Shown here: one piece after another, positions 1 to 64,000 of the stretch | Layout of the letters: each line of letters starts with the position of its first letter | How positions within the stretch are numbered: the stretch's first letter is position 1 | Origin: Niveispirillum irakense DSM 11586 | GTDB lineage: Bacteria; Pseudomonadota; Alphaproteobacteria; Azospirillales; Azospirillaceae | Direction of reading: 5' to 3' | Length of the DNA: 64,000 nt | NCBI RefSeq assembly: GCF_000429645.1 | Contig: NZ_AUCG01000021.1 | Coordinates: forward strand, 62,001 to 126,000 | Made by a program: the position numbers and the translations under genes | The notes under the pieces: model-generated | What the model was told of the DNA's origin: nothing | The model's database searches: none | The model's input: the letters and a program-made list of their open reading frames with translations, nothing else

Positions 1-1254
1 GGAGCCGAAGACCGGGTGCCCATCGGTGGGGTTGGCCCCGATCACCACCACCACATCGGCGTGCTCCACCGAGTCAAAATCCTGCGTGCCGGCAGAGGTG
101 CCGAACGCCGTCTTCAACCCATAGCCGGTGGGGGAATGGCAGACGCGGGCGCAGGTATCGACATTATTATTGCCGAAACCACCCCGGATCAGCTTCTGCA
201 CCAGATAGGTTTCCTCATTGGTGCAGCGCGATGAGGTGATGCCGCCAATGGCATTACGGCCATATTGGCCCTGCAGGCGCTTAAATTCGGATGCCACATG
301 GGCAATCGCCTGATCCCAGGTCACTTCCTGCCAGGGATCGGTGATCTTCGCCCGCACCATCGGCTTCAGGATACGTTCCTTATGCGTGGCATAGCCCCAG
401 GCGAAACGGCCCTTGACGCAGGAATGGCCGCGATTGGCCTTGCCATCCTTATAGGGTACCATGCGTACCAATTCGGTCCCGCGCATTTCCGCCTTGAAGG
501 AACAGCCGACCCCGCAATAAGCGCAGGTGGTGACGACGGAATGTTCGGGCTGGCCGATCTCCACCACCGATTTTTCGATCAGCGTCGCCGTGGGGCAGGC
601 CTGCACGCAGGCCCCGCAGGACACGCAATCCGATGACAGGAAATCCTGTCCCGCCCCGGCATTCACCTTCGACGCAAAGCCCCGGTCGGCGATGGACAGC
701 GCGAAGGTGCCCTGCACCTCCTCACACGCCCGCACGCAACGGGCGCAGACAATGCACTTACTGGGATCGAAGGTGAAATAGGGGTTGCTGGTATCCTTTT
801 CCTGGCCCAGATGGGTTTCAACCTCATTGCCATAGCGCACCTCACGCAGGCCCACAGCACCGGCCATATCCTGCAATTCACAATCGCCATTGGCAGCACA
901 AGTCAGGCAATCCAGCGGATGGTCGGAGATATAAAGCTCCATCACCCCACGCCGCAGCTTGGCCAGCTTGGGCGTCTGGGTTGCCACCTTCATACCGGGG
1001 GCGACAGGCGTGGTGCAGGAAGCCGGCGTGCCGTTGCGCCCCTCAATCTCCACCAGACAAAGCCGGCAGGAACCATAGGCATCCAGCATGTCGGTGGCGC
1101 ACAGCTTCGGCACCTGGATGCCGGCATCCATCGCCGCACGCATCACCGATGTGCCTTCCGGCACACTGATTTCCACCCCATCAACGGTCAGGCTGACCAT
1201 GCTCTCCGACTTGGACCTGGGCGTGCCATAGTCGATCTCGTGGATCAGGGTCAT
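1..1254 (-). CDS. fdsA: NAD-dependent formate dehydrogenase alpha subunit (3' part outside window)
   Basis: This is the molybdenum-containing catalytic subunit that oxidises formate to CO2 and passes electrons through FdsB/FdsG to NAD+. The first 418 codons are visible. In order they show an N-terminal [2Fe-2S] domain, the HPLDC..C.....C cluster motif, two ferredoxin-type clusters (CIVCARCVRAC and CVSCGACVQAC), and the Mo-domain cluster CAYCGVGC...C. The ARVCH motif near residue 385 places cysteine, not selenocysteine, at the metal. The start ATG at 1254 follows GGAGGAACCC. FdsB and FdsG lie upstream on the same strand, but a two-gene toxin-antitoxin-like insert separates them. The C-terminal end lies beyond the window edge. 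Confidence 0.95.
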   Translation of the reverse strand, partial: MTLIHEIDYGTPRSKSESMVSLTVDGVEISVPEGTSVMRAAMDAGIQVPKLCATDMLDAYGSCRLCLVEIEGRNGTPASCTTPVAPGMKVATQTPKLAKLRRGVMELYISDHPLDCLTCAANGDCELQDMAGAVGLREVRYGNEVETHLGQEKDTSNPYFTFDPSKCIVCARCVRACEEVQGTFALSIADRGFASKVNAGAGQDFLSSDCVSCGACVQACPTATLIEKSVVEIGQPEHSVVTTCAYCGVGCSFKAEMRGTELVRMVPYKDGKANRGHSCVKGRFAWGYATHKERILKPMVRAKITDPWQEVTWDQAIAHVASEFKRLQGQYGRNAIGGITSSRCTNEETYLVQKLIRGGFGNNNVDTCARVCHSPTGYGLKTAFGTSAGTQDFDSVEHADVVVVIGANPTDGHPVFGS

Positions 1255-1300
1255 GGGTTCCTCCGGGGGTGGGAAAGCTGATGCTTAGGCAAAGCGATTC

Positions 1301-1382
1301 CGTCATCCCGGCGCACGCCGGAATCCAGATTCGTAGAGCTATGCGCCTGTGATACTGGACCCCGGCCTTCGCCGGGGTGACG
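1301..1382. repeat. Intergenic palindromic repeat pair
   Basis: Two arms face each other: CGTCATCCCGGCG..CGCCGG at the left and CCCCGGC..GCCGGGGTGACG at the right, separated by about 35 bases. The outer ends are nearly complementary, so the whole unit can fold. The form matches the dispersed CGTCATCCCGGC-type elements scattered between genes in many Proteobacteria. It lies between fdsA and the upstream toxin-like gene. Only one copy is present in this window. Confidence 0.7.
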
Positions 1383-1408
1383 GTAAAATGAGGGGGAGAG
1401 CGAGGGTT

Positions 1409-1777
1409 TCAGCCCCGCAACGGCAACAGGCGCAGCCGGGCGCGCTTGGGCTCCACCGTCACCAGCGCACCAGCTTCCAGATCGGCGGCCATCTGGCGCA
1501 AGGCCGCCACCAAAGCCGGCCCAATCGCCTCCGGGCGGACATCCTCGGCGCGGATTTGCACGACGCTGGGTTTGGCCCCGCCCGTCGCGGCCAGCATGGC
1601 GCTGAAATCCAGATCGTGGGTCAGCACGACCAGCCCGTGAGCGGCCGCATAGGCCATGATCTCCCGGTCCGGCGCTCCCATCGGTCCAATGCTGGACCAG
1701 TGCTGCGCCTCGATCCCCTCGGCCTGCAGAACCTGCACCCAGCGGGGGGCCAAGTTCATATCGATCAACAGCTTCAT
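1409..1777 (-). CDS. DUF5615 PIN-like protein, probable toxin
   Basis: A 122-residue protein that opens MKLLIDMNLAP, with an acidic residue after the first strand and a THDLDF motif near residue 50, both typical of the DUF5615 PIN-like fold. Members of this family pair with DUF433 proteins and are regarded as VapC-related RNases. The ATG start overlaps the stop of the upstream DUF433 gene by four bases, so the two should be translationally coupled. Ribonuclease activity is inferred from the family, not shown here. Confidence 0.85.
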   Translation of the reverse strand: MKLLIDMNLAPRWVQVLQAEGIEAQHWSSIGPMGAPDREIMAYAAAHGLVVLTHDLDFSAMLAATGGAKPSVVQIRAEDVRPEAIGPALVAALRQMAADLEAGALVTVEPKRARLRLLPLRG

Positions 1778-2004
1778 GCTGACGCGAGGGTGATTTCGCG
1801 TTCCTCCGACCGCCATGCGGCATAGCGCAGGGCCTGCAGCACGTCATCGCGCTCCAGATAAGGGTAGTCGGCCAGGATGCTGTCGATCTCCTGGCCGGAC
1901 GCGACCAGCCCGACCAACAGGCCCACCGTAACCCGCTTGCCCCGGATACAGGGCTTGCCACCCATGACGCCCGGTTCCTGGGTGATCCGGTCCAATATCG
2001 GCAT
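1774..2004 (-). CDS. DUF433 protein, probable antitoxin
   Basis: A 76-residue protein with the DUF433 signature: DRITQEPGVMGGKPCIRG, then RVTVGLLVGL and a helical end. DUF433 proteins are small winged-helix antitoxins encoded just before DUF5615 toxins, as here. The ATG at 2004 was chosen because the family begins immediately before this motif. The pair sits between fdsB and fdsA in the same direction, so it may be transcribed by read-through from the formate dehydrogenase promoter as well as by its own. Confidence 0.85.
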   Translation of the reverse strand: MPILDRITQEPGVMGGKPCIRGKRVTVGLLVGLVASGQEIDSILADYPYLERDDVLQALRYAAWRSEEREITLASA

Positions 2005-2078
2005 GATCCGACCTCTCTCGCACCAGTGCAGATAATGTGGGCCGGATTTGGCAAGTCTGCAAGAAGCATCACCGCCCC

Positions 2079-3650
2079 CTACTCCGCCGCCGCCGCATGA
2101 CGCCGCCGGAAATCCTCCGGGTAATGGCGCACGGCACTCAACACCGGATAGGGGGTGAAGCCGCCCAGCGCACAAAGGGAGCCGAACTTCATCGTGGCGC
2201 AGAGATCTTCCAGCAGGGCCAGATTGGCATCCACCTCCCGGCCCGCCATGATCTTTTCCACCACCTCTGCCCCACGGGTGGAGCCGATGCGGCAGGGGGT
2301 GCATTTGCCACAGGATTCGATGGCACAGAATTCCATGGCAAAGCGCGCCTGCGCCGCCATGTCCACGCTGTCATCAAACACCACCACCCCGCCATGGCCG
2401 ATCAGCCCATCGCGCTGGGCGAACGCTTCATAATCATAGGGTGTGTCGAACAGCATGGGCGGGAAATAGGCCCCCAGCGGACCGCCGCACTGCACCGCCT
2501 TGACCGGGCGACCGGTGGCGGTGCCATCGCCGATACCTTCGACGATTTCGCCCAACGTCACCCCGAACGCCGTTTCATACAGCCCGCCATGACGGACATT
2601 GCCGGCGATCTGGATCGGCATGGTGCCGCGTGAACGGCCCATGCCGAAGTCAGCATAATAGGCCGCCCCTTCGGCCAGGATCACCGGCACGGTGGCGAGC
2701 GAGATCAGGTTGTTGATCACGGTCGGCTGGCCGAACAGGCCCTTATGCGCCGGCAGCGGCGGCTTGGCCCGCACCTGCCCGCGCTTGCCCTCCAGGCTTT
2801 CCAGCAGGGCCGTTTCCTCCCCGCAGACATAGGCCCCGGCACCGACGCGCAATTCCAGATCGAACGTAACACCACTGCCCAGAATATCCGTCCCCAGCCG
2901 CCCGGTGCGGTAGGCCTCCGCAATGGCGGCGCGCATGGTGCGGTTGGCATGGGGATATTCGGAGCGGGAATAGATGTACCCCTTGGTCGCCCCCACGGCG
3001 ATGCCGGCAATGCTCATGCCCTCGATCAGGCAGAAGGGATCGCCCTCCATGATCATCCGGTCGGCGAAGGTGCCGCTGTCCCCTTCATCGGCGTTGCAGA
3101 CGATATATTTCTGCGGGGCCTTGGTGTCGGCCACCGTCTTCCATTTCACGCCGGTGGGGAAGCCGGCCCCGCCACGACCGCGCAGGCCGGATTTGGTTAC
3201 AGCCGCCACAATCGCAGCCGGGCCGATGGACAGCGCATGGCGCAGCCCCTTGTATCCGCCCGTCGCTTCATAATCTTCCAGCGACAGCGGATCGACAATG
3301 CCGCAGCGGGCAAAGGTCAGGCGGGTCTGGCCCTTCAGCCAGGGATGATCCTCCATCCGGCCCAGGCGCAGCGGATGCGCCCCACCCAGCAGGAAGCCGG
3401 CATTGAACAGGCCCGGCACATCCTGCGGGTTGACCGGACCATAGGCGATGCGACCGGCGGGTGTTTCCACCTCCACCAGCGTTTCCAGCCAAAACAGCCC
3501 GCGCGACCCGGTGCGGGTGATGGTGATCGCTGTGCCATCGGCAGCGGCGTGGCTGGTGATGGCTTTCACCACCCGCTCGGCACCCACGGCCAGGGCTGCC
3601 ACATCCTGCGGGATGAGCAGTCGGATCGGCGATATCGGGGCGGTATTCAT
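2079..3650 (-). CDS. fdsB: NAD-dependent formate dehydrogenase beta subunit
   Basis: A NuoF-like diaphorase subunit of 523 residues that binds FMN, NAD(H) and a [4Fe-4S] cluster and hands formate-derived electrons to NAD+. Visible motifs are the nucleotide/flavin glycine-rich segment GRGGAGFPTGVKW near residue 160, the CNADEGDSGTF stretch, and the cluster ligands ESCGKCTPCRIG near 445. A thioredoxin-like N-terminal extension precedes the NuoF core, as in other FdsB proteins. Its start overlaps the fdsG stop by four bases. It is followed by the DUF433/DUF5615 pair rather than directly by fdsA. Confidence 0.95.
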   Translation of the reverse strand: MNTAPISPIRLLIPQDVAALAVGAERVVKAITSHAAADGTAITITRTGSRGLFWLETLVEVETPAGRIAYGPVNPQDVPGLFNAGFLLGGAHPLRLGRMEDHPWLKGQTRLTFARCGIVDPLSLEDYEATGGYKGLRHALSIGPAAIVAAVTKSGLRGRGGAGFPTGVKWKTVADTKAPQKYIVCNADEGDSGTFADRMIMEGDPFCLIEGMSIAGIAVGATKGYIYSRSEYPHANRTMRAAIAEAYRTGRLGTDILGSGVTFDLELRVGAGAYVCGEETALLESLEGKRGQVRAKPPLPAHKGLFGQPTVINNLISLATVPVILAEGAAYYADFGMGRSRGTMPIQIAGNVRHGGLYETAFGVTLGEIVEGIGDGTATGRPVKAVQCGGPLGAYFPPMLFDTPYDYEAFAQRDGLIGHGGVVVFDDSVDMAAQARFAMEFCAIESCGKCTPCRIGSTRGAEVVEKIMAGREVDANLALLEDLCATMKFGSLCALGGFTPYPVLSAVRHYPEDFRRRHAAAAE

Positions 3651-4132
3651 GCGCGCCGCGCCTCCTCAACAATGCCAGCCAGGCTTTCCGGGGTCAGACG
3701 GCCATGCGGCTCCCCATCCACCAGCGCGGCGGGGGCCGTGGCGCAGAGGCCCAGGCAATAGACCGGTTCCACCGTCACCGACCCGTCGGGCGTGGTGCCG
3801 CCCCAATCAATGCCCAGCCGGCGCAGCAGATGGCTGGCCGTATGCTCCCCCTTCATGGACTGGCACGCCTCTGCCCGGCACAGCTTCACCACATGGCGGC
3901 CGGCGGGATCATGGCGGAAATCATGATAAAAGGTGATGACGCCATGCACCTCCGCCCGCGACAGGTTCAGCGCATCGGCCAGCAGCGGCACCGCCGGCTC
4001 GGGCACATGGCCGAATTCTTCCTGCAGCGCGTGCAGGATGGGCAACAGGGCGCCCGGCATCTGGGCATGGTCAGCAATAATCGCTTCCGCCCGGAACGGA
4101 TCCCAGGTGGGGCGAAGAGACGGGTTTGGCAT
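3647..4132 (-). CDS. fdsG: NAD-dependent formate dehydrogenase gamma subunit
   Basis: A NuoE-like subunit of 161 residues carrying one [2Fe-2S] cluster, part of the soluble FdsGBA diaphorase module. The cluster cysteines lie in CRAEACQS (about residues 84-91) and YCLGLCAT (about 125-132), the expected spacing. The leading helical region (LLPILHALQEEFGHVP) is typical. It is the first gene of the fds operon in this window and overlaps fdsB by four bases. Confidence 0.94.
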   Translation of the reverse strand: MPNPSLRPTWDPFRAEAIIADHAQMPGALLPILHALQEEFGHVPEPAVPLLADALNLSRAEVHGVITFYHDFRHDPAGRHVVKLCRAEACQSMKGEHTASHLLRRLGIDWGGTTPDGSVTVEPVYCLGLCATAPAALVDGEPHGRLTPESLAGIVEEARRA

Positions 4133-4232
4133 CGGGGGCTGCCTTCCTCATCAGCAATCGTTGCAGATGAGATAAACAAACCAAACGATGGGATTCAACA
4201 TAGCTGTTCCATGCTGCGATAGAACATTTCTA

Positions 4233-5501
4233 TCAAAGCTCCACTTGGCGCAGCCTCTCCCGATCGGCTTTCAGCGTTAGGGCGGCGTCAGCGCGCGCCC
4301 ATGCCAGATCAGCCTGATGCACGGCCGCCGCGCAGAAATCCGGCTCGCAATGGACCTTGCGGGCAAGCGCTGCCAAGGCTTTGCGCAGTCGGATCTGGAC
4401 CTCCACCAGCCCGGCACCGTCACGGGCGATCAGCATGAAGGCATCCTCAAAAAGGTCGGCGGTGGACAGTGGCGGGACATGGATATTGGGGTGGTCAACC
4501 GCTTCGCTTTCCGGTTTGGTCGGCCCCTGCCCCCATAAATCCATCAACCGGGTCATGCGGCCAATCACGTCGATGGCGGTACCGGAATCATTCACCCCCG
4601 GCGACATGGCGCGCGAGGCAATCTCGCTCATCACGGCCAGACCGAAGCGCGGGTCCTGGTCGAAACTGCGTTCATTGCCGATGGTAAAGGCGCGGCGCAT
4701 GCCCTCACCAAAGGCGTCGATCTCCTCCCCCTCCAGTGAAGGACGGTCCATCCAGAGCAATGGGGTATCGCCATAGACGAATGTGCCGGGCAGGGTCAGC
4801 ACATGAATATCCCGCTTGCCCCGCTCAGAACAGGCGGTCAGCGCCGGCATGTCGATATGCTGGACATAGCCGACGCATCCGGCTGTCACGATCAACGCCT
4901 GTGCTGGCGGCTCCAGCAACCCTGCCGCCAATTTTCGCCCGCCGAGATAGGGCAGCGCCAGCCGGTGGCGCATGGCGGCTTCGGTGGCCCGTTCCACCCG
5001 GTCGGTCGTCTCCCCCACCCGGCCCAGCCGGGTCAGATGGTCAATCCAGCGCAGCAGGGAAATAACAATCAGCGCGATCACGCCCAGCGTCACCGCGAAC
5101 AGGATCACCCGCCCCCGCTCCCCATAGGCACCGGTCTGCAGCACGATGATGCCGACAATGCCGAACAGAAAAGACCCGATGAAGGTGGACAGGACATTCT
5201 GCGTTGTCCGATCCTCCATCAACAGCCGGGTAGCGCGCGGCGTAACATTGCTGGTGGCTGCCCCATAGGCAGACGTCATGACCGACAGGGAGAATGTCGT
5301 CACCGACAACATGCTGGACGCGATGATGGTGAGGATACTGTCAATGGAATCCGCCCCCATCGCCCCCGGCAGATGCCAGGGTATATAAGGCTCGACCACC
5401 GCCGCCAGGATAGCCGTCAGGATGCCCAGCAGCCCGATAAGGCTGGCCCGCAGCCAGAGCCGCCGGGTTAATTGTTTGAAAATCCACTGCCAACGCGACA
5501 T
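4233..5501 (-). CDS. DUF2254 integral membrane protein
   Basis: A 422-residue protein with hydrophobic segments in its first 150 residues, including LIGLLGILTAILAAVV and two segments near residues 95-140, and a long soluble C-terminal part. The MLSVTTFSLSVMTSAYGAATSNVTPRA stretch (split here as MLSVTTFSLSVMTS and AYGAATSNVTPRA) marks DUF2254, a family of unknown function. The ATG at 5501 is preferred over an in-frame codon ten residues upstream because AGAGGGGGAA lies just before it. It is monocistronic and not obviously linked to formate metabolism. Confidence 0.85.
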   Translation of the reverse strand: MSRWQWIFKQLTRRLWLRASLIGLLGILTAILAAVVEPYIPWHLPGAMGADSIDSILTIIASSMLSVTTFSLSVMTSAYGAATSNVTPRATRLLMEDRTTQNVLSTFIGSFLFGIVGIIVLQTGAYGERGRVILFAVTLGVIALIVISLLRWIDHLTRLGRVGETTDRVERATEAAMRHRLALPYLGGRKLAAGLLEPPAQALIVTAGCVGYVQHIDMPALTACSERGKRDIHVLTLPGTFVYGDTPLLWMDRPSLEGEEIDAFGEGMRRAFTIGNERSFDQDPRFGLAVMSEIASRAMSPGVNDSGTAIDVIGRMTRLMDLWGQGPTKPESEAVDHPNIHVPPLSTADLFEDAFMLIARDGAGLVEVQIRLRKALAALARKVHCEPDFCAAAVHQADLAWARADAALTLKADRERLRQVEL

Positions 5502-5725
5502 CCATTTCCCCCTCTGGATGGCCCTACACACCGGTAACGGATTGGCGGAGCAGTTGGATCAAATTTTCATTTCATCAGCACGCCATTGTTGGCTAACACT
5601 CGTGCAATATGTACGTTTTAGGATGCAACCCCGCAGTCATAATATGAATTCAACTTATAGATAAAATCATAGAATTTCCGATTAACCATTTTAAGCGCTT
5701 ATTATCTTAATGGTCAAATGAAAAA

Positions 5726-6625
5726 TCAACATACAGTAACTTTGTTCTTCAATTTAGAATCAAATTGAAGGTTGCAATTTTCATCCAAATAAAATACGCT
5801 ATTTTTGATAAATAAAGATTCATTAAAGTATTTCAAGATATTTATCTTTGTATCAATTAAATCAATCCTAATATCAAGTAATTCATCTCTCATTTGCGAG
5901 TTTGTGATAATTGAAATTATTAGAGATCTATCAAAGAAATCAGCCTTTCCAGTATTATTACAGTTAGAAATCCTCGAACAATGCAATCGAGAAGCATCGA
6001 TTGATATTTTTGCTGTAACACTAGAATGTAATTCTATCTCTAAATTATTAATAACAACCGCGGTGGCGACAATAAATTCTTCACAAATTTCATTTTTTAT
6101 GCCCAATTTTTTAAATGAAAAAAGCAATTCTGAGTATGCATCTTCTATTGTAAAGGCAGGCCTGATAGAAATTGTCCTACAAAACAAACTAGCAATTCTA
6201 TAGAATCTAGACACATTCTTTGCATTGATTTCTGTTGGAAATTTGTCTTTTTTTGCGAACCAAGAAAGAATTTCTGCTTTTACCGTTGTTTTTGACATTC
6301 CAATCTCTTTTAAGAGATCGCTTGATGAGTATTCTTCGATTTTACTTTCAAAATATGGCTTCATCCACCACTCACAAGCGCCATTATGATTAAGAGGCTT
6401 TTGTTTTTTAGACTCAGATCCAAGCTGATAAACCTGAGCAAAAGCAAATTGCGAGTATGCATTTATAATTGTATTAAAGCTTCCCCCTTTATCTCTTTTG
6501 GGGTGGGCAATGAAATCTCCTATTTCACGAATGAATGGGCCGTGATTAAATCTTTCTTTTATATAGAATTGCCCCACATCTGAATCGGTATAGTTTCCAT
6601 TTTTTATCCTCGTTAAATAGGCCAT
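5726..6625 (-). CDS. Hypothetical protein of atypical AT-rich composition
   Basis: A 299-residue protein that I do not recognise. It is soluble in appearance and rich in Ile, Asn, Lys and Ser. It contains an IGDFIAHPKRDKGG segment near residue 38 and a DLLKEIGMSKTTVKAEIL segment near 105 that could be a helix-turn-helix. The coding sequence and both flanks are strikingly AT-rich compared with everything around them, and codon choice differs sharply. AGGAGCATTT precedes the ATG, so it is probably expressed. No integrase, transposase or flanking repeat was found. It is probably acquired horizontally. Confidence 0.7.
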   Translation of the reverse strand: MAYLTRIKNGNYTDSDVGQFYIKERFNHGPFIREIGDFIAHPKRDKGGSFNTIINAYSQFAFAQVYQLGSESKKQKPLNHNGACEWWMKPYFESKIEEYSSSDLLKEIGMSKTTVKAEILSWFAKKDKFPTEINAKNVSRFYRIASLFCRTISIRPAFTIEDAYSELLFSFKKLGIKNEICEEFIVATAVVINNLEIELHSSVTAKISIDASRLHCSRISNCNNTGKADFFDRSLIISIITNSQMRDELLDIRIDLIDTKINILKYFNESLFIKNSVFYLDENCNLQFDSKLKNKVTVC

Positions 6626-6795
6626 AAATGCTCCTAGCGCCTAATTTTCCTGCTGAATTGGTAATGTCGCGCACAAAAAATAAATCGTTTTTCATATTTT
6701 ATCAGGAAATCTGAAATCACGAATAGAATTTTTGGTCAAACGGATAAAATTCAATCTTCGACAGCCACCGCAGTAGAACTCTTTCTGAATCAAAC

Positions 6796-7704
6796 TTAGA
6801 ATACCCCGCCTGCCTCCACATGCTGGCGGGCGAAGCGGCGGGCTTCGGTTACCAGGGCGGCGGTCAAGGGGGTCATGGGGTCGCGATTGGGCACGACCAG
6901 CCCGATCGTATGCACGGCATCCGGTTCCACAATGGGAATGGCGCGGATCGGGTCGGTCAGGCCCAGGGTGCTGGCCAGCACCTCCGGCATCACGCTGGCC
7001 CATTTGCCGGTGCGGACATGGGAGAACAGCACGATCATGGAATTGCTTTCCAGGGTCGGGGCCGGGCGGGCCCCGGCCCCGATGAGCAGCCGGTCGATGA
7101 TACGGCGGTTCTGCATATCGGGCGTCAGCAGGCAAAGCGGGATATGCCCCACCTCCGCCCAGCTCACCTGATCACGGTCGCCCAGCGGGCTGTCGCGCGA
7201 GGTCAACAGCCGGTAATGCTCCCGATAAAGCGGGATGGAACGCACACGACCCAGCGGCTCATTATCCAGGTAGGTCAGCCCGGCATCAATCTCCAGATTT
7301 TCCAGCATGCCCAACACCTCCTGCGAGGTGCGGGACAGGATGGAGAAGCGCACGCCAGGATGGCGCTCCCGGTAAGGCGTGGTCAGGGCCGATACCATAG
7401 CCAATGCCGTCGGGATGGCAGCCAGCCGTAAATGCCCCATCAGGCCGTGGCGCAGGGCATGCACCTCCTGCCGCATGGCGCGGGTATCGCTGACGATGCG
7501 CCGCGCCCAGTCCAGCACCCGGTCGCCTTCGGCCGTCAGCCCCATGAAGCGCGCGCCGCGATTGACCAGCAGCACGCCCAGCGTGTCCTCCAACTGCTTG
7601 ATCCCGGCAGAAAGGGTCGGCTGCGTCACCCCGCAGGATTCCGCCGCCTTGCCAAAATGCTGTTCACGGGCGAGCGCGATGAAAAATTCCAGCTTATCGA
7701 TCAT
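6796..7704 (-). CDS. LysR-family regulator, probable regulator of formate dehydrogenase
   Basis: A 302-residue LysR-type transcriptional regulator. The N-terminal winged helix-turn-helix (residues 1-60, with HFGKAAESCGVTQPTLSAGI) is followed by a LysR substrate-binding domain. LysR genes of this kind commonly precede fdsG in alphaproteobacteria, and this one is in the same direction about 2.6 kb upstream of fdsG. The DUF2254 gene and the foreign AT-rich gene now separate them. The effector is unknown; formate responsiveness is inference from position only. Confidence 0.85.
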   Translation of the reverse strand: MIDKLEFFIALAREQHFGKAAESCGVTQPTLSAGIKQLEDTLGVLLVNRGARFMGLTAEGDRVLDWARRIVSDTRAMRQEVHALRHGLMGHLRLAAIPTALAMVSALTTPYRERHPGVRFSILSRTSQEVLGMLENLEIDAGLTYLDNEPLGRVRSIPLYREHYRLLTSRDSPLGDRDQVSWAEVGHIPLCLLTPDMQNRRIIDRLLIGAGARPAPTLESNSMIVLFSHVRTGKWASVMPEVLASTLGLTDPIRAIPIVEPDAVHTIGLVVPNRDPMTPLTAALVTEARRFARQHVEAGGVF

Positions 7705-7781
7705 GGCCCATCCCTTTTGCTGGAAACAGCACCTGTCCTCACGGGGAGGGGGGCTCCCCTCCCCGCCGCCCTCGTCCGGGA

Positions 7782-9782
7782 TCAGGGGGCCGCCGGCCTG
7801 GTGCCGAAGACCTTGGTGAAGAACTGGGCTTGGGCCATCAGTCCCACGAACTGGTTGGATTTCTTGCGGAATCCATGACCCTCATCCAGCGCCAGCACGT
7901 ACCAGACATCACCACCATTGCGGCGGATGGCTGCCACCATCTGCTCAGATTCCCCCACCGGCACACGCGGATCGTTCTGCCCCTGGATGACCAGCATCGG
8001 CTTGGTGATCTTGGCCGCGTTGGTCAGGGGGGAGATGCGCTGCAGGAATTCCCGCATCGCCGGATCACGTTCATCACCATATTCCGGGCGGCGCAGGTCA
8101 CGGCGATAATCGGCCGTGGCCTCCAGGAAGGTGATAAAGTTGGAGATGCCGACCGTGCTGGCCCCGCCGGCCAGACGGTCATTATAATGGGTCATGGCCG
8201 CCAGGGTGACATAGCCACCATAGGAACCACCGGCAATCACCATCCGGTCCTTATCCAGGTTGGGCTGGGTTGCCACCCAATCCAGCAGCGCACCGATATC
8301 GCGGATGCTGTCTTCCCGCTTGAAGCCATTATCCAGGCCCAGATAGGTTTTCCCGTACCCGTCAGAGCCGCGGATATTGGGCAGCAGCACCGCCGCCCCC
8401 AACTCATTCGCCCAGAATTGCACGGTGGCGGAGAAGCCGGGCCGGGTCTGCGCCTCCGGGCCGCCATGCGGGTTGATGATGACCGGCAGCTTCGCCCCTG
8501 CCACCGCGTTCTTCGGCATATAGAGGAAGGCCGGGATCATGCGGGGCTTGCCGTCCTGCTGGTCGAAGGTGGGAAATTCCACCAGCTTGGCATCGGCGAA
8601 ATTATCCGTGTTCAGCCCGCCCACTTCGCTGCGCGTCCATTGGGTGACTTGGCGCTTTTTCAGGTCGATCACCCAGGCGTCGGACGGGGACGTCGGCCGC
8701 GACAGGCTGATGGCCAGACGGCCGCCATCGGGGCTGAATTTCACGCCGCCGATCACACCCTGCGGCAGGTCAGGCAGGGCCACTGGCTTGAAGCTGGTGG
8801 TGTCGATCACCCGCAGGCGGGACCAGCCGCCCTCATTCAGTACATAGGCCAGATATTTGCCATCGGCCGACAATTCCGCCCCATCCACGTCCCAGGGATC
8901 GTTCTCCGTCAGCCAGCGGGTCTTGCCGCTGGCAATGTCATGCACGCCCAGGCGTTTAAACTCCCCCGCCTCGTCAGAGGTGAGGAACACGCCCTTGCCA
9001 TCGGGCGTGAAACCGATGCCGCCCAGCGCCACATTCTCCATCTCCGGCTTGATGCGGGTCTGCGCGCCGGTCGCCACATCCACCACCGTCAGATAGGATT
9101 TGGTGATGGAGATATAGCGGCCAACCAGCAGGCTTTTATCATCGCGGGAAAAGGCCACCGGCGACCAGGAGCCGGTTTCCGCCACCAGCGGCTTCACCGT
9201 CGCGGCATCGGCCAGAGTGCCGACATAGATATCGGTATTGGTGCCATCGCGCCGGGTGCTGGAAAAGGCGAACCGGTCGCCCTTGTGCGCCCAGGTCAAG
9301 CCGCCATTGCGGGACTTGCCATCGGTGACCAGCCGGGTCTGCCCGCTGGCCATATCCAGATGGAAGAACTGGTAATTCTCTGACCCGCCACGATCCCAGA
9401 CATAGACCAGATCCTGGCTGCCGGAACGCGGGTTGAAATGGGCCTGGGTGATCGGTTCATTGGCGAAGGTCAGTTGGCGGCGGGCCATCATCGGCCCTTC
9501 CACCAGATGAAGCTGTGCCGTCTCCCCGAAGCGGGTCGAAATCAACAGCCCTTTGCCATCCGCCGTCCAGTCCAGCACAGAGGCGGCGCGGGCGTTCAGA
9601 TAGGCATTCAGCCTTTCGCCCAGCGCGGCATCCAGGGCCGGCACATTCTCCGTCACGATATTGCCGGACTGGACACGGTTCACGGTCGCAGCCGGCGCCG
9701 TCTGCGCCATCGCCAGACCGATGCCGGTCGTGGATAGAAGCAGGGTCAGCGCCACGGCGCCGATAATCTTGGCTCTGGTCAA
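7782..9782 (-). CDS. Exported S9-family prolyl oligopeptidase-like peptidase
   Basis: A 666-residue serine peptidase. A signal peptide (MTRAKIIGAVALTLLLS ... AMAQ, cleavage near residue 27) sends it to the periplasm. A WD40/PD40-type beta-propeller (about 50-400) is followed by an alpha/beta-hydrolase catalytic domain. The nucleophile lies in GGSYGGY, the acid in GQNDPRVP, and the histidine in EGHGF near the C-terminus. It probably trims short peptides. The start is TTG at 9782 after GAGGG; no ATG lies upstream of the signal sequence in this frame. Confidence 0.9.
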   Translation of the reverse strand: MTRAKIIGAVALTLLLSTTGIGLAMAQTAPAATVNRVQSGNIVTENVPALDAALGERLNAYLNARAASVLDWTADGKGLLISTRFGETAQLHLVEGPMMARRQLTFANEPITQAHFNPRSGSQDLVYVWDRGGSENYQFFHLDMASGQTRLVTDGKSRNGGLTWAHKGDRFAFSSTRRDGTNTDIYVGTLADAATVKPLVAETGSWSPVAFSRDDKSLLVGRYISITKSYLTVVDVATGAQTRIKPEMENVALGGIGFTPDGKGVFLTSDEAGEFKRLGVHDIASGKTRWLTENDPWDVDGAELSADGKYLAYVLNEGGWSRLRVIDTTSFKPVALPDLPQGVIGGVKFSPDGGRLAISLSRPTSPSDAWVIDLKKRQVTQWTRSEVGGLNTDNFADAKLVEFPTFDQQDGKPRMIPAFLYMPKNAVAGAKLPVIINPHGGPEAQTRPGFSATVQFWANELGAAVLLPNIRGSDGYGKTYLGLDNGFKREDSIRDIGALLDWVATQPNLDKDRMVIAGGSYGGYVTLAAMTHYNDRLAGGASTVGISNFITFLEATADYRRDLRRPEYGDERDPAMREFLQRISPLTNAAKITKPMLVIQGQNDPRVPVGESEQMVAAIRRNGGDVWYVLALDEGHGFRKKSNQFVGLMAQAQFFTKVFGTRPAAP

Positions 9783-9865
9783 GGTCCGATACCCTCGGCT
9801 CTACGCCTTTGCGGCGTGGTTGGATTGCCGGGACAGCCTATCCCAGCCGAGGCCGTTTACCAACC

Positions 9866-10477
9866 TTACCAGCCGCCTTCCCGCACCCATTGTGCCATCT
9901 GATGCATGCGGTCTGCGCCCCAGAAGGGCTCGCCATCGACGACAAAATAAGGAACGCCGAAAACGCCTTTCGCCATTGCCTCTTCCGTTGCGACGCGCAC
10001 CTTCTCCTTCACCGCCGGATCACGGATACCATCATCCATCGCGGCGCGGTTGATGCCCAGACCGGCGGCCACATCCAGCACATTCTCCGGCAGCGCCATG
10101 TCCCGCCCATCGGCCCAATGGGCATTGAAGATGGCCCGCGCGAAAGCCGCCGGCAGATGGGCATCCCCCTCCTGTCCCTCCAGCCAGTAAAAGCCGCGTG
10201 CCGCCGCCAGGGACCCAAAGATCGGCGGCAACGGGCTGATCAGCGGGATATGCCAGCGCCGGGCACAGCGCGGCACATCATGGTGCAGATAATCACCCTG
10301 CAAGGGCTTCATCAGGTTCGGCTGGCCTGAGGTGGTCTTGAAGACCACGCCCAGCAGGATCGGCCGCCAGCGCACGCTACGTCCCAGTTCCGCCGCCACA
10401 TTCTCGATCCGGGCGGCGGCGAGGTAGGCGTAAGGGGAGGAGAAGTCGAAATAGAACTCAATCGGGGACGCTGCCAT
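9866..10477 (-). CDS. 2-hydroxychromene-2-carboxylate isomerase-like protein (DsbA/GST-kappa fold)
   Basis: A 203-residue thioredoxin-fold protein opening IEFYFDFSSPYAYLAA, the hallmark of the HCCA isomerase/GST kappa family. These use glutathione and carry serine instead of the DsbA CXXC. The C-terminal GVPYFVVDGEPFWGADRM is also conserved. True HCCA isomerases act in naphthalene breakdown, but no such pathway genes are nearby, so a general glutathione-linked role is more likely. The ATG at 10477 was chosen because GGAGGAAACC precedes it. It lies just downstream of the SDR gene on the same strand. Confidence 0.88.
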   Translation of the reverse strand: MAASPIEFYFDFSSPYAYLAAARIENVAAELGRSVRWRPILLGVVFKTTSGQPNLMKPLQGDYLHHDVPRCARRWHIPLISPLPPIFGSLAAARGFYWLEGQEGDAHLPAAFARAIFNAHWADGRDMALPENVLDVAAGLGINRAAMDDGIRDPAVKEKVRVATEEAMAKGVFGVPYFVVDGEPFWGADRMHQMAQWVREGGW

Positions 10478-10509
10478 GATGGTTTCCTCCGATAACGATG
10501 AACAGGCCC

Positions 10510-11190
10510 TCACCAGGGCAGGCGCCGCCCGTCATAGGCGATGAAGCTGCCGCTATCGGCCAGCGTGGCGCCGGCAATCACGCGGCGCAGGCCGGCAGCA
10601 CTGTCCGGCACCGTCACGGGGGCCTTGGCACCGCCCATATCGGTCTGGACCCAGCCCGGATGCAGGACCAGACAGGTGATGCCGGCATCGCGCAGATCGG
10701 CTGCCAGCGACCGGTTGCCCATATTCACTGCCGCCTTGGATGCCCGATAGGCATACATGCCGCCCGACTCATTCTCTGCAATGGAGCCAAGCTGGCTGGA
10801 AATGGTGGCGATCTTGGCGCCGGGCGCCAGGAAGGGCTTCACCGCCAGGGCCAGCAGGATAGGCGCCAGCGCGTTCACCTGCATTGTCTGTACCCAGCCC
10901 GCCGCATCAATCCCATCACGGGATTGGGCAGGCAAATCCGGCCCCATGATGCCGGCATTATTGATCAGCAGATCAATGCGGCGGCCGGCCAGGGATGCAG
11001 CAAAGGCCGTGATGGCGGCGCTGTCATCCACCGCCAGGGCCTTTACCTCCACACCCGGAAGCGCCGTCAGGTCCGCGGCCGTGGCCGGTTCGCGGGCGGT
11101 GGCGATGATCGTCCAGCCATCAGCACTGTACTGGCGCGCCAGCTCCAGGCCGATGCCGCGATTGGCACCGGTGATGATCACGGTAGGCAT
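10510..11190 (-). CDS. Short-chain dehydrogenase/reductase
   Basis: A 226-residue NAD(P)-dependent SDR. The TGANRGIGLELA cofactor motif (about residues 7-18), NNAG (about 82-85) and YRASKAA active-site Tyr/Lys (about 144-150) are all visible. The overall pattern is close to C-factor-type SDRs. The substrate is unknown. It is flanked by a MAPEG protein upstream and the isomerase-like gene downstream, all on one strand with short gaps, so the three may form a detoxification operon. GGAGACATACTCG precedes the ATG. Confidence 0.9.
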   Translation of the reverse strand: MPTVIITGANRGIGLELARQYSADGWTIIATAREPATAADLTALPGVEVKALAVDDSAAITAFAASLAGRRIDLLINNAGIMGPDLPAQSRDGIDAAGWVQTMQVNALAPILLALAVKPFLAPGAKIATISSQLGSIAENESGGMYAYRASKAAVNMGNRSLAADLRDAGITCLVLHPGWVQTDMGGAKAPVTVPDSAAGLRRVIAGATLADSGSFIAYDGRRLPW

Positions 11191-11220
11191 CGAGTATGTC
11201 TCCTTGCTCTCCGGAAAGGA

Positions 11221-11628
11221 TCAGGCGACAGCCATACGGCCGATGGCCGCCACAATCAGCAGCACCGAGGCGACCAGAATGGTGATCCAGGTCAGAAGGA
11301 TACCAACGCCACGGCCAAAGCTGCGACCGCCGGGCCGCTTTGTCAGGCCATACGCATGCAAGGCCCGGCCCAGCACCAGGGCAATGCCCAGCGCATGCAG
11401 CACATAAAGGGAATGGCGGGACAGTTCCAGCAGCACCAGCAGGATCAATGCCAGCGGCACATATTCCACGAAATTGGCCTGCACCCGCATCGCCGCCCGC
11501 ACCGACGGCACATCGCCATCACCAATGGAAACCTTGTGGCGCAGCCGCTGGCGGGACACCAGGGCGCTTAAAACCAGCAGCATCAGGCCCAGCAGGCCGG
11601 CATAAAGCGGTGTCACCATGAAAGCCAT
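11221..11628 (-). CDS. MAPEG-family membrane protein
   Basis: A 135-residue integral membrane protein with four hydrophobic helices. The loop RVQANFVEYVPLALILL is typical of the MAPEG family, which includes microsomal glutathione transferases and eicosanoid enzymes. Bacterial members are mostly uncharacterised, though some conjugate glutathione to electrophiles. The neighbouring glutathione-type isomerase and SDR genes in the same direction fit such a role, but that is inference. It is probably the first gene of this small operon. Confidence 0.9.
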   Translation of the reverse strand: MAFMVTPLYAGLLGLMLLVLSALVSRQRLRHKVSIGDGDVPSVRAAMRVQANFVEYVPLALILLVLLELSRHSLYVLHALGIALVLGRALHAYGLTKRPGGRSFGRGVGILLTWITILVASVLLIVAAIGRMAVA

Positions 11629-11706
11629 TATTCCCCCACGTCAGATCATGATTGTTATTGTGGTAACAGAGTAATCCAGCCCGCGACGCTGGTCGATGGG
11701 TGGCAA

Positions 11707-12585
11707 TCAACCATCCCGGCCAACGGCATGATCAGCAGCCAGGGCCACAACCGAGACATCCCCGATAAGGCGGCGATGCCCCAGACCGGACACCAGATGG
11801 GTGCGCCAGGACGCAGCGCCAGCCACGATGTGCAACGCATCAGCCACCGGCATGATCCGGTCATCGCTGCTATGGACCAGCAGTCCGGCCACGGGCGGGG
11901 CCTTCGGCACCAGGGCGGCAATAGGCTGCCCCATAACCCGGTCGATGCGCTGGACCAGTTCCATCTCCCCATTCATATCCAGCCTGTGGATATGGGCGAT
12001 CTGGCGCACGGGCAGCATCGGGTCTGCCAGCGGGGCCAGCAACACAAGCCGCACCGGCGGGGTGCCGGGCCAGTCCCCCTCCAACGCCAGGGTCAATGCC
12101 GTTGCCCCGACCCCATGGCCAATGGCGGCGTGAACCGGCGCCCCCACCGCCCGCACAACCGCGCGGACCGCTGCCGCCATCTCGACCAGATGGGTGCTGT
12201 CCCCGCTGCTGCGCCCATGGGCCGGCGCATCAAAGGCCAGCACACCCGCCCCCCGCGACAGCAGCGCCGCCACCAGGGGCATCACATCCTGCACCTGCCC
12301 TTCCCAATCATGCGCCAACAGCACCAGCGGCCCGCCCGCCCCCGCTGCCGGCCATAAACGGGCGTTGAGATGGGGGGTGAAGCCAGGTACGGCCAGCACC
12401 ACACCACCTGCCGGCTCAGGCAAGGCGGGTGGGGCGACGGCACGTTCAGGGGTGAAATAAAGGCGCGCGGCTTCCGCCACCGCCGACCAGGGCCGGGCCA
12501 GGGCGGCCAATCCGTCCAGCCAACCGATGGGGCTCTCTCTTTTCATAAAAGACCGAACGTTCGTGCTTTTATTAGGCAAAAACAT
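11707..12585 (-). CDS. Alpha/beta-hydrolase-fold protein with an altered nucleophile motif
   Basis: A 292-residue protein with the alpha/beta-hydrolase plan: an oxyanion-type strand (GPLVLLAHDWEGQ, about residue 100), the FDAPAHGRS strand, an acid candidate in HSSDDRIMPV (about 245) and a histidine in GLGHRRL. The nucleophile elbow reads GHGVG, so glycine occupies the position normally held by serine. It may be non-catalytic or use another residue. The ATG at 12585 is preceded by GGAGGTAGAG; a second ATG at 12546 is possible. It follows the TetR gene, and a palindrome matching the TetR promoter site lies at its 5' end. Confidence 0.75.
   Translation of the reverse strand: MFLPNKSTNVRSFMKRESPIGWLDGLAALARPWSAVAEAARLYFTPERAVAPPALPEPAGGVVLAVPGFTPHLNARLWPAAGAGGPLVLLAHDWEGQVQDVMPLVAALLSRGAGVLAFDAPAHGRSSGDSTHLVEMAAAVRAVVRAVGAPVHAAIGHGVGATALTLALEGDWPGTPPVRLVLLAPLADPMLPVRQIAHIHRLDMNGEMELVQRIDRVMGQPIAALVPKAPPVAGLLVHSSDDRIMPVADALHIVAGAASWRTHLVSGLGHRRLIGDVSVVALAADHAVGRDG
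12554..12570. promoter_or_regulatory. Probable TetR operator at the 5' end of the hydrolase gene
   Basis: The perfect 10-bp palindrome CGAACGTTCG (12554-12563) is followed by TGCTTTT. The same CGAACG(G/T)TCGTGCT(A/T)TT string occurs in front of the TetR gene. It lies just inside the hydrolase reading frame if the 12585 start is used, or just upstream of the alternative ATG at 12546. Confidence 0.55.
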
Positions 12586-12670
12586 CTCTACCTCCAGCCC
12601 ATGGCAGCGGCTTGGCCGCGCCTGATCTCCATCTTCTGCTGCACCGCCACCCAGGAAGGATGGCGGATAA

Positions 12671-13261
12671 TCAAGTCCTGTGACGTTCAACCAGCCCCTG
12701 GATGGCCAGCCGCACCCAGCTTTCCGCCTTGGGGTCCTGAAACAGGCGGTATATCTGGGTAAAGCCATAACAGAGCGACATGCCCTCAAACGCGAATTGC
12801 TCCACATCCAGATCGGCACGCAGATGCCCCTCATCCACCGCGCGGCGGACAGCCCCCATGATCACGCGGCGCAAATCCTCCTGATGCTGGCGGATATGGT
12901 CACGCAAAGGGCCTGGACGATCATCAAACTCGATAGAAGCGGCCTGGATCGGACAGCCGCCGGGCAGAACCGGGTGCAGGGTCCAGCGAATCCAGTTCTC
13001 AAACAAAGCCAGCACACGCGGCAGGCCGCGCGGCTGTTGCAGGGCGGGGCGTACCACCGTATCGGCAAACAGTTCCGCCGCACGGTCCAGCACAGCCGCC
13101 TGCAGCATTTCCTTGCTGCCGAAATGGGCGAACAGCCCACTTTTTGACATGCCCAGCCGGTCGGCCAGCGTGCCAATGGTAAGGCCGGTCAATCCATCGG
13201 TGCTGGTCATGGCCAGCGCTTGGTCCAGGATGACGGCGCGTGTGCGTTCGCCCTTGCTCAT
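12671..13261 (-). CDS. TetR-family transcriptional regulator
   Basis: A 196-residue TetR repressor. The N-terminal helix-turn-helix (LTIGTLADRLGMSKSGLFAHFGSKEML, about residues 24-50; seen here in two parts) is followed by a TetR_C-type ligand domain in which CPIQAASIEFDDRPG is typical of the YcdC/TetR_C_16 group. It probably represses itself and the adjacent hydrolase gene through the shared palindrome at 13277 and 12554. The ligand is unknown. Confidence 0.9.
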   Translation of the reverse strand: MSKGERTRAVILDQALAMTSTDGLTGLTIGTLADRLGMSKSGLFAHFGSKEMLQAAVLDRAAELFADTVVRPALQQPRGLPRVLALFENWIRWTLHPVLPGGCPIQAASIEFDDRPGPLRDHIRQHQEDLRRVIMGAVRRAVDEGHLRADLDVEQFAFEGMSLCYGFTQIYRLFQDPKAESWVRLAIQGLVERHRT

Positions 13262-13275
13262 AGGACAATAATAAA

Positions 13276-13293
13276 ACGAACGGTCGTGCTATT
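13276..13293. promoter_or_regulatory. Probable TetR autoregulatory operator
   Basis: ACGAACGGTCGTGC is a near-perfect inverted repeat centred about 20 bases upstream of the TetR start codon. It matches the site at 12554 over CGAACG(G/T)TCGTGCT(A/T)TT in the same orientation. The position fits autorepression, and it could also affect the divergent gene at 13367. Confidence 0.6.
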
Positions 13294-13366
13294 GTCAAGC
13301 CCCATGACAAAGGGCCGGCGGAAAGGTATTGGATGAAGCATCCACCACGCGACGAGGTTACCGCCC

Positions 13367-13741
13367 ATGTCCGCCGCATTCGAACGCCGTACTTTCGCAC
13401 CCGGCGAACTGGTGTTCAAGGAGGGTGATCCCGGCGACAGTCTTTATGTGGTGGAAAAGGGGCGGGTGCGCATCTGGCGCGGCGATGAAATCCACCCCAC
13501 CATCATTGGCACGGTGGATGAAAAAGGCGTGTTCGGGGAGATGGCCATCTTCGACCGCAAGCCGCGCATGGCCAACGCCAGTGCGGAGATGGAGTCGGTG
13601 CTGATGCGGATGCCAGCCAGCGTGCTGCGCGAGAGCCTTTATGGCGCCGACCCGCTGCTGCGCCAACTGGTGCAGTTGCTGATCGACAATATCCGCACCA
13701 TGGCCCGCCGGCTGGACGAGTTGGAACAGCGGGTGGGATGA
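13367..13741 (+). CDS. Stand-alone cyclic-nucleotide-binding domain protein
   Basis: A 124-residue protein that is almost entirely one cNMP-binding beta-barrel: FKEGDPGDSLYVVEKGRVRIW (in two halves around residues 19-39) and a phosphate-cassette-like GVFGEMAIFDRKPRMANASA near 60-80. There is no DNA-binding domain or membrane segment. The cassette lacks a clear RT/RS pair, so ligand binding is uncertain. It is transcribed divergently from the TetR gene and probably alone. A signalling role through protein contacts is inference. Confidence 0.85.
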   Translation: MSAAFERRTFAPGELVFKEGDPGDSLYVVEKGRVRIWRGDEIHPTIIGTVDEKGVFGEMAIFDRKPRMANASAEMESVLMRMPASVLRESLYGADPLLRQLVQLLIDNIRTMARRLDELEQRVG

Positions 13742-13783
13742 GCCTTCCTTACCGTTTGGGGGAAAAACTTACACCTTCCCCTT

Positions 13784-15325
13784 TCAGCGGAACGTGTCCT
13801 GGTGCTGCGGACGCAGCAGGGCCTTTTGCACCTTGCCCATCTGGTTGCGCGGCAATTCATCCACAAACCAGATGCGCTTGGGCACCTTGAAGCTGGCAAG
13901 CAGGTCACGGACCTGGGCGATCAAGGCCGCTTCAGTCACATCATCGCGGCCCGGTCGCTTCTGGATGATGGCGGCCACTGCCTCCCCGAAATCGGGGTGC
14001 GGTAGGCCGATCACGGCGCTTTCCACCACCCCGTCCAGCCCATCCAGTACCATCTCCACTTCCTTGGGATAGACGTTCAACCCGCCGGAAATGATCAGAT
14101 CCTTGGCGCGGCCGACAATGTGGAGATAGCCGCGCGCGTCGATCCTGCCGACATCGCCGGTGATGAAGAAGCCGTCGGGGCGCATATCCTCCGCCGTCTT
14201 CTCCGGCTTGCGCCAATAGCCTTTGAACAGGTTGGGGCCTTTGAACTCAATCGAGCCGACGTGATCGGTGCCCAGCACCTCCCCCTTTTCCCCCGCGATG
14301 CGCAGTTCCACGCCGGGCAGCGGGAAGCCTACCGTGCCGGGCACCCGGTCGCCTTCCAGCGGGTTGGAGGTGATCATCCCGCCTTCCGTCATGCCGTAGC
14401 GTTCCAGGATGGCATGGCCCGTGCGCTCACTGAATTCCCGATGCGTATCGGCCAGCAGCGGCGCGGAACCGCTGATGAACAGACGCATATGCGCCACCTT
14501 GTCCCGCGTGAAACCGGGATGGCCCAGCAGGCGGGTATAGAAGGTGGGCACCCCCATCATCACCGTGGCCTGCCCCAGCAACGCCACCACCCGGTCCGGA
14601 TCAAACCGGGACAGGAACAGCATGGACCCGCCATTCAGCAAAGTCGTGTTGGTGGCAACAAACAGCCCGTGGACATGGAAGATGGGCAGCGCATGCAGCA
14701 GCACATCCCCCGCCCGGAAACCCCACAGCCGATGCAGCGCCAGCGCGTTGCTGGCCAGGTTGCCATGGCTGGTCATGGCGCCTTTCGACCGGCCCGTGGT
14801 GCCGGACGTGTAGAGGATGGCGGCCAGATCATCCGCATCCATCGGCACGGTGTCGAATTCAGGCGAAAGGTCGATGGCCATGTCGGGCAGGCTGCCATCG
14901 GCGGCAATGCCCAGGGTCGCCACCGCCGGCACGCCGCAGCGGGCCGCCAGTGCCACCATCTCCGCTTCATCTTCCGGGCGGCAAACGAACAAGGCCGGGC
15001 CTGAATCCTCCAGGAAATAGGCGATCTCGCCCTTCTGATAAGCGCTGTTCAAGGGCAGATAGACGGCACCCAGGCGCAGGGTAGCGAGATAGAGAAACAG
15101 GTTCTCAGCGCTCTTCTCCACCTGCACGGCCACGCGGTCCCCCCGTTTCACGCCCAGCGCCGCCATCGCATGGGCGAAACGGGCGGAGATGGAAACGAGG
15201 TCGGCGTAATTGTACCAGATGCCCTGGCGCGGCCCGTCCATCAGGGTGATGAACCGGGCCTGCATATCGGCGGGAAAACGGCTTTCGATCAGGTGGTAGA
15301 GATTGCCGCTTTTCCCGTTCTGCAT
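13784..15325 (-). CDS. Malonyl-CoA synthetase-like AMP-forming acyl-CoA ligase
   Basis: A 513-residue ANL-superfamily enzyme that activates a carboxylic acid with ATP and CoA. Visible motifs are LYTSGTTGRSKGAM (about residue 170), YGMTEGGM (about 300), TGDVGRID and the C-terminal lysine loop PRNQMGKVQK. The overall sequence, including the ALPIFHVHGLF stretch, resembles MatB malonyl-CoA synthetases; methylmalonate is another possible substrate, which would fit the valine-degradation neighbours. It starts one base after the mmsB stop, so the two are co-translated. Confidence 0.85.
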   Translation of the reverse strand: MQNGKSGNLYHLIESRFPADMQARFITLMDGPRQGIWYNYADLVSISARFAHAMAALGVKRGDRVAVQVEKSAENLFLYLATLRLGAVYLPLNSAYQKGEIAYFLEDSGPALFVCRPEDEAEMVALAARCGVPAVATLGIAADGSLPDMAIDLSPEFDTVPMDADDLAAILYTSGTTGRSKGAMTSHGNLASNALALHRLWGFRAGDVLLHALPIFHVHGLFVATNTTLLNGGSMLFLSRFDPDRVVALLGQATVMMGVPTFYTRLLGHPGFTRDKVAHMRLFISGSAPLLADTHREFSERTGHAILERYGMTEGGMITSNPLEGDRVPGTVGFPLPGVELRIAGEKGEVLGTDHVGSIEFKGPNLFKGYWRKPEKTAEDMRPDGFFITGDVGRIDARGYLHIVGRAKDLIISGGLNVYPKEVEMVLDGLDGVVESAVIGLPHPDFGEAVAAIIQKRPGRDDVTEAALIAQVRDLLASFKVPKRIWFVDELPRNQMGKVQKALLRPQHQDTFR

Positions 15326-15326
15326 C

Positions 15327-16214
15327 TTATTTTCCCTGCATCATTTTCACGATAGCGGAGAAATCCATCCCGCCATTCCCGGCTGCGGAGAAAAGCTGAT
15401 ACAGCGCCGCCGCCTGTGCACCCAGGGGCGTGGCAGCCCCGGCACTGGCAGCGGCCTGCTGCGCCAGCTTCAAATCCTTCAGCATCATATCCACGGCGAA
15501 GCCCGGCTGATAGTCCCGGTTGGCAGGTGATGTCGGCACCGGCCCCGGCACCGGGCAATAGCTGGTCAGCGACCAGCACTGACCGGAGGAGGTGGAGGAA
15601 ATGTCGAACAGCTTCTGCCGTTCCAGCCCCAGCTTGTCGGCCAGGGCGAACGCCTCTGACACGGCGATCATGGAGATGCCCAGGATCATGTTATTGCAGA
15701 TCTTGGCCGCCTGTCCCGTGCCCGGCCCACCGGCATGCACGATGTTCTTGCCCATCAGGGCGAGATAGGGCTGGGCCTTGGCAAAAGCTGTTTCCGACCC
15801 GCCGACCATGAAGGTCAACGTACCCGCCGCCGCCCCGCCCGTGCCGCCAGAGACAGGCGCATCCAGCATCATATGGCCCGCAGCTTCCGCCTGCGCGATC
15901 ACGGCCCGCGCGCTGTCCACATCAATGGTCGAACTGTCGATGAACAGGGTGCCGGGCCGGGCGATGGCGATCACCCCATCCGCCGCGCCGTAAACAGCGC
16001 GGACATGCGGCCCGGCCGGCAGCATGGTGACCACCAGATCGGCCTCGGCCGCCGCCGCCCCGGCAGTCGGGGCCAGTTCCAGCCCCGCTGCCTGGGCCGC
16101 GGCCAGGTTGGCCGGGGACAGGTCCACCCCGATCACCCGATGGCCACCGGCCAGCAGGTTCTTCGCCATCGGCAGGCCCATATTGCCCAAGCCGATGAAA
16201 GCAATCGTCGCCAT
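15327..16214 (-). CDS. mmsB: 3-hydroxyisobutyrate dehydrogenase
   Basis: A 295-residue NAD-dependent dehydrogenase that converts 3-hydroxyisobutyrate to methylmalonate semialdehyde in valine catabolism. The N-terminal Rossmann motif IAFIGLGNMGLPMAKNL, the substrate loop DAPVSGGTGGAAAGTL (about 118-133) and the catalytic lysine region GTGQAAKICNNM (about 165-176) are all present. GGAGGAAACC precedes the ATG. The gene upstream encodes 3-hydroxyisobutyryl-CoA hydrolase, the preceding step in the same pathway. Confidence 0.93.
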   Translation of the reverse strand: MATIAFIGLGNMGLPMAKNLLAGGHRVIGVDLSPANLAAAQAAGLELAPTAGAAAAEADLVVTMLPAGPHVRAVYGAADGVIAIARPGTLFIDSSTIDVDSARAVIAQAEAAGHMMLDAPVSGGTGGAAAGTLTFMVGGSETAFAKAQPYLALMGKNIVHAGGPGTGQAAKICNNMILGISMIAVSEAFALADKLGLERQKLFDISSTSSGQCWSLTSYCPVPGPVPTSPANRDYQPGFAVDMMLKDLKLAQQAAASAGAATPLGAQAAALYQLFSAAGNGGMDFSAIVKMMQGK

Positions 16215-16268
16215 GGTTTCCTCCCGATTGGTTCTGTTGTTTTCAAGATAAGGGCGGGCCTGCTGGCA

Positions 16269-17348
16269 TCACCCTTCAAAAGTCAGATCCCCGCCGGGCG
16301 GCGGATCGAAATGCCGGGCCACAAAGGCGGGATCGACACTATCCAGGCTGGCCGGCTGCCATTTCGGGTTCCGGTCCTTGTCGACCAGCACGGACCGGAT
16401 TCCTTCATAAAAATCATGGCCATCCATCACCGCCTGGGTCATGCGGAATTCCAGCCGCATGCAATCATCAAATTCCAGCGCGGCGCCCCGGCGCAACTGC
16501 TCAAACGTCACTTTCAGGCTGGTGGGGGACATGGCCAGCAGGGTCGCGGTGGTCTTCGCGGCCCATTCGCCACCCTCCGCCGCCAGATTGGCCAGGATGC
16601 CTTCCACGCTGTCAGCGGTGAAACACCGGTCAATCACGGCGCGGTGGGCGGCCAATGTCGGCTGATCCGGGGTCGCGGCATGGTGTCCCAGCACGGCTTC
16701 CAAGGCAGCATCAGCATCGGGGGCGTCGTCCAGGGCCGCTTCCAGGTCCTTTTCCAGATCATCCAGCGCATCGCTGCGGCTGTGATGGGTGGCGATGCCG
16801 GTATAGGCCAGATCGCCCGCCATCACCCGCGCACCCGTCAGTCCCAGATAAAGCCCCAGCTTGCCCGGCAGACGGGGCAGGAACCAGGTGCCACCCACAT
16901 CGGGGAACAGGCCGATCCCCGTTTCCGGCATGGCCAGCAGGGTCTTTTCCGTCGTCACCCGGTGGCTGCCATGGACGGACAGACCCACGCCGCCGCCCAT
17001 GGTGATCCCGTCCATCAGCGCGACATAGGGTTTGGGGAAGCACTTGATCATCCGGTTTAACCGGTATTCGGCGGCGAAGAAGGCGGCGGTCAATGCCCCC
17101 GCCCCTTCGCCGCGCTTGCGCTGCAACCCGGCGTCCCAGACAGCCCTGACATCGCCCCCGGCACAAAAGGCCCGGTCGCCTGCCCCCCGGATCACCACCA
17201 GCTTGATGGCGGGATCGGCGGCCCAGCTTTTCAGGGCCGGCACGATCACATCCACCATCGGCAGGGTCAGTGCATTCAGCGCCTTGGGCCGATTGAGCAG
17301 GATATGGCCCACGGGGCCGCGTGCGGTGCAGATGGCTTCATCGGTCAA
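16269..17348 (-). CDS. 3-hydroxyisobutyryl-CoA hydrolase (crotonase superfamily)
   Basis: A 359-residue enoyl-CoA hydratase/isomerase-superfamily protein of HIBCH type. It removes CoA from 3-hydroxyisobutyryl-CoA so that MmsB can act. The oxyanion-hole segments AFCAGGDVRAV and MGGGVGLSVHG and the HIBCH-specific MPETGIGLFPDVGGTWFL are visible. The length and C-terminal extension fit HIBCH rather than simple hydratases. The start is taken as TTG at 17348 because GGGAGGAAACAG precedes it; an in-frame ATG at 17405 would add 19 residues without a family match. Confidence 0.87.
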   Translation of the reverse strand: MTDEAICTARGPVGHILLNRPKALNALTLPMVDVIVPALKSWAADPAIKLVVIRGAGDRAFCAGGDVRAVWDAGLQRKRGEGAGALTAAFFAAEYRLNRMIKCFPKPYVALMDGITMGGGVGLSVHGSHRVTTEKTLLAMPETGIGLFPDVGGTWFLPRLPGKLGLYLGLTGARVMAGDLAYTGIATHHSRSDALDDLEKDLEAALDDAPDADAALEAVLGHHAATPDQPTLAAHRAVIDRCFTADSVEGILANLAAEGGEWAAKTTATLLAMSPTSLKVTFEQLRRGAALEFDDCMRLEFRMTQAVMDGHDFYEGIRSVLVDKDRNPKWQPASLDSVDPAFVARHFDPPPGGDLTFEG

Positions 17349-17547
17349 GGCTGTTTCCTCCCTTATCGGTCGCAATGGCTGGGGCGTTGATCGCCATTCT
17401 ATCATGCCAAAGCGCCGGATGCCGTAGACCAACCAGTAGCATTGCGTGATGGCGCACATCCATGTGAAGTTTGCCGCTATCATTGTGCAATTACCCCCAT
17501 ATGTGGGGTGCTGCATTGGCTGTGCTTGTGTCCAGGAGGGGCGGCGG

Positions 17548-18456
17548 ATGGCAGAACGGTTCGACTGGGATGATCTGCAGAGTTTCCTGGCCGTGGCGCG
17601 CAGCGGGCGGCTGACCCTGGCCGCCCGCCGTATGGGGGTCGATCATACGACCCTGGGCCGGCGCCTGACCGGGCTGGAACGCGCCTTGGGAACCAACCTG
17701 TTTGAGCGCCACGCCACCGGCTATAGCCTAACCCAGCAGGGCGAACGCCTGCTGGCAAATGCAGAGGCCATGGAGGGTATGGCCCTGAGCATCATGGAGG
17801 ATCTGGCCGGCAGTGGCGGCAGCCTGTCCGGCGCGGTGCGCATCGGCGCACCGGACGGGTTCGGCAGCTTCTTCCTGGCGCCGCGCATTGGCCGGCTGGG
17901 GCAGCAACATCCTGATCTGGAGCTGCAGCTTGTCGCCATGCCGCGCCTGTTCAGCCTGTCCAAGCGGGAAGCGGATATCGCCATCTCCGTCGCCCAGCCG
18001 GAGGCTGGCCGCCTGCATGCCCGCAAGCTGACGGATTATGAGCTGGGCCTCTATGCCGCCCGCTCCTATCTGGACCAGGGGCCGCCCATCACCGGGATCG
18101 GTGACCTGCCGGGGCACCGTTTCATCTCCTATATCGATGATCTGGTCTATACGCCGGAGCTGGATTATCTGCCCCAGATCAGCCGCGATATCCGGCCCAG
18201 CCTGAAAAGCGCCAGCCTGGTGGCCCAGTTCCGCGCCGTCCAGGCGGGGGCGGGCATTGCCGTGCTACCCTGTTTCCTGGTAGCGGGGGAGACAGATCTG
18301 GTCCGCCTGCTCCCCCAGGAGGTAAGGTTGATCCGTACCTTCTGGCTTTTGGTCCATTCCGACCTGCGCCACCTCTCCCGCATCCGGGTGACGGCGGAGT
18401 TCATCGCGGAGGAAGTGCGCCGCAACAGCCGGCTTTTTCACGCGGATCACGGTTGA
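17548..18456 (+). CDS. LysR-family transcriptional regulator
   Basis: A 302-residue LysR protein. The helix-turn-helix lies in residues 1-60 (FDWDDLQSFLAVARSGRLT and ARRMGVDHTTLGRRL), followed by an effector domain. The ATG at 17548 is preferred over an upstream in-frame start because AGGAGGGGCGGCGG precedes it. It is divergent from the 3-hydroxyisobutyryl-CoA hydrolase operon across a gap of about 200 bases, so it may regulate valine/3-hydroxyisobutyrate catabolism. That link is positional only. Confidence 0.88.
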   Translation: MAERFDWDDLQSFLAVARSGRLTLAARRMGVDHTTLGRRLTGLERALGTNLFERHATGYSLTQQGERLLANAEAMEGMALSIMEDLAGSGGSLSGAVRIGAPDGFGSFFLAPRIGRLGQQHPDLELQLVAMPRLFSLSKREADIAISVAQPEAGRLHARKLTDYELGLYAARSYLDQGPPITGIGDLPGHRFISYIDDLVYTPELDYLPQISRDIRPSLKSASLVAQFRAVQAGAGIAVLPCFLVAGETDLVRLLPQEVRLIRTFWLLVHSDLRHLSRIRVTAEFIAEEVRRNSRLFHADHG

Positions 18457-18568
18457 TCCTTCCCCGGCTTGAAAGGGGAGGTGACCATCCATATGTGCGC
18501 GCCGGTGATTAAGGCTGGTGATCGGTTGCGATCACCAGAACGGGGAATAGAAGGGGAGTAACCACACC

Positions 18569-19090
18569 GTGATCGAACGCGTGATTGAGCGCACCTTATA
18601 TGCCAGCCGCTGGCTGCTGGTGCCGATGTATCTGGGTCTGGCTGTGGTGCTGCTGGCCTTCACCATCCGGTTCGGCATCGATATCATCCACACGTTCCAA
18701 TATGCGGTCTTTGCCGAAAAGGAAGCCGACCTGATCCTGGCTGCCCTGACCCTGGTTGATCTGGTGCTGGTGGGCAGCCTGGTCGTGATGGTGATGATCA
18801 GCGGTTACGAGAATTTTGTCTCCCGCATCGAATTGAAGGAAGAGGACGAGAAGCTGAACTGGCTGGGCAAGCTGGACAGCGGCACGCTGAAGGTGAAGGT
18901 CGCCGCTTCCATCGTCGCCATCTCCTCCATCCATCTGCTGAAGGCTTTCATGGATGCGGACAAGATGACCAATGACAAGCTGATGTGGCTGGTCATCATC
19001 CACATGACCTTTGTCATTTCCGCCCTGCTGATGGGGATGCTGGACAAGATGTCCTTCGGCAGCAAGGACAAGGATAAAGGCGGGCATTGA
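18569..19090 (+). CDS. YqhA/UPF0114 family membrane protein
   Basis: A 173-residue protein with hydrophobic helices near residues 10-35, 52-75, 105-125 and 140-160. The opening [18 protein letters not shown] and the loop [13 protein letters not shown] are characteristic of UPF0114 (YqhA), whose function is not established. The start is GTG at 18569 after AAGGGGAGTAACC. It is a single gene facing the TonB-domain paralogues, with a shared terminator between them. Confidence 0.9.
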
Positions 19091-19103
19091 ACCGCCGGAA
19101 GAT

Positions 19104-19131
19104 CAAGGCGGGCCGGTCGATACCCGCCTTG
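19104..19131. terminator. Bidirectional hairpin between convergent genes
   Basis: CAAGGCGGG (19104-19112) pairs perfectly with CCCGCCTTG (19123-19131) around a 10-base loop. It lies between the convergent stops of the YqhA-like gene (19090) and the TonB-domain gene (19143). There is no long T-run on either side. Confidence 0.6.
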
Positions 19132-19142
19132 CTGCCGTTCGG

Positions 19143-20228
19143 TTACTGGGTCACCGGCAGGGTTTCATCAATCAAAGTGAAGCTGGCACCCGGCGCGCCG
19201 GAAACCTGGATCACACAGTCGCCCCAGCTTTTGGGGATGGTCCAGGTGACGTTCGGCTTGGCGTCGGCCTTGAAGGTACGGCCAGGACAGCGCCCCTCCA
19301 CCTGATGCAGCATACCGGTCACATCGGCCAGGGAAACCGTGCGGTGGAGCGGACGATAGCGCCAGACCGGCTCTTTCCCGCAAATATGATCGGGACAATT
19401 GGCCGGGATAGAGCCTTTCAAACCCCAGATCGGCTTTTCCGCCGTCGCCTGACGCATCTGGTTCAAACCGGCCACCAGCCCATCATCGCCGTCGAACTTG
19501 CCCAAATCCCGGACATTACGTTCGGTCATCAAGGCTTCTTTGAATTGTCCCGCCTGTAATTCCAGGCGGAGCCGGAAGCGCTGCACCTTCTGCATTTCAT
19601 CGGATGTCAGGTAATTCCTGACATATTCCATTTGTCGCAGATAGGCGATGGCGAGATCTACATTTCCCCGCGCCGCGGTGATGATAGCCCGCCGCAACAT
19701 GATATGGGCCATTTCATAAAGCAGGGTCGATTTCTCTTCCGCTTCATCCAGGCTTGCCCAGGCCGCGTCAAGCTGGCCCGCATCAATCATCTTACTGATA
19801 TCGCGCAAGCGCTTGGCCATGCTGGCATTGGCGCCAGGTTCCATTTTCGATATCCGGAAATACATCGGCACGACGATATTCTTCGTCTCCACCGGCTGGC
19901 CATTCACGGTTGCCGGTTCAAAGACGCAGCTTGCCGCCCCGGCCAAGGCTGCCTCTTCAAAAGAGCCGCGACCAAAGGCGCTGATCACCTCCGGTTCCTT
20001 CACCCTTCCGTCCGTCCCGACGGTTACCCGCACATTCACCCATCCCTCGCGGGTTTGCTGTACTTCGCCCGCAGGGTATTTCGTGGTGTCGCAAGATTTG
20101 AATGTGGCGGACCGTACCTGGGACATATCAACGGCGGGCGCTTTTGGTGCCCCCTGTGCCGCAACATTCGTCGCGCTGGCAACCGCCAGGACCGAGAATA
20201 AAGCCAACTTTCCGGTAAGCCGCTTCAT
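19143..20228 (-). CDS. Periplasmic TonB-C-domain protein (tandem paralogue 1)
   Basis: A 361-residue protein with a signal peptide (MKRLTGKLALFSVLAVASA, cleavage near residue 25) and no membrane anchor after it. Residues about 55-130 look like a TonB C-terminal domain (EGWVNVRVTVGTDGRVKEPEV ... FEEAALAGAASCVFEPA, in parts). A helical TPR-like middle and a cysteine-containing C-terminal domain of unknown type follow. It lacks the TonB transmembrane anchor, so it is unlikely to energise receptors. A paralogue lies immediately upstream in the same direction. The function is unknown. Confidence 0.8.
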   Translation of the reverse strand: MKRLTGKLALFSVLAVASATNVAAQGAPKAPAVDMSQVRSATFKSCDTTKYPAGEVQQTREGWVNVRVTVGTDGRVKEPEVISAFGRGSFEEAALAGAASCVFEPATVNGQPVETKNIVVPMYFRISKMEPGANASMAKRLRDISKMIDAGQLDAAWASLDEAEEKSTLLYEMAHIMLRRAIITAARGNVDLAIAYLRQMEYVRNYLTSDEMQKVQRFRLRLELQAGQFKEALMTERNVRDLGKFDGDDGLVAGLNQMRQATAEKPIWGLKGSIPANCPDHICGKEPVWRYRPLHRTVSLADVTGMLHQVEGRCPGRTFKADAKPNVTWTIPKSWGDCVIQVSGAPGASFTLIDETLPVTQ

Positions 20229-20275
20229 GTCGCCTCACATGATTCAAGGTGGGGATATTGTCTGTGGAAGGACTG

Positions 20276-21412
20276 TTACTGAGACTCCGGGATTTCATCG
20301 ATCAGGGTGAATTTGGAGCCGGGAGTACCTGTCACCACGAGCGAGCAACCTACCCAAGAATCAGGAATGGTCCAAGTCACGTTGGGAACAGCTTCAAACT
20401 GCACATCCTTCCGCCCCCGACACTTTAAATTGACATGATCAAGATTTCCTTCGATCTGATCGAGAGAAGCCCTGAAATGGGAAAGACGATAAGACCAGGA
20501 TGGGGTTTTCCCACATAGAGAAACGGGACAATCCCGCGGTATTTCCCCTTCAACAATCCAAACTGGATCGTCGTAAGCCGCCTTACTGATCCTTTCAAAA
20601 TCCGCTCTAAGCTCATCATCCCCGGCGCGCTGGCCCCAATCCTTCATCGAGCGGCCCAATGTCCTGGCCTCTATGATGCGCTTTGTCTGCAACAGCATGC
20701 GAAGGGTCAGGCGATCCACCAACGCCCGGTCATCTTCATTCAATGATGATTTGATCGGGTTCATATGCTGCAAATAGGCCAGAGCCACATGTAGATCACC
20801 GCGGTGAGCCATGACGACGGCCCGGCGCAGCATAAGATGGGCAATTTCATAAAGAGTGGTGCAATCGTCTTCTATTTCATCGAGAAGTGTCCAGGCCTCA
20901 TCATATCGCCCTTCTGTAACTAATTTACCCACCTGCTCAAGCTGCCGACCTACCTTGTGCAAAACAGCATGTTCCAAATCTTTCATTTTAAATATCATTG
21001 GAAAATTAACATCATAATAATCAATAGGAATTCCGTTTCTTAGGGCAGGTTTAAATTTACAAGTATAAGCCCTCTTTACGGCTATATCAATGAATACATC
21101 ACTGCCAAACGAACTGACAATTTCTATATCCCCGACAGAACCATCAGCTTTGACCATGAGGCGCAAATTTATCCAACCCTCTCTACTCCTGAGAGACTCA
21201 GATAACGGATAGTGGCCATCGTCACATTCAACTCTGGACGGCCCCCTCAACATACTCTTTCGAGTATCAGCAGGTTTAGTCACCTCCTGCGGAGACGTCG
21301 GCTTTGCTCCGGCTGCGTCCTGGGCATAGGTAATTTGGGACATGCCTAACATTGCCAACAGGCCCGTGAAAGCGCCCATCATCACACGGTGTTTTTTTGC
21401 CGCTATTTTCAT
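20276..21412 (-). CDS. Periplasmic TonB-C-domain protein (tandem paralogue 2)
   Basis: A 378-residue paralogue of the gene at 19143 with the same layout: signal peptide (to about residue 30, ending near ITYAQDA), TonB-C-like domain (REGWINLRLMVKADGSVGDIE), helical middle with LYEIAHLMLRRAVVMAHRGD, and the C-terminal NVTWTIPDSW/GCSLVV segment shared with its neighbour. Identity is moderate, so the duplication is old. The central third is more AT-rich than its surroundings. The ATG at 21412 was preferred to TTG at 21424. No function can be assigned. Confidence 0.78.
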   Translation of the reverse strand: MKIAAKKHRVMMGAFTGLLAMLGMSQITYAQDAAGAKPTSPQEVTKPADTRKSMLRGPSRVECDDGHYPLSESLRSREGWINLRLMVKADGSVGDIEIVSSFGSDVFIDIAVKRAYTCKFKPALRNGIPIDYYDVNFPMIFKMKDLEHAVLHKVGRQLEQVGKLVTEGRYDEAWTLLDEIEDDCTTLYEIAHLMLRRAVVMAHRGDLHVALAYLQHMNPIKSSLNEDDRALVDRLTLRMLLQTKRIIEARTLGRSMKDWGQRAGDDELRADFERISKAAYDDPVWIVEGEIPRDCPVSLCGKTPSWSYRLSHFRASLDQIEGNLDHVNLKCRGRKDVQFEAVPNVTWTIPDSWVGCSLVVTGTPGSKFTLIDEIPESQ

Positions 21413-21563
21413 TCCCGCCCCCAAATAGTCTTTGGCCTATATTCCATAAATTTTAAAATCAAAAGGGAAAAACGTCTTCAAGGGGAAAGTTGCGGCACAC
21501 CTTCCGCACCCCCTTGATCCAGTGGTATCAAGAAGGTGCTGCCCCCTTTTCCGGACCCCGCCC

Positions 21564-22610
21564 ATGCCCGCCTTCCCCACCTGTTTCACCCCCGGCCAGA
21601 AACCATTTCTCATCGCGGAACTGTCGGGCAACCATAATGGCGATATTGACCGGGCCAAGCGACTGATTGATGCCGCCAAGGAAGCTGGGGCCGATGCGGC
21701 CAAGCTACAGACCTATACGGCCGACACAATCACGCTGGATGTGGACCGACCGGAATTCAAACTGGAAGGCGGGTTGTGGGCCGGGCGCACCCTGCACGCG
21801 CTTTACCGTGAGGCGCACACGCCCTGGGAATGGCATGGCGAACTGTTCGCCCATGCTGCATCCATCGATCTGCCCATCTTCTCCAGCCCGTTCGACCCGA
21901 CAGCGATCGACTTTCTGGAAAGCCTGGGGGCACCTGCCTACAAGATCGCCAGTTTTGAGTTGATCGACCTGCCGCTGGTGGAAAAGGCGGCGCGTACCGG
22001 CAAGCCTATCATCATGTCCACCGGCATGGCCTCGCTGGGGGAAATCGCCGAAGCCGTGGCGACCGTGCGCGGGGTAGGAAACGATAATCTCTGCCTGCTC
22101 CATTGCGTGTCTGGCTACCCAACCCCGGTGGAAGACTGCGACCTGCGCACCATCCCCCATCTGGCCCAGGCGTTCGACGTGCCGGTGGGTCTGTCCGACC
22201 ATACAATGGGGGTGGCCGTGCCCGTGGCCGCCGTGGCGCTGGGGGCGGTGGTGATCGAAAAACATTTCACCCTGGCCCGCGCCGATGGCGGGCCAGATGC
22301 CGCCTTTTCCCTGGAGCCGGCGGAATTTCGCGCCATGGCCGATGCCTGCGCCGCCGCCCATGCCGCCCTGGGCAGCATTTCCTATGCGTTGAAACCCAGC
22401 GAGGCGGGCGGGCGCACCTTCCGTCGTTCGCTCTACATCACGGCGGATGTCGCGGCGGGCGAGGTGCTGAGTGACAGCAATGTCCGCTCCGTTCGGCCCG
22501 GCCTGGGCCTGGCGCCTAAATATCTGCCCGATGTGCTGGGCCGCCGCGCCACCCGCGCCTTGACGCGGGGTGAGCCGCTGGACTGGACCATGCTGGGGCC
22601 GAAAGGCTGA
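21564..22610 (+). CDS. pseI: Pseudaminic acid synthase-like NeuB family enzyme
   Basis: A 348-residue sialic-acid-synthase family enzyme that condenses phosphoenolpyruvate with a 6-carbon amino sugar to make a nonulosonic acid. The opening FLIAELSGNHNGDIDRAK, the KLQTYTADTITLD motif, SSPFDPTAIDFLE and SDHTMG are all conserved, and SELSGNHN-type starts favour the pseudaminic branch (PseI) over NeuB. A C-terminal SAF domain covers about residues 285-345. It is the first gene of a tight operon. The earlier pathway genes pseB, pseC, pseG and pseH are not in this window. Confidence 0.88.
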   Translation: MPAFPTCFTPGQKPFLIAELSGNHNGDIDRAKRLIDAAKEAGADAAKLQTYTADTITLDVDRPEFKLEGGLWAGRTLHALYREAHTPWEWHGELFAHAASIDLPIFSSPFDPTAIDFLESLGAPAYKIASFELIDLPLVEKAARTGKPIIMSTGMASLGEIAEAVATVRGVGNDNLCLLHCVSGYPTPVEDCDLRTIPHLAQAFDVPVGLSDHTMGVAVPVAAVALGAVVIEKHFTLARADGGPDAAFSLEPAEFRAMADACAAAHAALGSISYALKPSEAGGRTFRRSLYITADVAAGEVLSDSNVRSVRPGLGLAPKYLPDVLGRRATRALTRGEPLDWTMLGPKG

Positions 22611-22623
22611 AAGGGGCGGGAGA

Positions 22624-23385
22624 ATGGGAAAGCCGCGCATCATCGGCATCACCCAGGCCCGCATGGGCTCCACCCGCCTGCCCGGCAAGGTCTTGATGCC
22701 GGCAGCGGGTAAGCCCTTGCTGGATTGGCAGCTTGACCGGCTGGCCCGCTGCCGTACGCTAGATAGCCTGATTGTCGCCACCAGCGACCTGCCCGGTGAC
22801 GATGCGCTGGCCGACCATGCCGCCCGGCTGGGCGTGGGTGTGTTCCGGGGCAGTGAAACCGATGTGCTGGATCGTTTCTACCGGGCAGCCCTTGCCGGGA
22901 AGGGCGAGATTATTCTGCGCTTCACGGCTGATTGCCCCTTGATCGACCCGGCCCTGATCGACACGCTGGTGGCCTATTTTCAGCAGCATGATTTCGATTA
23001 TGCCGCCATTGATGTGGCCCGCTTTCCGCGGGGGCTGGATGCCGAGATCGTCACCATGGCAGCCCTGGAAACCGCGTGGCGGGAGGCGAAAGCCCCGTTT
23101 GAGCGGGAGCATGTCATGCCCTTTCTCTGGCAACGACCGGAAAGGTTCCGCCTGGGTTATCTCACCCATCCGGAGATCATCGGCATAGGCGATACGCCCT
23201 GGCGCTGGTGCGTGGATACGGAACAGGATTTCGCCCTGGTATGCCAGTTGCTTGAGCAATTGCGCGACCGCCCTGGCTTCGGCTGGCGCGATGGCGACAT
23301 GTTGATGCGGACCCATCCGGAATGGGTGGCGATAAACCGCGATGTGGTGCAGAAAGCCCTGCCCGATAAAGGAGAAGAACAATGA
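22624..23385 (+). CDS. SpsF-like nucleotidyltransferase, probable nonulosonic-acid activation
   Basis: A 253-residue protein of the SpsF/cytidylyltransferase family with QARMGSTRLPGKVLMP (about residues 10-25) and FTADCPLIDP (about 100-109). Relatives occur in nonulosonic acid and spore-coat sugar clusters and are thought to load a sugar on CMP or another nucleotide. It follows the NeuB-type synthase by 13 bases, which supports CMP activation of that product, though the usual PseF IPARGGSK motif is absent. It overlaps the following ACP gene by four bases. Confidence 0.8.
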   Translation: MGKPRIIGITQARMGSTRLPGKVLMPAAGKPLLDWQLDRLARCRTLDSLIVATSDLPGDDALADHAARLGVGVFRGSETDVLDRFYRAALAGKGEIILRFTADCPLIDPALIDTLVAYFQQHDFDYAAIDVARFPRGLDAEIVTMAALETAWREAKAPFEREHVMPFLWQRPERFRLGYLTHPEIIGIGDTPWRWCVDTEQDFALVCQLLEQLRDRPGFGWRDGDMLMRTHPEWVAINRDVVQKALPDKGEEQ

Positions 23386-23606
23386 CGCGCGCTGACTTCC
23401 TGAAGGCCCTGGACGAGATGCTGGAACTGGACCCCGGTACGCTGACGGGGGACGAGGCGCTGGACAGCCTGGATAGCTGGGACAGTCTGGCCGTGATCAG
23501 CTTCATCGCCCTGGTGGATGAGCATTTCGACAAAGTGGTGGCCGGCGAGGATCTGGCCAAGGCCAAGAGCATCAACGACCTGCTGGCGCTGGCCGGTGTC
23601 GCCTGA
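23382..23606 (+). CDS. Acyl carrier protein-like protein 1
   Basis: A 74-residue acidic four-helix protein. The phosphopantetheine serine lies in SWDSLAVISFIAL (about residues 31-43), where DSL is the attachment motif. The sequence differs from housekeeping AcpP, and the gene lies outside a fab cluster. It starts inside the stop region of the SpsF-like gene and overlaps the next gene if that begins at GTG 23596. It probably carries an acyl group for this pathway rather than for membrane lipids. Confidence 0.87.
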   Translation: MTRADFLKALDEMLELDPGTLTGDEALDSLDSWDSLAVISFIALVDEHFDKVVAGEDLAKAKSINDLLALAGVA

Positions 23607-24438
23607 CACGCCCCTGCCGGCCGCTGATGCCGGGCGCGCCCGCACCGGGAAACGCCCGCGTCGGCACAGGCTGATGCTGGATGACGGCCCCGCCTCCTGG
23701 CTGGAAACCGAGGGGGTGGCCGGCGTGCCCCTGGTCCTGCTGCATGGGCTGGGGGGCGATGCGCTGACTTGGCAATATAACGTCACTGCCTTTGCCGCCG
23801 GAGAGCGGAAGGTGTTGGCGCTGGATTTGCCCGGCCATGGTGCCTCCACCCTTCAGGTGGGAGAGGCGCGCGTGGCCGATCTGGCGGATTGGGTGGATGC
23901 GCTGCTGGACCGTCTGGGCCTGGGACGGGTCGATCTTGTCGGCCACTCCTTAGGCGCGCGTGTGGCCCTGGATCTGGCCCATCGGCCTGGCAGGGTGCGA
24001 CGGGCCAGCCTGCTGGCCTGCGCCGGGCTGGGCAGCGACCTGGATTATGACTTTCTGGACCGGCTGGCAATGGCGGCAGACATTGCTCAAGCCCGCGCCG
24101 TGGCCGGCGCGCTGTTCGCAAGGCCGGATAATCTGGTGGAACCGCTGGCCCGTGCCCTGGCCCTGCGCATGGCCGATGCTGGTGCGCGCAGGGCGGTTCA
24201 GGCCATCCTGACCGCGAACCGGCATGATCTGGGTGCCCCGCTGATCCGACGGGACTGGGCACCGCCCGGTGTGGCCTTACAGCTTGTCTGGGGGGCGGAG
24301 GATCGGATCGTGCCGCCCCCGCCGCCCGGCCTGATCCCCGGCAATATTCCGCTGCATCTGCTGGACGCGACCGGCCATATGCCGCATGTGGAAGCGGCCA
24401 GCCGCGTTAATGAACTGGTTCGGAGTTTTCATTCATGA
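23596..24438 (+). CDS. Alpha/beta-fold hydrolase or acyltransferase
   Basis: A 280-residue alpha/beta-hydrolase with all catalytic elements: oxyanion strand VLLHGLGGD, nucleophile GHSLG, acid WGAEDRIVP and histidine ATGHMPHVE. The gene lies between two acyl carrier protein genes, so it may release or transfer an acyl group from a carrier protein, as thioesterases do. The start is uncertain: GTG at 23596 gives coupling with the ACP gene, and ATG at 23674 is the alternative. The stop overlaps the next ATG by four bases. Confidence 0.85.
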   Translation: MSPDTPLPAADAGRARTGKRPRRHRLMLDDGPASWLETEGVAGVPLVLLHGLGGDALTWQYNVTAFAAGERKVLALDLPGHGASTLQVGEARVADLADWVDALLDRLGLGRVDLVGHSLGARVALDLAHRPGRVRRASLLACAGLGSDLDYDFLDRLAMAADIAQARAVAGALFARPDNLVEPLARALALRMADAGARRAVQAILTANRHDLGAPLIRRDWAPPGVALQLVWGAEDRIVPPPPPGLIPGNIPLHLLDATGHMPHVEAASRVNELVRSFHS

Positions 24439-24689
24439 GCGAGCAGAATGCCGCGCTGCTGACCCTGATCGGGCAGGAAGTCAACCGCATCCTGGCGGAC
24501 AAGGGGGAGGCGCCAGTGGCGATCAGCGCCGATACAGTTTTTCTGGACGGGCCCTTGCCCTTCGATTCGCTGGATCTGGCCACGTTGATCGTGGCCTTGG
24601 AAGGGGTCACCGGGAAAGACCCGTTCCGCAGTGGCTTCCGCCAATTCACCAAAGCGGGCGAGCTGGCAGCCCTTTACGCCGATGTTTGA
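24435..24689 (+). CDS. Acyl carrier protein-like protein 2
   Basis: An 84-residue acidic protein with the carrier-protein fold. The likely phosphopantetheine serine is in LPFDSLDLATLIVALE (about residues 37-52). It is only distantly similar to the first ACP of the operon (23382), so the two are not a recent duplication and may carry different acyl groups or meet different partners. It overlaps the hydrolase upstream by four bases and the small membrane protein downstream by eight. Confidence 0.85.
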   Translation: MSEQNAALLTLIGQEVNRILADKGEAPVAISADTVFLDGPLPFDSLDLATLIVALEGVTGKDPFRSGFRQFTKAGELAALYADV

Positions 24690-24870
24690 GAGCATGCCCA
24701 GCACCGGCGAACTGGTCGGCGGCGCGGTCCTGCTTTACCTGCTGCTGCTGGCCCGCAGTGCCTGGAAACAGGGGGAGTTCAAGCAGTATCTCTGGGGGCT
24801 GGTGATCGTCATCGGTATCATCGGCTTTATCGGTCTGGTGATCTGGGGCTGGATCGCACTGAAGGGGTAA
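24682..24870 (+). CDS. Small single-helix membrane protein
   Basis: A protein of 62 residues (58 if it starts at ATG 24694). It has two hydrophobic stretches, GGAVLLYLLLLA (about 12-23) and LWGLVIVIGIIGFIGLVIWG (about 38-57), separated by a short charged segment, so it may span the membrane twice. No family is recognised. It overlaps the end of the second ACP gene, so it belongs to the operon and may tether the soluble enzymes to the inner membrane; that role is inference. Confidence 0.65.
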   Translation: MFESMPSTGELVGGAVLLYLLLLARSAWKQGEFKQYLWGLVIVIGIIGFIGLVIWGWIALKG

Positions 24871-24883
24871 GGTCGCAAACGTG

Positions 24884-26038
24884 ATGGTTGATCTGGCCGC
24901 TCCGCCCTGGCTTCACCCGGATGCCTGCATTATTCAGGAGGGGCGCTGTTGCGATGCTTTGGCGTTGCAGCAGATGGCCCACGCCATCCAGCCCCCCGCC
25001 AACCGCCCCCTGGCCGTTGACGGGTATGATCTTCCTCTCCTGGCAGCACACCTGATCGCCGTGTGGCAGCGGGAAATACCCCTGACCTTACTTCGTGGGG
25101 GCTTGCCAGCCCCGGAATCCTGTCCTGAAAGCGGCGCCACCCTGGTGCTGGAAAGCTCCGGGACCACCGGCACGCCCAAACGAATCGCCAAGCCCTTCGC
25201 CCCCCTGCTGGCCGGGATCGGCAAGGCAGGGGAGAGCGGGGGCGGGCGCTGGTTGCTCACCTATGATGCCTGCGGCTTTGCCGGCCTGCAGGTGCTGCTG
25301 ACAGTATTGGCCGGCGGCGGTACGCTGATCGCCGCACCGGGGGTCGATCTGCCCAGCCTGGCCCGGCTGGCACAAGTCGAAACGGTGACCCATATTTCCG
25401 CCACGCCCAGCTTCTGGCGCGGGCTGCTGCTGACCGGGCAATGCCCGCCGCTGAAGGCCATTACGCTGGGCGGGGAGGCCGCTGACCAGCCCTTGCTGGA
25501 CGCGCTGGCCGACCGTTTTCCCCAGGCCCGCATCCGCCATATCTATGCCAGCACGGAACAGGGCCGGCTGTTCAGCGTGACCGACGGACGCGCCGGCTTT
25601 CCCGCTTCCTGGCTGGCGGTTCCGCCCCCCGGTTGCCCTGCACTGTCCATCCAGGATGGCACGCTTCACGCAGGGTGTGCAGATACCGGCGACAGGGTGA
25701 CACTGGCCGGGGACCGGGTGCTTTTCCAGGGCCGGGCGGACCTGACCATCAATGTCGGCGGCACCAAGGTCGATCCCCTTTTGGCCGAAGCGCGCCTGAT
25801 GGCGCTGCCTTGGGTGCGCGATGCCATTGTCTATGCCATCCCCAGCCCCATCACCGGGCAGTTGCTGGCGGCCGATCTGCTATTATCACCGGAACGGGCA
25901 CCGGAAAACTGGCGGGCCACCGTCAACGGGGCGCTGGGCGACCTGCCCCCACCGGCCCGGCCCCGCCGGTTAAGGCTTGTGGACCATATTGCGCTTCTGC
26001 CCTCGGGCAAAAAGCGTCGCATCGCGGAGGAAACATGA
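24884..26038 (+). CDS. AMP-binding acyl-activating enzyme
   Basis: A 384-residue ANL-superfamily protein, shorter than the usual 500. The P-loop-like motif ESSGTTGTPKRIA (about residues 89-101), the IYASTEQGRLF motif (about 223-233), and a DRV/FQGRADLTINVGGTKV hinge segment are present, with a reduced C-terminal domain ending in a conserved lysine region (LPSGKKRRI). It probably activates an acid and loads it on one of the ACPs. The ATG at 24884 is preferred over the adjacent GTG. Its stop overlaps the next ATG. Confidence 0.83.
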   Translation: MVDLAAPPWLHPDACIIQEGRCCDALALQQMAHAIQPPANRPLAVDGYDLPLLAAHLIAVWQREIPLTLLRGGLPAPESCPESGATLVLESSGTTGTPKRIAKPFAPLLAGIGKAGESGGGRWLLTYDACGFAGLQVLLTVLAGGGTLIAAPGVDLPSLARLAQVETVTHISATPSFWRGLLLTGQCPPLKAITLGGEAADQPLLDALADRFPQARIRHIYASTEQGRLFSVTDGRAGFPASWLAVPPPGCPALSIQDGTLHAGCADTGDRVTLAGDRVLFQGRADLTINVGGTKVDPLLAEARLMALPWVRDAIVYAIPSPITGQLLAADLLLSPERAPENWRATVNGALGDLPPPARPRRLRLVDHIALLPSGKKRRIAEET

Positions 26039-26763
26039 AGCGCCATGTCATCGTGACCGGCGGTAGCCGGGGCCTGGGGCTGGCCATCGTGACGTCGCTT
26101 CTGGACGCTGGTTATCGGGTCTCCACCTGCAGCCGCAGCCTGGGCGACGCGCTGCCCCCGCTGCTGGAAGCCCACGGGGATGATCTGTTCTGGCATCAGG
26201 CGGATATTGGTGATGCGGCCAGCACTGAAGGCTTCATCCAGGCGGCAATCGCAAAATTGGGTGTGCCCTGGGGGCTGATCAACAATGCCGGCATCGCCCG
26301 CGAGGGCATCCTGGCGACTTTGCCGCTGGTGGAGGTCGACCGGTTGATCCAGACCAACCTGACCGGCTCAATCCAGACGGCCCGTGCCGTGCTCCGCCAG
26401 ATGCTGGCGCGGGGTGGCGGCGGGCGCATCATCAATATCTCCTCCATCATCGGGCAGCGCGGCTATACCGGCCTTGCCGCCTATGCCGCCACCAAGGCAG
26501 GGCTGGACGGCCTGACCCGCGCCCTGGCACGGGAAGTGGGGCGCCGCCGGATAACGGTGAACAGTGTGGCACCGGGCTATCTGGACACGGAGATGTCGGG
26601 TACGCTATCCGCCGGTCAGCGGGACCAGATCGTGCGGCGCACGCCCTTGGGGCGTCTGGGCACCGCGGCCGATGTGGTACCGGCGATCCTGTTCCTGCTG
26701 GGCGATGGGGCCGCCTTCATCACTGGCCAGACTTTGACCATTGATGGCGGTATCGGCTGCTGA
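26035..26763 (+). CDS. 3-oxoacyl-ACP reductase-like SDR
   Basis: A 242-residue FabG-like short-chain reductase. TGGSRGLGLAIV (cofactor), NNAGIARE, the SSIIGQRGYTGLAAYAATKAG active site (Ser, Tyr, Lys; in two parts) and the VAPGYLDTEM segment are visible. Next to a KAS III gene and ACPs it probably reduces a 3-oxoacyl-ACP to a 3-hydroxyacyl-ACP. The likely product is a 3-hydroxybutyryl-type group, the kind found on amino sugars of bacterial flagellin. The substrate is inferred from context. Confidence 0.88.
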   Translation: MKRHVIVTGGSRGLGLAIVTSLLDAGYRVSTCSRSLGDALPPLLEAHGDDLFWHQADIGDAASTEGFIQAAIAKLGVPWGLINNAGIAREGILATLPLVEVDRLIQTNLTGSIQTARAVLRQMLARGGGGRIINISSIIGQRGYTGLAAYAATKAGLDGLTRALAREVGRRRITVNSVAPGYLDTEMSGTLSAGQRDQIVRRTPLGRLGTAADVVPAILFLLGDGAAFITGQTLTIDGGIGC

Positions 26764-26791
26764 GCGCAGCAAAAGGGGAGGAGAGCTGAGC

Positions 26792-27805
26792 ATGGCGCAG
26801 GCCCGTCTCAACGGTATCGCGTTACGCGGCATCGTCTCCGCCTTGCCGACACGGGTGGAGGGGGTGGCCGATCTGGCTGCCCGGTTCGGCGCCGATCAGG
26901 CCGCCCGCATCGCCAATGCCACTGGCATCCACCGCCGCCATATCGCCCGCGACGGGCAATGCCTGTCCGATCTGGCCCTGCCCGCCGCCAGGGAGTTGCT
27001 GACGGGCCTGGGCTGGGCGCCGAACAGTATCGACCTGTTGATCGTGGTGACGCAGACACCTGACCATCCCTTGCCCGCCACGGCCTGCCTGCTGCAGGAA
27101 AAGCTGGGCCTGGGCCGGCATTGCGCTGCCTTCGATATGGGAATGGGCTGCTCGGGCTATATTTACGGGCTGTGGAGTGCGGCCAGCCTGCTGACTGGCA
27201 TGGGGCGGGGACGCTGCCTGCTGGTGGCGGGGGATATTACCAGCCGGACACTCGACCCTGCCGACCGGGGTACAGCCCCGCTATTCGGTGATGCCGTCAC
27301 GGTGACAGCGCTGGAAATCGACCGAACAGCAGGCCCTCTACTCGTTGACCTGGGCAGCGATGGGACCGGCGCGCCCTATCTGATCAAGCAGCGGGGCGGA
27401 ATGCGCAACCCGGAGGGGCCGATGCTGTTCATGGATGGCACCCAGGTCTTCGCTTTCACCCTGCGGGAAGTGCCTAAAGCCATCGCCGCAACACTGGATG
27501 CCGCCGGCCTTGCCATGGCCGATATCGACCATGTGGTGCTGCACCAGGCGAATGAGATGATGTTGAAGCGTCTGGGCCAAAAGATTGGTGCCAGTGCCGA
27601 ACAGCTTGTGCTGGCATTGCAGGATCGCGGCAATACCAGTTCCGCCACCATCCCGCTGGCAATCACCGACAGCCTCGCCACTTCTCTTCGGTCCGGTCCA
27701 CGCCAGTTGTTGCTGAGCGGATTTGGGGTGGGATGGTCCTGGGGTACTGCCCTGTGGCAGGTAGGGTCTGTGCCCGGCCCCTGCCACACGATTCTGGTAG
27801 AGTGA
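26792..27805 (+). CDS. 3-oxoacyl-ACP synthase III-like enzyme
   Basis: A 337-residue FabH-like condensing enzyme. The catalytic triad is intact: Cys in DMGMGCSGYIYG (about residue 117), His in VLHQANEMM (about 251) and Asn in DRGNTSSATIP (about 281). FabH normally condenses acetyl-CoA with malonyl-ACP. Within this operon it would start a short 3-oxoacyl chain for the adjacent reductase. AGGGGAGGAGAGC precedes the ATG at 26792. It is the last gene of the operon, and flbT converges on it with no gap. Confidence 0.88.
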   Translation: MAQARLNGIALRGIVSALPTRVEGVADLAARFGADQAARIANATGIHRRHIARDGQCLSDLALPAARELLTGLGWAPNSIDLLIVVTQTPDHPLPATACLLQEKLGLGRHCAAFDMGMGCSGYIYGLWSAASLLTGMGRGRCLLVAGDITSRTLDPADRGTAPLFGDAVTVTALEIDRTAGPLLVDLGSDGTGAPYLIKQRGGMRNPEGPMLFMDGTQVFAFTLREVPKAIAATLDAAGLAMADIDHVVLHQANEMMLKRLGQKIGASAEQLVLALQDRGNTSSATIPLAITDSLATSLRSGPRQLLLSGFGVGWSWGTALWQVGSVPGPCHTILVE

Positions 27806-28273
27806 TCAGTCAGTAGAGGTGGCTGGCTTGCGGCGCAGCTTTGTCACGATCACAGGCGCCCGCGGGGGTGATGCCCCGTCACCTTCCGCATTCACCTTCC
27901 CGGCCCCTGGCTCGGGCGTGAACAGGCGGCGGCAAATCTTCAGCGCGCGATAGTAATTCCCTTCGCGCACCAGCGTCTCCACATCGTCAAACAGACCCTG
28001 TTCGCCCGGATTGGACAGACGCGCCTCATTCAGAATGAGGTCGAATTTCGCCATGTTGGGTTGGGCATCTTCGGGGAAGATGTAGATGAGCTGGATGATG
28101 AAATAGAGTTTCTTCTCAATCGTATCACATTGTTCTTCCTTGAGAATTTCCCGCCCGCGCAGAAAATTCACCTTGTTGTAGAAGAACAGGGATACGGGAT
28201 GATCGCCGATGCCGATGACGGCACCATTCACGATCAGTTTCTCTCCCGGACGTAAGACAAGCTTCAAAGGCAC
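27806..28273 (-). CDS. flbT: Flagellar biosynthesis repressor FlbT
   Basis: A protein of about 155 residues whose core (PLKLVLRPGEKLIVNGAVI at the N-terminus, then FYNKVNFLRGREIL) matches FlbT, which in Caulobacter binds the flagellin mRNA leader and limits its stability. The start is taken as GTG at 28273 because the family begins at PLKL; an upstream TTG at 28309 would add 12 residues. No good ribosome-binding site precedes either. A Pro/Ala/Lys-rich tail of about 35 residues is an extension. It lies directly downstream of the flagellin gene, in keeping with that target. Confidence 0.88.
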   Translation of the reverse strand: MPLKLVLRPGEKLIVNGAVIGIGDHPVSLFFYNKVNFLRGREILKEEQCDTIEKKLYFIIQLIYIFPEDAQPNMAKFDLILNEARLSNPGEQGLFDDVETLVREGNYYRALKICRRLFTPEPGAGKVNAEGDGASPPRAPVIVTKLRRKPATSTD

Positions 28274-28403
28274 GATGGATATCCCGGCGCGCGAATCGAC
28301 AAAGGGCAAAAACGCCCCCTATCACCTATGACACCCGGCCCCTGCCGGTCACGGAAAAACGGTCGCCATCCTCGATTTTTCTCCGAACGACGAAAAGGGA
28401 ACC

Positions 28404-28438
28404 CTGAAAAAGAGAACGGCGGGCTTGCGCCCGCCGTT
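28404..28438 (-). terminator. Flagellin transcription terminator
   Basis: AACGGCGGGC (28415-28424) pairs perfectly with GCCCGCCGTT (28429-28438) around a 4-base loop. On the minus strand it is followed by CTCTTTTTCAGG. It lies 30 bases past the flagellin stop and separates that gene from flbT. Confidence 0.85.
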
Positions 28439-28467
28439 CCCCGTAACATCCCACCGATCGAAGCGGA

Positions 28468-30339
28468 TTAGAACAACCGCAGGATCGACTGCTGGGCCTG
28501 GTTGGCCAGCGAGAGGGAGATCGTGCCCAACTGCTGACGCGTCTGCAACAGCAGCAGGTTTGCACCTTCCTCATTCTGGTCAGCCTGGATCAGCTTGTTG
28601 CTGCCTTCGACCAGCACGTTCGAGAACTCATCCGTGAAGCTTTCACGCGTCTGGATGACATTCAGGTTGGTGCTGAGCGACTGCGAAGCCGAGCGCAGAC
28701 CCTGCGTCGCATAGTCCAGGCTGGCCACGGCCTTGTCGATATCGGCGCGGTCCATGAAGCCATTCTGGGCATAGTCGATACGCAGACCCTGGCCATTGGT
28801 CGTGACGTTCTGGCTCAGCACATTGATCGAGCTGGTATTGTCGCTGTTGAACTGGACATTCAGATCGTTCTCGGTGCTGGCATCCGTCCGCTGCGTGGTG
28901 GTCAGGTTCGCCGTCTTCTGCGCCGTTGCCGCGTTCAGAATCTCCTTGGCATCCACTTCCACACGCACCGTACCGCTGGCGAAGGTGAAGGAGTTCTCAC
29001 CATCCGACAGTTTGGCATTGCCGCGATCATTGGTACCCGAACGGCTGACAGTGACGCCATTGAGGTTGGTCGCGGAGATTTCGATGTCGACATTCTTTTC
29101 GATTGTCGAAACCTTGTTCGCCGAACCGCCCAGAGCCGACAGGTCCTTCGCATTCACATCGAACGACACTGTGGTACCGGACGAGAAGGTCACCGAAATG
29201 CTCTTCTGCTCCGAGTTACCGGTCGTGGCGCTGACAGTAAAGCTGTTGGCGGTACCGGACAGACCAGATGCCGCGCTGATGGTAAAGGCACCACTGGCAG
29301 CCGCACCAACTGTAAACTTGGCCGTGTCGAGACCAGTGTTCACCAGATCGCGAAGCTTGGAGGCAACGTTGGCCTGGCGAGTGCTGGCATCCAGATCCGC
29401 GCCGGTACCTGCGTCGAACAGATCCTCAGCAGCAGCCTTATAGGTGAAGGACTGACCATTCACCGTTGCGGTGAACGTATCGCCTTCTTCGATCGTGCCA
29501 CTGATCTTGACCTGAGACACCTGCGCCGTAGAGGTCGCGCCAGCGGTCTGCAGGGTAGCCGTCGCACTCTGCGTATTGTCGAAGAACTTGAAGGTGCGGC
29601 TCTCACCGCCTTCAGAGACCACGACGGTACGCTCACGACCTTCATTGCCGCGCATCTCGATCGTGATGTCGGAGAAATTGCCGGCGGTGGCGGAGAGCTT
29701 GCCGGAAACCTTCAACGACGCCAGACCGCGGTCACGTTCGGCAGCGGCGATATCGTCCAGATTGCCGCTGACGTTACCCGTACCAGAGACCTTGACGGAA
29801 TAGGTATCGGCGCTGACCACGTTGGTCACGCGGCTGCTGGACAGACCGGAGATGGAGTTAACGGCCTTGCGGCTGTCAGCCGTGCTATCCAAATTCTTGC
29901 CATTGCCGGCCAGCAGGTTCTTGCCAGCATAACCGCTATCACCAACGATCTTGTCGATCTGGTCCTTGATGCGGTTGAACTGCTCGGCCAAGCCCTTGCG
30001 GGTTGCGATGGAAGCAGCGTCAGTGCCCAGGCTGGAGTAAGCGGAAGCAGTGATACCCTTGGCCTGTTCCACCAGATCCTGGATCGCCGAGATACCCTTG
30101 TCGCCAGCCTGGATGGTGCTGATCGACTGGCCCATGGCCTCCTTGAGGCTGGACAGGTCGCCGGCGCGAGTGGACAGGTTCTTCGCAGCGAAGAACTGGT
30201 TCGGGCCGTCAAGGGCGCTGTTGACCTTGTTACCCGTTGCCAGCTTCTGCTGGATGTTCTCGACCTGCTTGTTCGTCTTCTGCAGCAGCAGAAGGTTGGA
30301 ACGCATGCCAGAGCTGAGATTGACGTCGCTAGAAGACAT
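28468..30339 (-). CDS. Large flagellin
   Basis: A 623-residue filament protein. The conserved N-terminal helical domain spans about 1-165 (NLLLLQKTNKQVENIQQKL, then AAKNLSTRAGDLSSLKEAMG), and the conserved C-terminal domain about 520-623 (ASQSLSTNLNVIQTRE to the end). The central 350 residues are a Ser/Thr/Asn-rich surface region with a module at about 276-373 that resembles modules in FlgE and FlgL of this window. No cysteine is seen. AAAGGAGAG precedes the ATG. Neighbouring sugar and glycosyltransferase genes suggest the Ser/Thr-rich surface is glycosylated. Confidence 0.95.
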   Translation of the reverse strand: MSSSDVNLSSGMRSNLLLLQKTNKQVENIQQKLATGNKVNSALDGPNQFFAAKNLSTRAGDLSSLKEAMGQSISTIQAGDKGISAIQDLVEQAKGITASAYSSLGTDAASIATRKGLAEQFNRIKDQIDKIVGDSGYAGKNLLAGNGKNLDSTADSRKAVNSISGLSSSRVTNVVSADTYSVKVSGTGNVSGNLDDIAAAERDRGLASLKVSGKLSATAGNFSDITIEMRGNEGRERTVVVSEGGESRTFKFFDNTQSATATLQTAGATSTAQVSQVKISGTIEEGDTFTATVNGQSFTYKAAAEDLFDAGTGADLDASTRQANVASKLRDLVNTGLDTAKFTVGAAASGAFTISAASGLSGTANSFTVSATTGNSEQKSISVTFSSGTTVSFDVNAKDLSALGGSANKVSTIEKNVDIEISATNLNGVTVSRSGTNDRGNAKLSDGENSFTFASGTVRVEVDAKEILNAATAQKTANLTTTQRTDASTENDLNVQFNSDNTSSINVLSQNVTTNGQGLRIDYAQNGFMDRADIDKAVASLDYATQGLRSASQSLSTNLNVIQTRESFTDEFSNVLVEGSNKLIQADQNEEGANLLLLQTRQQLGTISLSLANQAQQSILRLF

Positions 30340-30368
30340 AGTTTCTCTCCTTTGGAGCTATATGAGTA

Positions 30369-30383
30369 TCCGAATTTTTCGGA
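30369..30383 (-). promoter_or_regulatory. Hairpin in the flagellin mRNA leader
   Basis: TCCGAA and TTCGGA form a 6-bp stem with a 3-base loop, located 30-44 bases upstream of the flagellin ATG and just before the ribosome-binding site. FlbT in Caulobacter acts on the flagellin 5' leader, so this is a candidate target. That is inference. Confidence 0.45.
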
Positions 30384-30437
30384 CTACAGTCAGAGAACAC
30401 CCGTTCCTAAACCCCGTCAAGCGGAATCACCGATCGC

Positions 30438-31955
30438 CTACCGACCTATCCGCAGGGTCAGGTCACGTGCCAGATTGGCCACCGGCGCCTGCCAGTCGCC
30501 CGGTCGCTCCTGACGGTAAAGCCGCGTGGCCGGGTACCAGGGCGTATCAGCCCGACCGATCTGCCAGCGCCAATCGGGGCAGAAGGGCAGCAGCAATGCC
30601 ACCGGCAGGCCCAGCGCGCCGGCAAGATGGGCCGGCATGGTGCAACTGGTGACTAGCAGGTCGAGAGTGGCGAGAATCGCAGCACTGTCTGCAATATCCC
30701 CCTGGCCGCCCAAATCCAGGGTGTGGGACGGTAGAGATATGCCTTGCAGGTCCCCCCTCCCCTCACCATGCTGCAGGATCACAGGCGTAATCCCTGGCAG
30801 GGAAAAAAGAGGAAGAAGCGGCCCCAGCCGGGGTGATCTTGCATGGTCGCCGGGGAAAGCGGGGTTGCCAGCCCAGACGAAGCCGACCTTTAATCCCTGC
30901 GCCGCCCCAACAATCGGTCCCCAGCGCGCCGTCAAGGCTGGATCGGGATGGAGATAGGGCATCGGCCCCGGCACATGGTCCGCTTCCGTCACAAACAGCT
31001 CGGCCAAGCCCATACAGGGGATCTGGGCATCCACGGGCGGAGGCGCTGCCCCCTCGTCCAGCATCGACACCTGATCGAACCATCCCCCCGTCATCAGGCG
31101 CTGCAAAGCCAGCGGTCGCTGCAGCACGACATTCACCCCGGCTTCAAGCAGAAACGGGATGAAACGCAGCACCATGATCACATCGCCCAAACCCTGCTCG
31201 ACCGTAATCAATATCCGGTGGCCATGACGGGGCCGGCCCGCCAGCAGCGGCACACCAAAAGGCAGCCGGTCCAGCGCCGGAAAACTGGGCCTGTGGTGAT
31301 GCAATGCCCATCCATCAACCATTTTCCCCTGCAGCAGCAATGACTGACAGAGGTTCCATCCGGCGCGCCGCCGGGTCTGACCGGCATCCCGATCCGGCTG
31401 GCGCAGCGCAAACCGCCACGCATCCGCCGCCTGGCGCCAGTGACCGGCCGCATGCAAGACGGACCCAAGCGCATTCCAATGCGCCCCATCCTGCGGAGAG
31501 AGGGCGCTGGCGCGACGCAATGCGCGGGCAGCACCGCGCAGGTCGCCTGTCATACGCAAGCTCAATCCCAGATTATGCCAAGCACCGGCCAAGCCGGGAT
31601 CAAGACGCGTGGCACCGGCATAGGCCGCAGCCGCTTCTTCATGCGCCCCAGCCGCCCGGTGGGCGGTACCAGCCAGCATCCAGAGTGCCGGCAGACCGGG
31701 ATGCAGATGGATAGCCGTCTCGAAAGCCGCAGCCGCAGCCGCCGGTTGTGATAGGCGCATCAAGGCATTACCGCGTTGCGCTGGCCCATTGGGGTTGCAG
31801 GCATCAAGGGCAATAGCCCGATCTGCGAGGACAAGTGCGCCTTCGGCGTCGCCCCCCGTCAGGCATTGCTCCGCCTGGATCAGCAGTGCCGCCGCCTGGG
31901 CAGCTGCATGCGGCCCTCCACCAGGGCGGCCCCGCGATATTTGCCCTTTGCCCAT
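30438..31955 (-). CDS. TPR-glycosyltransferase-like protein 1
   Basis: A 505-residue protein. The first ~190 residues hold about four to five tetratricopeptide repeats (for example AWHNLGLSLRMTGDLRGAARAL). The C-terminal half resembles a heptosyltransferase/ADP-heptose-type GT-B fold, with ILITVEQGLGDVIMVLRF (about 225-242) and KVGFVWAGNPAFPGD. Proteins of this build often glycosylate flagellin in alphaproteobacteria. It lies directly upstream of the flagellin gene. The ATG at 31955 is preferred to GTG at 31970. The donor sugar is not shown by sequence. Confidence 0.82.
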   Translation of the reverse strand: MGKGQISRGRPGGGPHAAAQAAALLIQAEQCLTGGDAEGALVLADRAIALDACNPNGPAQRGNALMRLSQPAAAAAAFETAIHLHPGLPALWMLAGTAHRAAGAHEEAAAAYAGATRLDPGLAGAWHNLGLSLRMTGDLRGAARALRRASALSPQDGAHWNALGSVLHAAGHWRQAADAWRFALRQPDRDAGQTRRRAGWNLCQSLLLQGKMVDGWALHHHRPSFPALDRLPFGVPLLAGRPRHGHRILITVEQGLGDVIMVLRFIPFLLEAGVNVVLQRPLALQRLMTGGWFDQVSMLDEGAAPPPVDAQIPCMGLAELFVTEADHVPGPMPYLHPDPALTARWGPIVGAAQGLKVGFVWAGNPAFPGDHARSPRLGPLLPLFSLPGITPVILQHGEGRGDLQGISLPSHTLDLGGQGDIADSAAILATLDLLVTSCTMPAHLAGALGLPVALLLPFCPDWRWQIGRADTPWYPATRLYRQERPGDWQAPVANLARDLTLRIGR

Positions 31956-32087
31956 ATGTCCCCGCCGCACGAAACCCTCATTGCTATAGCATCGGAATGC
32001 CGACGCTCATAGCCAGCGGGCGATGGTTGAGCCTGGATCAAGTGGGGTTGGGATCAAAGATAAGCAGACGGGCGTGGTGAAGGTCGC

Positions 32088-32537
32088 TCAAGCGACCACA
32101 TTCACCGGAGCAGGCGCAGCAGCGGCGCCAGATGTCGCCCCACCCGTCGAGCCGGAAGATGGTGATGTGCCATTGCCGACAGTGGAGGCCGGAACGGGCG
32201 CCGGCGCGCTGCCGGTGGCATCGCTATCGCCGGGCGAAGAAGCGGTGGCGCGGTCTTGCGCAATGTCGGGGGCAGCACCCATCTTGTCCCGCCCGCGCAA
32301 CTGATATTCGCGCACGACCCGCTCCGACGGATACTGGGTCTCAACATCGCCACTTTCGCTATTGCGGAACTGCAGGACAGCGATGGCAGCATCGCTGTCG
32401 TAAGAAAGGACGGGGCTGATATAGGGAAGCTGAACAGATCGGGGCGCTTCAGAAGGAGCAGACTCCACCCGTGCCGCAGCAGGATTTATTGCTGGCGGTT
32501 GATAGGATGTCGCGCTGCGGATTCCCTCTACGAGCAT
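32088..32537 (-). CDS. Conserved flagellin-locus hypothetical protein
   Basis: A 149-residue protein. The middle (PYISPVLSYDSDAAIAVLQ then RNSESGDVETQYPSERVVREY) resembles a small conserved protein found beside flagellin genes in Rhodospirillales, distantly like FlaG. The C-terminal 50 residues are a low-complexity Pro/Ala/Ser/Gly tail. No signal peptide or membrane segment is present. The start is uncertain because no clear ribosome-binding site precedes ATG 32537 or the upstream in-frame codons. It lies between the two TPR-glycosyltransferase genes in the same direction. Confidence 0.65.
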   Translation of the reverse strand: MLVEGIRSATSYQPPAINPAAARVESAPSEAPRSVQLPYISPVLSYDSDAAIAVLQFRNSESGDVETQYPSERVVREYQLRGRDKMGAAPDIAQDRATASSPGDSDATGSAPAPVPASTVGNGTSPSSGSTGGATSGAAAAPAPVNVVA

Positions 32538-32734
32538 GATGGCATACCCACTGCTAAGCACTTTTACCCTAGCATGGATAAGTGCGACCGCCAAACAAAA
32601 CTTTCAAATGCAGGTCCAGGCCAAGGAATCAAAACGGAATCATCGACTTGATTATGGCCGCCCCTGTTCTATCAGCCACAAGGTTGCAATAGAGCCGCTT
32701 ACATGACGCGCCAAATCAACCAACATGAATACAT

Positions 32735-34666
32735 TCACCCGTGCTGGTCAGATACAATGAATTCCAAACTATCTGTCAGATCGGCAATGGTGGGACGCCA
32801 ATCACCCCAACGTTGCTGACGGAAAAGGCGCAGGCTGGGATACCAAGGGCTGTCGTCTCGGGATCGCAACCAACGCCAGCACCCGTCGAAGCGTGACAAG
32901 ACCCAAACCGGGCGCCCCAAGGCCCCGGCAAGATGAATAACCGCAGTATCCACACCAATAATCAGATCAAGGCCTGCCACCAGGGCAGCCGTGTCGGCAA
33001 AATCCCCAAATTGATCCGTCCAATCGATAACGGGAAAAGGCGTTGCGTCCGCCGCCGCCTGGGCAGCGGCGGGGCCCTTTTGCAAACTGATGAAAGTGAT
33101 GCCGGGAATGGTGCCCAAGGGTGCCAGCATATCCAGGCTGGCACTGCGCCGGCGATCCGTTGCGGTGGCACGCGGGTCATGCGCCCTGGCATCACCCGCC
33201 CAGACCAGCCCGACCTTGAAACCAGGCAATGCCGACAACCGCTCCCGCCAGATCGCTGCCCTGTCCTCAGGGACATGGAGATAAGGCACATCCGCGGGAA
33301 TGCTGGCCAGCGTGCGGGTGCCCAGGCGCAGCGGCAGCCCCATCAATGGGCAGCGCACGGCGATATCAGCCGGCACCGGCGTTCCCAACGCTACCACCGG
33401 CACCCTATCAGGCAGGCTTTCCCGGAACAGCCGAACCAGGGCAGGCTGCACCTGCACCAACAGGTGAAGCCCCGCATGGTGCAGAAGATGGACATAGCGG
33501 ATGAACTGCAAACTGTCGCCATGCCCCTGCTCCGCATGGATCAACAGCCGGCCAGACGGGGGAGCATCCCCTGCCCATACTGGCAGCGCGGCGACATCCG
33601 GCGCCAGGGGAAAGCCCGGCATATGCCACCGCCATTCATATTCCCGCCAGCCCTCCGCCATATCCCCGGCGATCAGCCGCGCCTGGGCCCGTTGCCAATG
33701 GATGATTGGGTTATCGGGGGCAGCCGCTAAGGCTTGGCGATAACAGTTCTCCGCCCCCTCATCATCCCCCAGATCGCGCAGAACAGTGCCCAGATTGATC
33801 AGCGCCGGCAGCAGGCCCGGCTCCAGGGCCAGCGCCTGCTGCAATGCTGCCCGCGCCGCGCTGAGCGCGCCCTGCCCATGCAGGCCGGCGGCCAGGACCA
33901 CAAGCGCACGCGGCCAATCCGCACGACGCGACAAAAGTGTCTGCGCCGTCACCACCGCTTCGTCAAACAGGCCCAGCGCCACCTGTGCATCCGCCAGCCC
34001 CACGCCGGCCCCTTCATGGTCGGGCTGGCGGCGCAGCAAATCAGCAAAACAATCTCGTGCCTTGGCCGGCTGTTCGGTCTGCAGATAGGCCTGCCCCAAC
34101 CGTTCCAGCATCTCCAGCCGATCAGGTGCCAGTTTGACCGCCAGTTCCAGTGCTGGTACGGCCCCAGGGTCCGCCAAAGCGTTGGCATGGGCGAAGCGGT
34201 TATACAGACATGCAGCCAGATTAGCGGCAACCGACCGGTCACCTGGCGCCAGTGTCAGGGCTTGTCGCAGCAGGGGCTCCGCCCTGGCAAAATCGGCCAG
34301 CGCTGTATAGATGGCCCCCTGCTCCGCCAAGGCCCCCACATGGTTGGGGTGGGTGGGCAGATAGGCCTGGGCGGCGGCAGCAAAACTGCTGGCCGCATCA
34401 GCCATATTACCGGCCTGACGCTGCGCCACACCCAGATTGAACAGCCATTCCCCCTGCCCCGGCCGCATGCGCACGGCGGTACGCAAGCTGCGCAGCGCGG
34501 CATCCGCCTTGCCCTGCTGCAGACAGGACATGCCCAGGAAATAATGCACATCCGGCAATGCTGGCGCCTCTGCCAGAACACGGCGATAAAGCGGCTCTGC
34601 CGCAGCGGGGTTGCCGGCACGGTGCAGGCTGATCGCCTGGTCCAGCACGTCGTTCAAACCTGTCAT
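32735..34666 (-). CDS. TPR-glycosyltransferase-like protein 2
   Basis: A 643-residue protein. About nine tetratricopeptide repeats fill residues 1-340, followed by a GT-B-like domain with WEYRW-type box (WREYEWRWHMPGF), LLIHAEQGHGDSLQFIRYV (about 395-413), FKVGLVWAGDARAHDPRAT and GVDTAVIHLAGALGRPVWVL. The last motif is typical of heptosyltransferase-like sugar-nucleotide sites. The domain order is that of protein 1 at 30438, with a longer repeat array. It overlaps the lipoprotein gene upstream by four bases. A role in flagellin glycosylation is inferred from context. Confidence 0.85.
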   Translation of the reverse strand: MTGLNDVLDQAISLHRAGNPAAAEPLYRRVLAEAPALPDVHYFLGMSCLQQGKADAALRSLRTAVRMRPGQGEWLFNLGVAQRQAGNMADAASSFAAAAQAYLPTHPNHVGALAEQGAIYTALADFARAEPLLRQALTLAPGDRSVAANLAACLYNRFAHANALADPGAVPALELAVKLAPDRLEMLERLGQAYLQTEQPAKARDCFADLLRRQPDHEGAGVGLADAQVALGLFDEAVVTAQTLLSRRADWPRALVVLAAGLHGQGALSAARAALQQALALEPGLLPALINLGTVLRDLGDDEGAENCYRQALAAAPDNPIIHWQRAQARLIAGDMAEGWREYEWRWHMPGFPLAPDVAALPVWAGDAPPSGRLLIHAEQGHGDSLQFIRYVHLLHHAGLHLLVQVQPALVRLFRESLPDRVPVVALGTPVPADIAVRCPLMGLPLRLGTRTLASIPADVPYLHVPEDRAAIWRERLSALPGFKVGLVWAGDARAHDPRATATDRRRSASLDMLAPLGTIPGITFISLQKGPAAAQAAADATPFPVIDWTDQFGDFADTAALVAGLDLIIGVDTAVIHLAGALGRPVWVLSRFDGCWRWLRSRDDSPWYPSLRLFRQQRWGDWRPTIADLTDSLEFIVSDQHG

Positions 34667-34917
34667 GGCAAATTTTCCACTGGCGCCGGCGCCAGGAACC
34701 GGGGGCCGACACTGCCCTTGTGCAAGGGGATAGGGGCAACAGCGGTGGGTACTGGCGGGAGAGGTGCAGCAGCAACGGGGGCGGCCGGGGGTGGCGGCAG
34801 CCACACCTTTTCATCCCGGACCTGGCGGGCATGGGTGGCACAGCCAGCCAGCATCATTGCCGCCATCAGCGTCAGCGATAAGGCCCGTACTGCCTTCGCA
34901 TCTGTTCCCACCGGCAT
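34663..34917 (-). CDS. Small proline-rich lipoprotein
   Basis: An 84-residue protein with a lipoprotein signal: a hydrophobic helix (LSLTLMAAMM) and the lipobox LAGC, giving Cys25 as the modified residue. The mature part is Pro/Ala-rich (LPPPPAAPVAAAPLPP). It has no recognised domain. Its stop overlaps the start of the TPR-glycosyltransferase gene, so the two are co-translated, although a periplasmic lipoprotein and a cytoplasmic transferase make an unusual pair. Confidence 0.75.
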   Translation of the reverse strand: MPVGTDAKAVRALSLTLMAAMMLAGCATHARQVRDEKVWLPPPPAAPVAAAPLPPVPTAVAPIPLHKGSVGPRFLAPAPVENLP

Positions 34918-34953
34918 CCGTTCCGCCTTTCATGTTTGGCGGACAGATTAGGC

Positions 34954-35643
34954 CTAGCGGGAAATCTGATCCAGAAAGCTTTCATCCTTAACAACCAGAT
35001 AGCCATTGCGATAGGTGATGGCCTCAGCTTTCTGGAAGCTCTTCAGCGTTTTATTCACCATTTCACGCGATACGCCCAGCATATTGGCCAGATCTTCCTG
35101 GCTGACAAACGTGGCGATTCGCAATCCGCCTTCAGTCTGCCGGCCATATGTCTGCGCCAGCATCAGGATACGTTTGGCCAGACGGCGCGGCACATTGAGG
35201 AAAACCGTGTCTTCAATGATGGCGCTGGTCCATCGGACACGCTGGCACAAGACCCCCATCAAACGGATGCAGAGATCGGGGCGCGTCTCCAGAAAGGGCA
35301 TGAAATCCCGGCGGTCGATACGCAACAACTCACTGGCTTCCTGTGCCATCACGGTAGCGGTCCGCTCCCCCCCGTCCAGCATGGCGATTTCCCCGAACAC
35401 CGCGCCGGCATCCAGGATATTCAGCAGCATGAGTTTAGCGTCGGGCGATTCCGTCTGCACCGCGACCCGACCACGCAGCAGAACATAAAGACTGTCTCCG
35501 GGATCACCCTTGGCGAAAATCCGCTCTTCTGCTGCCACACGCCGGAGGCGGGCGAATTCCAACACCGCCGCCATTTCCGTATCGCTCAACACACCGAACA
35601 GGTGATTGCGGCGCAAAAGGTCGATATCAATGGATGTCGCCAA
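34954..35643 (-). CDS. Crp/Fnr-family transcriptional regulator
   Basis: A regulator of about 229 residues. The cNMP-binding barrel (FAKGDPGDSLYVLLRGRVAV; GAVFGEIAMLDGGERTATV) includes a Glu and an Arg-Thr pair like the cAMP-binding cassette of CRP. The C-terminal helix-turn-helix has the recognition helix SREMVNKTLKSFQ, where CRP has SRETVGRILK, so a TGTGA-type target is plausible. The FNR cluster cysteines are absent. The start is unclear; TTG at 35643 after GAGGA is chosen, with TTG 35715 as the alternative. It follows tfuA on the same strand. Confidence 0.87.
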   Translation of the reverse strand: MATSIDIDLLRRNHLFGVLSDTEMAAVLEFARLRRVAAEERIFAKGDPGDSLYVLLRGRVAVQTESPDAKLMLLNILDAGAVFGEIAMLDGGERTATVMAQEASELLRIDRRDFMPFLETRPDLCIRLMGVLCQRVRWTSAIIEDTVFLNVPRRLAKRILMLAQTYGRQTEGGLRIATFVSQEDLANMLGVSREMVNKTLKSFQKAEAITYRNGYLVVKDESFLDQISR

Positions 35644-35716
35644 TACCCGTTCCTCGCCAGTACCCGCTTGGGGGGCATAGGACCTCAGGATTGGGACTTC
35701 CCTGCAAAAATGCAAG

Positions 35717-36472
35717 TCAAACGGGCACGGACAGAACAGGCTGTGCTACACGGTCCCAATTAAACGTATGTTCAAAGGCGAAGCTGGGCGTGACCTTCAG
35801 CGACCCCATCGCCATGCCGTCACGGATATGGGCCAGCAGGGCCAGGGCATCCAGCCTTTTCTGATCAACGTGGCCGCCTTCAGCGATCCAGACCCGCAAC
35901 CGCTCCAACTCGGCCGCACCAGCCCCTTCCTCCACAGCCTCGCGGAAGACGCGCCCGAAACTACGCTCCCGATAGGGCAGGTCCTTGGCGATCCGTTGAA
36001 GCTGCTGGCGCTGGTATGCCGTGATGATGCCCGCCGCGAATGCATCCGACAATGTACGCCGGATATTGACCATGGCTTCCGACAGCATGGGATAGCCGAT
36101 TTCCCCCGGGCCATGGATGATGGCGACCTCGTCATCATCCTCCAGCCGCCCATCCAGATAAGCGGCGAAGATATCCCCGATCCCGGTCATCCCGAAACTG
36201 TGCAGTTCGGCCGCGCGCAATGCCCCCATACTGGCCGCCCCCAGAACCGGGATGCCCCGATGCAGGGCGAACAGGATCTCTTTGTGCCAGACAGAGGGCA
36301 TGTTGGCGAAATAGCCATCGATGATCGCAATGGCGGCCGGCTGCTCCGTCACGGCGCGCAGCACATCACCCTGGGCCACGGGCGGGCGGTAATCCGCCTC
36401 CAGGACACGGCGGGCCTCGCTCACCGGCAGGGTAGGGCCCAGGAAAACGATCACCTGATTGCTCATTGCCAT
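35717..36472 (-). CDS. TfuA-like protein
   Basis: A 251-residue TfuA-domain protein (VIVFLGPTLPVSEARRVL at the start; the GVPVLGAASMGALRAAEL-like segment GIPVLGAASMGALRAAEL near residue 75). TfuA proteins work with YcaO enzymes: in methanogens the pair thioamidates methyl-CoM reductase, and in bacterial RiPP clusters TfuA-linked YcaO enzymes make peptide thioamides or related groups. TfuA is thought to supply or handle sulfide. It is 27 bases downstream of ycaO and shares its direction, so the pair should act together. Confidence 0.92.
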   Translation of the reverse strand: MAMSNQVIVFLGPTLPVSEARRVLEADYRPPVAQGDVLRAVTEQPAAIAIIDGYFANMPSVWHKEILFALHRGIPVLGAASMGALRAAELHSFGMTGIGDIFAAYLDGRLEDDDEVAIIHGPGEIGYPMLSEAMVNIRRTLSDAFAAGIITAYQRQQLQRIAKDLPYRERSFGRVFREAVEEGAGAAELERLRVWIAEGGHVDQKRLDALALLAHIRDGMAMGSLKVTPSFAFEHTFNWDRVAQPVLSVPV

Positions 36473-36499
36473 TCTCTCCTTTGCCGGGGCGGAGCGATT

Positions 36500-37735
36500 T
36501 TAAAGACCCGTGATGCAACGGGCACGGGGGCCAAGCGCATAGGTGGGACTGCCGTCCACACCCTCCAGACCCGGCACGATCACCCGCACAACGGGGATGC
36601 CGATTTCCGGTCGGGTCAGGTCAACGACAATCACATCCTCAATGCCGACGCGGGCCAGCCGTGTCCGCAGTTCCGCCAGATCGTCCCGCAAGGACTGGCC
36701 ACGCCACCCCTGGATTGCGTTGAAATCCCGCAGTAACGGGCCAAGCTGGATGCGGGCGAGCCACCTTTCCTGCTCCTGCTCAGACAGGAAATGCTCATAC
36801 TCTTCCCGCCCCATATCGTCGCGGGCGCCGGAAATGAAGGTGAGCCGGCTTTGCGCCGCTTCCGTCAGGGCGCGGGACAAGGCGATGGCAGGGACCAGAT
36901 GCGTGCCATAGCCCGACGCCGGACGCACCGAACTCTGCCCCCCGCTGCTGGTCTGAACGATCCGGGCCAGGAAAGTGGGCACGCCGGTATCGGCCGTCAT
37001 GTCCCAGACGCCAACGGCCACGCCGGCCCGGGCGAACTTGGCCAGAAGGGCGCGGCAGGTCGGGTCGGCAACCGTTTCCAGATCGACGCGCGTTTCTTCC
37101 TGCGCCGCTTCGGGCAACAGGTTCCACAAGGTGCGCGCGTCGCGTTCAATCACTTCGCAGAGGCCATGAAGGACGGCCTCAATCCAATGATTGCCGGAAG
37201 CCAGCCCGTTGCTGGTCGCCTGGAAGCAGCCATGGCCCGTGGGCAAGGGCAAAGTATAGTTGGTGTGCACCATCTCGTAAGGCACCCAGCAGCCGGTGCC
37301 ATCCTTCAGATTGGTGCCCTCCGCCCACAGCATCTGGGCATGGGGGGTGTAGAGACTATCCACGTGACAGGGCAGCAGGGCCGGATCGATCAAAGGCAGC
37401 GCGTAGCGCAGATCCTCATAAGAACCATGACGCAGGGGAAGCTGTACCCGCTCTGCGTGCCACGCTTCGATTGATTCCATGACCGCCGATGCCTTGGCAG
37501 CGGCCAGGCTGGTGCCTTTTCCCTGCGAGACGGCCAGCGACCGGGAATTGGGCCTGTTCACCATCACGACGGGGATGCCGACTGTATCCAGGCCCGTAAC
37601 ATTGGCAACACGGGTGATACCAAAGGCACCCAGCAGCGGGGTGACCTTGGCCAGCGTCTCTTCGGCGGAGACGAGGCGACGCCATTGCGGCGAACCGATG
37701 CTGTCCCACTCGGTCTGGCGAACCTGTTCCATCAT
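36500..37735 (-). CDS. YcaO-family ATP-dependent peptide-modifying enzyme
   Basis: A 411-residue YcaO enzyme. The ATP-site segments are visible: SQGKGTS at about residues 70-76, the acidic MESIEAWHAE at about 86-95, and the CEVIERDA motif at about 193-200. YcaO proteins phosphorylate a peptide backbone amide so that a Cys/Ser/Thr side chain or external sulfide can attack. The C-terminus lacks the Pro-rich PxPxP end of azoline-forming YcaOs, and TfuA is adjacent, so thioamidation is the best guess. A small peptide gene lies just upstream. Confidence 0.92.
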   Translation of the reverse strand: MMEQVRQTEWDSIGSPQWRRLVSAEETLAKVTPLLGAFGITRVANVTGLDTVGIPVVMVNRPNSRSLAVSQGKGTSLAAAKASAVMESIEAWHAERVQLPLRHGSYEDLRYALPLIDPALLPCHVDSLYTPHAQMLWAEGTNLKDGTGCWVPYEMVHTNYTLPLPTGHGCFQATSNGLASGNHWIEAVLHGLCEVIERDARTLWNLLPEAAQEETRVDLETVADPTCRALLAKFARAGVAVGVWDMTADTGVPTFLARIVQTSSGGQSSVRPASGYGTHLVPAIALSRALTEAAQSRLTFISGARDDMGREEYEHFLSEQEQERWLARIQLGPLLRDFNAIQGWRGQSLRDDLAELRTRLARVGIEDVIVVDLTRPEIGIPVVRVIVPGLEGVDGSPTYALGPRARCITGL

Positions 37736-37815
37736 CTGTCCCTTGTCGCGTCCATCCCATGTTCCCAGGCCTGCCAGGAAAAATTGGGATCAGGTCCGGC
37801 GGAAAAAGATCGGCA

Positions 37816-37845
37816 GGCCCGGTGGAGATATCTCCCCACCAGGCC
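37816..37845 (-). terminator. Hairpin between peptide gene and ycaO, possible attenuator
   Basis: Minus-strand GGCCTGGTGG pairs with CCACCGGGCC around a short AT-rich tip. A TTTTT run follows eight bases later. It lies between the peptide stop (37854) and the ycaO start (37735). A partial terminator here would give more peptide mRNA than enzyme mRNA, as in many RiPP operons. The gap before the T-run makes termination uncertain. Confidence 0.45.
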
Positions 37846-37853
37846 GGAACCGG

Positions 37854-38015
37854 TCAGCGCCGGGCGCTGTGCAACTCGGCGCTGGCACCGACATCCATGG
37901 CCAGACGCGGCGCGGCAACACGGGCCTGCGGGGCAGCACTCACAGCGGTGGAGACAATTTCGGCCCCATTCGGACCAATACGATAAAGGCGGCCATCGGC
38001 ACCACGCATCAGCAT
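37854..38015 (-). CDS. Small peptide, candidate YcaO-TfuA substrate
   Basis: A 53-residue peptide (57 if it starts at ATG 38027). ATG 38015 has GGAGAGCAAG just before it. The first half, MLMRGADGRLYRIGPNGAEI, looks like a folded or recognition segment; the second half is Ala/Val/Arg-rich with Ser and Thr but no Cys and ends SARR. It is the first gene upstream of ycaO and tfuA in the same direction, the usual place for a RiPP precursor. There is no double-glycine cleavage site, and no protease or exporter gene is adjacent. Precursor function is inference from position, size and layout. Confidence 0.6.
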   Translation of the reverse strand: MLMRGADGRLYRIGPNGAEIVSTAVSAAPQARVAAPRLAMDVGASAELHSARR

Positions 38016-38109
38016 CTTGCTCTCCATCTGATTTCAATTGTAGGCGAACAGTGAAAGAGCCCTGGGCATCCTTCGCCGCAGACGGTAAAACAGCGTATGG
38101 CATTTAAAA

Positions 38110-38125
38110 CGTGAACTGGTTCACA
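38110..38125. promoter_or_regulatory. Crp-type operator upstream of the peptide gene
   Basis: CGTGAACTGGTTCACA matches the TGTGA-N6-TCACA consensus at nine of ten positions and has perfect GTGA/TCAC arms with the required six-base spacer (the inner GTGAAC/GTTCAC arms extend it). It lies about 95 bases upstream of the peptide ATG and about 80 bases from the divergent ribbon-helix-helix gene. A Crp-type regulator with a CRP-like recognition helix is encoded in the same gene group. Confidence 0.6.
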
Positions 38126-38238
38126 GCGATGTATGTAGATATCGCGTTAGTTTGTTTGCCTGTCCCATCGCCCGATGGCCTGATCCTGTAAGGACGAGGT
38201 TACCAATGACCACCCTGCGCGCTGTGAACGCCGTAAAC

Positions 38239-38264
38239 AATGATGTGCCGGAATGATGTGCCGG
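38239..38264. repeat. 13-bp tandem duplication at the 5' end of the RHH gene
   Basis: AATGATGTGCCGG occurs twice head to tail (38239-38251 and 38252-38264) with no mismatch. Thirteen is not a multiple of three, so the frame changes across it. Removing one copy joins the well-placed upstream ATG at 38206 in frame with the downstream protein. Confidence 0.9.
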
Positions 38265-38551
38265 TCTATGAGCCCCATGACCTGGAAGTGGACGGCCAGC
38301 TCATCAGTCATAATGTGTGGGTGGACGGGCACCGGACCAGCGTGCGGCTGGAAGCGGTCATGTGGCAGGCCTTGCATGAAATTGCTGATCGCGAAATGCT
38401 GACCATCCATCAGGTGATCACCATCGTGTCCCGCCGGCAGCACCAGAATGCTTCGCTGACGGCAACGATCCGTGCCTTCCTGGTCGCCTATTTCCGGGCC
38501 CTTTCCAAGGGGAACCGGTCCTTGATGCTGCGGGAAGTGGCAGGCGGCTGA
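38240..38551 (+). CDS. Ribbon-helix-helix domain protein with disrupted 5' end
   Basis: A 103-residue protein. The segment WVDGHRTSVRLEAVMWQALHE (read in parts, about residues 27-47) followed by MLTIHQVITIVSRRQ is the ribbon-helix-helix pattern of the RHH_4 group, a DNA-binding fold. The best ribosome-binding site (AAGGACGAGG) precedes ATG 38206, but that frame ends after 16 codons because of the 13-bp duplication. Translation of the domain would now have to start at ATG 38240 or 38243, created within the duplicated unit. It is divergent from the YcaO operon. Confidence 0.72.
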   Translation: MMCRNDVPVYEPHDLEVDGQLISHNVWVDGHRTSVRLEAVMWQALHEIADREMLTIHQVITIVSRRQHQNASLTATIRAFLVAYFRALSKGNRSLMLREVAGG

Positions 38552-38659
38552 ACACGATAGGACGCCAGCGGGTGGCGGCGGGCCGGATGACGCGCCCGCA
38601 AGCCGCTGTACGCCCCGGCTCTTCATGCCGACGCCTCAACCCTGACAATTATCCATATG

Positions 38660-41575
38660 TCAGGCCCCTGCAGGCAGGGGGGAACCGGCCCTCACCTGTT
38701 CCTCCGTTGGGAGGATGAGGGCGAGCAGACCATAGCCCCCCTTTTCCAGAATATCGGCAAGGGCCGTCCGTTCGGACAGGGCTTGAGTTGTCAGGCCAAT
38801 CCGGGCCAGGGCGAGGATGCGTCCATACCGTGCCCAGACCATATGAAGGCGGGCGTTACGCCGGGTGGTTCCCACCTCCGCCCTTTCAATCTCGGCCAAC
38901 CCTTCCACCCCCTGACCAAGATTGATCATCGCCAGCCCGCGCCGGACCTGTAAAGGGTTGTCCAACAACGGGGAGCCCGCAGCCCCCGACAGGGCCAAGC
39001 CTTGGCGTGACAGGGTGAAAGCCTCGTTATAGTGGCCCAGCCGGACCTTGACCTCCGCCGCATAGGTACGGGCGAAGATGCGGTTGAACGGATAGTGCCC
39101 GGTATCGGCCAGGTGCAGGGCATGCATGACAAATGTGTCGGCTTCCGCAGGCCGGTCCATATAAGACAGGCAGCGGGCACGCATGATGGCGGTCACCATC
39201 GCGCTATCGACCATCAGGAACCGACCGGGCGTGTGGTTTTCCCAAGCCCGCTCTTCCCCCGCCCTTTCCAGCAGGGACAGCGACGCGGCAAGCTGCCCAT
39301 GCTCCAGCAGACAGCAGGCGGCCAGGATCATGACCTCCGGATGGGGGGCTGATGCGCCCACATGCTGACTGAGCGTGAGGGCTTGTTGCGACAACGCAAC
39401 TGCATGACGCAGGTCGCCATAGACCCATTCATAACTGATCTGCTGGACCAGCCCCGCCAGGGCGCTTTCATCATCACCGGCCTGTCGCGCCAGAAGAATG
39501 GCATCATCAAGCGCTTCCATGGCGCGCGCATGCAGACCAGCCGGCATGGCGGCACGGGCAAGCGTCAATCGCAGATCCACGCCGGCGCGGTGTTTCTCAC
39601 TCCCCGCTGGCATCCGGTCATTGGCATTGATTGCCAGAGCAAAGAGTGAAACCGCTTCTGCGGCCAGGGAGCGGCGCAACGATTCCATGCCGGCTTCCCG
39701 GCCGGCTGCCAGGGCGACAGGCCAGAGTTGCGCCTGTCCCGCATGACGCGCCTGGGCGGCACGACGGCCGGGCAGGCTGGCGAAGTCAGCCATATCCAGC
39801 AAGTCAACCAGACGGGTATGAAGACGCTGCCGGTCGCGGCGGGTGATCCCCTCATAGACCGCTTCATGCAGCAGCGCGTGATGGAATGAATATTCCAGGC
39901 GCGGCAGAAGCCGGGTCTCATCAATCATTCCCGCAGCCGCCAGGCCACCAAGGGGCAATGTCTGTACCGATTGGCCGATCAAGCCCGCCAGAAGTGCCGC
40001 ATCAAAGGTCGGGCCGATCACGGCGGCGGCCCGCAATGTATCCCGCAAGGGGTCTCGCAGCACATCGGTACGGGCGGCAAGCAATGCCTGTACCGTGTCG
40101 GGCAGATGGCCCCGTGCCGGCACGCCCAGTCGCATCGCACCGGGGGAACCAGTGACCACCCCCTGATCCTGCAGCACCCGCACGCATTCGACTAAAAAGA
40201 AGGGATTCCCCTGGGCGCGGCGCAGCAGGTCGGCCTTCACCGGTGCCAAAGCCGGGTCCATGCCCATCCGGCTATCCAGCAGCGCCCCTGCCTCTTCTGA
40301 GGTGAGCGGTGCCAAACGGTGGCGCTTGACCGCCAGCCCTATATCCAGCGCGGGAGGAAGGACCTCTTCCCGGCTGCTGGCCAGCAGCATTACGGGATGC
40401 CCCACCATACGCGGCAACAGGGCGGAGAGAACGGTGAGGACTTCTGTCCCCGCCCAATGCAGATCCTCCACCAGCAGCAGCAGCGGCCGGGTGCGTGCGC
40501 CGGCTGCTGCAATATCTGCAATGGCGCCTGCGGCCAGGACCAGACGGTTTTCACCGGCTTTAGGGCGCGCGGCATTGGCATCATTATGCAGCAGCAGGGA
40601 AAGTGATTGAGCGCCCTGGTCCGAGGCACCGGCGGCCATGATCAACGCCAGCGTCTCTTCCCGGGTCGCCGGCAGGGGGCCATCCAGCAATTCTGCCGTC
40701 AATTCGTGCAGAAGGCTGGGGGCGTCCAGTGGCATGATCGCAGGCACCGCCCATTCAACCACACGGACACCGCGCCAGCGCGCATCGGCAGCCAAAAGGG
40801 CCATCAGCTTGGACTTACCCAAGCCGGCCTCCCCCGTCACCATATGCAAGGCGGGAACCACACCGCTGCCCGATACCGGCATCCGCCCGGTCAGCACCGA
40901 TAAGGCATCCGAGAGCGTGCGGCGCAACCTGTCACGCCCAACCATCGGGGAGGCATCGCTGGCCTGGAGACGGCGGCGGCGAATACCCATCACCTGGAAA
41001 GCGGAAAGCCTGTCGGTCGGGGTCAGATCCACAGGCTCAACCGCCTTCACATCCACCCAGTCGCCCGCCAGGGCCGCCGTGCTGTCTGCGATACGGATAC
41101 TGTTCGGCACGGCCGATTGCAGCAGCTTGGCAGCCGCATTGACCGCCCGCCCGATAACCGGGGCACCGATGCGGGCCTGCATCGCCGCGCCATCCCATAA
41201 AACCTCACCAGAACAAAGGCCCAGGCGCAAGGCGATCTGATGATCGCGCCCCACCTCACGCAACATGGCATCCGCCGCAAAGCAGGCTCTTGCGGCATGG
41301 TTTTCCTGGGCCGCCGGGGCCCCGAAAATGGCGTAAACACCGTCCCCCAATGTCTGGCACAGGGTGCCGCCATACCGGGTCACATGACGGATCATCATGT
41401 CGATGGCGCCCGCCAACAGTTCGCGGGCATCTTCGGGATCCTGCGGCGCGATCAGATGGGTGGAGTTGACGATATCGCAGAACAGAATCGTGGCTGAACG
41501 GCGGTCAGACAGCCCTACGCCCTTCAGGGCGGCATGCGATCCGAAAAGATCGACGGGCGGCATATGTTCAGCCAT
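38660..41575 (-). CDS. Class III adenylate cyclase fused to an AAA/STAND-type ATPase and TPR-like repeats
   Basis: A 971-residue cytoplasmic signalling protein. Residues about 25-200 form a class III nucleotide cyclase domain with metal-binding aspartates in FCDIVNSTH (about 34) and GDGVYAIFG (about 78). A P-loop ATPase follows (TGEAGLGKSK, about 275) with a Walker-B-like LLLLVEDLHWAG, then about 450 residues of helical repeats. No membrane segment is present. The ATG at 41575 follows GGAGGGTGGACAGAG. This architecture is widespread in alphaproteobacteria. It could supply cAMP for the Crp-type regulator nearby, though the ligand and trigger are unknown. Confidence 0.88.
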   Translation of the reverse strand: MAEHMPPVDLFGSHAALKGVGLSDRRSATILFCDIVNSTHLIAPQDPEDARELLAGAIDMMIRHVTRYGGTLCQTLGDGVYAIFGAPAAQENHAARACFAADAMLREVGRDHQIALRLGLCSGEVLWDGAAMQARIGAPVIGRAVNAAAKLLQSAVPNSIRIADSTAALAGDWVDVKAVEPVDLTPTDRLSAFQVMGIRRRRLQASDASPMVGRDRLRRTLSDALSVLTGRMPVSGSGVVPALHMVTGEAGLGKSKLMALLAADARWRGVRVVEWAVPAIMPLDAPSLLHELTAELLDGPLPATREETLALIMAAGASDQGAQSLSLLLHNDANAARPKAGENRLVLAAGAIADIAAAGARTRPLLLLVEDLHWAGTEVLTVLSALLPRMVGHPVMLLASSREEVLPPALDIGLAVKRHRLAPLTSEEAGALLDSRMGMDPALAPVKADLLRRAQGNPFFLVECVRVLQDQGVVTGSPGAMRLGVPARGHLPDTVQALLAARTDVLRDPLRDTLRAAAVIGPTFDAALLAGLIGQSVQTLPLGGLAAAGMIDETRLLPRLEYSFHHALLHEAVYEGITRRDRQRLHTRLVDLLDMADFASLPGRRAAQARHAGQAQLWPVALAAGREAGMESLRRSLAAEAVSLFALAINANDRMPAGSEKHRAGVDLRLTLARAAMPAGLHARAMEALDDAILLARQAGDDESALAGLVQQISYEWVYGDLRHAVALSQQALTLSQHVGASAPHPEVMILAACCLLEHGQLAASLSLLERAGEERAWENHTPGRFLMVDSAMVTAIMRARCLSYMDRPAEADTFVMHALHLADTGHYPFNRIFARTYAAEVKVRLGHYNEAFTLSRQGLALSGAAGSPLLDNPLQVRRGLAMINLGQGVEGLAEIERAEVGTTRRNARLHMVWARYGRILALARIGLTTQALSERTALADILEKGGYGLLALILPTEEQVRAGSPLPAGA

Positions 41576-41913
41576 CTCTGTCCACCCTCCTGGGGACAAT
41601 GACCGGAACCGACTTCCGGTGCCCGGCCCGCCTAGTAGAATATGAATACCACTTTGGTGTGCCTTCATACAATAGCACCACCGTGATGACCCGCAAGCGC
41701 CGACTGCCCCGAAGCAGGAATGAAAAAATACTGGCTCGGGGCCAGGATGGATGGGAAGAGCGCCCTTCATCCTTTATTAGGCAAGATAGGGGACAATGCG
41801 GGCGCCGGAACGAACGGCCGGCATCATCGCTTCCGGCATTATCCTTGTGGGCACCTGCCCATTGTGGAATAATGCCTCTTGTCATTGTCGACCGTTCAAA
41901 GGGCATGGCCTTT
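41576..41913. other. Non-coding gap between the cyclase gene and flaF
   Basis: This 338-base region separates two divergent genes and must hold both promoters. No RNA gene, clear sigma-54 (TGGCAC-N5-TTGC) site or strong hairpin was found in it. An in-frame extension of flaF runs through most of it but has no family match. Confidence 0.5.
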
Positions 41914-42360
41914 ATGAAGCCTGCGACGGGTTATACCAACCGCCCCACCTCCGAAGATCCGCGCGATGTCGAGGCCTGGGGCCTGACAGAAGCCGCACGG
42001 CGGCTGATCCACGCCCGGCAAACGCCGGAAAACCAGGATTTGCTGCGTCAGGCACTGTCCCTCAATCAGCGTCTCTGGACCATTTTCCAGACCTCCATGG
42101 TCGATCCGGAATGCCCGCTGCCGAAGGATGTTCGCGATAATGTTCTGGCACTCTCCATCATCGTGGACCGCCAGACATTTGATCGGCTGATCGACCTGGA
42201 TGTCAGCAAACTGGACCGGCTGATTGATATCAACCGGGCCGTTGCCACGGGCTTGTCGCAGCGTCCGGTCGGTGCAGGCCCAGCACCGCAGCCGGTTCCA
42301 CCGCAAAAGCCTGTGGGCACACCACCGCCCTCTGCCGGAAAGCTTAGTATTTCGATCTGA
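41914..42360 (+). CDS. flaF: Flagellar biosynthesis regulator FlaF
   Basis: A 148-residue protein whose core (WGLTEAARRLIHARQTPENQ; LRQALSLNQRLWTIFQTSMV; ALSIIVDRQTFDRLID) matches FlaF, which in Caulobacter promotes flagellin synthesis and secretion opposite to FlbT. The last 35 residues are a Pro/Gly-rich extension. The ATG at 41914 is preferred because AAAGGG lies 10 bases upstream; ATG 41905 is the alternative. In most alphaproteobacteria flaF sits next to flbT; here they are 13.6 kb apart. Confidence 0.88.
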   Translation: MKPATGYTNRPTSEDPRDVEAWGLTEAARRLIHARQTPENQDLLRQALSLNQRLWTIFQTSMVDPECPLPKDVRDNVLALSIIVDRQTFDRLIDLDVSKLDRLIDINRAVATGLSQRPVGAGPAPQPVPPQKPVGTPPPSAGKLSISI

Positions 42361-42489
42361 TTTCGCTCCTGCCTCTACGCTCAGGCTGCGCCATTTAGAT
42401 TGCATTTTATCTATTTCGCCGATATGGTAAAATCAGATGATGTGCTAGACTGTCCGCAAGGCAGGGGAGAGAAGGAAAGGGGTTCGGTC

Positions 42490-43278
42490 ATGGCTATCAG
42501 CAGCGCCGCCAGCCTTTTCAGCAGCAACACAACCACGTCCCGCTCCTCGGCTGCGGACGTGCTGATGGCTGAGCAGGCCGTGAAGCAGCAGCAGAAGCTG
42601 CGCGAGCTGGAAAAGATCGCTGATGAAGTGACCTCCTACAGCGCCCAGAAGGAAAAACTGGATAAGAAGGCTGCTGCGCAGGCCAATATCCAGGTCCAGA
42701 CTTTCGAAAAGCAGGTGCGCAAGTCACCTTACGCGACGACCAGCACGGCAACCGATATCGGTACGCTGGTCAAGGATACCACCCGGCTGAATGTTTACAG
42801 CAACCTGAAGAAGGGTGATAACGGCGACGTTTTCCGCTTCAAGACTCAGGGATCGGGAGAAATTCAGCTCAATACTGTTGCTGACCCTGGCCTGCGGGTA
42901 CAGGTAGTGACCCGTTTTGGCGGTGTGGTTGCTGATAGCGCCGCCACTGTCGGGAAAAATTTCGATAACTTTAAGTCTCTCACCGAAGGCAACCTCAAGC
43001 TGCCCGCGGGGGAGTATTTCCTTAAGGTCACCCACGCTAAAGGCACGGCCCGTGATGAAAAGGGCAAGGTGATCGAGGATAAGAACTACGCCATGCAGCT
43101 TTCCATGGGCGTTTATCGTCGCGATTATGATACGGTTGCCCAACAGCCCCAGGCGGGGGACGGGATACCGCAACAATCCCAATCGCAGATTGAGCTGATG
43201 ACGATGCTGCAGACCCAGTCCTATACGGATTTCGGTCTGTCAGGCACCCAGAAGCTGAGCAACGCGCTTCTCGGCTAA
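42490..43278 (+). CDS. Flagellar-locus hypothetical protein
   Basis: A 262-residue protein without a signal peptide. The Ser/Thr-rich start (MAISSAASLFSSNTTTSRSS) and a coiled-coil stretch (AEQAVKQQQKLRELEKIADEV, about 27-47, in parts) recall exported flagellar axial proteins. The middle has a beta-rich domain (DNGDVFRFKTQGSGEIQLNTVA; split) resembling pre-peptidase-type sandwich folds. I do not recognise the family. It follows flaF in the same direction and faces the HEQAH gene. Export through the flagellar system is a guess. Confidence 0.65.
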   Translation: MAISSAASLFSSNTTTSRSSAADVLMAEQAVKQQQKLRELEKIADEVTSYSAQKEKLDKKAAAQANIQVQTFEKQVRKSPYATTSTATDIGTLVKDTTRLNVYSNLKKGDNGDVFRFKTQGSGEIQLNTVADPGLRVQVVTRFGGVVADSAATVGKNFDNFKSLTEGNLKLPAGEYFLKVTHAKGTARDEKGKVIEDKNYAMQLSMGVYRRDYDTVAQQPQAGDGIPQQSQSQIELMTMLQTQSYTDFGLSGTQKLSNALLG

Positions 43279-43320
43279 TCTGCCGACGCGCCGACCGGGG
43301 CATGGCTCCGGTCAGACCTC

Positions 43321-43959
43321 TCAGGCAATCAAGCTGAATATCGTGGCCGCCGGGGTGGCACTGCCGCCATAGGCGGCCTGTGCCTGTTTGGCCTGCGCAC
43401 TCAAACTTGCCGCTTCCCCCTGTCGCCCTTCGCTGTCGGCCTGCCGGGATTCATCTTCGGTGCTGCTGTTGCTGCGCAATTCTGATTGGGCTTGGGCTTT
43501 CGTTGCATCCGCCTGACTGGCAACGGCACGATCCTGCGGTGATGGTTCCGCCGGAGCCAGGGCGGCACGCTTGACCACCTCCATCTTCGTGATGGTCGCT
43601 TCCGGGTCGCCCCGCACGGGCGATACGTCAATCGGCACCTCACCGGCCGTGGCGTAGCGCCGTCCGTCCGGACCGGTGGTATATTCCAGCCGGATGCCCC
43701 CGGCATAAGGGCCGCCAACGGTTTTATGCGCCTGTTCGTGCTGGCGAACCTGCATGTCGGTTTTCTGCAGTTCCCGGATCTGGTCCCGCGCCTCCTGGGA
43801 GAGGTTGCGCTCCGCCGCGGGTGTGCCAGGAGGGGCCGCTTCGGCCTGCACACCAGCCTCTTCCACGCCCTCAGCCTGGGCAGCACCGGCCTGCCCTTGT
43901 GTCGATCGACGCAAGGTGGCGGGACTATAGGCGGTCGCGGCTCCCGGCAGTATCTGCAT
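43321..43959 (-). CDS. Putative SprA-related metalloprotease-like protein
   Basis: A 212-residue protein with the motif [20 protein letters not shown] (about residues 69-88), in which HEQAH has the HExxH form of a zinc site, followed by [20 protein letters not shown]. This combination marks the SprA/CJM1_0395 family of putative metalloproteases. No function is established. The flanks are low-complexity Ala/Gln/Ser sequence. The ATG at 43959 was chosen because upstream in-frame sequence has no family match. It is next to flgE. Confidence 0.8.
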
Positions 43960-44120
43960 GGTCGGCGAAAAGTTGTCAGACAGACAGAAGATAAAGCGGA
44001 TACTGGGTCGTTTCCAGCCCCGTTCAACGCCAACACCTGCCGATCCGATACAATTCCAACCGTCCTTGATCGTAACCAATCAAGGGAGATTTTGTTGTCT
44101 CTCAGGCCCCGGGCTCTGCC

Positions 44121-44164
44121 CCCCCAAAAATGCGAAATCCCGGCCCTCTTTCGGGAGCCGGGAT
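44121..44164 (-). terminator. flgE transcription terminator
   Basis: ATCCCGGC (44137-44144) pairs with GCCGGGAT (44157-44164). On the minus strand the stem is followed by TTCGCATTTTTGGG. It lies about 50 bases past the flgE stop. Confidence 0.7.
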
Positions 44165-44211
44165 CGACACGCCTTGCACCATGGGTAAGGGGCAGGTGCC
44201 GCCCGCTGCGA

Positions 44212-46929
44212 TTACCGTTTCAGGTTGATCGTCTCCGTCAACATTTCATCCGTGGTCGTGATGACGCGCGTATTGGCCGTGTAGGAGCGCTGCGCCACAA
44301 TCAGCTTGGTGAATTCCTGCGCGATATCGACGTTGGACCCTTCCAGGCTGCTCGCCTCCAGATAACCGGCACCGTTCAGGCCGGTTTCGGTGAAGCGGGC
44401 GCGGCCACTTTCCGCAGATTCTGTGAAGACTGCCCCGGTCTCCCGCTCCAGCGCATTGGCATTGTTGAACAGAACCACGGGTACCCGGGCGATGACGCGG
44501 CTGTTGCCATTGTCATATTTGGCCACCACGTCACCATTGCTGCGAACCTCCACATCCTGGAACGTGCCCTGGGCGCTGCCGTCGGCAATGTTGGTCGTCA
44601 CGTTGATGGCGCTGCCGTTGAATTCCTTCAGACCACTGGCTTGGCCGAAATTACCAAGATTGAGCGAAATCTGCTGCGGACCATTGCCGTAATCGACGGT
44701 GAAGCTCACCTGGGCTGCTGCGCCCTCCTCCGTCACGGCACTGACAATGGCATTGCCCTCACCGACATTGGCGGCGCTCATGGCCGACAGGGTGCCAGCC
44801 CTCGCCAGACCGCCACTGGACAGCTGACCGCCAAATTCCAGGGCGATGTGGGGCGGTGTATTGCCCGACTGCGCCAAGGGAGTACCGAGGAAGGCAACAC
44901 CATCCTGATTGGAGGTCAGGGTCAAAACCCCGCCTACAGCCGCCGCCTGGACGGGCAGGCCGGACTGGCTGACCGCCAGGGCAAGATTGCCGGCAATCTC
45001 ATCCAGCGATACTTCCTGCCCCGTGGTGGTATAGCTGATCGTGCGGTTAAAGGATGGAAGGGTGGCTTGGGTGCCATCCAGAACCGTCGTGGTCTTGTTC
45101 GCCACCAGGTTCAACTGCCCCGACCCGGCGACATAGGCGTCCGCCCGGTAAGGGGCACCGAAATCATTGTTTACCTGCTGGGCGATTTCGGCAAACACGT
45201 CGTCATAGGTGGCGAAGTTGGTCTGGTTCTGCTCCGTAATCTGGACGGAGTAGGTATTGCCGTTCAGGCTGATCGCGACGCGCTGGCCCAACTGGGGGGT
45301 GTCCGTAGGCACCAGCGGGGGCGTCAGGGTGGTGAAGTCGAAGAGCCCCTCAGCCGGGGTCGGCGGAACAGCGGCTGTATTCGCAGGCGTGATCACCGGG
45401 TTCACCTGGATCGGGTCCGGGCTACGCACCGTCACCGAATAGACAGCACCCACGTCACCGGGCACACCGCTCAGCGAGATACGCTGGGTCTGACGGCTGC
45501 CGGTTATGTTCCCCTGCACTGTATCCACATAGGTGGTGTTGTTACCGGCGATGGAGTTGGTAACAGTGGCAGTGGAGGTAAAGTTATCGACGCCGTTCTG
45601 CGTGCCGCTCAGGGTCAGGGTATTACCGGAAACCGCGGCGACAACATTCCGCGTGGGAGAGTCCGCGTTCACCTGGGCCGCCAGGGCGGTCATCACACCA
45701 GCCAAATCCTTCAACTGACCAATATTGGCAGAGCTGACCGTGACCGTGTAAGGCGTGGCCACGCCACCCACAGTTGTTTCCACCTCAAAAACGTCACCGA
45801 TATCAATGGCGGAACCAGAAAAGCTGATGGCTTCACGGCGCACAGTAGAGGTGGTGGCCGGGCTGGCAACGGGGGTGGCGACGGCGTTATTGGTCAGCGT
45901 GGCGTTGGTGACCGATGTGCTGACGGTGAAGCCTGTTCCAGGAGAAGAGGCCTTTAGCTGCAGGCGGCCATTGATCACGGTGGCAACCGCGCCGGTCGGG
46001 GGTACCGCACCATTGATCTGATCAGCAATCGATTGGGCAACACCAGCCAGATTGGAAAGCTGGCCGGCATTCTGCGCCGTGATGGTGGTGGAGAAGGGCG
46101 CGCCGTTTACATTGACGGTATAGACGTCGCCGATTTTGAATTGGCCACCCGACGTGCTGCTGAACTGCACATCTTCGATCTGGGCACGAGCCACACGGCC
46201 CGGCGTCAGGCTGGTCGACTGGGCGCTGACCGGGAAGCCTGGCAGGGTCCCGGTCAAAGGCAGGCTGCCAACGGCACCCGGCGCATCAATGGTCATGCGC
46301 CAGGTGCCTTCGGTCTGACCGGGGCGCCAGCCCAGCGTCAGGGTGCGGGGCGTACCCACCGCGTCATAAATCTTGATCTCTGTCGACTGGATCGGCTGGC
46401 CGGGCGTGGGGGCTGTCGGCAAGCTCGCCGCCAGGGTCACATTCCGGGTTGCAACCGGGCTGTCGATATCCGCCGTCACCTGGATCGGTGTAGCAGCGGT
46501 GGAGAATGTATTGTTCGCCTCATTATAGGCATAGCCATTCAGGGCAAAGCCGGAACGGTTCGCCAGGATGCGATCCTCATTCAGTTCGAAGCTGCCATCG
46601 CGGGTATAGAGCCGTTCCTGCCCCACCACCTCGCCAGCCGACAGGCGGCTGACGCTGAAGAAGCCCTGGCCACGGATAGCCAGGTTGGTGTTGCGATCGG
46701 CAACCGAAATCGTACCGGTCACGGTGTTCGCATAGCTCGGCCGTGCAACCACGCCGCCAGGGTTATGAACCTTGGAGTTGGACTGCAGCACCAGGTTGGT
46801 GAAAGCAGTATCAACGCGCTTGTAACCCGTGGTCTGCGAGTTGGCGATATTGTCCGAGATATGGCCGAGCGCCGCAGACTGTGCCTGCAGCCCCGAGATG
46901 CCGGTCGTTAAGGAGCCGAAGATGCTCAT
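44212..46929 (-). CDS. flgE: Flagellar hook protein FlgE, greatly enlarged
   Basis: A 905-residue hook protein, about twice the usual size. The N-terminal rod/hook motif (FGSLTTGISGLQAQSAALGH, then NIANSQTTGYKR) and the C-terminal helix (TKLIVAQRSYTANTRVITT) are conserved. The extra length is beta-rich, with repeated modules at about 265-342, 365-457 and 546-632, each starting GD/GQ-V-x-V and holding a G-x-L-x-x-L...A-x-Q-x-N helix. Similar modules occur in FlgL and flagellin here. The ATG at 46929 follows CGGGAG, and a sigma-54 promoter lies 44 bases upstream. Confidence 0.95.
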   Translation of the reverse strand: MSIFGSLTTGISGLQAQSAALGHISDNIANSQTTGYKRVDTAFTNLVLQSNSKVHNPGGVVARPSYANTVTGTISVADRNTNLAIRGQGFFSVSRLSAGEVVGQERLYTRDGSFELNEDRILANRSGFALNGYAYNEANNTFSTAATPIQVTADIDSPVATRNVTLAASLPTAPTPGQPIQSTEIKIYDAVGTPRTLTLGWRPGQTEGTWRMTIDAPGAVGSLPLTGTLPGFPVSAQSTSLTPGRVARAQIEDVQFSSTSGGQFKIGDVYTVNVNGAPFSTTITAQNAGQLSNLAGVAQSIADQINGAVPPTGAVATVINGRLQLKASSPGTGFTVSTSVTNATLTNNAVATPVASPATTSTVRREAISFSGSAIDIGDVFEVETTVGGVATPYTVTVSSANIGQLKDLAGVMTALAAQVNADSPTRNVVAAVSGNTLTLSGTQNGVDNFTSTATVTNSIAGNNTTYVDTVQGNITGSRQTQRISLSGVPGDVGAVYSVTVRSPDPIQVNPVITPANTAAVPPTPAEGLFDFTTLTPPLVPTDTPQLGQRVAISLNGNTYSVQITEQNQTNFATYDDVFAEIAQQVNNDFGAPYRADAYVAGSGQLNLVANKTTTVLDGTQATLPSFNRTISYTTTGQEVSLDEIAGNLALAVSQSGLPVQAAAVGGVLTLTSNQDGVAFLGTPLAQSGNTPPHIALEFGGQLSSGGLARAGTLSAMSAANVGEGNAIVSAVTEEGAAAQVSFTVDYGNGPQQISLNLGNFGQASGLKEFNGSAINVTTNIADGSAQGTFQDVEVRSNGDVVAKYDNGNSRVIARVPVVLFNNANALERETGAVFTESAESGRARFTETGLNGAGYLEASSLEGSNVDIAQEFTKLIVAQRSYTANTRVITTTDEMLTETINLKR

Positions 46930-46972
46930 GGGATAACTCCCGCTAAAAATGATGGCGTGTCGCTCAGGTAAA

Positions 46973-46988
46973 AGCAAATTCGGTGCCA
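46973..46988 (-). promoter_or_regulatory. Sigma-54 promoter of flgE
   Basis: The minus strand reads TGGCACCGAATTTGCT, a perfect match to the RpoN -24/-12 consensus TGGCAC-N5-TTGCW. It is 44 bases upstream of the flgE ATG. An AT-rich stretch lies just upstream (46990-47040), as often seen before activator-dependent promoters. Confidence 0.85.
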
Positions 46989-47134
46989 ACCACACACAGC
47001 CAACCAACCAATTGTTTATCTTAGATTTTTTGATTTTCATCAGCCGGCAGAGAGTGCCGCACCCTTGGTGCCCGGCCGTTTTTGCCGATCCGGGGCGGAT
47101 CGATTTGCCGGCCGCCATCGGCCCTCACATGCAC

Positions 47135-47175
47135 AAAACGGATCGGGCCGGTCATGATACATGACCGGCCCGATC
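47135..47175 (-). terminator. Strong terminator after the flgK-flgL group
   Basis: GATCGGGCCGGTCATG (47141-47156) and its exact complement (47160-47175) form a perfect 16-bp stem with an ATA loop. Minus-strand CGTTTTG follows. It ends the flgK-flgL-small-gene unit and insulates flgE, which has its own promoter. Confidence 0.85.
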
Positions 47176-47218
47176 CCCTCCTGATCCCCAACAACGGGGA
47201 GGCACCAATGATTCCGTC

Positions 47219-47509
47219 TCAGTTGTTCCGGGGCGGAACAGTAAAGGCGCCGGTGCGGATATCCCCCCCCAGCCCCTCCAGAAAAGTGGCTGTCGTTTCC
47301 GCACCATGCTTGGCCAGCAGTCCATAGACGGCAGCCGTAACCGACATGGTGCCGATGACGTCATAAGGCACGCCTTCACGCGCGGCGTTCAGCCAATAGG
47401 CGTTGAACTGGTCAAACAGACGGATGCGCATGGCTTCATCGGCAGCTTCCGGCGCACTGCTGGCAGCCGCCGTCGCAATAAAATTCGTAGGCGCGGCAAA
47501 AGCGTTCAT
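47219..47509 (-). CDS. Flagellar-operon hypothetical protein (96 residues)
   Basis: A 96-residue helical protein with the segment IRLFDQFNAYWLNAAREGVPYDVIG (read in parts, about 28-52) and a hydrophobic TAAVYGLLAKHGAETT helix. No signal peptide or membrane span is clear. I do not recognise a family. GAGGAGAAACTGAC precedes the ATG, and it lies 32 bases past flgL and before a strong terminator, so it is the last gene of the flgK-flgL operon. A chaperone or regulator of hook-filament junction assembly is possible but unsupported. Confidence 0.75.
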   Translation of the reverse strand: MNAFAAPTNFIATAAASSAPEAADEAMRIRLFDQFNAYWLNAAREGVPYDVIGTMSVTAAVYGLLAKHGAETTATFLEGLGGDIRTGAFTVPPRNN

Positions 47510-47541
47510 GTCAGTTTCTCCTCATCTCGAGTGTTGGCGTG

Positions 47542-49581
47542 TCAGGTCAGGAAGTTGATCAGGGACAGGGATTGCATGCGGCCGGCGACCGTATAGGCAC
47601 CTTCCTGGGTGGTCATGGCCGCCTGCAGGCGGACGGCCACCTCGTCCTTATCCACCCCTTCGATCCCGGCAATTTCGTTCTTCACCTTGGTCAAGGCGTC
47701 CTGGTGCCGGGTTTGGGCATTGTCCATGGTGGCAGAGGCGTTAACGACGCGGGCATGCACGCCACGGATTTCGCTGCCGGCGCTGATCAGCGTGTTACGG
47801 GCATCCTTCATCAGGGTGCTATATTCACCCGGTCGGGAAATGGCCGCTGTCAACTGCCGCAGGCCGGTGACCAGTTTCTGGATCGCCGGATCGTTGCTGG
47901 TCACACCGTAATTGACCCGCAGCCCCTCATCCGGCGCCATATTCGCGATGTCATAGGCAGCGGCATTGCTGCCCATCGTGCGGTAATGGGCATCGTAGAA
48001 GGGCAGGTTGGGCGGCTCAACCTCCTCGCTGAACACGGTCATTTCAGCCAGCGGCGGAAGCTCGTTGGTGATCAACGCATTCTTATTGCCGGCATTATTC
48101 ACCGACGCCGTGGTCTGGAACTCCGTGTTGGGCAGCTTGCCCGTCAGGACGATGTTGGTCGTGTCGGTGGGGTCGATGCTGGCGGTGACGGTGGATGCCG
48201 TATCGGCATTGATCTGCGCCACCAGCTTCTGGGTCACCAGTTCCGTGATGCCAATACCGGCAAGCGCCGCGTCATCCACATCCTTAGCACTGACGACATA
48301 GGAATATTTCGTCGGTCCCGCGATGATGACCTGCGGCGGCGCATTCTCGTTCTGGATGATGGTACGGGCGCCGATCTCCATATTGAAGACGTCGCCAACA
48401 TCGGCCTCATCACCATGAAGCTTCACATTGTCGATCTGCGGATCGGTGGTGTTGGCCGCCTGGATCGTATAGGGCGCCTGCCCCGGATTAAGGGCGGCAG
48501 GTGCCGGCAGCACGCCATTGTCATGCATGCCATTGTCGTAAACCGCCGTCTTCAGGGTGAATTTCTCGGCCGGATCATTACCGGTCACCGTGACAATGCC
48601 GTTATGGGTGTTGATGGAGACGTTGAAGGGCGGGGTAAAAGCCCTGATCTGATCGACAATGCCGGTGCCCGCCGCATTGGTCAGCACCTCATCAAGGGAG
48701 GCTTCCGTGCCGGTCGTGGTATAAGTGAAGCGTTCACCGTTCAGCACCATCTCGTACACTTCATCGGCATCACCGCGCGAGCCGACAAGGGTGGTTCGCA
48801 TCACCTGCTTGGCGGAAATGACATCGGTCACCGGCATGGTGTTGAGGCGTGATCCGCTGAAGAGATAGCGGTCGCCAACACGCTCGTTCAGCAGTGCCTC
48901 CAGCTCGGCTGTCATACCCTTGACCAGTTCCTTGGTCGCCGACAGATCGGGCCAGGAGACATTGAAGCTGGAGGTGCCAGGACCTTCCAGCTTCTCGATA
49001 TTCAGCTTGATCACCGCCCCGTTGCCAGGGCCGCCATTAATGACGAACCGGTCAGCGTCAACCGCCGGGGGCACCTGCTTCAAGTTGATGGTATTGGTGG
49101 ATTTGCCGCCCAACCCATCCACCACCGTCACATCGAAACTGCCGGCCGGCCCCGTTTCACTGGGCACGGCCGTGATGGTATATTTGGCTTCCGCTGTGAA
49201 GCGGGAGCCAACCGTATCCACCGACACTTTCATCGCGCCGCTGCTGGCGTTGGTAATGGCGGAAATGCTGGGTGAACCGGGTCCCGCTGGCAGGCGGGAC
49301 ACAGAGCTCAACTCCGTCACCATATCCTCCATCCGGGTCAGGACCGTGTCATAGGTCTTCACCCGCGTCATCACCTGGTCAATCGTCTGGGAATAACCCG
49401 TGCGCTGCGCCAGCTCTGTCCGCAGATCCAGCAGCTTCTGGGTCTGCGTGCCATAATAGGCAATATCCGTCGATTTCTTGCCGGAGTTAAGCTGCTCGGA
49501 AAGAGTTGCGATGTTGCTCTGGCCGCTGCCGAGGGCCTGCAACGTGGTGAGGTAGCTGCCATAGTTGCTGATCCGTGTCAT
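47542..49581 (-). CDS. flgL: Flagellar hook-associated protein FlgL (HAP3), enlarged
   Basis: A 679-residue junction protein, about twice the normal FlgL length. The N-terminal flagellin-like helices (NYGSYLTTLQALGSGQSNIA ... LSEQLNSGKKSTDIA) and FSGSRLNTMPV at about 241-251 identify it, and the C-terminal helix (about 575-679) closes the coiled pair. Insertions at about 272-347 and 382-496 resemble the repeat modules of FlgE and flagellin. It overlaps flgK by four bases and is co-translated with it. Confidence 0.92.
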   Translation of the reverse strand: MTRISNYGSYLTTLQALGSGQSNIATLSEQLNSGKKSTDIAYYGTQTQKLLDLRTELAQRTGYSQTIDQVMTRVKTYDTVLTRMEDMVTELSSVSRLPAGPGSPSISAITNASSGAMKVSVDTVGSRFTAEAKYTITAVPSETGPAGSFDVTVVDGLGGKSTNTINLKQVPPAVDADRFVINGGPGNGAVIKLNIEKLEGPGTSSFNVSWPDLSATKELVKGMTAELEALLNERVGDRYLFSGSRLNTMPVTDVISAKQVMRTTLVGSRGDADEVYEMVLNGERFTYTTTGTEASLDEVLTNAAGTGIVDQIRAFTPPFNVSINTHNGIVTVTGNDPAEKFTLKTAVYDNGMHDNGVLPAPAALNPGQAPYTIQAANTTDPQIDNVKLHGDEADVGDVFNMEIGARTIIQNENAPPQVIIAGPTKYSYVVSAKDVDDAALAGIGITELVTQKLVAQINADTASTVTASIDPTDTTNIVLTGKLPNTEFQTTASVNNAGNKNALITNELPPLAEMTVFSEEVEPPNLPFYDAHYRTMGSNAAAYDIANMAPDEGLRVNYGVTSNDPAIQKLVTGLRQLTAAISRPGEYSTLMKDARNTLISAGSEIRGVHARVVNASATMDNAQTRHQDALTKVKNEIAGIEGVDKDEVAVRLQAAMTTQEGAYTVAGRMQSLSLINFLT

Positions 49582-50984
49582 CTGACGATGCCCTCGATCG
49601 CGTCCAACATATTGTTTACCGTCTGCATTACGCGCGCGGCGGCGGAGTAATTGCGCTGCAGCACCTGCAGCATGGCGATTTCTTCATCCATGTTGACGCC
49701 GGTGCTGTTGCGGTAGCGCAGTTCCAACTGGGATTTGAAATCCGTGGCGATGGTTGCCTGTTCCTGGGCGATCTTGCTGTTGGCGCTCCAGCTTCCGATC
49801 ATGCCCGTGACCATGGAGCTGTAGCTGACGCCGGTCAGCCGAAGCCCATCCGCATTGACGGATCGGCCCGTCGCCGTGAGCGAGAGCGATACCTGAGCCA
49901 CGGCGCTGGTCTTCACCTTCAATTCACCCGACAATAAAGCGGGATTGACGGCGATGTTGCCGGCATCAGTGCCAACAAAAAAGCGGTTGGGCAATTCGCC
50001 ATCACCAACAGGCTGGGCATTGTTATAAGCGTCGGAAAAGCTGGTGGGCTCGCCGGGCTTGGTGGGGGCCAGGAAGGCCTGCCCCACCGCTTCAATCTGG
50101 GATTTCAGCTTGCGCAGGATCTCCGCGGCGGGCTGAGTACTGGCGGCCTGGGGCGGGTTTGTCTGGGAGCCATCAGCGGCCAGCTCCAGCAAGCCGCCCA
50201 ACTGGCCATCCCGGATATGGCCATTAAGGGCCAGATCACTCGAAGACGAGCGCAGAACCCCATCCTGATAGCTGAACTTGGCAGGGGCGGCATCCACCAG
50301 CGACAGGCCGGAAGAGGTGAAAACCGATAATTTGCCATCCGCCCGTTCAACGGTGCGGATGCTCATCATGGACGCTACTTCGCGCACCAGCTGGTCGCGC
50401 CGGTCTTCCAGCGCCAGCGTGGGATTGCCGGTACCCCGCGTGGCCAGGATGTCGTTGTTCAGCTTGTCGATCGCGGCCAGCGATTCATTCAGCGTATTGA
50501 CCGAGTTGGTAATATCGGTGTTGAGCTGCTTTTCGATATCGTCCACGCCCCTGGTCAGGCGCTGTAATTCGCGGGACAGATCATCGCCATACAACACGAT
50601 CTGGCTTTGCAGCACGGCATCTTGTGGATTGGCGTCAAGTTGCTGCCAGGCAGCCTGGAATTTCTGCAACGCTTCCGTCAGCGGTGGGGTACCGGCGGTT
50701 GTTCCCAACAGGTCCGTGGCCTTGCGCATATAGGTGGAAAGGGTTGTGGCGCTGGATTGCTCGGACAGCGTCTGTTCCAACTGCACCCGCAACGCCGTAT
50801 CCACCTGGCGCTTATACTGGGCGAAAGCGGCATTGCCATTGGCATCGACCGTCTGTTGCAGCGAATGCTTGGTACGATCCGGGTTATCGGCCTGGGCGAC
50901 ATTGTCCGCGACCACACCCAACTGCCCCTGGATCAGGCGCAGCGAGTTGTTCGTATTGTTCAGAACGCCAAAAAGGCTGGTCAT
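49578..50984 (-). CDS. flgK: Flagellar hook-associated protein FlgK (HAP1)
   Basis: A 468-residue first hook-filament junction protein. The start (SLFGVLNNTNNSLRLIQGQL then VVADNVAQADNPD) and the end (MDEEIAMLQVLQRNYSAAARVMQT) are typical, as is the VDDIEKQLNTDITNSVNTLN helix. The ATG at 50984 was chosen because the FlgK family begins at this point; the open frame upstream has no match. A sigma-54 promoter lies 69 bases upstream. Unlike FlgL and FlgE it has a normal or slightly short length and no inserted modules. Confidence 0.94.
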   Translation of the reverse strand: MTSLFGVLNNTNNSLRLIQGQLGVVADNVAQADNPDRTKHSLQQTVDANGNAAFAQYKRQVDTALRVQLEQTLSEQSSATTLSTYMRKATDLLGTTAGTPPLTEALQKFQAAWQQLDANPQDAVLQSQIVLYGDDLSRELQRLTRGVDDIEKQLNTDITNSVNTLNESLAAIDKLNNDILATRGTGNPTLALEDRRDQLVREVASMMSIRTVERADGKLSVFTSSGLSLVDAAPAKFSYQDGVLRSSSSDLALNGHIRDGQLGGLLELAADGSQTNPPQAASTQPAAEILRKLKSQIEAVGQAFLAPTKPGEPTSFSDAYNNAQPVGDGELPNRFFVGTDAGNIAVNPALLSGELKVKTSAVAQVSLSLTATGRSVNADGLRLTGVSYSSMVTGMIGSWSANSKIAQEQATIATDFKSQLELRYRNSTGVNMDEEIAMLQVLQRNYSAAARVMQTVNNMLDAIEGIVR

Positions 50985-51052
50985 CTTCGCGGTTCCCTGG
51001 CGATGGCCGGTTGGCCCGGATCTGCCCGGATTGGCAGGTCCGCCCACCAATA

Positions 51053-51068
51053 TGCAATCAGTGGGCCA
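51053..51068 (-). promoter_or_regulatory. Sigma-54 promoter of flgKL
   Basis: The minus strand reads TGGCCCACTGATTGCA, which matches TGGCAC-N5-TTGCA with one change and keeps the invariant GG and GC ten bases apart. It is 69 bases upstream of the flgK ATG. Together with the flgE site it indicates RpoN control of the late flagellar genes. Confidence 0.75.
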
Positions 51069-51210
51069 CAGGGAACGCGCCTGATAAATAAAGCCTTATC
51101 AATAAGTTAGATGCACCCCCTATCGGCAGCACCAGCACCCCGGCAGATTCTGCCGCCAAGAAACCGGAGGAAACGGCAAGGTTGGCCGGGTCAGCCAAAC
51201 CCTGACAGAC

Positions 51211-51242
51211 AAAAGGCCCGCCCCCGGCAGGAGACAGGCCTT
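51211..51242 (-). terminator. Terminator after the DUF2934 gene
   Basis: AAGGCC (51213-51218) and GGCCTT (51237-51242) form the outer stem of a GC-rich hairpin, and AAAA at 51211-51214 gives a T-run on the minus strand. It lies about 30 bases past the stop of the gene at 51270. Confidence 0.6.
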
Positions 51243-51269
51243 CACGTATAGATGCGACTGGAAATGCTG

Positions 51270-51620
51270 TCAGGCGGTGTGGACCGCAGCGGCCAGCAAG
51301 GACAGGCGGCTGCGGACAATCTGTTCCGCGATCAGCCAATGTTCCATATCCTTGCCCTGAGGCATCCCCTCCCCCAACCAGAGCAGATAGGCTTCCTGCG
51401 CCACCTGCTCGGTCGTTGGCTCAGCCGGAACCACGGTGGAAGAGCTTGCCTTCCTGGCAACCGGCTTTGTCGGCAGTTTGGGTGGGGCCTTCGCCCGCTT
51501 CTTCGGCGTGGCGGCCACAAGATCGGGCGGAGCGTCTACCGGGGCTTTCCCGGCTTTCGCCTCAATCACCGTGGCCTCGACAGGGGTGGAGGCGGTAGAA
51601 ATTTTGGGCTTGCGGGGCAT
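51270..51620 (-). CDS. DUF2934 domain protein
   Basis: A 116-residue protein. The first 70 residues are a Lys/Pro/Ala-rich, probably disordered stretch (ATPKKRAKAPPKLPTKPVA). The last 40 form the DUF2934 helix pair (VAQEAYLLWLGEGMPQGKDM ... WLIAEQIVRSRL), a short domain of unknown function common in alphaproteobacteria. The basic tail could bind nucleic acid. The ATG at 51620 follows GGAGATCTGGATCG. It lies between the methyltransferase and flgK genes, with its own terminator. Confidence 0.78.
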   Translation of the reverse strand: MPRKPKISTASTPVEATVIEAKAGKAPVDAPPDLVAATPKKRAKAPPKLPTKPVARKASSSTVVPAEPTTEQVAQEAYLLWLGEGMPQGKDMEHWLIAEQIVRSRLSLLAAAVHTA

Positions 51621-51800
51621 CGATCCAGATCTCCAGGGGGGCGGCAAGGGAGAAAGCAGGGTGGATCTGGAGGCAAATGGAAACCGCCTGACCGCCGGTA
51701 AATACCAGCGCGCGATACCGCACTGCACTCCTACCCCAAAATACCACTTCTCTCTCAGTTCGCCTATGGTTTTTGGCGAGAACAAAGCCCGGCAGAGGAG

Positions 51801-53342
51801 CTACCCCTGACGATTCTGCTGCGTCGCACCCAGCAGGTTCAACACCGGCAACCGGCGTTGTTGGAAACGCAGCCAACGCTCTTCAAGTTCCGCCAGATTT
51901 TGCTTTTCCGTCAAAAGGGGTTTCCCGTCTCGGGTTACACGCTGTCCCGCCGCCTGAAGCACCTTCCAGGTGAAGGAAACAGGGGCCGCCCCTGCGGCCA
52001 GCCCGTCCAGAAAAAGCAGACTGATCCGGTCCACGGCAACCGCACCACCGGTGACCGGGCAGGCCAGTGCCGTCAACCGGTCGGCATTGTGGGCTTCGGC
52101 CATGATCGCACGGTTCAGGCGGTCACACGCGGCTTGACGATCCCCCAGCCCGGATGGCGGCAAAGCGGGACCGATCAGCCCCAATGCGGTCAGCAGGCGC
52201 AGAACCGGTGCCATCTCATCCGGCGATTTTTCCAGGGCCGCGGCCAGGGCCACGACTTGCGCCGGACCGGCCTGCAGCGCCGTCAGCACCGCATAGGATA
52301 AATCCCAGGGCGGGTCGATCGTGCCGGCGGTCGGCAGGGTCGCGCGGCGGGGCAGATCACGCGGATGGGCGAAGGCGACGAGCCAATCTCCGCCGTCATC
52401 CGCCCCCAAGGGGTAAGGATTGCCCCCCTCTCGCTGGAACAGATCGCGGCGGAAGGGCCGGTTGGTGAGGAAATCGCGCAACATTTCCGCGAAATCCGGA
52501 TCGGCCACCGCCTCCCCACCCACGGCCTGGATAGCGGGAGCCTGGCCCGCCTCTTCCCACCGGTCGGCCGGGCGGGCCTGGGCCGCCATCCGCAGCCCGG
52601 CGGGTGCCAGGGCAGCGGCCAGATCGGTGAAATAAACCGGCTCCCAGCTTTCATTGAAATATTCATGGGCCAGATAGGCCGCATCCTTGCCGGCCAGCAG
52701 GTCACGCCGGGGGCCGACCGTGGGATTGATGCGGAAATAGCCCGCCCCCTGCCCTTCCAACCGCCCCGCCATATCCAGCGCAGCGCCAATACGGCCAGCC
52801 AGATCGCCCTGCCCGCGCCTTGCATGCTCCAGCATCACCCGGCGCAGCGGCAGATATTGCGCCCAGCCGGGCAAGGCATTGTAGCCCAGATAAACAATGC
52901 CGCCCGGCTTCAGCCGCCTGTCGATGAAACGGACAATATCCGCCCGCGCCGTCGGCCCCACCCAGGACCAGACACCATGCAGGGCGATAATGTCGAAATC
53001 CGGCAGGCTGCCATCATCATAATCGGCAAAGCCCCGGCTGCTGACCTGCAGGTTCGCCAAACCCGCGCGCGCCGCCAGCCCGGCAACATGGGCCACATGA
53101 TCGGGGTTGAAATCATTGCCCCAGAACTGGGCCTGCGGATTGGCTGCAGCCATCAGCGCCAGGCTGAACCCCTGGCCGAAGCCCAGTTCGCAATAATCGA
53201 AGGACGCACCAGGGGCGACCGGCACCGGCCGGCCAGCGTCGGCCAGGGCCGCCATCATCGGCCAGGGCAGCAGCTCGTCATGGAAACCGTGGGTATAGGC
53301 GATCTCCGTCACATAGCCGTCGGTCCAACCCTGCATTCCCAT
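51801..53342 (-). CDS. SAM-dependent methyltransferase with regulatory domain
   Basis: A 513-residue protein. The SAM site is visible as DYCELGFGQGFSLALMAAAN (about residues 51-70) and FDIIALHGVWSWV (about 115-127). The following GYNALPGWAQYLPLRRVM and the helical region match the methyltransferase regulatory domain family (PF10119-like), and a further C-terminal region follows. Relatives occur in surface-sugar and flagellar loci, but the substrate is unknown. The start is taken as ATG 53342 after CGAGGAAA; ATG 53375 would add 11 residues. It is divergent from thymidine kinase. Confidence 0.85.
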   Translation of the reverse strand: MGMQGWTDGYVTEIAYTHGFHDELLPWPMMAALADAGRPVPVAPGASFDYCELGFGQGFSLALMAAANPQAQFWGNDFNPDHVAHVAGLAARAGLANLQVSSRGFADYDDGSLPDFDIIALHGVWSWVGPTARADIVRFIDRRLKPGGIVYLGYNALPGWAQYLPLRRVMLEHARRGQGDLAGRIGAALDMAGRLEGQGAGYFRINPTVGPRRDLLAGKDAAYLAHEYFNESWEPVYFTDLAAALAPAGLRMAAQARPADRWEEAGQAPAIQAVGGEAVADPDFAEMLRDFLTNRPFRRDLFQREGGNPYPLGADDGGDWLVAFAHPRDLPRRATLPTAGTIDPPWDLSYAVLTALQAGPAQVVALAAALEKSPDEMAPVLRLLTALGLIGPALPPSGLGDRQAACDRLNRAIMAEAHNADRLTALACPVTGGAVAVDRISLLFLDGLAAGAAPVSFTWKVLQAAGQRVTRDGKPLLTEKQNLAELEERWLRFQQRRLPVLNLLGATQQNRQG

Positions 53343-53442
53343 TTTCCTCGCGCCATGGTCCAATCGCGTTTTCATGGCATGGAACGGCGATCTCGCCTAT
53401 AGATCGCCGCCTTATGGGCGGGTATGCGGAAAGGGCGGTCGA

Positions 53443-54027
53443 ATGCGCTATGGCAAGCTGGAGGTGATCTGTGGGCCGATGTTCTCCGGCAAATCCACGG
53501 AAATCCTGAAAAAAGCCATCTGGTACACCCATGGCACCGGCTCCCATATCATGCTGCTGAAGCCGGCTTTCGATGTGCGCTATGCCCATGACCGGGTGGT
53601 GAACCATGATGGTGTCGGGTTTGACGCCACGCCCATCACCCGCATGCCCCCCGTGCCGGACAGCATCGCCGCCATTTTCATCGACGAGGTGCAGTTCTGC
53701 ACCGATCCCCATTACCAGGGCGATCTGGTGGAAGATGTGCGCGCCCTGTTGGTGCGCGGCATTGATGTTGCCGTGTCCGGGCTGGATATGGACTGGCGTG
53801 GCCGGGCCTTCCCCGTTACCGCCACCCTGGCCGCCATGGCCGATCATGTGCAGAAGCTGCGGGCACGCTGTGCCGTCTGTGGCCATGACGCGCATAAGAG
53901 CTTCAAGAAGCTGCGCAACGACCGCACGCTGGAACTGGGACAGGCCGACCTGTACGAGCCGCGCTGTAACCTGCATTGGCACGATCACAGCACCCGCCCC
54001 GGCACGGAATTGTCATTGGACCTGTAA
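53443..54027 (+). CDS. tdk: Thymidine kinase
   Basis: A 194-residue type II thymidine kinase that phosphorylates thymidine with ATP in the salvage pathway. The P-loop GPMFSGKSTE (residues 11-20), the Mg-binding DEVQF (about 86-90), and zinc-binding CAVCG with a later cysteine in YEPRCNLH are in order. The length is normal. AAGGGCGGTCGA precedes the ATG. It appears monocistronic, followed by a hairpin. Confidence 0.94.
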   Translation: MRYGKLEVICGPMFSGKSTEILKKAIWYTHGTGSHIMLLKPAFDVRYAHDRVVNHDGVGFDATPITRMPPVPDSIAAIFIDEVQFCTDPHYQGDLVEDVRALLVRGIDVAVSGLDMDWRGRAFPVTATLAAMADHVQKLRARCAVCGHDAHKSFKKLRNDRTLELGQADLYEPRCNLHWHDHSTRPGTELSLDL

Positions 54028-54035
54028 TCCCAGCG

Positions 54036-54067
54036 GCCTTTAACCCCGACCCTTCGGGATTAAAGGC
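54036..54067. terminator. Hairpin after tdk
   Basis: GCCTTTAA.CCCGA (54036-54049) pairs with TCGGG.TTAAAGGC (54054-54067), a 14-bp stem with one mismatch and a 4-base loop, nine bases past the tdk stop. No T-run follows. Confidence 0.55.
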
Positions 54068-54239
54068 TTCGGCGGCATGGGCCGCCGCCGCGCCCGTCGG
54101 CGCGGATGCCATCAGTCAAGATGTTTGACCGATGGCATGACAACGGCCCTGCCCAGCCGGCACTGGTGCAGGCCGTCGCTTTGAGCTATGCCTGCCGCCA
54201 GAATATCAGCCCAGAATGTTTAGCGTTGAGATTTCACCC

Positions 54240-54716
54240 ATGACCCTCTGCCATTGCAATTCCGGCCGCCCCTTTGACGAGTGCTGCGGTCCTTACCTGT
54301 CCGGTGCCGCTGTTCCGCCGACGCCGGAAGCGTTGATGCGGTCGCGCTATTCCGCCTTCGCGACAGCCAACATCTCCTATCTCGGCTCCACCCTGCTGCC
54401 CGGCACGCAGGATGATTTCGACGCCGCCCAGGTGACGGAATGGGCACAGAACAGCCAGTGGACCGGCCTGGACGTACGTTCCACCGGCCCCGGCAGCGAT
54501 GAGAACGAAGCGTTTGTCGAGTTCGTCGCCAAGTTCGTCATGGATGGCAAGGAACTGATGCACCATGAAACCGGTCGCTTCCAGAAGCAGGATGGCCGCT
54601 GGTGGTATGTGGATGGCATCATGGGCCAGCGTCCGCGCACCGTGGTGAAGATCGGCCGCAACGATCCGTGCCTGTGCGGTTCCGGCAAAAAATACAAGAA
54701 GTGCTGCGGCGCCTAA
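54240..54716 (+). CDS. YchJ-family protein with two SEC-C-type zinc motifs
   Basis: A 158-residue YchJ-like protein. An N-terminal SEC-C motif ([17 protein letters not shown], residues 4-20) and a C-terminal one ([14 protein letters not shown]) each provide a CxCx8CC zinc site. The middle is the YchJ NTF2-like domain ([19 protein letters not shown]). The biochemical role is unknown; SEC-C motifs bind zinc and often protein partners such as SecB. The ATG at 54240 begins at the motif. Confidence 0.9.
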
Positions 54717-54727
54717 CAGCCCACAGC

Positions 54728-54756
54728 GGGGTGGCTTGTCACCGATAGGCCACCCC
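54728..54756 (+). terminator. Hairpin after the YchJ-like gene
   Basis: GGGGTGGC (54728-54735) pairs with GCCACCCC (54749-54756). It lies 12 bases past the stop. There is only a weak T-content downstream, so termination is likely but not certain. Confidence 0.5.
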
Positions 54757-54844
54757 TATCGACCCGATCAGATCATTCGATTTCCCTCTTGATGCCAAGG
54801 CTGCCAGGATGGCGGCACTTCAGGTTTTGGATGGGAGATCGACC

Positions 54845-55015
54845 ATGCAGCGCAAAGCGGCGGAAAAGGTTTTTCAAGCCCTGCGGCACTATGGGGCCGG
54901 GCTTGTCGCAGATGGTGAGCGTCTGGTCATTGAAGGACACGCACCGGCAGATATCTTAATGCAGGCACACCGCCACCGCCGTGCCCTGCTGGCGATGGTA
55001 CGCAAGAACGCCTGA
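54845..55015 (+). CDS. Small hypothetical protein resembling a TubC-type docking domain
   Basis: A 56-residue basic protein: a helix (AAEKVFQALRHYGAGLVA), a short strand pair (DGERLVIEGHAP), then a helical end (QAHRHRRALLAMVRKN). This alpha-beta-beta-alpha pattern resembles TubC N-terminal docking domains of NRPS systems, although no NRPS is nearby; similar free-standing domains are common in alphaproteobacteria. GGGAGATCGACC precedes the ATG. It lies 22 bases before hemH and may be co-transcribed with it. Confidence 0.6.
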   Translation: MQRKAAEKVFQALRHYGAGLVADGERLVIEGHAPADILMQAHRHRRALLAMVRKNA

Positions 55016-55037
55016 CGAGAAACCCTGAAGGATAGCC

Positions 55038-56090
55038 GTGCTGCAAGCCCCCGTTTCCACCACCTCGCCCCTGCCCGCTGGCCATCCGCCTGTCAAGGTG
55101 CCGCGCGTCGGCGTGCTGCTGATCAATCTCGGCACCCCGGACGGCACCGATTACAGCTCCATGCGGCGCTATCTGTCGGAATTCCTGTCCGACCGCCGGG
55201 TGGTGGAAGTGCCGCCCCTGATCTGGCAGCCGATCCTGCAGGGCATCATCCTGACCTTCCGGCCCAAGAAAAGCGGCCATGCCTATGCCGGCATCTGGAA
55301 CCGGGAGCTGGATGAAAGCCCGTTGAAGACCCATACGCGCGAACAGGCCCGCCTGCTGGCCGCTGCGATGGGGGAGCGGCATGGGGAAAAGGTGGTGGTG
55401 GAATGGGGCATGCGTTATGGCAACCCGTCCACGGCCTCGGCGCTGGAAAAGCTGACGGCGGCGGGGTGTGAGCGCATCCTGCTTTTCCCGCTCTACCCGC
55501 AATATAGCGCCACCACCACGGCGACCGCCTGCGACCAGGCCTTCCGGACGCTGATGACAATGCGCCGTCAGCCGGCCCTGCGCACAGTGCCGACATATCA
55601 CGATGATCCGGATTATATCGCCGCCCTGGCCAACAGCGTGCGCACCCATCTGGCCGGGCTGGACTGGACGCCGGACCTGCTGATCACCAGCTTCCATGGA
55701 CTGCCCAAATCCTATCTGGAAAAGGGCGACCCCTATCACTGCTATTGCCTGAAGACCGCGCGCCTGTTGCGCGAAGCCCTGGGCATGCCACCGGACAAGC
55801 TGCGCCACGCCTTCCAGTCCCGCTTTGGCCGGACAGAATGGCTGCAGCCCTATCTGGAACCGATGATCAAGGCCCTGCCCGGCCAGGGCGTGAAGAATAT
55901 CGCCATCATGGCACCTGCCTTCGTCAGCGATTGCGTGGAGACGCTGGAGGAGGTCAACCAGGGGATACGGGAGACCTTCCTTACCGCTGGGGGGCAGAAT
56001 TTCACCTATATCCCGTGCCTGAACAGCAGTGCCGGCCATATTGACCTGCTGGTCAAGCTGACGGAACGGGAAGCCGCCGGCTGGCTGTAA
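55038..56090 (+). CDS. hemH: Ferrochelatase
   Basis: A 350-residue enzyme that inserts Fe2+ into protoporphyrin IX, the last step of protoheme synthesis. Motifs include VGVLLINLGTPDGTDY at the start, ITSFHGLPKSYLEKGDPY (catalytic His, about 220) and FVSDCVETLEE (catalytic Glu, about 298). The start is GTG at 55038 after GAAGGAT. A region before residue 20 is an N-terminal extension. A perfect 13-bp-stem hairpin follows the stop. Confidence 0.94.
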   Translation: MLQAPVSTTSPLPAGHPPVKVPRVGVLLINLGTPDGTDYSSMRRYLSEFLSDRRVVEVPPLIWQPILQGIILTFRPKKSGHAYAGIWNRELDESPLKTHTREQARLLAAAMGERHGEKVVVEWGMRYGNPSTASALEKLTAAGCERILLFPLYPQYSATTTATACDQAFRTLMTMRRQPALRTVPTYHDDPDYIAALANSVRTHLAGLDWTPDLLITSFHGLPKSYLEKGDPYHCYCLKTARLLREALGMPPDKLRHAFQSRFGRTEWLQPYLEPMIKALPGQGVKNIAIMAPAFVSDCVETLEEVNQGIRETFLTAGGQNFTYIPCLNSSAGHIDLLVKLTEREAAGWL

Positions 56091-56098
56091 AGGCCAAT

Positions 56099-56131
56099 GG
56101 CGATGCCGGCCCGGATCAGGCCGGCATCGCC
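56099..56131. terminator. Bidirectional hairpin after hemH
   Basis: GGCGATGCCGGCC (56099-56111) pairs perfectly with GGCCGGCATCGCC (56119-56131) around a 7-base loop. The stop codon of the convergent hydrolase gene lies in the loop and right arm. No T-run is present. Confidence 0.6.
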
Positions 56132-56970
56132 CCGACGAACTGCTTGATCAACTGCGCCACCGCCTCCCCATGCCCTTCCAGACCGAAGGCTGGCGTCTCC
56201 CGGCATTCTCCCTTCGCGGCCTTTGCCAAGGCGCGGCGCGTATCGTCGCCCAGCGGATCTGACGCGCCGATCAAGCCCAGCACGGGGCAGGTGATCAAGC
56301 CGATCCGGTCCAGAATCGGGTATTTGAAGGCGGCGTGATAGGACCAGGGATAGGTCTCCGGCGCCTTCAGCACATCCAGCACCATCTCATGCAGCCGCTG
56401 CGGATGCGGCAGCCCCAGCGGACGGCGATGGGCGGCATCGCGCTTATACCAGGGGAAGAAAGCGTATTGGTCGCGGCAGAACATGAAAGCGCGGATCAGA
56501 TAATCCCCATCCAGCGTCGGCGTATGGGGCGGGGCGTAATGGGCCATGTAATCGGCCTGTTGCTCCGGCGAGAAGGCAGCAACCCCATCCAGCACAACGC
56601 TGGAAACCCGTCCCGGTGCCAGGATCGCCGTTTCCGCCGCAATGGCCGCCCCGGTATGGGAGCCGTAAAGATGCGACGTCGCAACATCCAGACCATCCAT
56701 CAGGGCCACGATGTTGGCCGCATAATCAGCCATGTCGGGGCGGCGCCCATCGGACAGGATCGGGGCATCGCTGTCGCCATTGCCGGGCGTGTCCGGGGCG
56801 ATAACGTCAAACCGGTCGGCCAGACCGGCAATCAACGGCTCCAACTGTTTGGAACTGGCGGGCGAGGCGTGGAACAGCAGGATCGGCTCTCCCTGCCCGG
56901 CCCGGCGATAATGGATCTGCCCATGTGGCCCATCGGTAAAACCGCGCCGGATACGGATATTCATGCTCAT
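56116..56970 (-). CDS. Alpha/beta-fold hydrolase with GSHTG elbow
   Basis: A 284-residue alpha/beta-hydrolase. The oxyanion strand (GEPILLFHASPASSKQLEPL), a DTPGNGDSD strand and the late GLEGHGE histidine are visible. The nucleophile elbow reads YGSHTGAAIA, so histidine stands where serine is normal; this GxHTG form defines a poorly studied hydrolase subgroup. It overlaps the racemase gene upstream by four bases, so the two probably serve one catabolic pathway. Confidence 0.82.
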   Translation of the reverse strand: MSMNIRIRRGFTDGPHGQIHYRRAGQGEPILLFHASPASSKQLEPLIAGLADRFDVIAPDTPGNGDSDAPILSDGRRPDMADYAANIVALMDGLDVATSHLYGSHTGAAIAAETAILAPGRVSSVVLDGVAAFSPEQQADYMAHYAPPHTPTLDGDYLIRAFMFCRDQYAFFPWYKRDAAHRRPLGLPHPQRLHEMVLDVLKAPETYPWSYHAAFKYPILDRIGLITCPVLGLIGASDPLGDDTRRALAKAAKGECRETPAFGLEGHGEAVAQLIKQFVGAMPA

Positions 56971-57782
56971 GCCCCTTCTCCCATTGCTTCAGCCACCACA
57001 CAGACGGGGCAATCCTCCGCCTCTTCATCCGCTACGCCGGCAACCATGCGCGCCACCAGATCGGGACGGCCCGGCCGTGCAGTGATCCTCTCCCCACCCT
57101 GCCACGGCCCCACCTTCTGGGCCGCCAGTACGGCACTGGCCAGCGGGTTGATCACGGGGATCGGGGCACGGGCGGCAAGGGTTGCCGCCAGAGGCGACAT
57201 GCAGGTGCAGCCCAGCAGCACCGCTTCCGCCCCCTGCCCCGCCATGGCAATGATCGCCTCCCCCACAGCGTCGATAATCGCGGCAGCCCCATCGCGGACC
57301 TGCGCCAGATACCCGTCCGGCCCGGCCAGACGGTCCAAGGCGGCTTCGGCGCCGACATTGCGGATGCCGATGCAGGCCGCTTCATGCCCATAGGCACGCA
57401 GCAGACCGGCGGGGATGAAATTCATGGATTCCGGCCAGACCGTGACGATGCCAAAGCGCCGCCCGCCGGCGGCGGCTTCCGCCATGCCCACTTCACCAGG
57501 CCCGAAAACCGGCAGAGCCACGGCAGCACGGATGGCGGCAAGGCCATAATCGCCCAAACTATCAATCACCAGCGCATCACAGCCGGTACGGGTCGCCGCC
57601 AATCCGGCCTCCAGATGGCCAACCTGCTGCAGCGCCTGTTCCAGCGGGCTGAAAGGAAAGGCCGGCACACGGGATGGGAAGGGCTGTAATTGCACGCCTA
57701 GTTCCAGCAAAGGGGCCAGTTCCCCTGCCGGCCCCCCAGGGCGGAAGGGATCGCGCACAGCGCCCAGCAAGCCGATTTTCAT
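56967..57782 (-). CDS. Asp/Glu/hydantoin racemase family protein
   Basis: A 271-residue racemase-fold protein. Both catalytic-type cysteine regions are checked: LLGCTCMSPLA near residue 190 contains a clear Cys, while the N-terminal position (ALVIDSLGDYGLAA, about 73-86) has Asp-Ser in place of the usual Cys. It may therefore be a decarboxylase or isomerase of the superfamily rather than a true two-cysteine racemase. GGGGGCGGAG precedes ATG 57782. It is co-translated with the hydrolase at 56116. Confidence 0.8.
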   Translation of the reverse strand: MKIGLLGAVRDPFRPGGPAGELAPLLELGVQLQPFPSRVPAFPFSPLEQALQQVGHLEAGLAATRTGCDALVIDSLGDYGLAAIRAAVALPVFGPGEVGMAEAAAGGRRFGIVTVWPESMNFIPAGLLRAYGHEAACIGIRNVGAEAALDRLAGPDGYLAQVRDGAAAIIDAVGEAIIAMAGQGAEAVLLGCTCMSPLAATLAARAPIPVINPLASAVLAAQKVGPWQGGERITARPGRPDLVARMVAGVADEEAEDCPVCVVAEAMGEGA

Positions 57783-57983
57783 CTCCGCCCCCAAAATGAT
57801 TTATAGCTATATCTTTATATTTTATTACCAGCCCCTTTCTGTCAACCGGTTCCACGCCCTATCCCTGTGCGCCCCCGCGCTGAATTGCAGCCCGCGTAAC
57901 AGCCGCCTATATCAAATGGCATGAGTAGCGGATGGACGAAGCCGCTATAGGTTCGGTTAACAAACTTTTTTGAGGCCGGCCGC

Positions 57984-58181
57984 ATGAGCAGCGATATCAC
58001 CCTGGATGAAACCGGGTCATTGCCCCTGACACCGGAGATGTTGACCCACCTGCGGGTAAAGCCGGGGCAAAAGGTGAAGGTCACCTTGCTGGAGGATGGG
58101 CGCATTCTGCTGGCTGGCGCGGTGGAAGCACCGGGCGCGCAACTCTTGCGCGGCATATTGGGCCGAAAGCTCGATACATAA
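57984..58181 (+). CDS. AbrB/SpoVT-type DNA-binding protein (orphan antitoxin-like)
   Basis: A 65-residue swapped-hairpin protein. The pattern DETGSLPLTPEMLTHLRVKP then GQKVKVTLLEDGRILL matches the AbrB/MazE fold used by many antitoxins and regulators. No toxin gene follows: the next element is a terminator two bases past the stop. It may be a free-standing regulator or the remains of a toxin-antitoxin pair. Confidence 0.8.
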   Translation: MSSDITLDETGSLPLTPEMLTHLRVKPGQKVKVTLLEDGRILLAGAVEAPGAQLLRGILGRKLDT

Positions 58182-58182
58182 A

Positions 58183-58214
58183 AAAAGCCCATGGCCGGGT
58201 GACCATGGGCTTTT
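58183..58214. terminator. Bidirectional rho-independent terminator
   Basis: AAAAGCCCATGG (58183-58194) pairs exactly with CCATGGGCTTTT (58203-58214) around an 8-base loop. It has A/T runs on both sides and serves the AbrB-like gene and the convergent YbaN-like gene. Confidence 0.92.
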
Positions 58215-58236
58215 CAGGCTTCTCTCGTGAAGGCAA

Positions 58237-58635
58237 TCAGGGGCGGTGACGCCCCTGAACCGGAACCCGGGCTAAAAGGGGCTCCGGGCGGGTGATGATG
58301 AAGGTGGCAACCCCCGCCATCACCAGCATCGCCGGCGCACCGATCCAGGGCAGGGACAGGGTGACCGGCACCAGCGCCGCCGCCCCCAGGCTGATCCCTC
58401 CCAACGCGGCAAACTTACCCCGCCGGGTAATGGCCCCCTGTTCCAGAAACAGACGGATCGGCGCCCCGAACCGGGGATGATCCAGCAGCAGCCGGGCCCG
58501 ATGGTCACCGGCCCGCATCAGGCAGACAACCGCCAGGATCAGGAAGATGGTTGTCGGCATCACCGGCAGGATCGCGCCAATAATACCCAACATTACGAAC
58601 AGGGCGGCCCCCGCCCGATAAAACCAGCGCTTCAT
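58237..58635 (-). CDS. YbaN/DUF454 inner membrane protein
   Basis: A 132-residue membrane protein with the DUF454 start YRAGAALFVMLGIIGAILPV then MPTTIFLILAVVCLMRAG, and the conserved HPRFGAPIRLFLEQGAI. Three to four transmembrane helices are likely. Function is not established. ATG 58635 is preferred to an in-frame start 12 residues upstream. It shares a strand with the catalase gene, but a hairpin at 58681 separates them. Confidence 0.88.
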   Translation of the reverse strand: MKRWFYRAGAALFVMLGIIGAILPVMPTTIFLILAVVCLMRAGDHRARLLLDHPRFGAPIRLFLEQGAITRRGKFAALGGISLGAAALVPVTLSLPWIGAPAMLVMAGVATFIITRPEPLLARVPVQGRHRP

Positions 58636-58680
58636 GATCTTCCTGCCTTTCCGGCTGTTGCGACGTCGCAAGCGAAGGGC

Positions 58681-58711
58681 TGAGCGGGGCAGGGGATGCC
58701 CGCCCCGCTCA
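58681..58711 (-). terminator. Hairpin after the catalase gene
   Basis: TGAGCGGGGC (58681-58690) pairs perfectly with GCCCCGCTCA (58702-58711), 11 bases past the catalase stop. There is no T-run. Confidence 0.6.
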
Positions 58712-58721
58712 CATTACCGTC

Positions 58722-60182
58722 TTACTCCGCAGCGGCCACCGCGGTGTATGTCACCCCGAGGGCCGCCGCGACGCCCGCCGCATAATCCGGGTGAACCAGG
58801 GCGAAATGGGCCAACTGGCGCTGAACGATAAAGTCCGGCACGCCCTGCATCGCGGCGGCAATATTCTTGAACAGGCGCTGCTTATGCGCATCGTCAAACA
58901 GGTTGAACAGGGCGCGGGGCTGGCTGTAATCGTCATTGCCTTCCCGGTGGTTATAGCGGGCGGCATCCCCCGTGATGCGCAGCGGCGGTTCCGCCACACT
59001 CGGGTCCTGCGTCGGGCCGCCAAAGCTGTTCGGCTCGTAATAGACGTTCGGGTTGCCGGTATCATTCTGGAAGAAGCGCATCGCTCCGTCCTTGTGATAA
59101 TGATGCATCGGGCATTTCGGCGCGTTGACGGGCAGGGCCTCGTAATGGGTGCCCAGGCGATAGCGATGCGCATCGGCATAGGCGAAGATGCGGGCCTGCA
59201 GCATCTTGTCCGGGCTGAAGCCGATACCGGGGACGATGTTGGACGGGCTGAAGGCCGCCTGCTCGATCTCAGCGAAGTAATTGTCCGCGTTGCGGTTCAG
59301 CTCCACCGTGCCAACCTCGATCAAAGGGTAATCCGCGTGCGGCCATACTTTGGTCAGGTCGAACGGGTTATAGGCGGTCTTGTCGGCATCCAGTTCCGGC
59401 ATGATCTGAACCATCAGGGTCCAGCGCGGGAAATCGCCGTGCTCAATGGCGCCGAACAGATCCTCCTGATAGCTTTCGCGGGTTTTGGCGATGACGGACT
59501 CTGATTCCGCATTCGTCATCGTCTTGTGGCCCTGCTGGGTCTTGAAGTGGAACTTCACCCAGAAGCGCTCACCCTGATCATTCCAGAAGCTGTAGGTGTG
59601 GCTGCCATAGCCATTCATGAAGCGCGGGCTGACGGGGATGCCGCGATCACTGAACAGCGTCGTGATCTGATGCAGGCTTTCCGGCGACAAAGACCAGAAA
59701 TCCCACATCGCCGTGCCGCTGCGCAGGTTGGTGCGGGGGTGACGCTTCTGTGTCCGGATGAAATCGGGGAACTTCAGCGGGTCGCGGATGAAGAAGACCG
59801 GCGTGTTGTTGCCGACCACATCCCAATTGCCTTCCTCCGTATAGAACTTGACGGCGAAGCCGCGCACATCGCGCTCGGCATCGGCAGCACCCAGTTCACC
59901 GGCAACGGTAGAGAAGCGGATCAGCAGATCGGTCTTCTTGCCCACCTCGGCAAACAGCTTGGCGCGGGTATAGCGGGAAATATCGTTGGTGACGGTCAGG
60001 GTGCCGAAAGCGCCCCAACCCTTGGCATGCACGACACGCTCAGGAATACGCTCCCGGTTCTGATGGGCCAGCTTCTCGATAAGCTGATAATCCTGGAGCA
60101 GAACGGGCCCGCGGGGGCCAGCGGTCAGGCTGTTCTGGTTATCGGGGATGGGGGCGCCGGCGGTCGTCGTCATGCGGGTCAT
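58722..60182 (-). CDS. Monofunctional heme catalase
   Basis: A 486-residue clade-3-type catalase that breaks down hydrogen peroxide. Catalytic His in [18 protein letters not shown] (about residue 53), Asn in [10 protein letters not shown] (about 126) and the heme-ligand Tyr in [14 protein letters not shown] (about 335) are present. The length is that of small-subunit catalases. It is divergent from oxyR, with an OxyR-type site between. GGGAGACCCCC precedes ATG 60182. Confidence 0.95.
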
Positions 60183-60301
60183 GGGGGTCTCCCTGGTCTT
60201 GCAGGCTGGAATTTCGGGGAGCGGTGCGGGGTGCGCCGCTCGATAGCCAGACATTATGCCCGCGATCACCCCTGGTAAAATTGAATGATCTGATCATATT
60301 C

Positions 60302-60316
60302 ATAGGCAGCCCCTAT
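60302..60316. promoter_or_regulatory. OxyR-binding half of the catalase/oxyR intergenic region
   Basis: ATAGGCAGCCCCTAT is an exact ATAG-N7-CTAT element, the repeat unit of OxyR operators. A TGAT at 60291 lies seven bases to the left, giving a weak second half. It sits between the divergent catalase and oxyR starts, 33 bases upstream of oxyR. Confidence 0.75.
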
Positions 60317-60348
60317 GTATGATCCCGCACCAAAGGCTGCCCCGTCCG

Positions 60349-61233
60349 ATGAATTTGCGTGATTTGCGCTATCTGATCGCCGTCGCCGATCACCTTCATT
60401 TCGGCAATGCCGCAGAGGCTTGCCATGTCAGCCAGCCGACATTGAGCGGACAAATCCGCAAGCTGGAGGAGATGCTGGGCACCACCCTGTTCGAGCGGAC
60501 GAACAAATCCGTGCAGATGACACCAGCGGCAGAACAAATTGTGCCGCTGGCCCGCGCCGCTGTGGCCCAGGCCGATGCCATCGTCCGGCTGGCACAGGGA
60601 TGGCGGGACCCGCTGGCCGGTTCCTTACGCCTTGGGGTCATCCCGACGCTGGGGCCTTATCTGATGCCGCGCATTCTGAACCCTTTGCGCCAACGCTGCC
60701 CCGCGCTGGATCTGGTGCTGTGGGAGGATGTGACCGACCAGTTGCTGTCGCGTCTGCGCCGGCATGAACTGGATGTGGCGTTGATTGCCACAGTGCCGGA
60801 TGGGGATGATATCGACACGTTCCTGCTGTTTGAGGAACCATTCCTGATGGTCCTGCCGGAACAGCATGCGCTGGCTCAGGAGACGGCGATCAGCGATGGC
60901 CAACTGGCCAAGGCGGATGTGCTGGTATTGGCGGACGGGCATTGCCTGCGGGACCAGACATTGTCTGTCTGCCATCAGCAATCCGACCCCAGGGCCGATT
61001 TCCGCGCCACCAGTCTGGAGATGCTCTTGAATATGGTCGCGGCCGGCTATGGCTGCACCCTGGCGCCGGCCTTGGCCGTGGCGGGCAGGGCGCCTGTGCC
61101 GGGAACCATCGTGCGGCCGCTGGCGCCGGGTCTGGCTGGTCGTACCGTGCGGCTGGCCTTCCGCAACACCTTCCCACGCCGCCAGTTGGTGGAGGTGATG
61201 GCCAGCGTGGTCAGCGGCCTGAAATTGCCGTAA
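60349..61233 (+). CDS. oxyR: Hydrogen peroxide-sensing regulator OxyR
   Basis: A 294-residue LysR-type activator. The helix-turn-helix spans residues 1-60 (HFGNAAEACHVSQPTLSGQI). The redox pair is complete: Cys199 and Cys208 in GHCLRDQTLSVC, at the same positions as in E. coli OxyR. Peroxide forms the disulfide and the protein then activates catalase. The ATG at 60349 (MNLRDLRYL) was chosen over a codon ten residues upstream because it matches the family start. A bidirectional hairpin follows. Confidence 0.95.
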   Translation: MNLRDLRYLIAVADHLHFGNAAEACHVSQPTLSGQIRKLEEMLGTTLFERTNKSVQMTPAAEQIVPLARAAVAQADAIVRLAQGWRDPLAGSLRLGVIPTLGPYLMPRILNPLRQRCPALDLVLWEDVTDQLLSRLRRHELDVALIATVPDGDDIDTFLLFEEPFLMVLPEQHALAQETAISDGQLAKADVLVLADGHCLRDQTLSVCHQQSDPRADFRATSLEMLLNMVAAGYGCTLAPALAVAGRAPVPGTIVRPLAPGLAGRTVRLAFRNTFPRRQLVEVMASVVSGLKLP

Positions 61234-61242
61234 GGGAAGGGT

Positions 61243-61272
61243 AACCGGCACCGGGTTGCCCAGGTGCCGGTT
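61243..61272. terminator. Bidirectional hairpin between oxyR and sco
   Basis: AACCGGCACC (61243-61252) pairs exactly with GGTGCCGGTT (61263-61272) around a 10-base loop, between convergent genes. Confidence 0.7.
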
Positions 61273-61276
61273 CGCT

Positions 61277-61888
61277 TCATTTCAGCGCCCGCATCGCCTC
61301 TGCGATGGCGGCGGCTTCGGCCCCATGCCCGAAGACACGGACAAACTGTCCCTGCCGGTCGAACAGATAGATGAAGGCCGAATGGTCCATCAGATAGTCA
61401 CTGGACCCGGCCTCCTCCGCGGAGACCTTCTTGTAATAGGCGCGATAGACCTTGGCAGCGGCGGCCACCTGTTCCGGCGTGCCGGTCAGGCCCCGGATAT
61501 GGGGGTGGAACAGGCTGACATAGCCCGCCAGTTGCGCTTGGGTATCACGCTCCGGATCAACAGTGATGAACAGGCCCTGCGCTTCGGGCAGGTCGTCCTG
61601 CACCAGATCCAGGGTCTCGCCGATCACCTGCAGGTCGGTCGGGCAGATATCGGGACAGAAACTATAGCCGAAATACACCAGACTGACCTGGCCTTGCAGG
61701 GCGGCTTCCGTCACTGGGGCGCCGGTATGGTCGGTCAGGGTGAAGGGGCCGCCAATGTCGGCGCGTCCGCTGCCGCCATCGGCCGTGCTGCTGCCGGGAC
61801 GCATCTGTTCCGTCAACAGCACAGTGCCTGCCAGCAGGGCCAAAGCCGCCGCCAGGGCAGCGATACCCAACAGGAAAGGACGTTTCAT
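61277..61888 (-). CDS. SCO1/SenC-family copper protein
   Basis: A 203-residue membrane-anchored thioredoxin-fold protein. An N-terminal signal/anchor helix (LLGIAALAAALALLAGTVLL) is followed by the copper site FCPDICPTDL (CxxxC, about 98-107) and the ligand histidine in DHSAFIYLFD (about 170-180). SCO proteins deliver copper or electrons to the CuA site of cytochrome oxidase. The PCuAC chaperone gene lies 13 bases upstream in the same operon, the usual partnership. Confidence 0.93.
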   Translation of the reverse strand: MKRPFLLGIAALAAALALLAGTVLLTEQMRPGSSTADGGSGRADIGGPFTLTDHTGAPVTEAALQGQVSLVYFGYSFCPDICPTDLQVIGETLDLVQDDLPEAQGLFITVDPERDTQAQLAGYVSLFHPHIRGLTGTPEQVAAAAKVYRAYYKKVSAEEAGSSDYLMDHSAFIYLFDRQGQFVRVFGHGAEAAAIAEAMRALK

Positions 61889-61900
61889 ACCGTCCCCCGA

Positions 61901-62389
61901 TCAGTGGCTGTGACCATGACCATGGCCGGAATGGTCATCACCACCGGGACGCACACCGGCACCTTTGACCGGAACGGCAACAACCACATCGCCTGCCTTC
62001 TCAAAACGCAGGGTCAGCGGGACGGTATCGCCTTCCTTTAACTGCTGCTTCAGGCCGATCAGCATGATGTGCAGCCCGCCCGGCTTCAAAGCCGTGGGTG
62101 TGCCGGCAACCACAGGAATGGCATCCACCGCGCGCATGCGGGCGATCCCGTCTTCCATGATGTGGTTATGCAGTTCCACCTTCTCCGCCACCGGGCTGGC
62201 GACGGACAGCAGCTTATCCTCACCGCTGGCGATGGAGAGCGTCAGGAAAGCTGCACCCGCCTTGGCCGAGGGCGCAGTGGCGCGGGCAAACGGCTCGCTG
62301 ACTGAGACGCCATCGGCGGCATGGGCCATGCCCATCATCATCAGGCTGGCAAGGGAAGCGAAAGCCAGATGCTTGGCGAAGAACTTCAT
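61901..62389 (-). CDS. PCu(A)C-type periplasmic copper chaperone
   Basis: A 162-residue exported protein with a signal peptide (to about residue 24, AHA). The Cu(I) ligands lie in ELHNHIMEDGIARMRAV (His/Met cluster, about 73-89) and GGLHIMLIGL (about 110-119). The C-terminus is His-rich (DDHSGHGHGHSH), a likely extra metal site. PCuAC loads the CuA centre of cytochrome oxidase together with SCO. It is followed by the sco gene. Confidence 0.92.
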   Translation of the reverse strand: MKFFAKHLAFASLASLMMMGMAHAADGVSVSEPFARATAPSAKAGAAFLTLSIASGEDKLLSVASPVAEKVELHNHIMEDGIARMRAVDAIPVVAGTPTALKPGGLHIMLIGLKQQLKEGDTVPLTLRFEKAGDVVVAVPVKGAGVRPGGDDHSGHGHGHSH

Positions 62390-62424
62390 GGCGATTGATC
62401 CTTATCTCTTTTCATTCATGGTCG

Positions 62425-62817
62425 TTAACGCAGCAAGGGGTACGTCACCGCCAGCGGAGGCCCCCTGGCCGGGGGCAACCTCAACGCCGCCGGGGCGACC
62501 AGAAGAGGGGCCCACAGCACTTGCGCGACCAGAATAAAAAGGGAATGCGGCGTGGGAATGCCGGTCCCGTCCAACGGCACCAGCGCGGATGCTGGTGCAA
62601 AAAGACAGGCTTCACCACCATGGCTGAACGCCAGCTTGGCCGGCAGCGGCTTGCCAAGGCGGGCGCCGCAGAAGCCAAAAGACAGCCATCCATCGCGATC
62701 AACCGATGGCACCGGCATATAGCCGACAGGGATGGCCGCACGTACCCATAGGGCCAGCAGCAGCAACGCTGCAACCGTCCTGATCGTCCGTGTGCCTGTT
62801 GCCGTCGCCGCTTTCAT
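62425..62817 (-). CDS. DUF2946-like small exported/membrane protein
   Basis: A 130-residue protein with an N-terminal hydrophobic helix (TVAALLLLALWVRAAIPVGYMP) and a second one near residue 95 (LFILVAQVLWAPLLVA), with cysteines in FGFCGARLG and GEACLFAP. The layout matches DUF2946, a family often beside copper genes and TonB receptors. The copper-chaperone genes downstream support a metal link. ATG 62817 is preferred to a start 12 residues upstream. Confidence 0.7.
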   Translation of the reverse strand: MKAATATGTRTIRTVAALLLLALWVRAAIPVGYMPVPSVDRDGWLSFGFCGARLGKPLPAKLAFSHGGEACLFAPASALVPLDGTGIPTPHSLFILVAQVLWAPLLVAPAALRLPPARGPPLAVTYPLLR

Positions 62818-62876
62818 CCCCTTGCGATGCCATGGCAGGGGCAGCCTGTCCACCCCCCTGTTGTCGCAGGTCTCTA

Positions 62877-63374
62877 TCAGTGCAGATGACGGGCAGGGCG
62901 TGACTCAGGGACATGATCGGAGAGGAGCAGATAGCCAGCCCGTGACAACAGGCAAGCCAGCCCTTCCATGGCTGGGGCGGCGATCTCGGCCGCCATGGGC
63001 GACAGCCAGGAGGCCAGCAGCGGCTCCGCCGCAAAGCCATCCCCCTGCTGTAAATGGCAAAGCGCCTGCAGCAGCAGCGCCTCATCATCGGTAATGGTGC
63101 TGCAGGCCGGGCAACCAAAGCAAGGGGTTCGCCGGGAGGCGCGAAGGAATATCCGCATCAGTGCATCGATGCTGGCCGCTGCATCGACCACACCCGCCGA
63201 CTGATAGACATCCCGCATCAACAGGGCCGGGCACCGACCATTCCGGGCGCAGGTTGCCCAATACCGCAAGCCCCACAGCGCCAGCCGGGCTGACGGCGTC
63301 AATGCCACGAATGGCATGTCGGGGGCAATTGCAGTGCGGGTGCGGCGGAAGGGAGCCGACATCTCCATCGTCAT
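62877..63374 (-). CDS. Hypothetical protein with a CxGCPAC motif, probably iron-regulated
   Basis: A 165-residue helical protein without signal peptide or membrane segment. The N-terminal half has LSPSARLALWGLRYW-like sequence (LTPSARLALWGLRYWATCARN), and the middle has PCFGCPACSTITDDEALLLQ, where the cysteines could bind a metal. I do not recognise a named family. A near-consensus Fur box lies about 45 bases upstream, so it is probably induced when iron is low. CGAGGAC precedes ATG 63374. It heads a minus-strand group that ends with the copper genes. Confidence 0.72.
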   Translation of the reverse strand: MTMEMSAPFRRTRTAIAPDMPFVALTPSARLALWGLRYWATCARNGRCPALLMRDVYQSAGVVDAAASIDALMRIFLRASRRTPCFGCPACSTITDDEALLLQALCHLQQGDGFAAEPLLASWLSPMAAEIAAPAMEGLACLLSRAGYLLLSDHVPESRPARHLH

Positions 63375-63417
63375 GTCCTCGGAATAAGATCAACCGGAAG
63401 CCCGAAAGCACCTTACA

Positions 63418-63436
63418 GATAATGATAATCGTTCGC
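63418..63436. promoter_or_regulatory. Fur box
   Basis: GATAATGATAATCGTTCGC matches the 19-base Fur consensus GATAATGATAATCATTATC at 15 positions, with the left 13 bases perfect. It is 44 bases upstream of the ATG of the gene at 62877. It probably represses that gene, and perhaps the DUF2946 gene after it, when iron is sufficient. Confidence 0.75.
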
Positions 63437-63585
63437 AACTAAGTCGATGCTCATAACGTTGAGAGCGCATCACCCATGGAACCCCGACCTGTCCTGCGGG
63501 GTTCATCTTACATCGCCTGGAGCCGCCGGTCGCGGCACCGCCCGCACCGCCGACGGCCCTTGCCACAGCCGGAAAGGATGCAGCG

Positions 63586-64000
63586 ATGGAATCGCCATTG
63601 CAGATCGTCTTCAAGGACATGGACAGTTCCCCCTATCTGGAGGAGTTGATCCGCAGCCGTGTGGAACGGCTGGAACGGTTCCATGGGTCGATCATCAGTT
63701 GCCGCGTGGTCGTGCATATACCCCACCGCAGCGCAGAGAGCGGCAAACTGCCCCTGGCTCTGTCAGTGGAGGTGAATATCCCGAACCACAATACCATCGT
63801 GGCCAAGGACAGCGAGGAGCGGCACGACGCCAAAATGGACCACACGCTGGTGGTCAACCGGGTGTTCGAAGCGATACAGCGACAGCTTGAGCAGGCGTCC
63901 CGCATTGAGAAGGGCATCGTGAAGCACCACGAATCAGCGCCCGATACCGGTCGCGTCGTCCGGCTTTTCCCCGATCAGGATTACGGATTCGTGGAGATGG
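63586..64000 (+). CDS. HPF/RaiA-family ribosome hibernation factor with probable cold-shock domain (3' end outside window)
   Basis: The first 138 codons are visible. Residues about 3-105 form the HPF/YfiA ribosome-binding domain (LQIVFKDMDSSPYLEELIRS; ERLERFHGSIISCRVVVHIP), which inactivates ribosomes in starved cells. From about residue 122 the sequence GRVVRLFPDQDYGFVEM looks like the first strands of a cold-shock domain, so a fusion with an RNA-binding module is likely. The window ends inside it. GGAAAGG lies upstream of the ATG. Confidence 0.85.
   Translation, partial: MESPLQIVFKDMDSSPYLEELIRSRVERLERFHGSIISCRVVVHIPHRSAESGKLPLALSVEVNIPNHNTIVAKDSEERHDAKMDHTLVVNRVFEAIQRQLEQASRIEKGIVKHHESAPDTGRVVRLFPDQDYGFVEM

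Follow-up and report, generated by a model that had tools for sequence, protein, structure and literature searches.

A candidate family of thioamidated RiPPs and its putative Crp regulon in Niveispirillum and other alphaproteobacteria

Organization of the YcaO-TfuA locus and its precursor gene

The window is the whole 64,000-nucleotide stretch of Niveispirillum irakense DSM 11586 that was analysed (contig NZ_AUCG01000021.1, positions 62,001 to 126,000), and positions are counted from its first letter. A short peptide gene is followed on the minus strand by genes for YcaO, TfuA and a Crp-like regulator, in that order. The features of the locus were as follows, listed from the upstream cyclase gene to the last gene of the operon.

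38660..41770, minus strand: class III nucleotide cyclase-AAA-TPR protein of 1036 aa (PF00211, PF13191); conserved upstream gene
38240..38551, plus strand: divergent ribbon-helix-helix (RHH_4) gene (PF13467, E 1e-19), with a promoter region in common with the precursor
38110..38125, unstranded: CRP box TGTGAACCAGTTCACG (written for the minus strand), upstream of the precursor; from a pattern scan
38020..38025, minus strand: ribosome-binding site GGAGAG of the precursor, 5–10 bases upstream of the ATG; from the sequence
37854..38015, minus strand: precursor peptide gene, 53 aa; from the ORF list, the family profile and alignments, and an AF2 model
37816..37845, minus strand: hairpin in the gap between precursor and ycaO; from folding against shuffles
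36500..37735, minus strand: YcaO of 411 aa, putatively thioamide-forming (PF02624, E 9e-90)
35717..36472, minus strand: TfuA of 251 aa, putatively delivering sulfur (PF07812, E 2e-46)
34954..35715, minus strand: Crp-like regulator, the gene that closes the operon (PF00027 and PF13545)

The gaps between these four same-strand genes are 118, 27 and 1 bases, so they were read as one operon; the Crp-like frame opens 1 base past the tfuA stop. This frame has 253 aa counted from a TTG, and the true start may be further in. The original prediction described a peptide ORF with a ribosome-binding site, a hairpin, YcaO and TfuA running in one direction, and all of these are present on the minus strand. 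Its gene set was right as to precursor, YcaO and TfuA but omitted the Crp gene, the CRP box and the cyclase. The outer limit that it gave, 38027, is that of a 57-aa frame, but the 53-aa start at 38015 is preferred over this start four codons earlier because of the position of the ribosome-binding site and the evidence of the relatives. The same gene set was found in the relatives L002–L005, except that no cyclase was seen in L003, and the ribbon-helix-helix gene is also present in all four.

The hairpin stretch folds at −41.1 kcal/mol (z −4.48), a stability reached in 0 of 200 shuffles. In the relatives that were folded, stems of differing sequence stand directly past the peptide stop, with z from −1.8 to −6.7 in six sequences. 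Such a hairpin would allow differential expression of the precursor and the enzymes.

Within the 53-residue peptide, the leader was assigned to residues 1–21, containing RGADGRLYRIGPNGAEIV, the variable linker to residues 22–31 and the core region to residues 32–53, with the C-terminal end DVGASAELHSARR; these borders are our own division, drawn from conservation and repeats. The peptide lies beside its putative enzymes with a conserved leader and a separate core, and carries a single core, SAELH. It has neither Cys nor a GG site, as had been noted earlier, and likewise no protease or exporter family scored over the cut-off in a family-profile scan of the 10 proteins encoded between 32.7 and 43.3 kb. 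No known family matched the peptide in Pfam or NCBIfam at E 1. The precursor of strain B510 gave a weak match to TIGR03803 (E 0.006), below the cut-off.

Across nine Niveispirillum sequences the precursor showed coding behaviour, with pN/pS of 0.41 overall. The leader is constrained and the linker freer, the values by part being 0.16 for the leader, 0.76 for the linker and 0.43 for the core. In a 26-row family alignment, R-x-A-D-G-R-L is invariant near the N-terminus, with Gly at the x position of almost every row; the middle varies, and an Asp close to the C-terminal end is again invariant. In an AF2 model made from a five-row alignment, the leader folded into three beta strands as one unit (pLDDT by block 89 and 92) and the non-leader part had pLDDT 54–61 with one short helix. 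The leader is therefore predicted to be folded and the remainder not.

Distribution of the precursor, its repeated cores and the modifying enzymes

A 26-member profile of the peptide family, characterized by the RGADGRLY-type leader, gave one match in each of 58 of the 82 Azospirillaceae genomes; a narrower first profile had found 46. TfuA was present in 61 of the 82, and all 58 peptide genomes were among these. The peptide was thus found in 58/61 TfuA-positive vs 0/21 TfuA-negative genomes (Fisher p 1e-16, ignoring relatedness among genomes). TfuA without the peptide occurred in G001, G057 and G081. The Azospirillum-type genome G004 has neither. The peptide is also carried by 11 Azospirillum plasmid records, including those of Sp7, B510 and 4B, and is annotated 'hypothetical protein' in the four that list a gene at the site.

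Conservation of the peptide beside other YcaO-TfuA pairs had been named as one of the points on which its role as a substrate would stand or fall. In 55 of the 58 genomes the peptide starts 1.6–1.9 kb upstream of the TfuA-domain match, so the proposal withstood this check. The exceptions are a contig break (G031) and two split loci (G011, G029), in which a cyclase-RHH-peptide part is separated from YcaO-TfuA-Crp. The further expectation, that the peptide always accompanies TfuA-YcaO, held in that every Azospirillaceae genome with the peptide has TfuA; it failed in the other direction, as the three TfuA genomes above lack the peptide and no such leader was seen at the majority of the other YcaO-TfuA loci inspected in proteobacteria.

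Across the class, TfuA was found in 21 of 385 genomes, of which 17 outside the Azospirillaceae provided 20 loci. The peptide profile, searched against the same 385 genomes, recovered Azospirillaceae and two weak matches. The latter, in G348 and, inside a 754-aa frame, in G389, were taken to be chance matches, both genomes being without TfuA. Repeat precursors that adjoin TfuA in G158 and G166 escaped the search, a likely cause being the small number of candidates scored per genome; these precursors mean that it would be wrong to describe the peptide as found only in Azospirillaceae. One further locus, L191, has YcaO-TfuA-Crp and the box, yet no recognizable precursor.

Four loci (L192 and L195, both among the 20 from outside the Azospirillaceae, and in addition L213 and L214) have precursor, YcaO, TfuA and Crp in the order of the window, with a like leader that is followed by tandem cores: 20 copies of AGRW in L195, 7 of AGRY in L213, 6 of AGRY in L214, and 5 of AANFI plus 1 of TANFI in L192. 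An example of tandem cores from these distant loci is DADAGRYYVTPG. L195, L213 and L214 belong to a second family, of whose eight genomes three have TfuA, and L192 belongs to a third family. Closer to the window, two cores are present in each of six Niveispirillum peptides, of which five are distinct; the two copies always agree within a peptide (SADLH, SADLY, SAEIF or SAEIY) and differ between strains. Tandem cores, and core copies that change in concert, are marks of a multi-core RiPP precursor and are hard to reconcile with a plain regulator. The tandem cores of the relatives thus favour a precursor of RiPP type over a protein that is itself modified. A core pattern of Asp followed by small-small-x-hydrophobic was present in 46 of 54 distinct precursors, missing 8, vs a mean of 10 in shuffles; it is descriptive only, having been chosen post hoc from the same data. 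Taken with the family conservation and the co-occurrence with TfuA, the tandem cores support the earlier proposal that the peptide is the substrate of the enzymes.

The adjacent YcaO and TfuA of the window are the sole ones found in the genome, and YcaO lay beside TfuA in 60 of 60 neighbourhoods, a sample chosen by TfuA. The best solved relative of the YcaO was MJ1094 (6pe3, E 2e-35), with AKxSAxMExIE, NGLASGN, ExIERDA and RALTExAQSR as common stretches, and that of the TfuA was 6xp8 (E 2e-35). YcaO is described as activating the backbone with ATP while TfuA helps to deliver sulfur (PMC8120280), and the TfuA hydrolase as working with ThiS-like carriers (PMC13063428); two ThiS-family genes lie elsewhere in the genome. 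In a quick YcaO tree of 94 sequences, from which L199 was left out as it had no YcaO match, the 56 precursor-plus-Crp rows (including two split loci) formed a group of 59 together with L191, L200 and L208 (SH-aLRT 98), although long branches make the outer members of this group unsure. L200 and L208 fell within it yet are without an adjacent Crp.

EcYcaO thioamidates the ribosomal protein uL16, and archaeal YcaO-TfuA thioamidates McrA. The pair in the window could likewise thioamidate a housekeeping protein, with the peptide an unrelated small regulator riding in the operon. That the YcaO is the only one found in the genome would fit, as would the best NCBIfam models of the YcaO and TfuA being those for McrA thioamidation (TIGR03266 and NF033432, 240/365 and 222/235 bits). 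Both scores are below the equivalog cut-offs of these McrA-specific models, and the assigned functions of YcaO and TfuA therefore rest on superfamily and pairing. The E. coli-type YcaO model NF040716 reached only 34.7/700 bits, and this, along with the conserved leader, the close co-occurrence and the tandem, concertedly changing cores, makes a housekeeping substrate highly improbable.

It is also conceivable that the YcaO acts on the precursor but installs an azoline or macroamidine instead of a thioamide. YcaO enzymes are in general capable of such changes, and many cores contain Ser or Thr or have one close by, as in SAEL of the window and TP of relatives; the Ser of the window's own core would permit azoline chemistry. 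The next gene, however, encodes TfuA, a marker of thioamidation in the literature, in the constant pairing noted above, and no azoline partner or dehydrogenase family was found among the same 10 neighbouring proteins scanned. We consider this chemistry very unlikely and retain thioamidation of the precursor as the preferred reading.

The CRP box, its proposed regulon and the neighbouring cyclase

The pattern TGTGA-N6-TCACA was scanned in the 350 bases upstream of the precursors, with 55 of 56 rows kept. L076 was dropped from the count as a leader-pattern match in an unrelated ORF, and L099, with no usual start near its leader, was left out of the 55 and scanned among six further precursors. 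The first scan gave 47 perfect boxes, 53 with at most one mismatch and 55 with at most two, where Markov shuffles of the 56 rows gave expectations of 0.0, 0.56 and 6.59. With four perfect and two one-mismatch boxes in the six further precursors, all 61 precursors (57 of the 58 from Azospirillaceae, G003 being left out, and 4 others) have a box within two mismatches and 51 a perfect one. The box of the window begins 98 bp upstream of the ATG of the 57-aa frame, the first in-frame ATG, and is the sole such box in the 64 kb.

When the 1500 bp upstream of ycaO were compared among 93 loci, a box with at most one mismatch was present in 54 of 56 with an adjacent Crp, the other two (L109, L113) having two mismatches. 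Among the 37 loci without an adjacent Crp, no perfect site was found, and sites with one mismatch numbered 4, where about 0.5 would be expected. Both halves of the split loci keep the box (L053 and L056; L097 and L115). In L191 the pattern TGTGA-N6-TCACA is matched perfectly some 1.4 kb upstream of ycaO (chance 0.04), and no site appears under the stricter pattern. The cyclic-nucleotide motif GE....RTA was found in most of 52 aligned Crp-like sequences. We infer that the box is bound by the operon's own Crp, and the operon is apparently switched by this dedicated cAMP-receptor-like regulator.

The strict pattern TGTGAANNNNTTCACR occurred at 29 places in 11 Niveispirillum genomes, compared with two counts, in one genome, for the reversed control. 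Twenty-two of these places lay at the precursor (11) or at a GNAT acetyltransferase gene (11), the latter being the only box-bearing place besides the precursor common to 11/11 genomes. The remaining seven, compared by blastn, comprised two that are one locus in the close genomes G068 and G070, and others that are unrelated. The GNAT gene sits on another contig and was found by tblastn in all 11 genomes; a Pfam scan of five members included one that matches only below the cut-off. Its start in G000 is probably further in, since the listed frame begins inside the box. At several GNAT loci the preceding gene reads, by eye, like an acyl-CoA ligase. Identity to the copy in the genome of the window was 38–50 % for GNAT vs 64–82 % for YcaO within the genus. 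The search of the plasmids gave no match to GNAT, and the box link was seen in Niveispirillum only.

Of the 51 Azospirillaceae loci with this arrangement, 44 have the cyclase upstream and all 51 the adjoining Crp; contig ends or splits account for part of the seven loci in which no cyclase was found. The cyclase may supply the ligand of the Crp. The metal Asp positions are kept, and the base and Arg positions are unusual. At positions where Lys and Arg are the rule in class III cyclases, the cyclase of the window has Gln and Lys; it keeps the usual Asn, for which most relatives also have His. These residues and the presence in 44 rather than all 51 loci weaken the link between cyclase and ligand.

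The combination of an ever-adjacent Crp and a frequent cyclase with an AAA and TPR part could also mean that the product acts inside the cell as a signal or cofactor, which the cyclase (as an AAA-TPR sensor) and Crp would sense in a closed signalling loop rather than made by a secreted-product cluster, in line with the lack of an exporter among the neighbours scanned. Plain regulation would use the same arrangement, however, and no cyclase match was found at the locus in the close relatives L071 and L003. We regard this reading as unlikely, though it deserves more weight than the two considered above. A Pycsar or other defence system was rejected: PADLOC models match only the cyclase and cNMP-binding stretches, and a DNA-binding domain of Crp type is present in the cNMP protein.

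Comparison with known systems and proposed pathway

Only four classes of YcaO-TfuA RiPPs are described as characterized before that of PMC13174530 itself. In 2021 all those then known were reported to be actinobacterial, with 70 % of predicted clusters proteobacterial (PMC8120280). That survey (Malit 2021) predicted many proteobacterial clusters with the same enzyme pair, their products being unknown there; Azospirillum, cyclase, Crp and repeat do not occur in its main text, and its supplementary tables may list these loci.

The nearest parallel is with the thiovarsolins, as described for the var cluster of Streptomyces varsoviensis (PMC6511847), in which a YcaO-TfuA pair accompanies a thioamide, as predicted here. 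Thiovarsolin cores repeat, in numbers from none to five between relatives, and repeats likewise occur here in relatives, the window peptide having one core. No specific protease is encoded in the var cluster, and none was found among the 10 neighbours scanned here; thiovarsolin release is thought to be due to endogenous peptidases, and N-acetylation presumably to an endogenous acetyltransferase, a precedent that the GNAT under the common box would fit (PMC6511847). The thiovarsolin core APR resembles the AGR of some cores here, which is a lead only: the window has SAELH in place of APR, and no family like the heme-oxygenase-like VarO was found in the 10 neighbours. The thiovarsolins are also actinobacterial, with heme-oxygenase-like, ATP-grasp, MFS and amidinotransferase genes unlike those here, and the parts of that account available to us make no mention of a Crp, cyclase or CRP box (PMC6511847).

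In the std cluster, which yields a thioamidated Asn, YcaO-TfuA is reported to act first on a precursor from the same cluster, as is predicted for the substrate here, but the precursor motif is SNKEWQE and the partner enzymes are others (PMC13174530). McrA thioamidation in methanogens is similar in that MJ1094 is the nearest solved YcaO, with a protein as substrate there and a peptide here. The cyclase-AAA-TPR part also aligns with the TOMM kinase/cyclase fusion model TIGR03903, from position 283 only (profile positions 283–1138); its 175 bits fall far below the cut-off of 705, and no kinase family was found in the protein in Pfam at E 1, so that it is not assigned to this fusion family. No earlier description was found of the precursor family, leader motif, Crp operon gene or box in a literature search whose scope excluded supplements and most subscription papers. 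YcaO-TfuA RiPPs are thus already known, and these four elements appear new, not having been met in the literature searched.

The whole is best explained, and quite probably so on the sequence evidence, by thioamidated RiPPs of a new proteobacterial family that a dedicated Crp regulon serves. The gene family and its order of genes, the co-occurrence, the core repeats and the conserved box, with its place at precursor and GNAT in Niveispirillum, are computed results; we infer the thioamide chemistry, its site, the processing, the acetylation and the ligand as follows. The 53-residue peptide would be the precursor of a thioamidated RiPP, its folded leader of the RGADGRLYxV type being recognized by YcaO, for ATP-dependent backbone activation, and TfuA, for sulfur delivery. 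A backbone carbonyl oxygen in the C-terminal core would be replaced by sulfur, perhaps in the segment of small-small-polar-hydrophobic residues, which reads SAEL in the window and AGR[YWM] in many relatives. As the neighbourhood shows no protease or exporter of its own, release of a thioamide-protected fragment would probably fall to general peptidases, and the co-regulated GNAT encoded elsewhere may N-acylate this fragment; the acylation, suggested by analogy, is the boldest specific prediction. The Crp-like regulator, bound to a cyclic nucleotide that the neighbouring cyclase may provide, would control the operon and GNAT through the common TGTGAA-N4-TTCACA box.

If this pathway holds, one proteobacterial family gains a likely substrate with a leader motif and core repeats, a regulator gene with an operator-like box, and a candidate for a tailoring enzyme, and the common box suggests a way to reveal RiPP enzymes encoded outside their cluster. 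The presence of the family in Azospirillum Sp7, B510 and 4B makes the product, the thioamide site and the inducing signal directly testable. More tentatively, and with somewhat more doubt than confidence, Azospirillum, Niveispirillum and other alphaproteobacteria may produce short thioamidated peptides of a new, N-acylated class from precursors of one to twenty cores. A cyclic-nucleotide/Crp regulon of their own would link the biosynthetic operon with an acetyltransferase encoded elsewhere, and the cyclase-Crp circuit may in turn receive input from the modified peptide.

CRP boxes away from precursor genes

The following features were located in the genome of Niveispirillum irakense DSM 11586 itself.

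L250 (contig C11), 2025-2636: gene for a GNAT acetyltransferase, whose CRP box is perfect
L251 (contig C9), 1987-2002: third box, upstream of a large DUF4347 protein

The GNAT gene is preceded by an acyl-CoA ligase-like gene, with a DJ-1/PfpI gene nearby, and is less conserved within the genus than YcaO. The place of the third box was not common to the other Niveispirillum box loci found at neither a precursor nor a GNAT gene. Two close Niveispirillum genomes (loci L241 and L248) share an additional box, at position 1501 in each, within or next to a 428-aa ORF.

A small alphaproteobacterial genome was also observed to hold YcaO-TfuA-Crp (L191, 2552-6691). A perfect TGTGA-N6-TCACA site lies ~1.4 kb upstream of ycaO, with a 216-aa ORF between the two, and no leader peptide was recognisable at this locus.

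Cyclase of the window

38660-41770 (window): class III cyclase

This cyclase carries Gln and Lys where Lys and Arg are usual, and most of its relatives additionally carry His in place of the usual Asn. It would be a cyclase of an unusual kind or else an inactive sensor.

Precursors and candidate precursors at other YcaO-TfuA loci

The precursor near 5900 in L099 (genome G009) has an intact leader and core, and no ATG, GTG or TTG was found in the 16 codons preceding the motif, reflecting either a sequencing error or another start.

L201, about 6202-6540, oriented with ycaO: candidate precursor whose leader is VRTRDDSLFFVPLSDL
L203, about 5950-6351, oriented with ycaO: precursor candidate with the same leader
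L082, about 4839-5336, oriented with ycaO: 165-aa ORF with SAFGASAFGA repeats

The further candidate in L201 and L203 has repeated GGKQRFA-type cores. Azospirillum-type genomes hold a second YcaO-TfuA type with the 165-aa ORF upstream, which by eye we take to resemble a Nif11-type precursor. Candidates at three more loci have the motifs GWGDKVYFV (L087), KWGSEIYYV (L194) and ADNGDWYEV (L208), and may share a strand-turn-strand leader related to RGADGRLYxV, the leader type of the window precursor family in Azospirillaceae.
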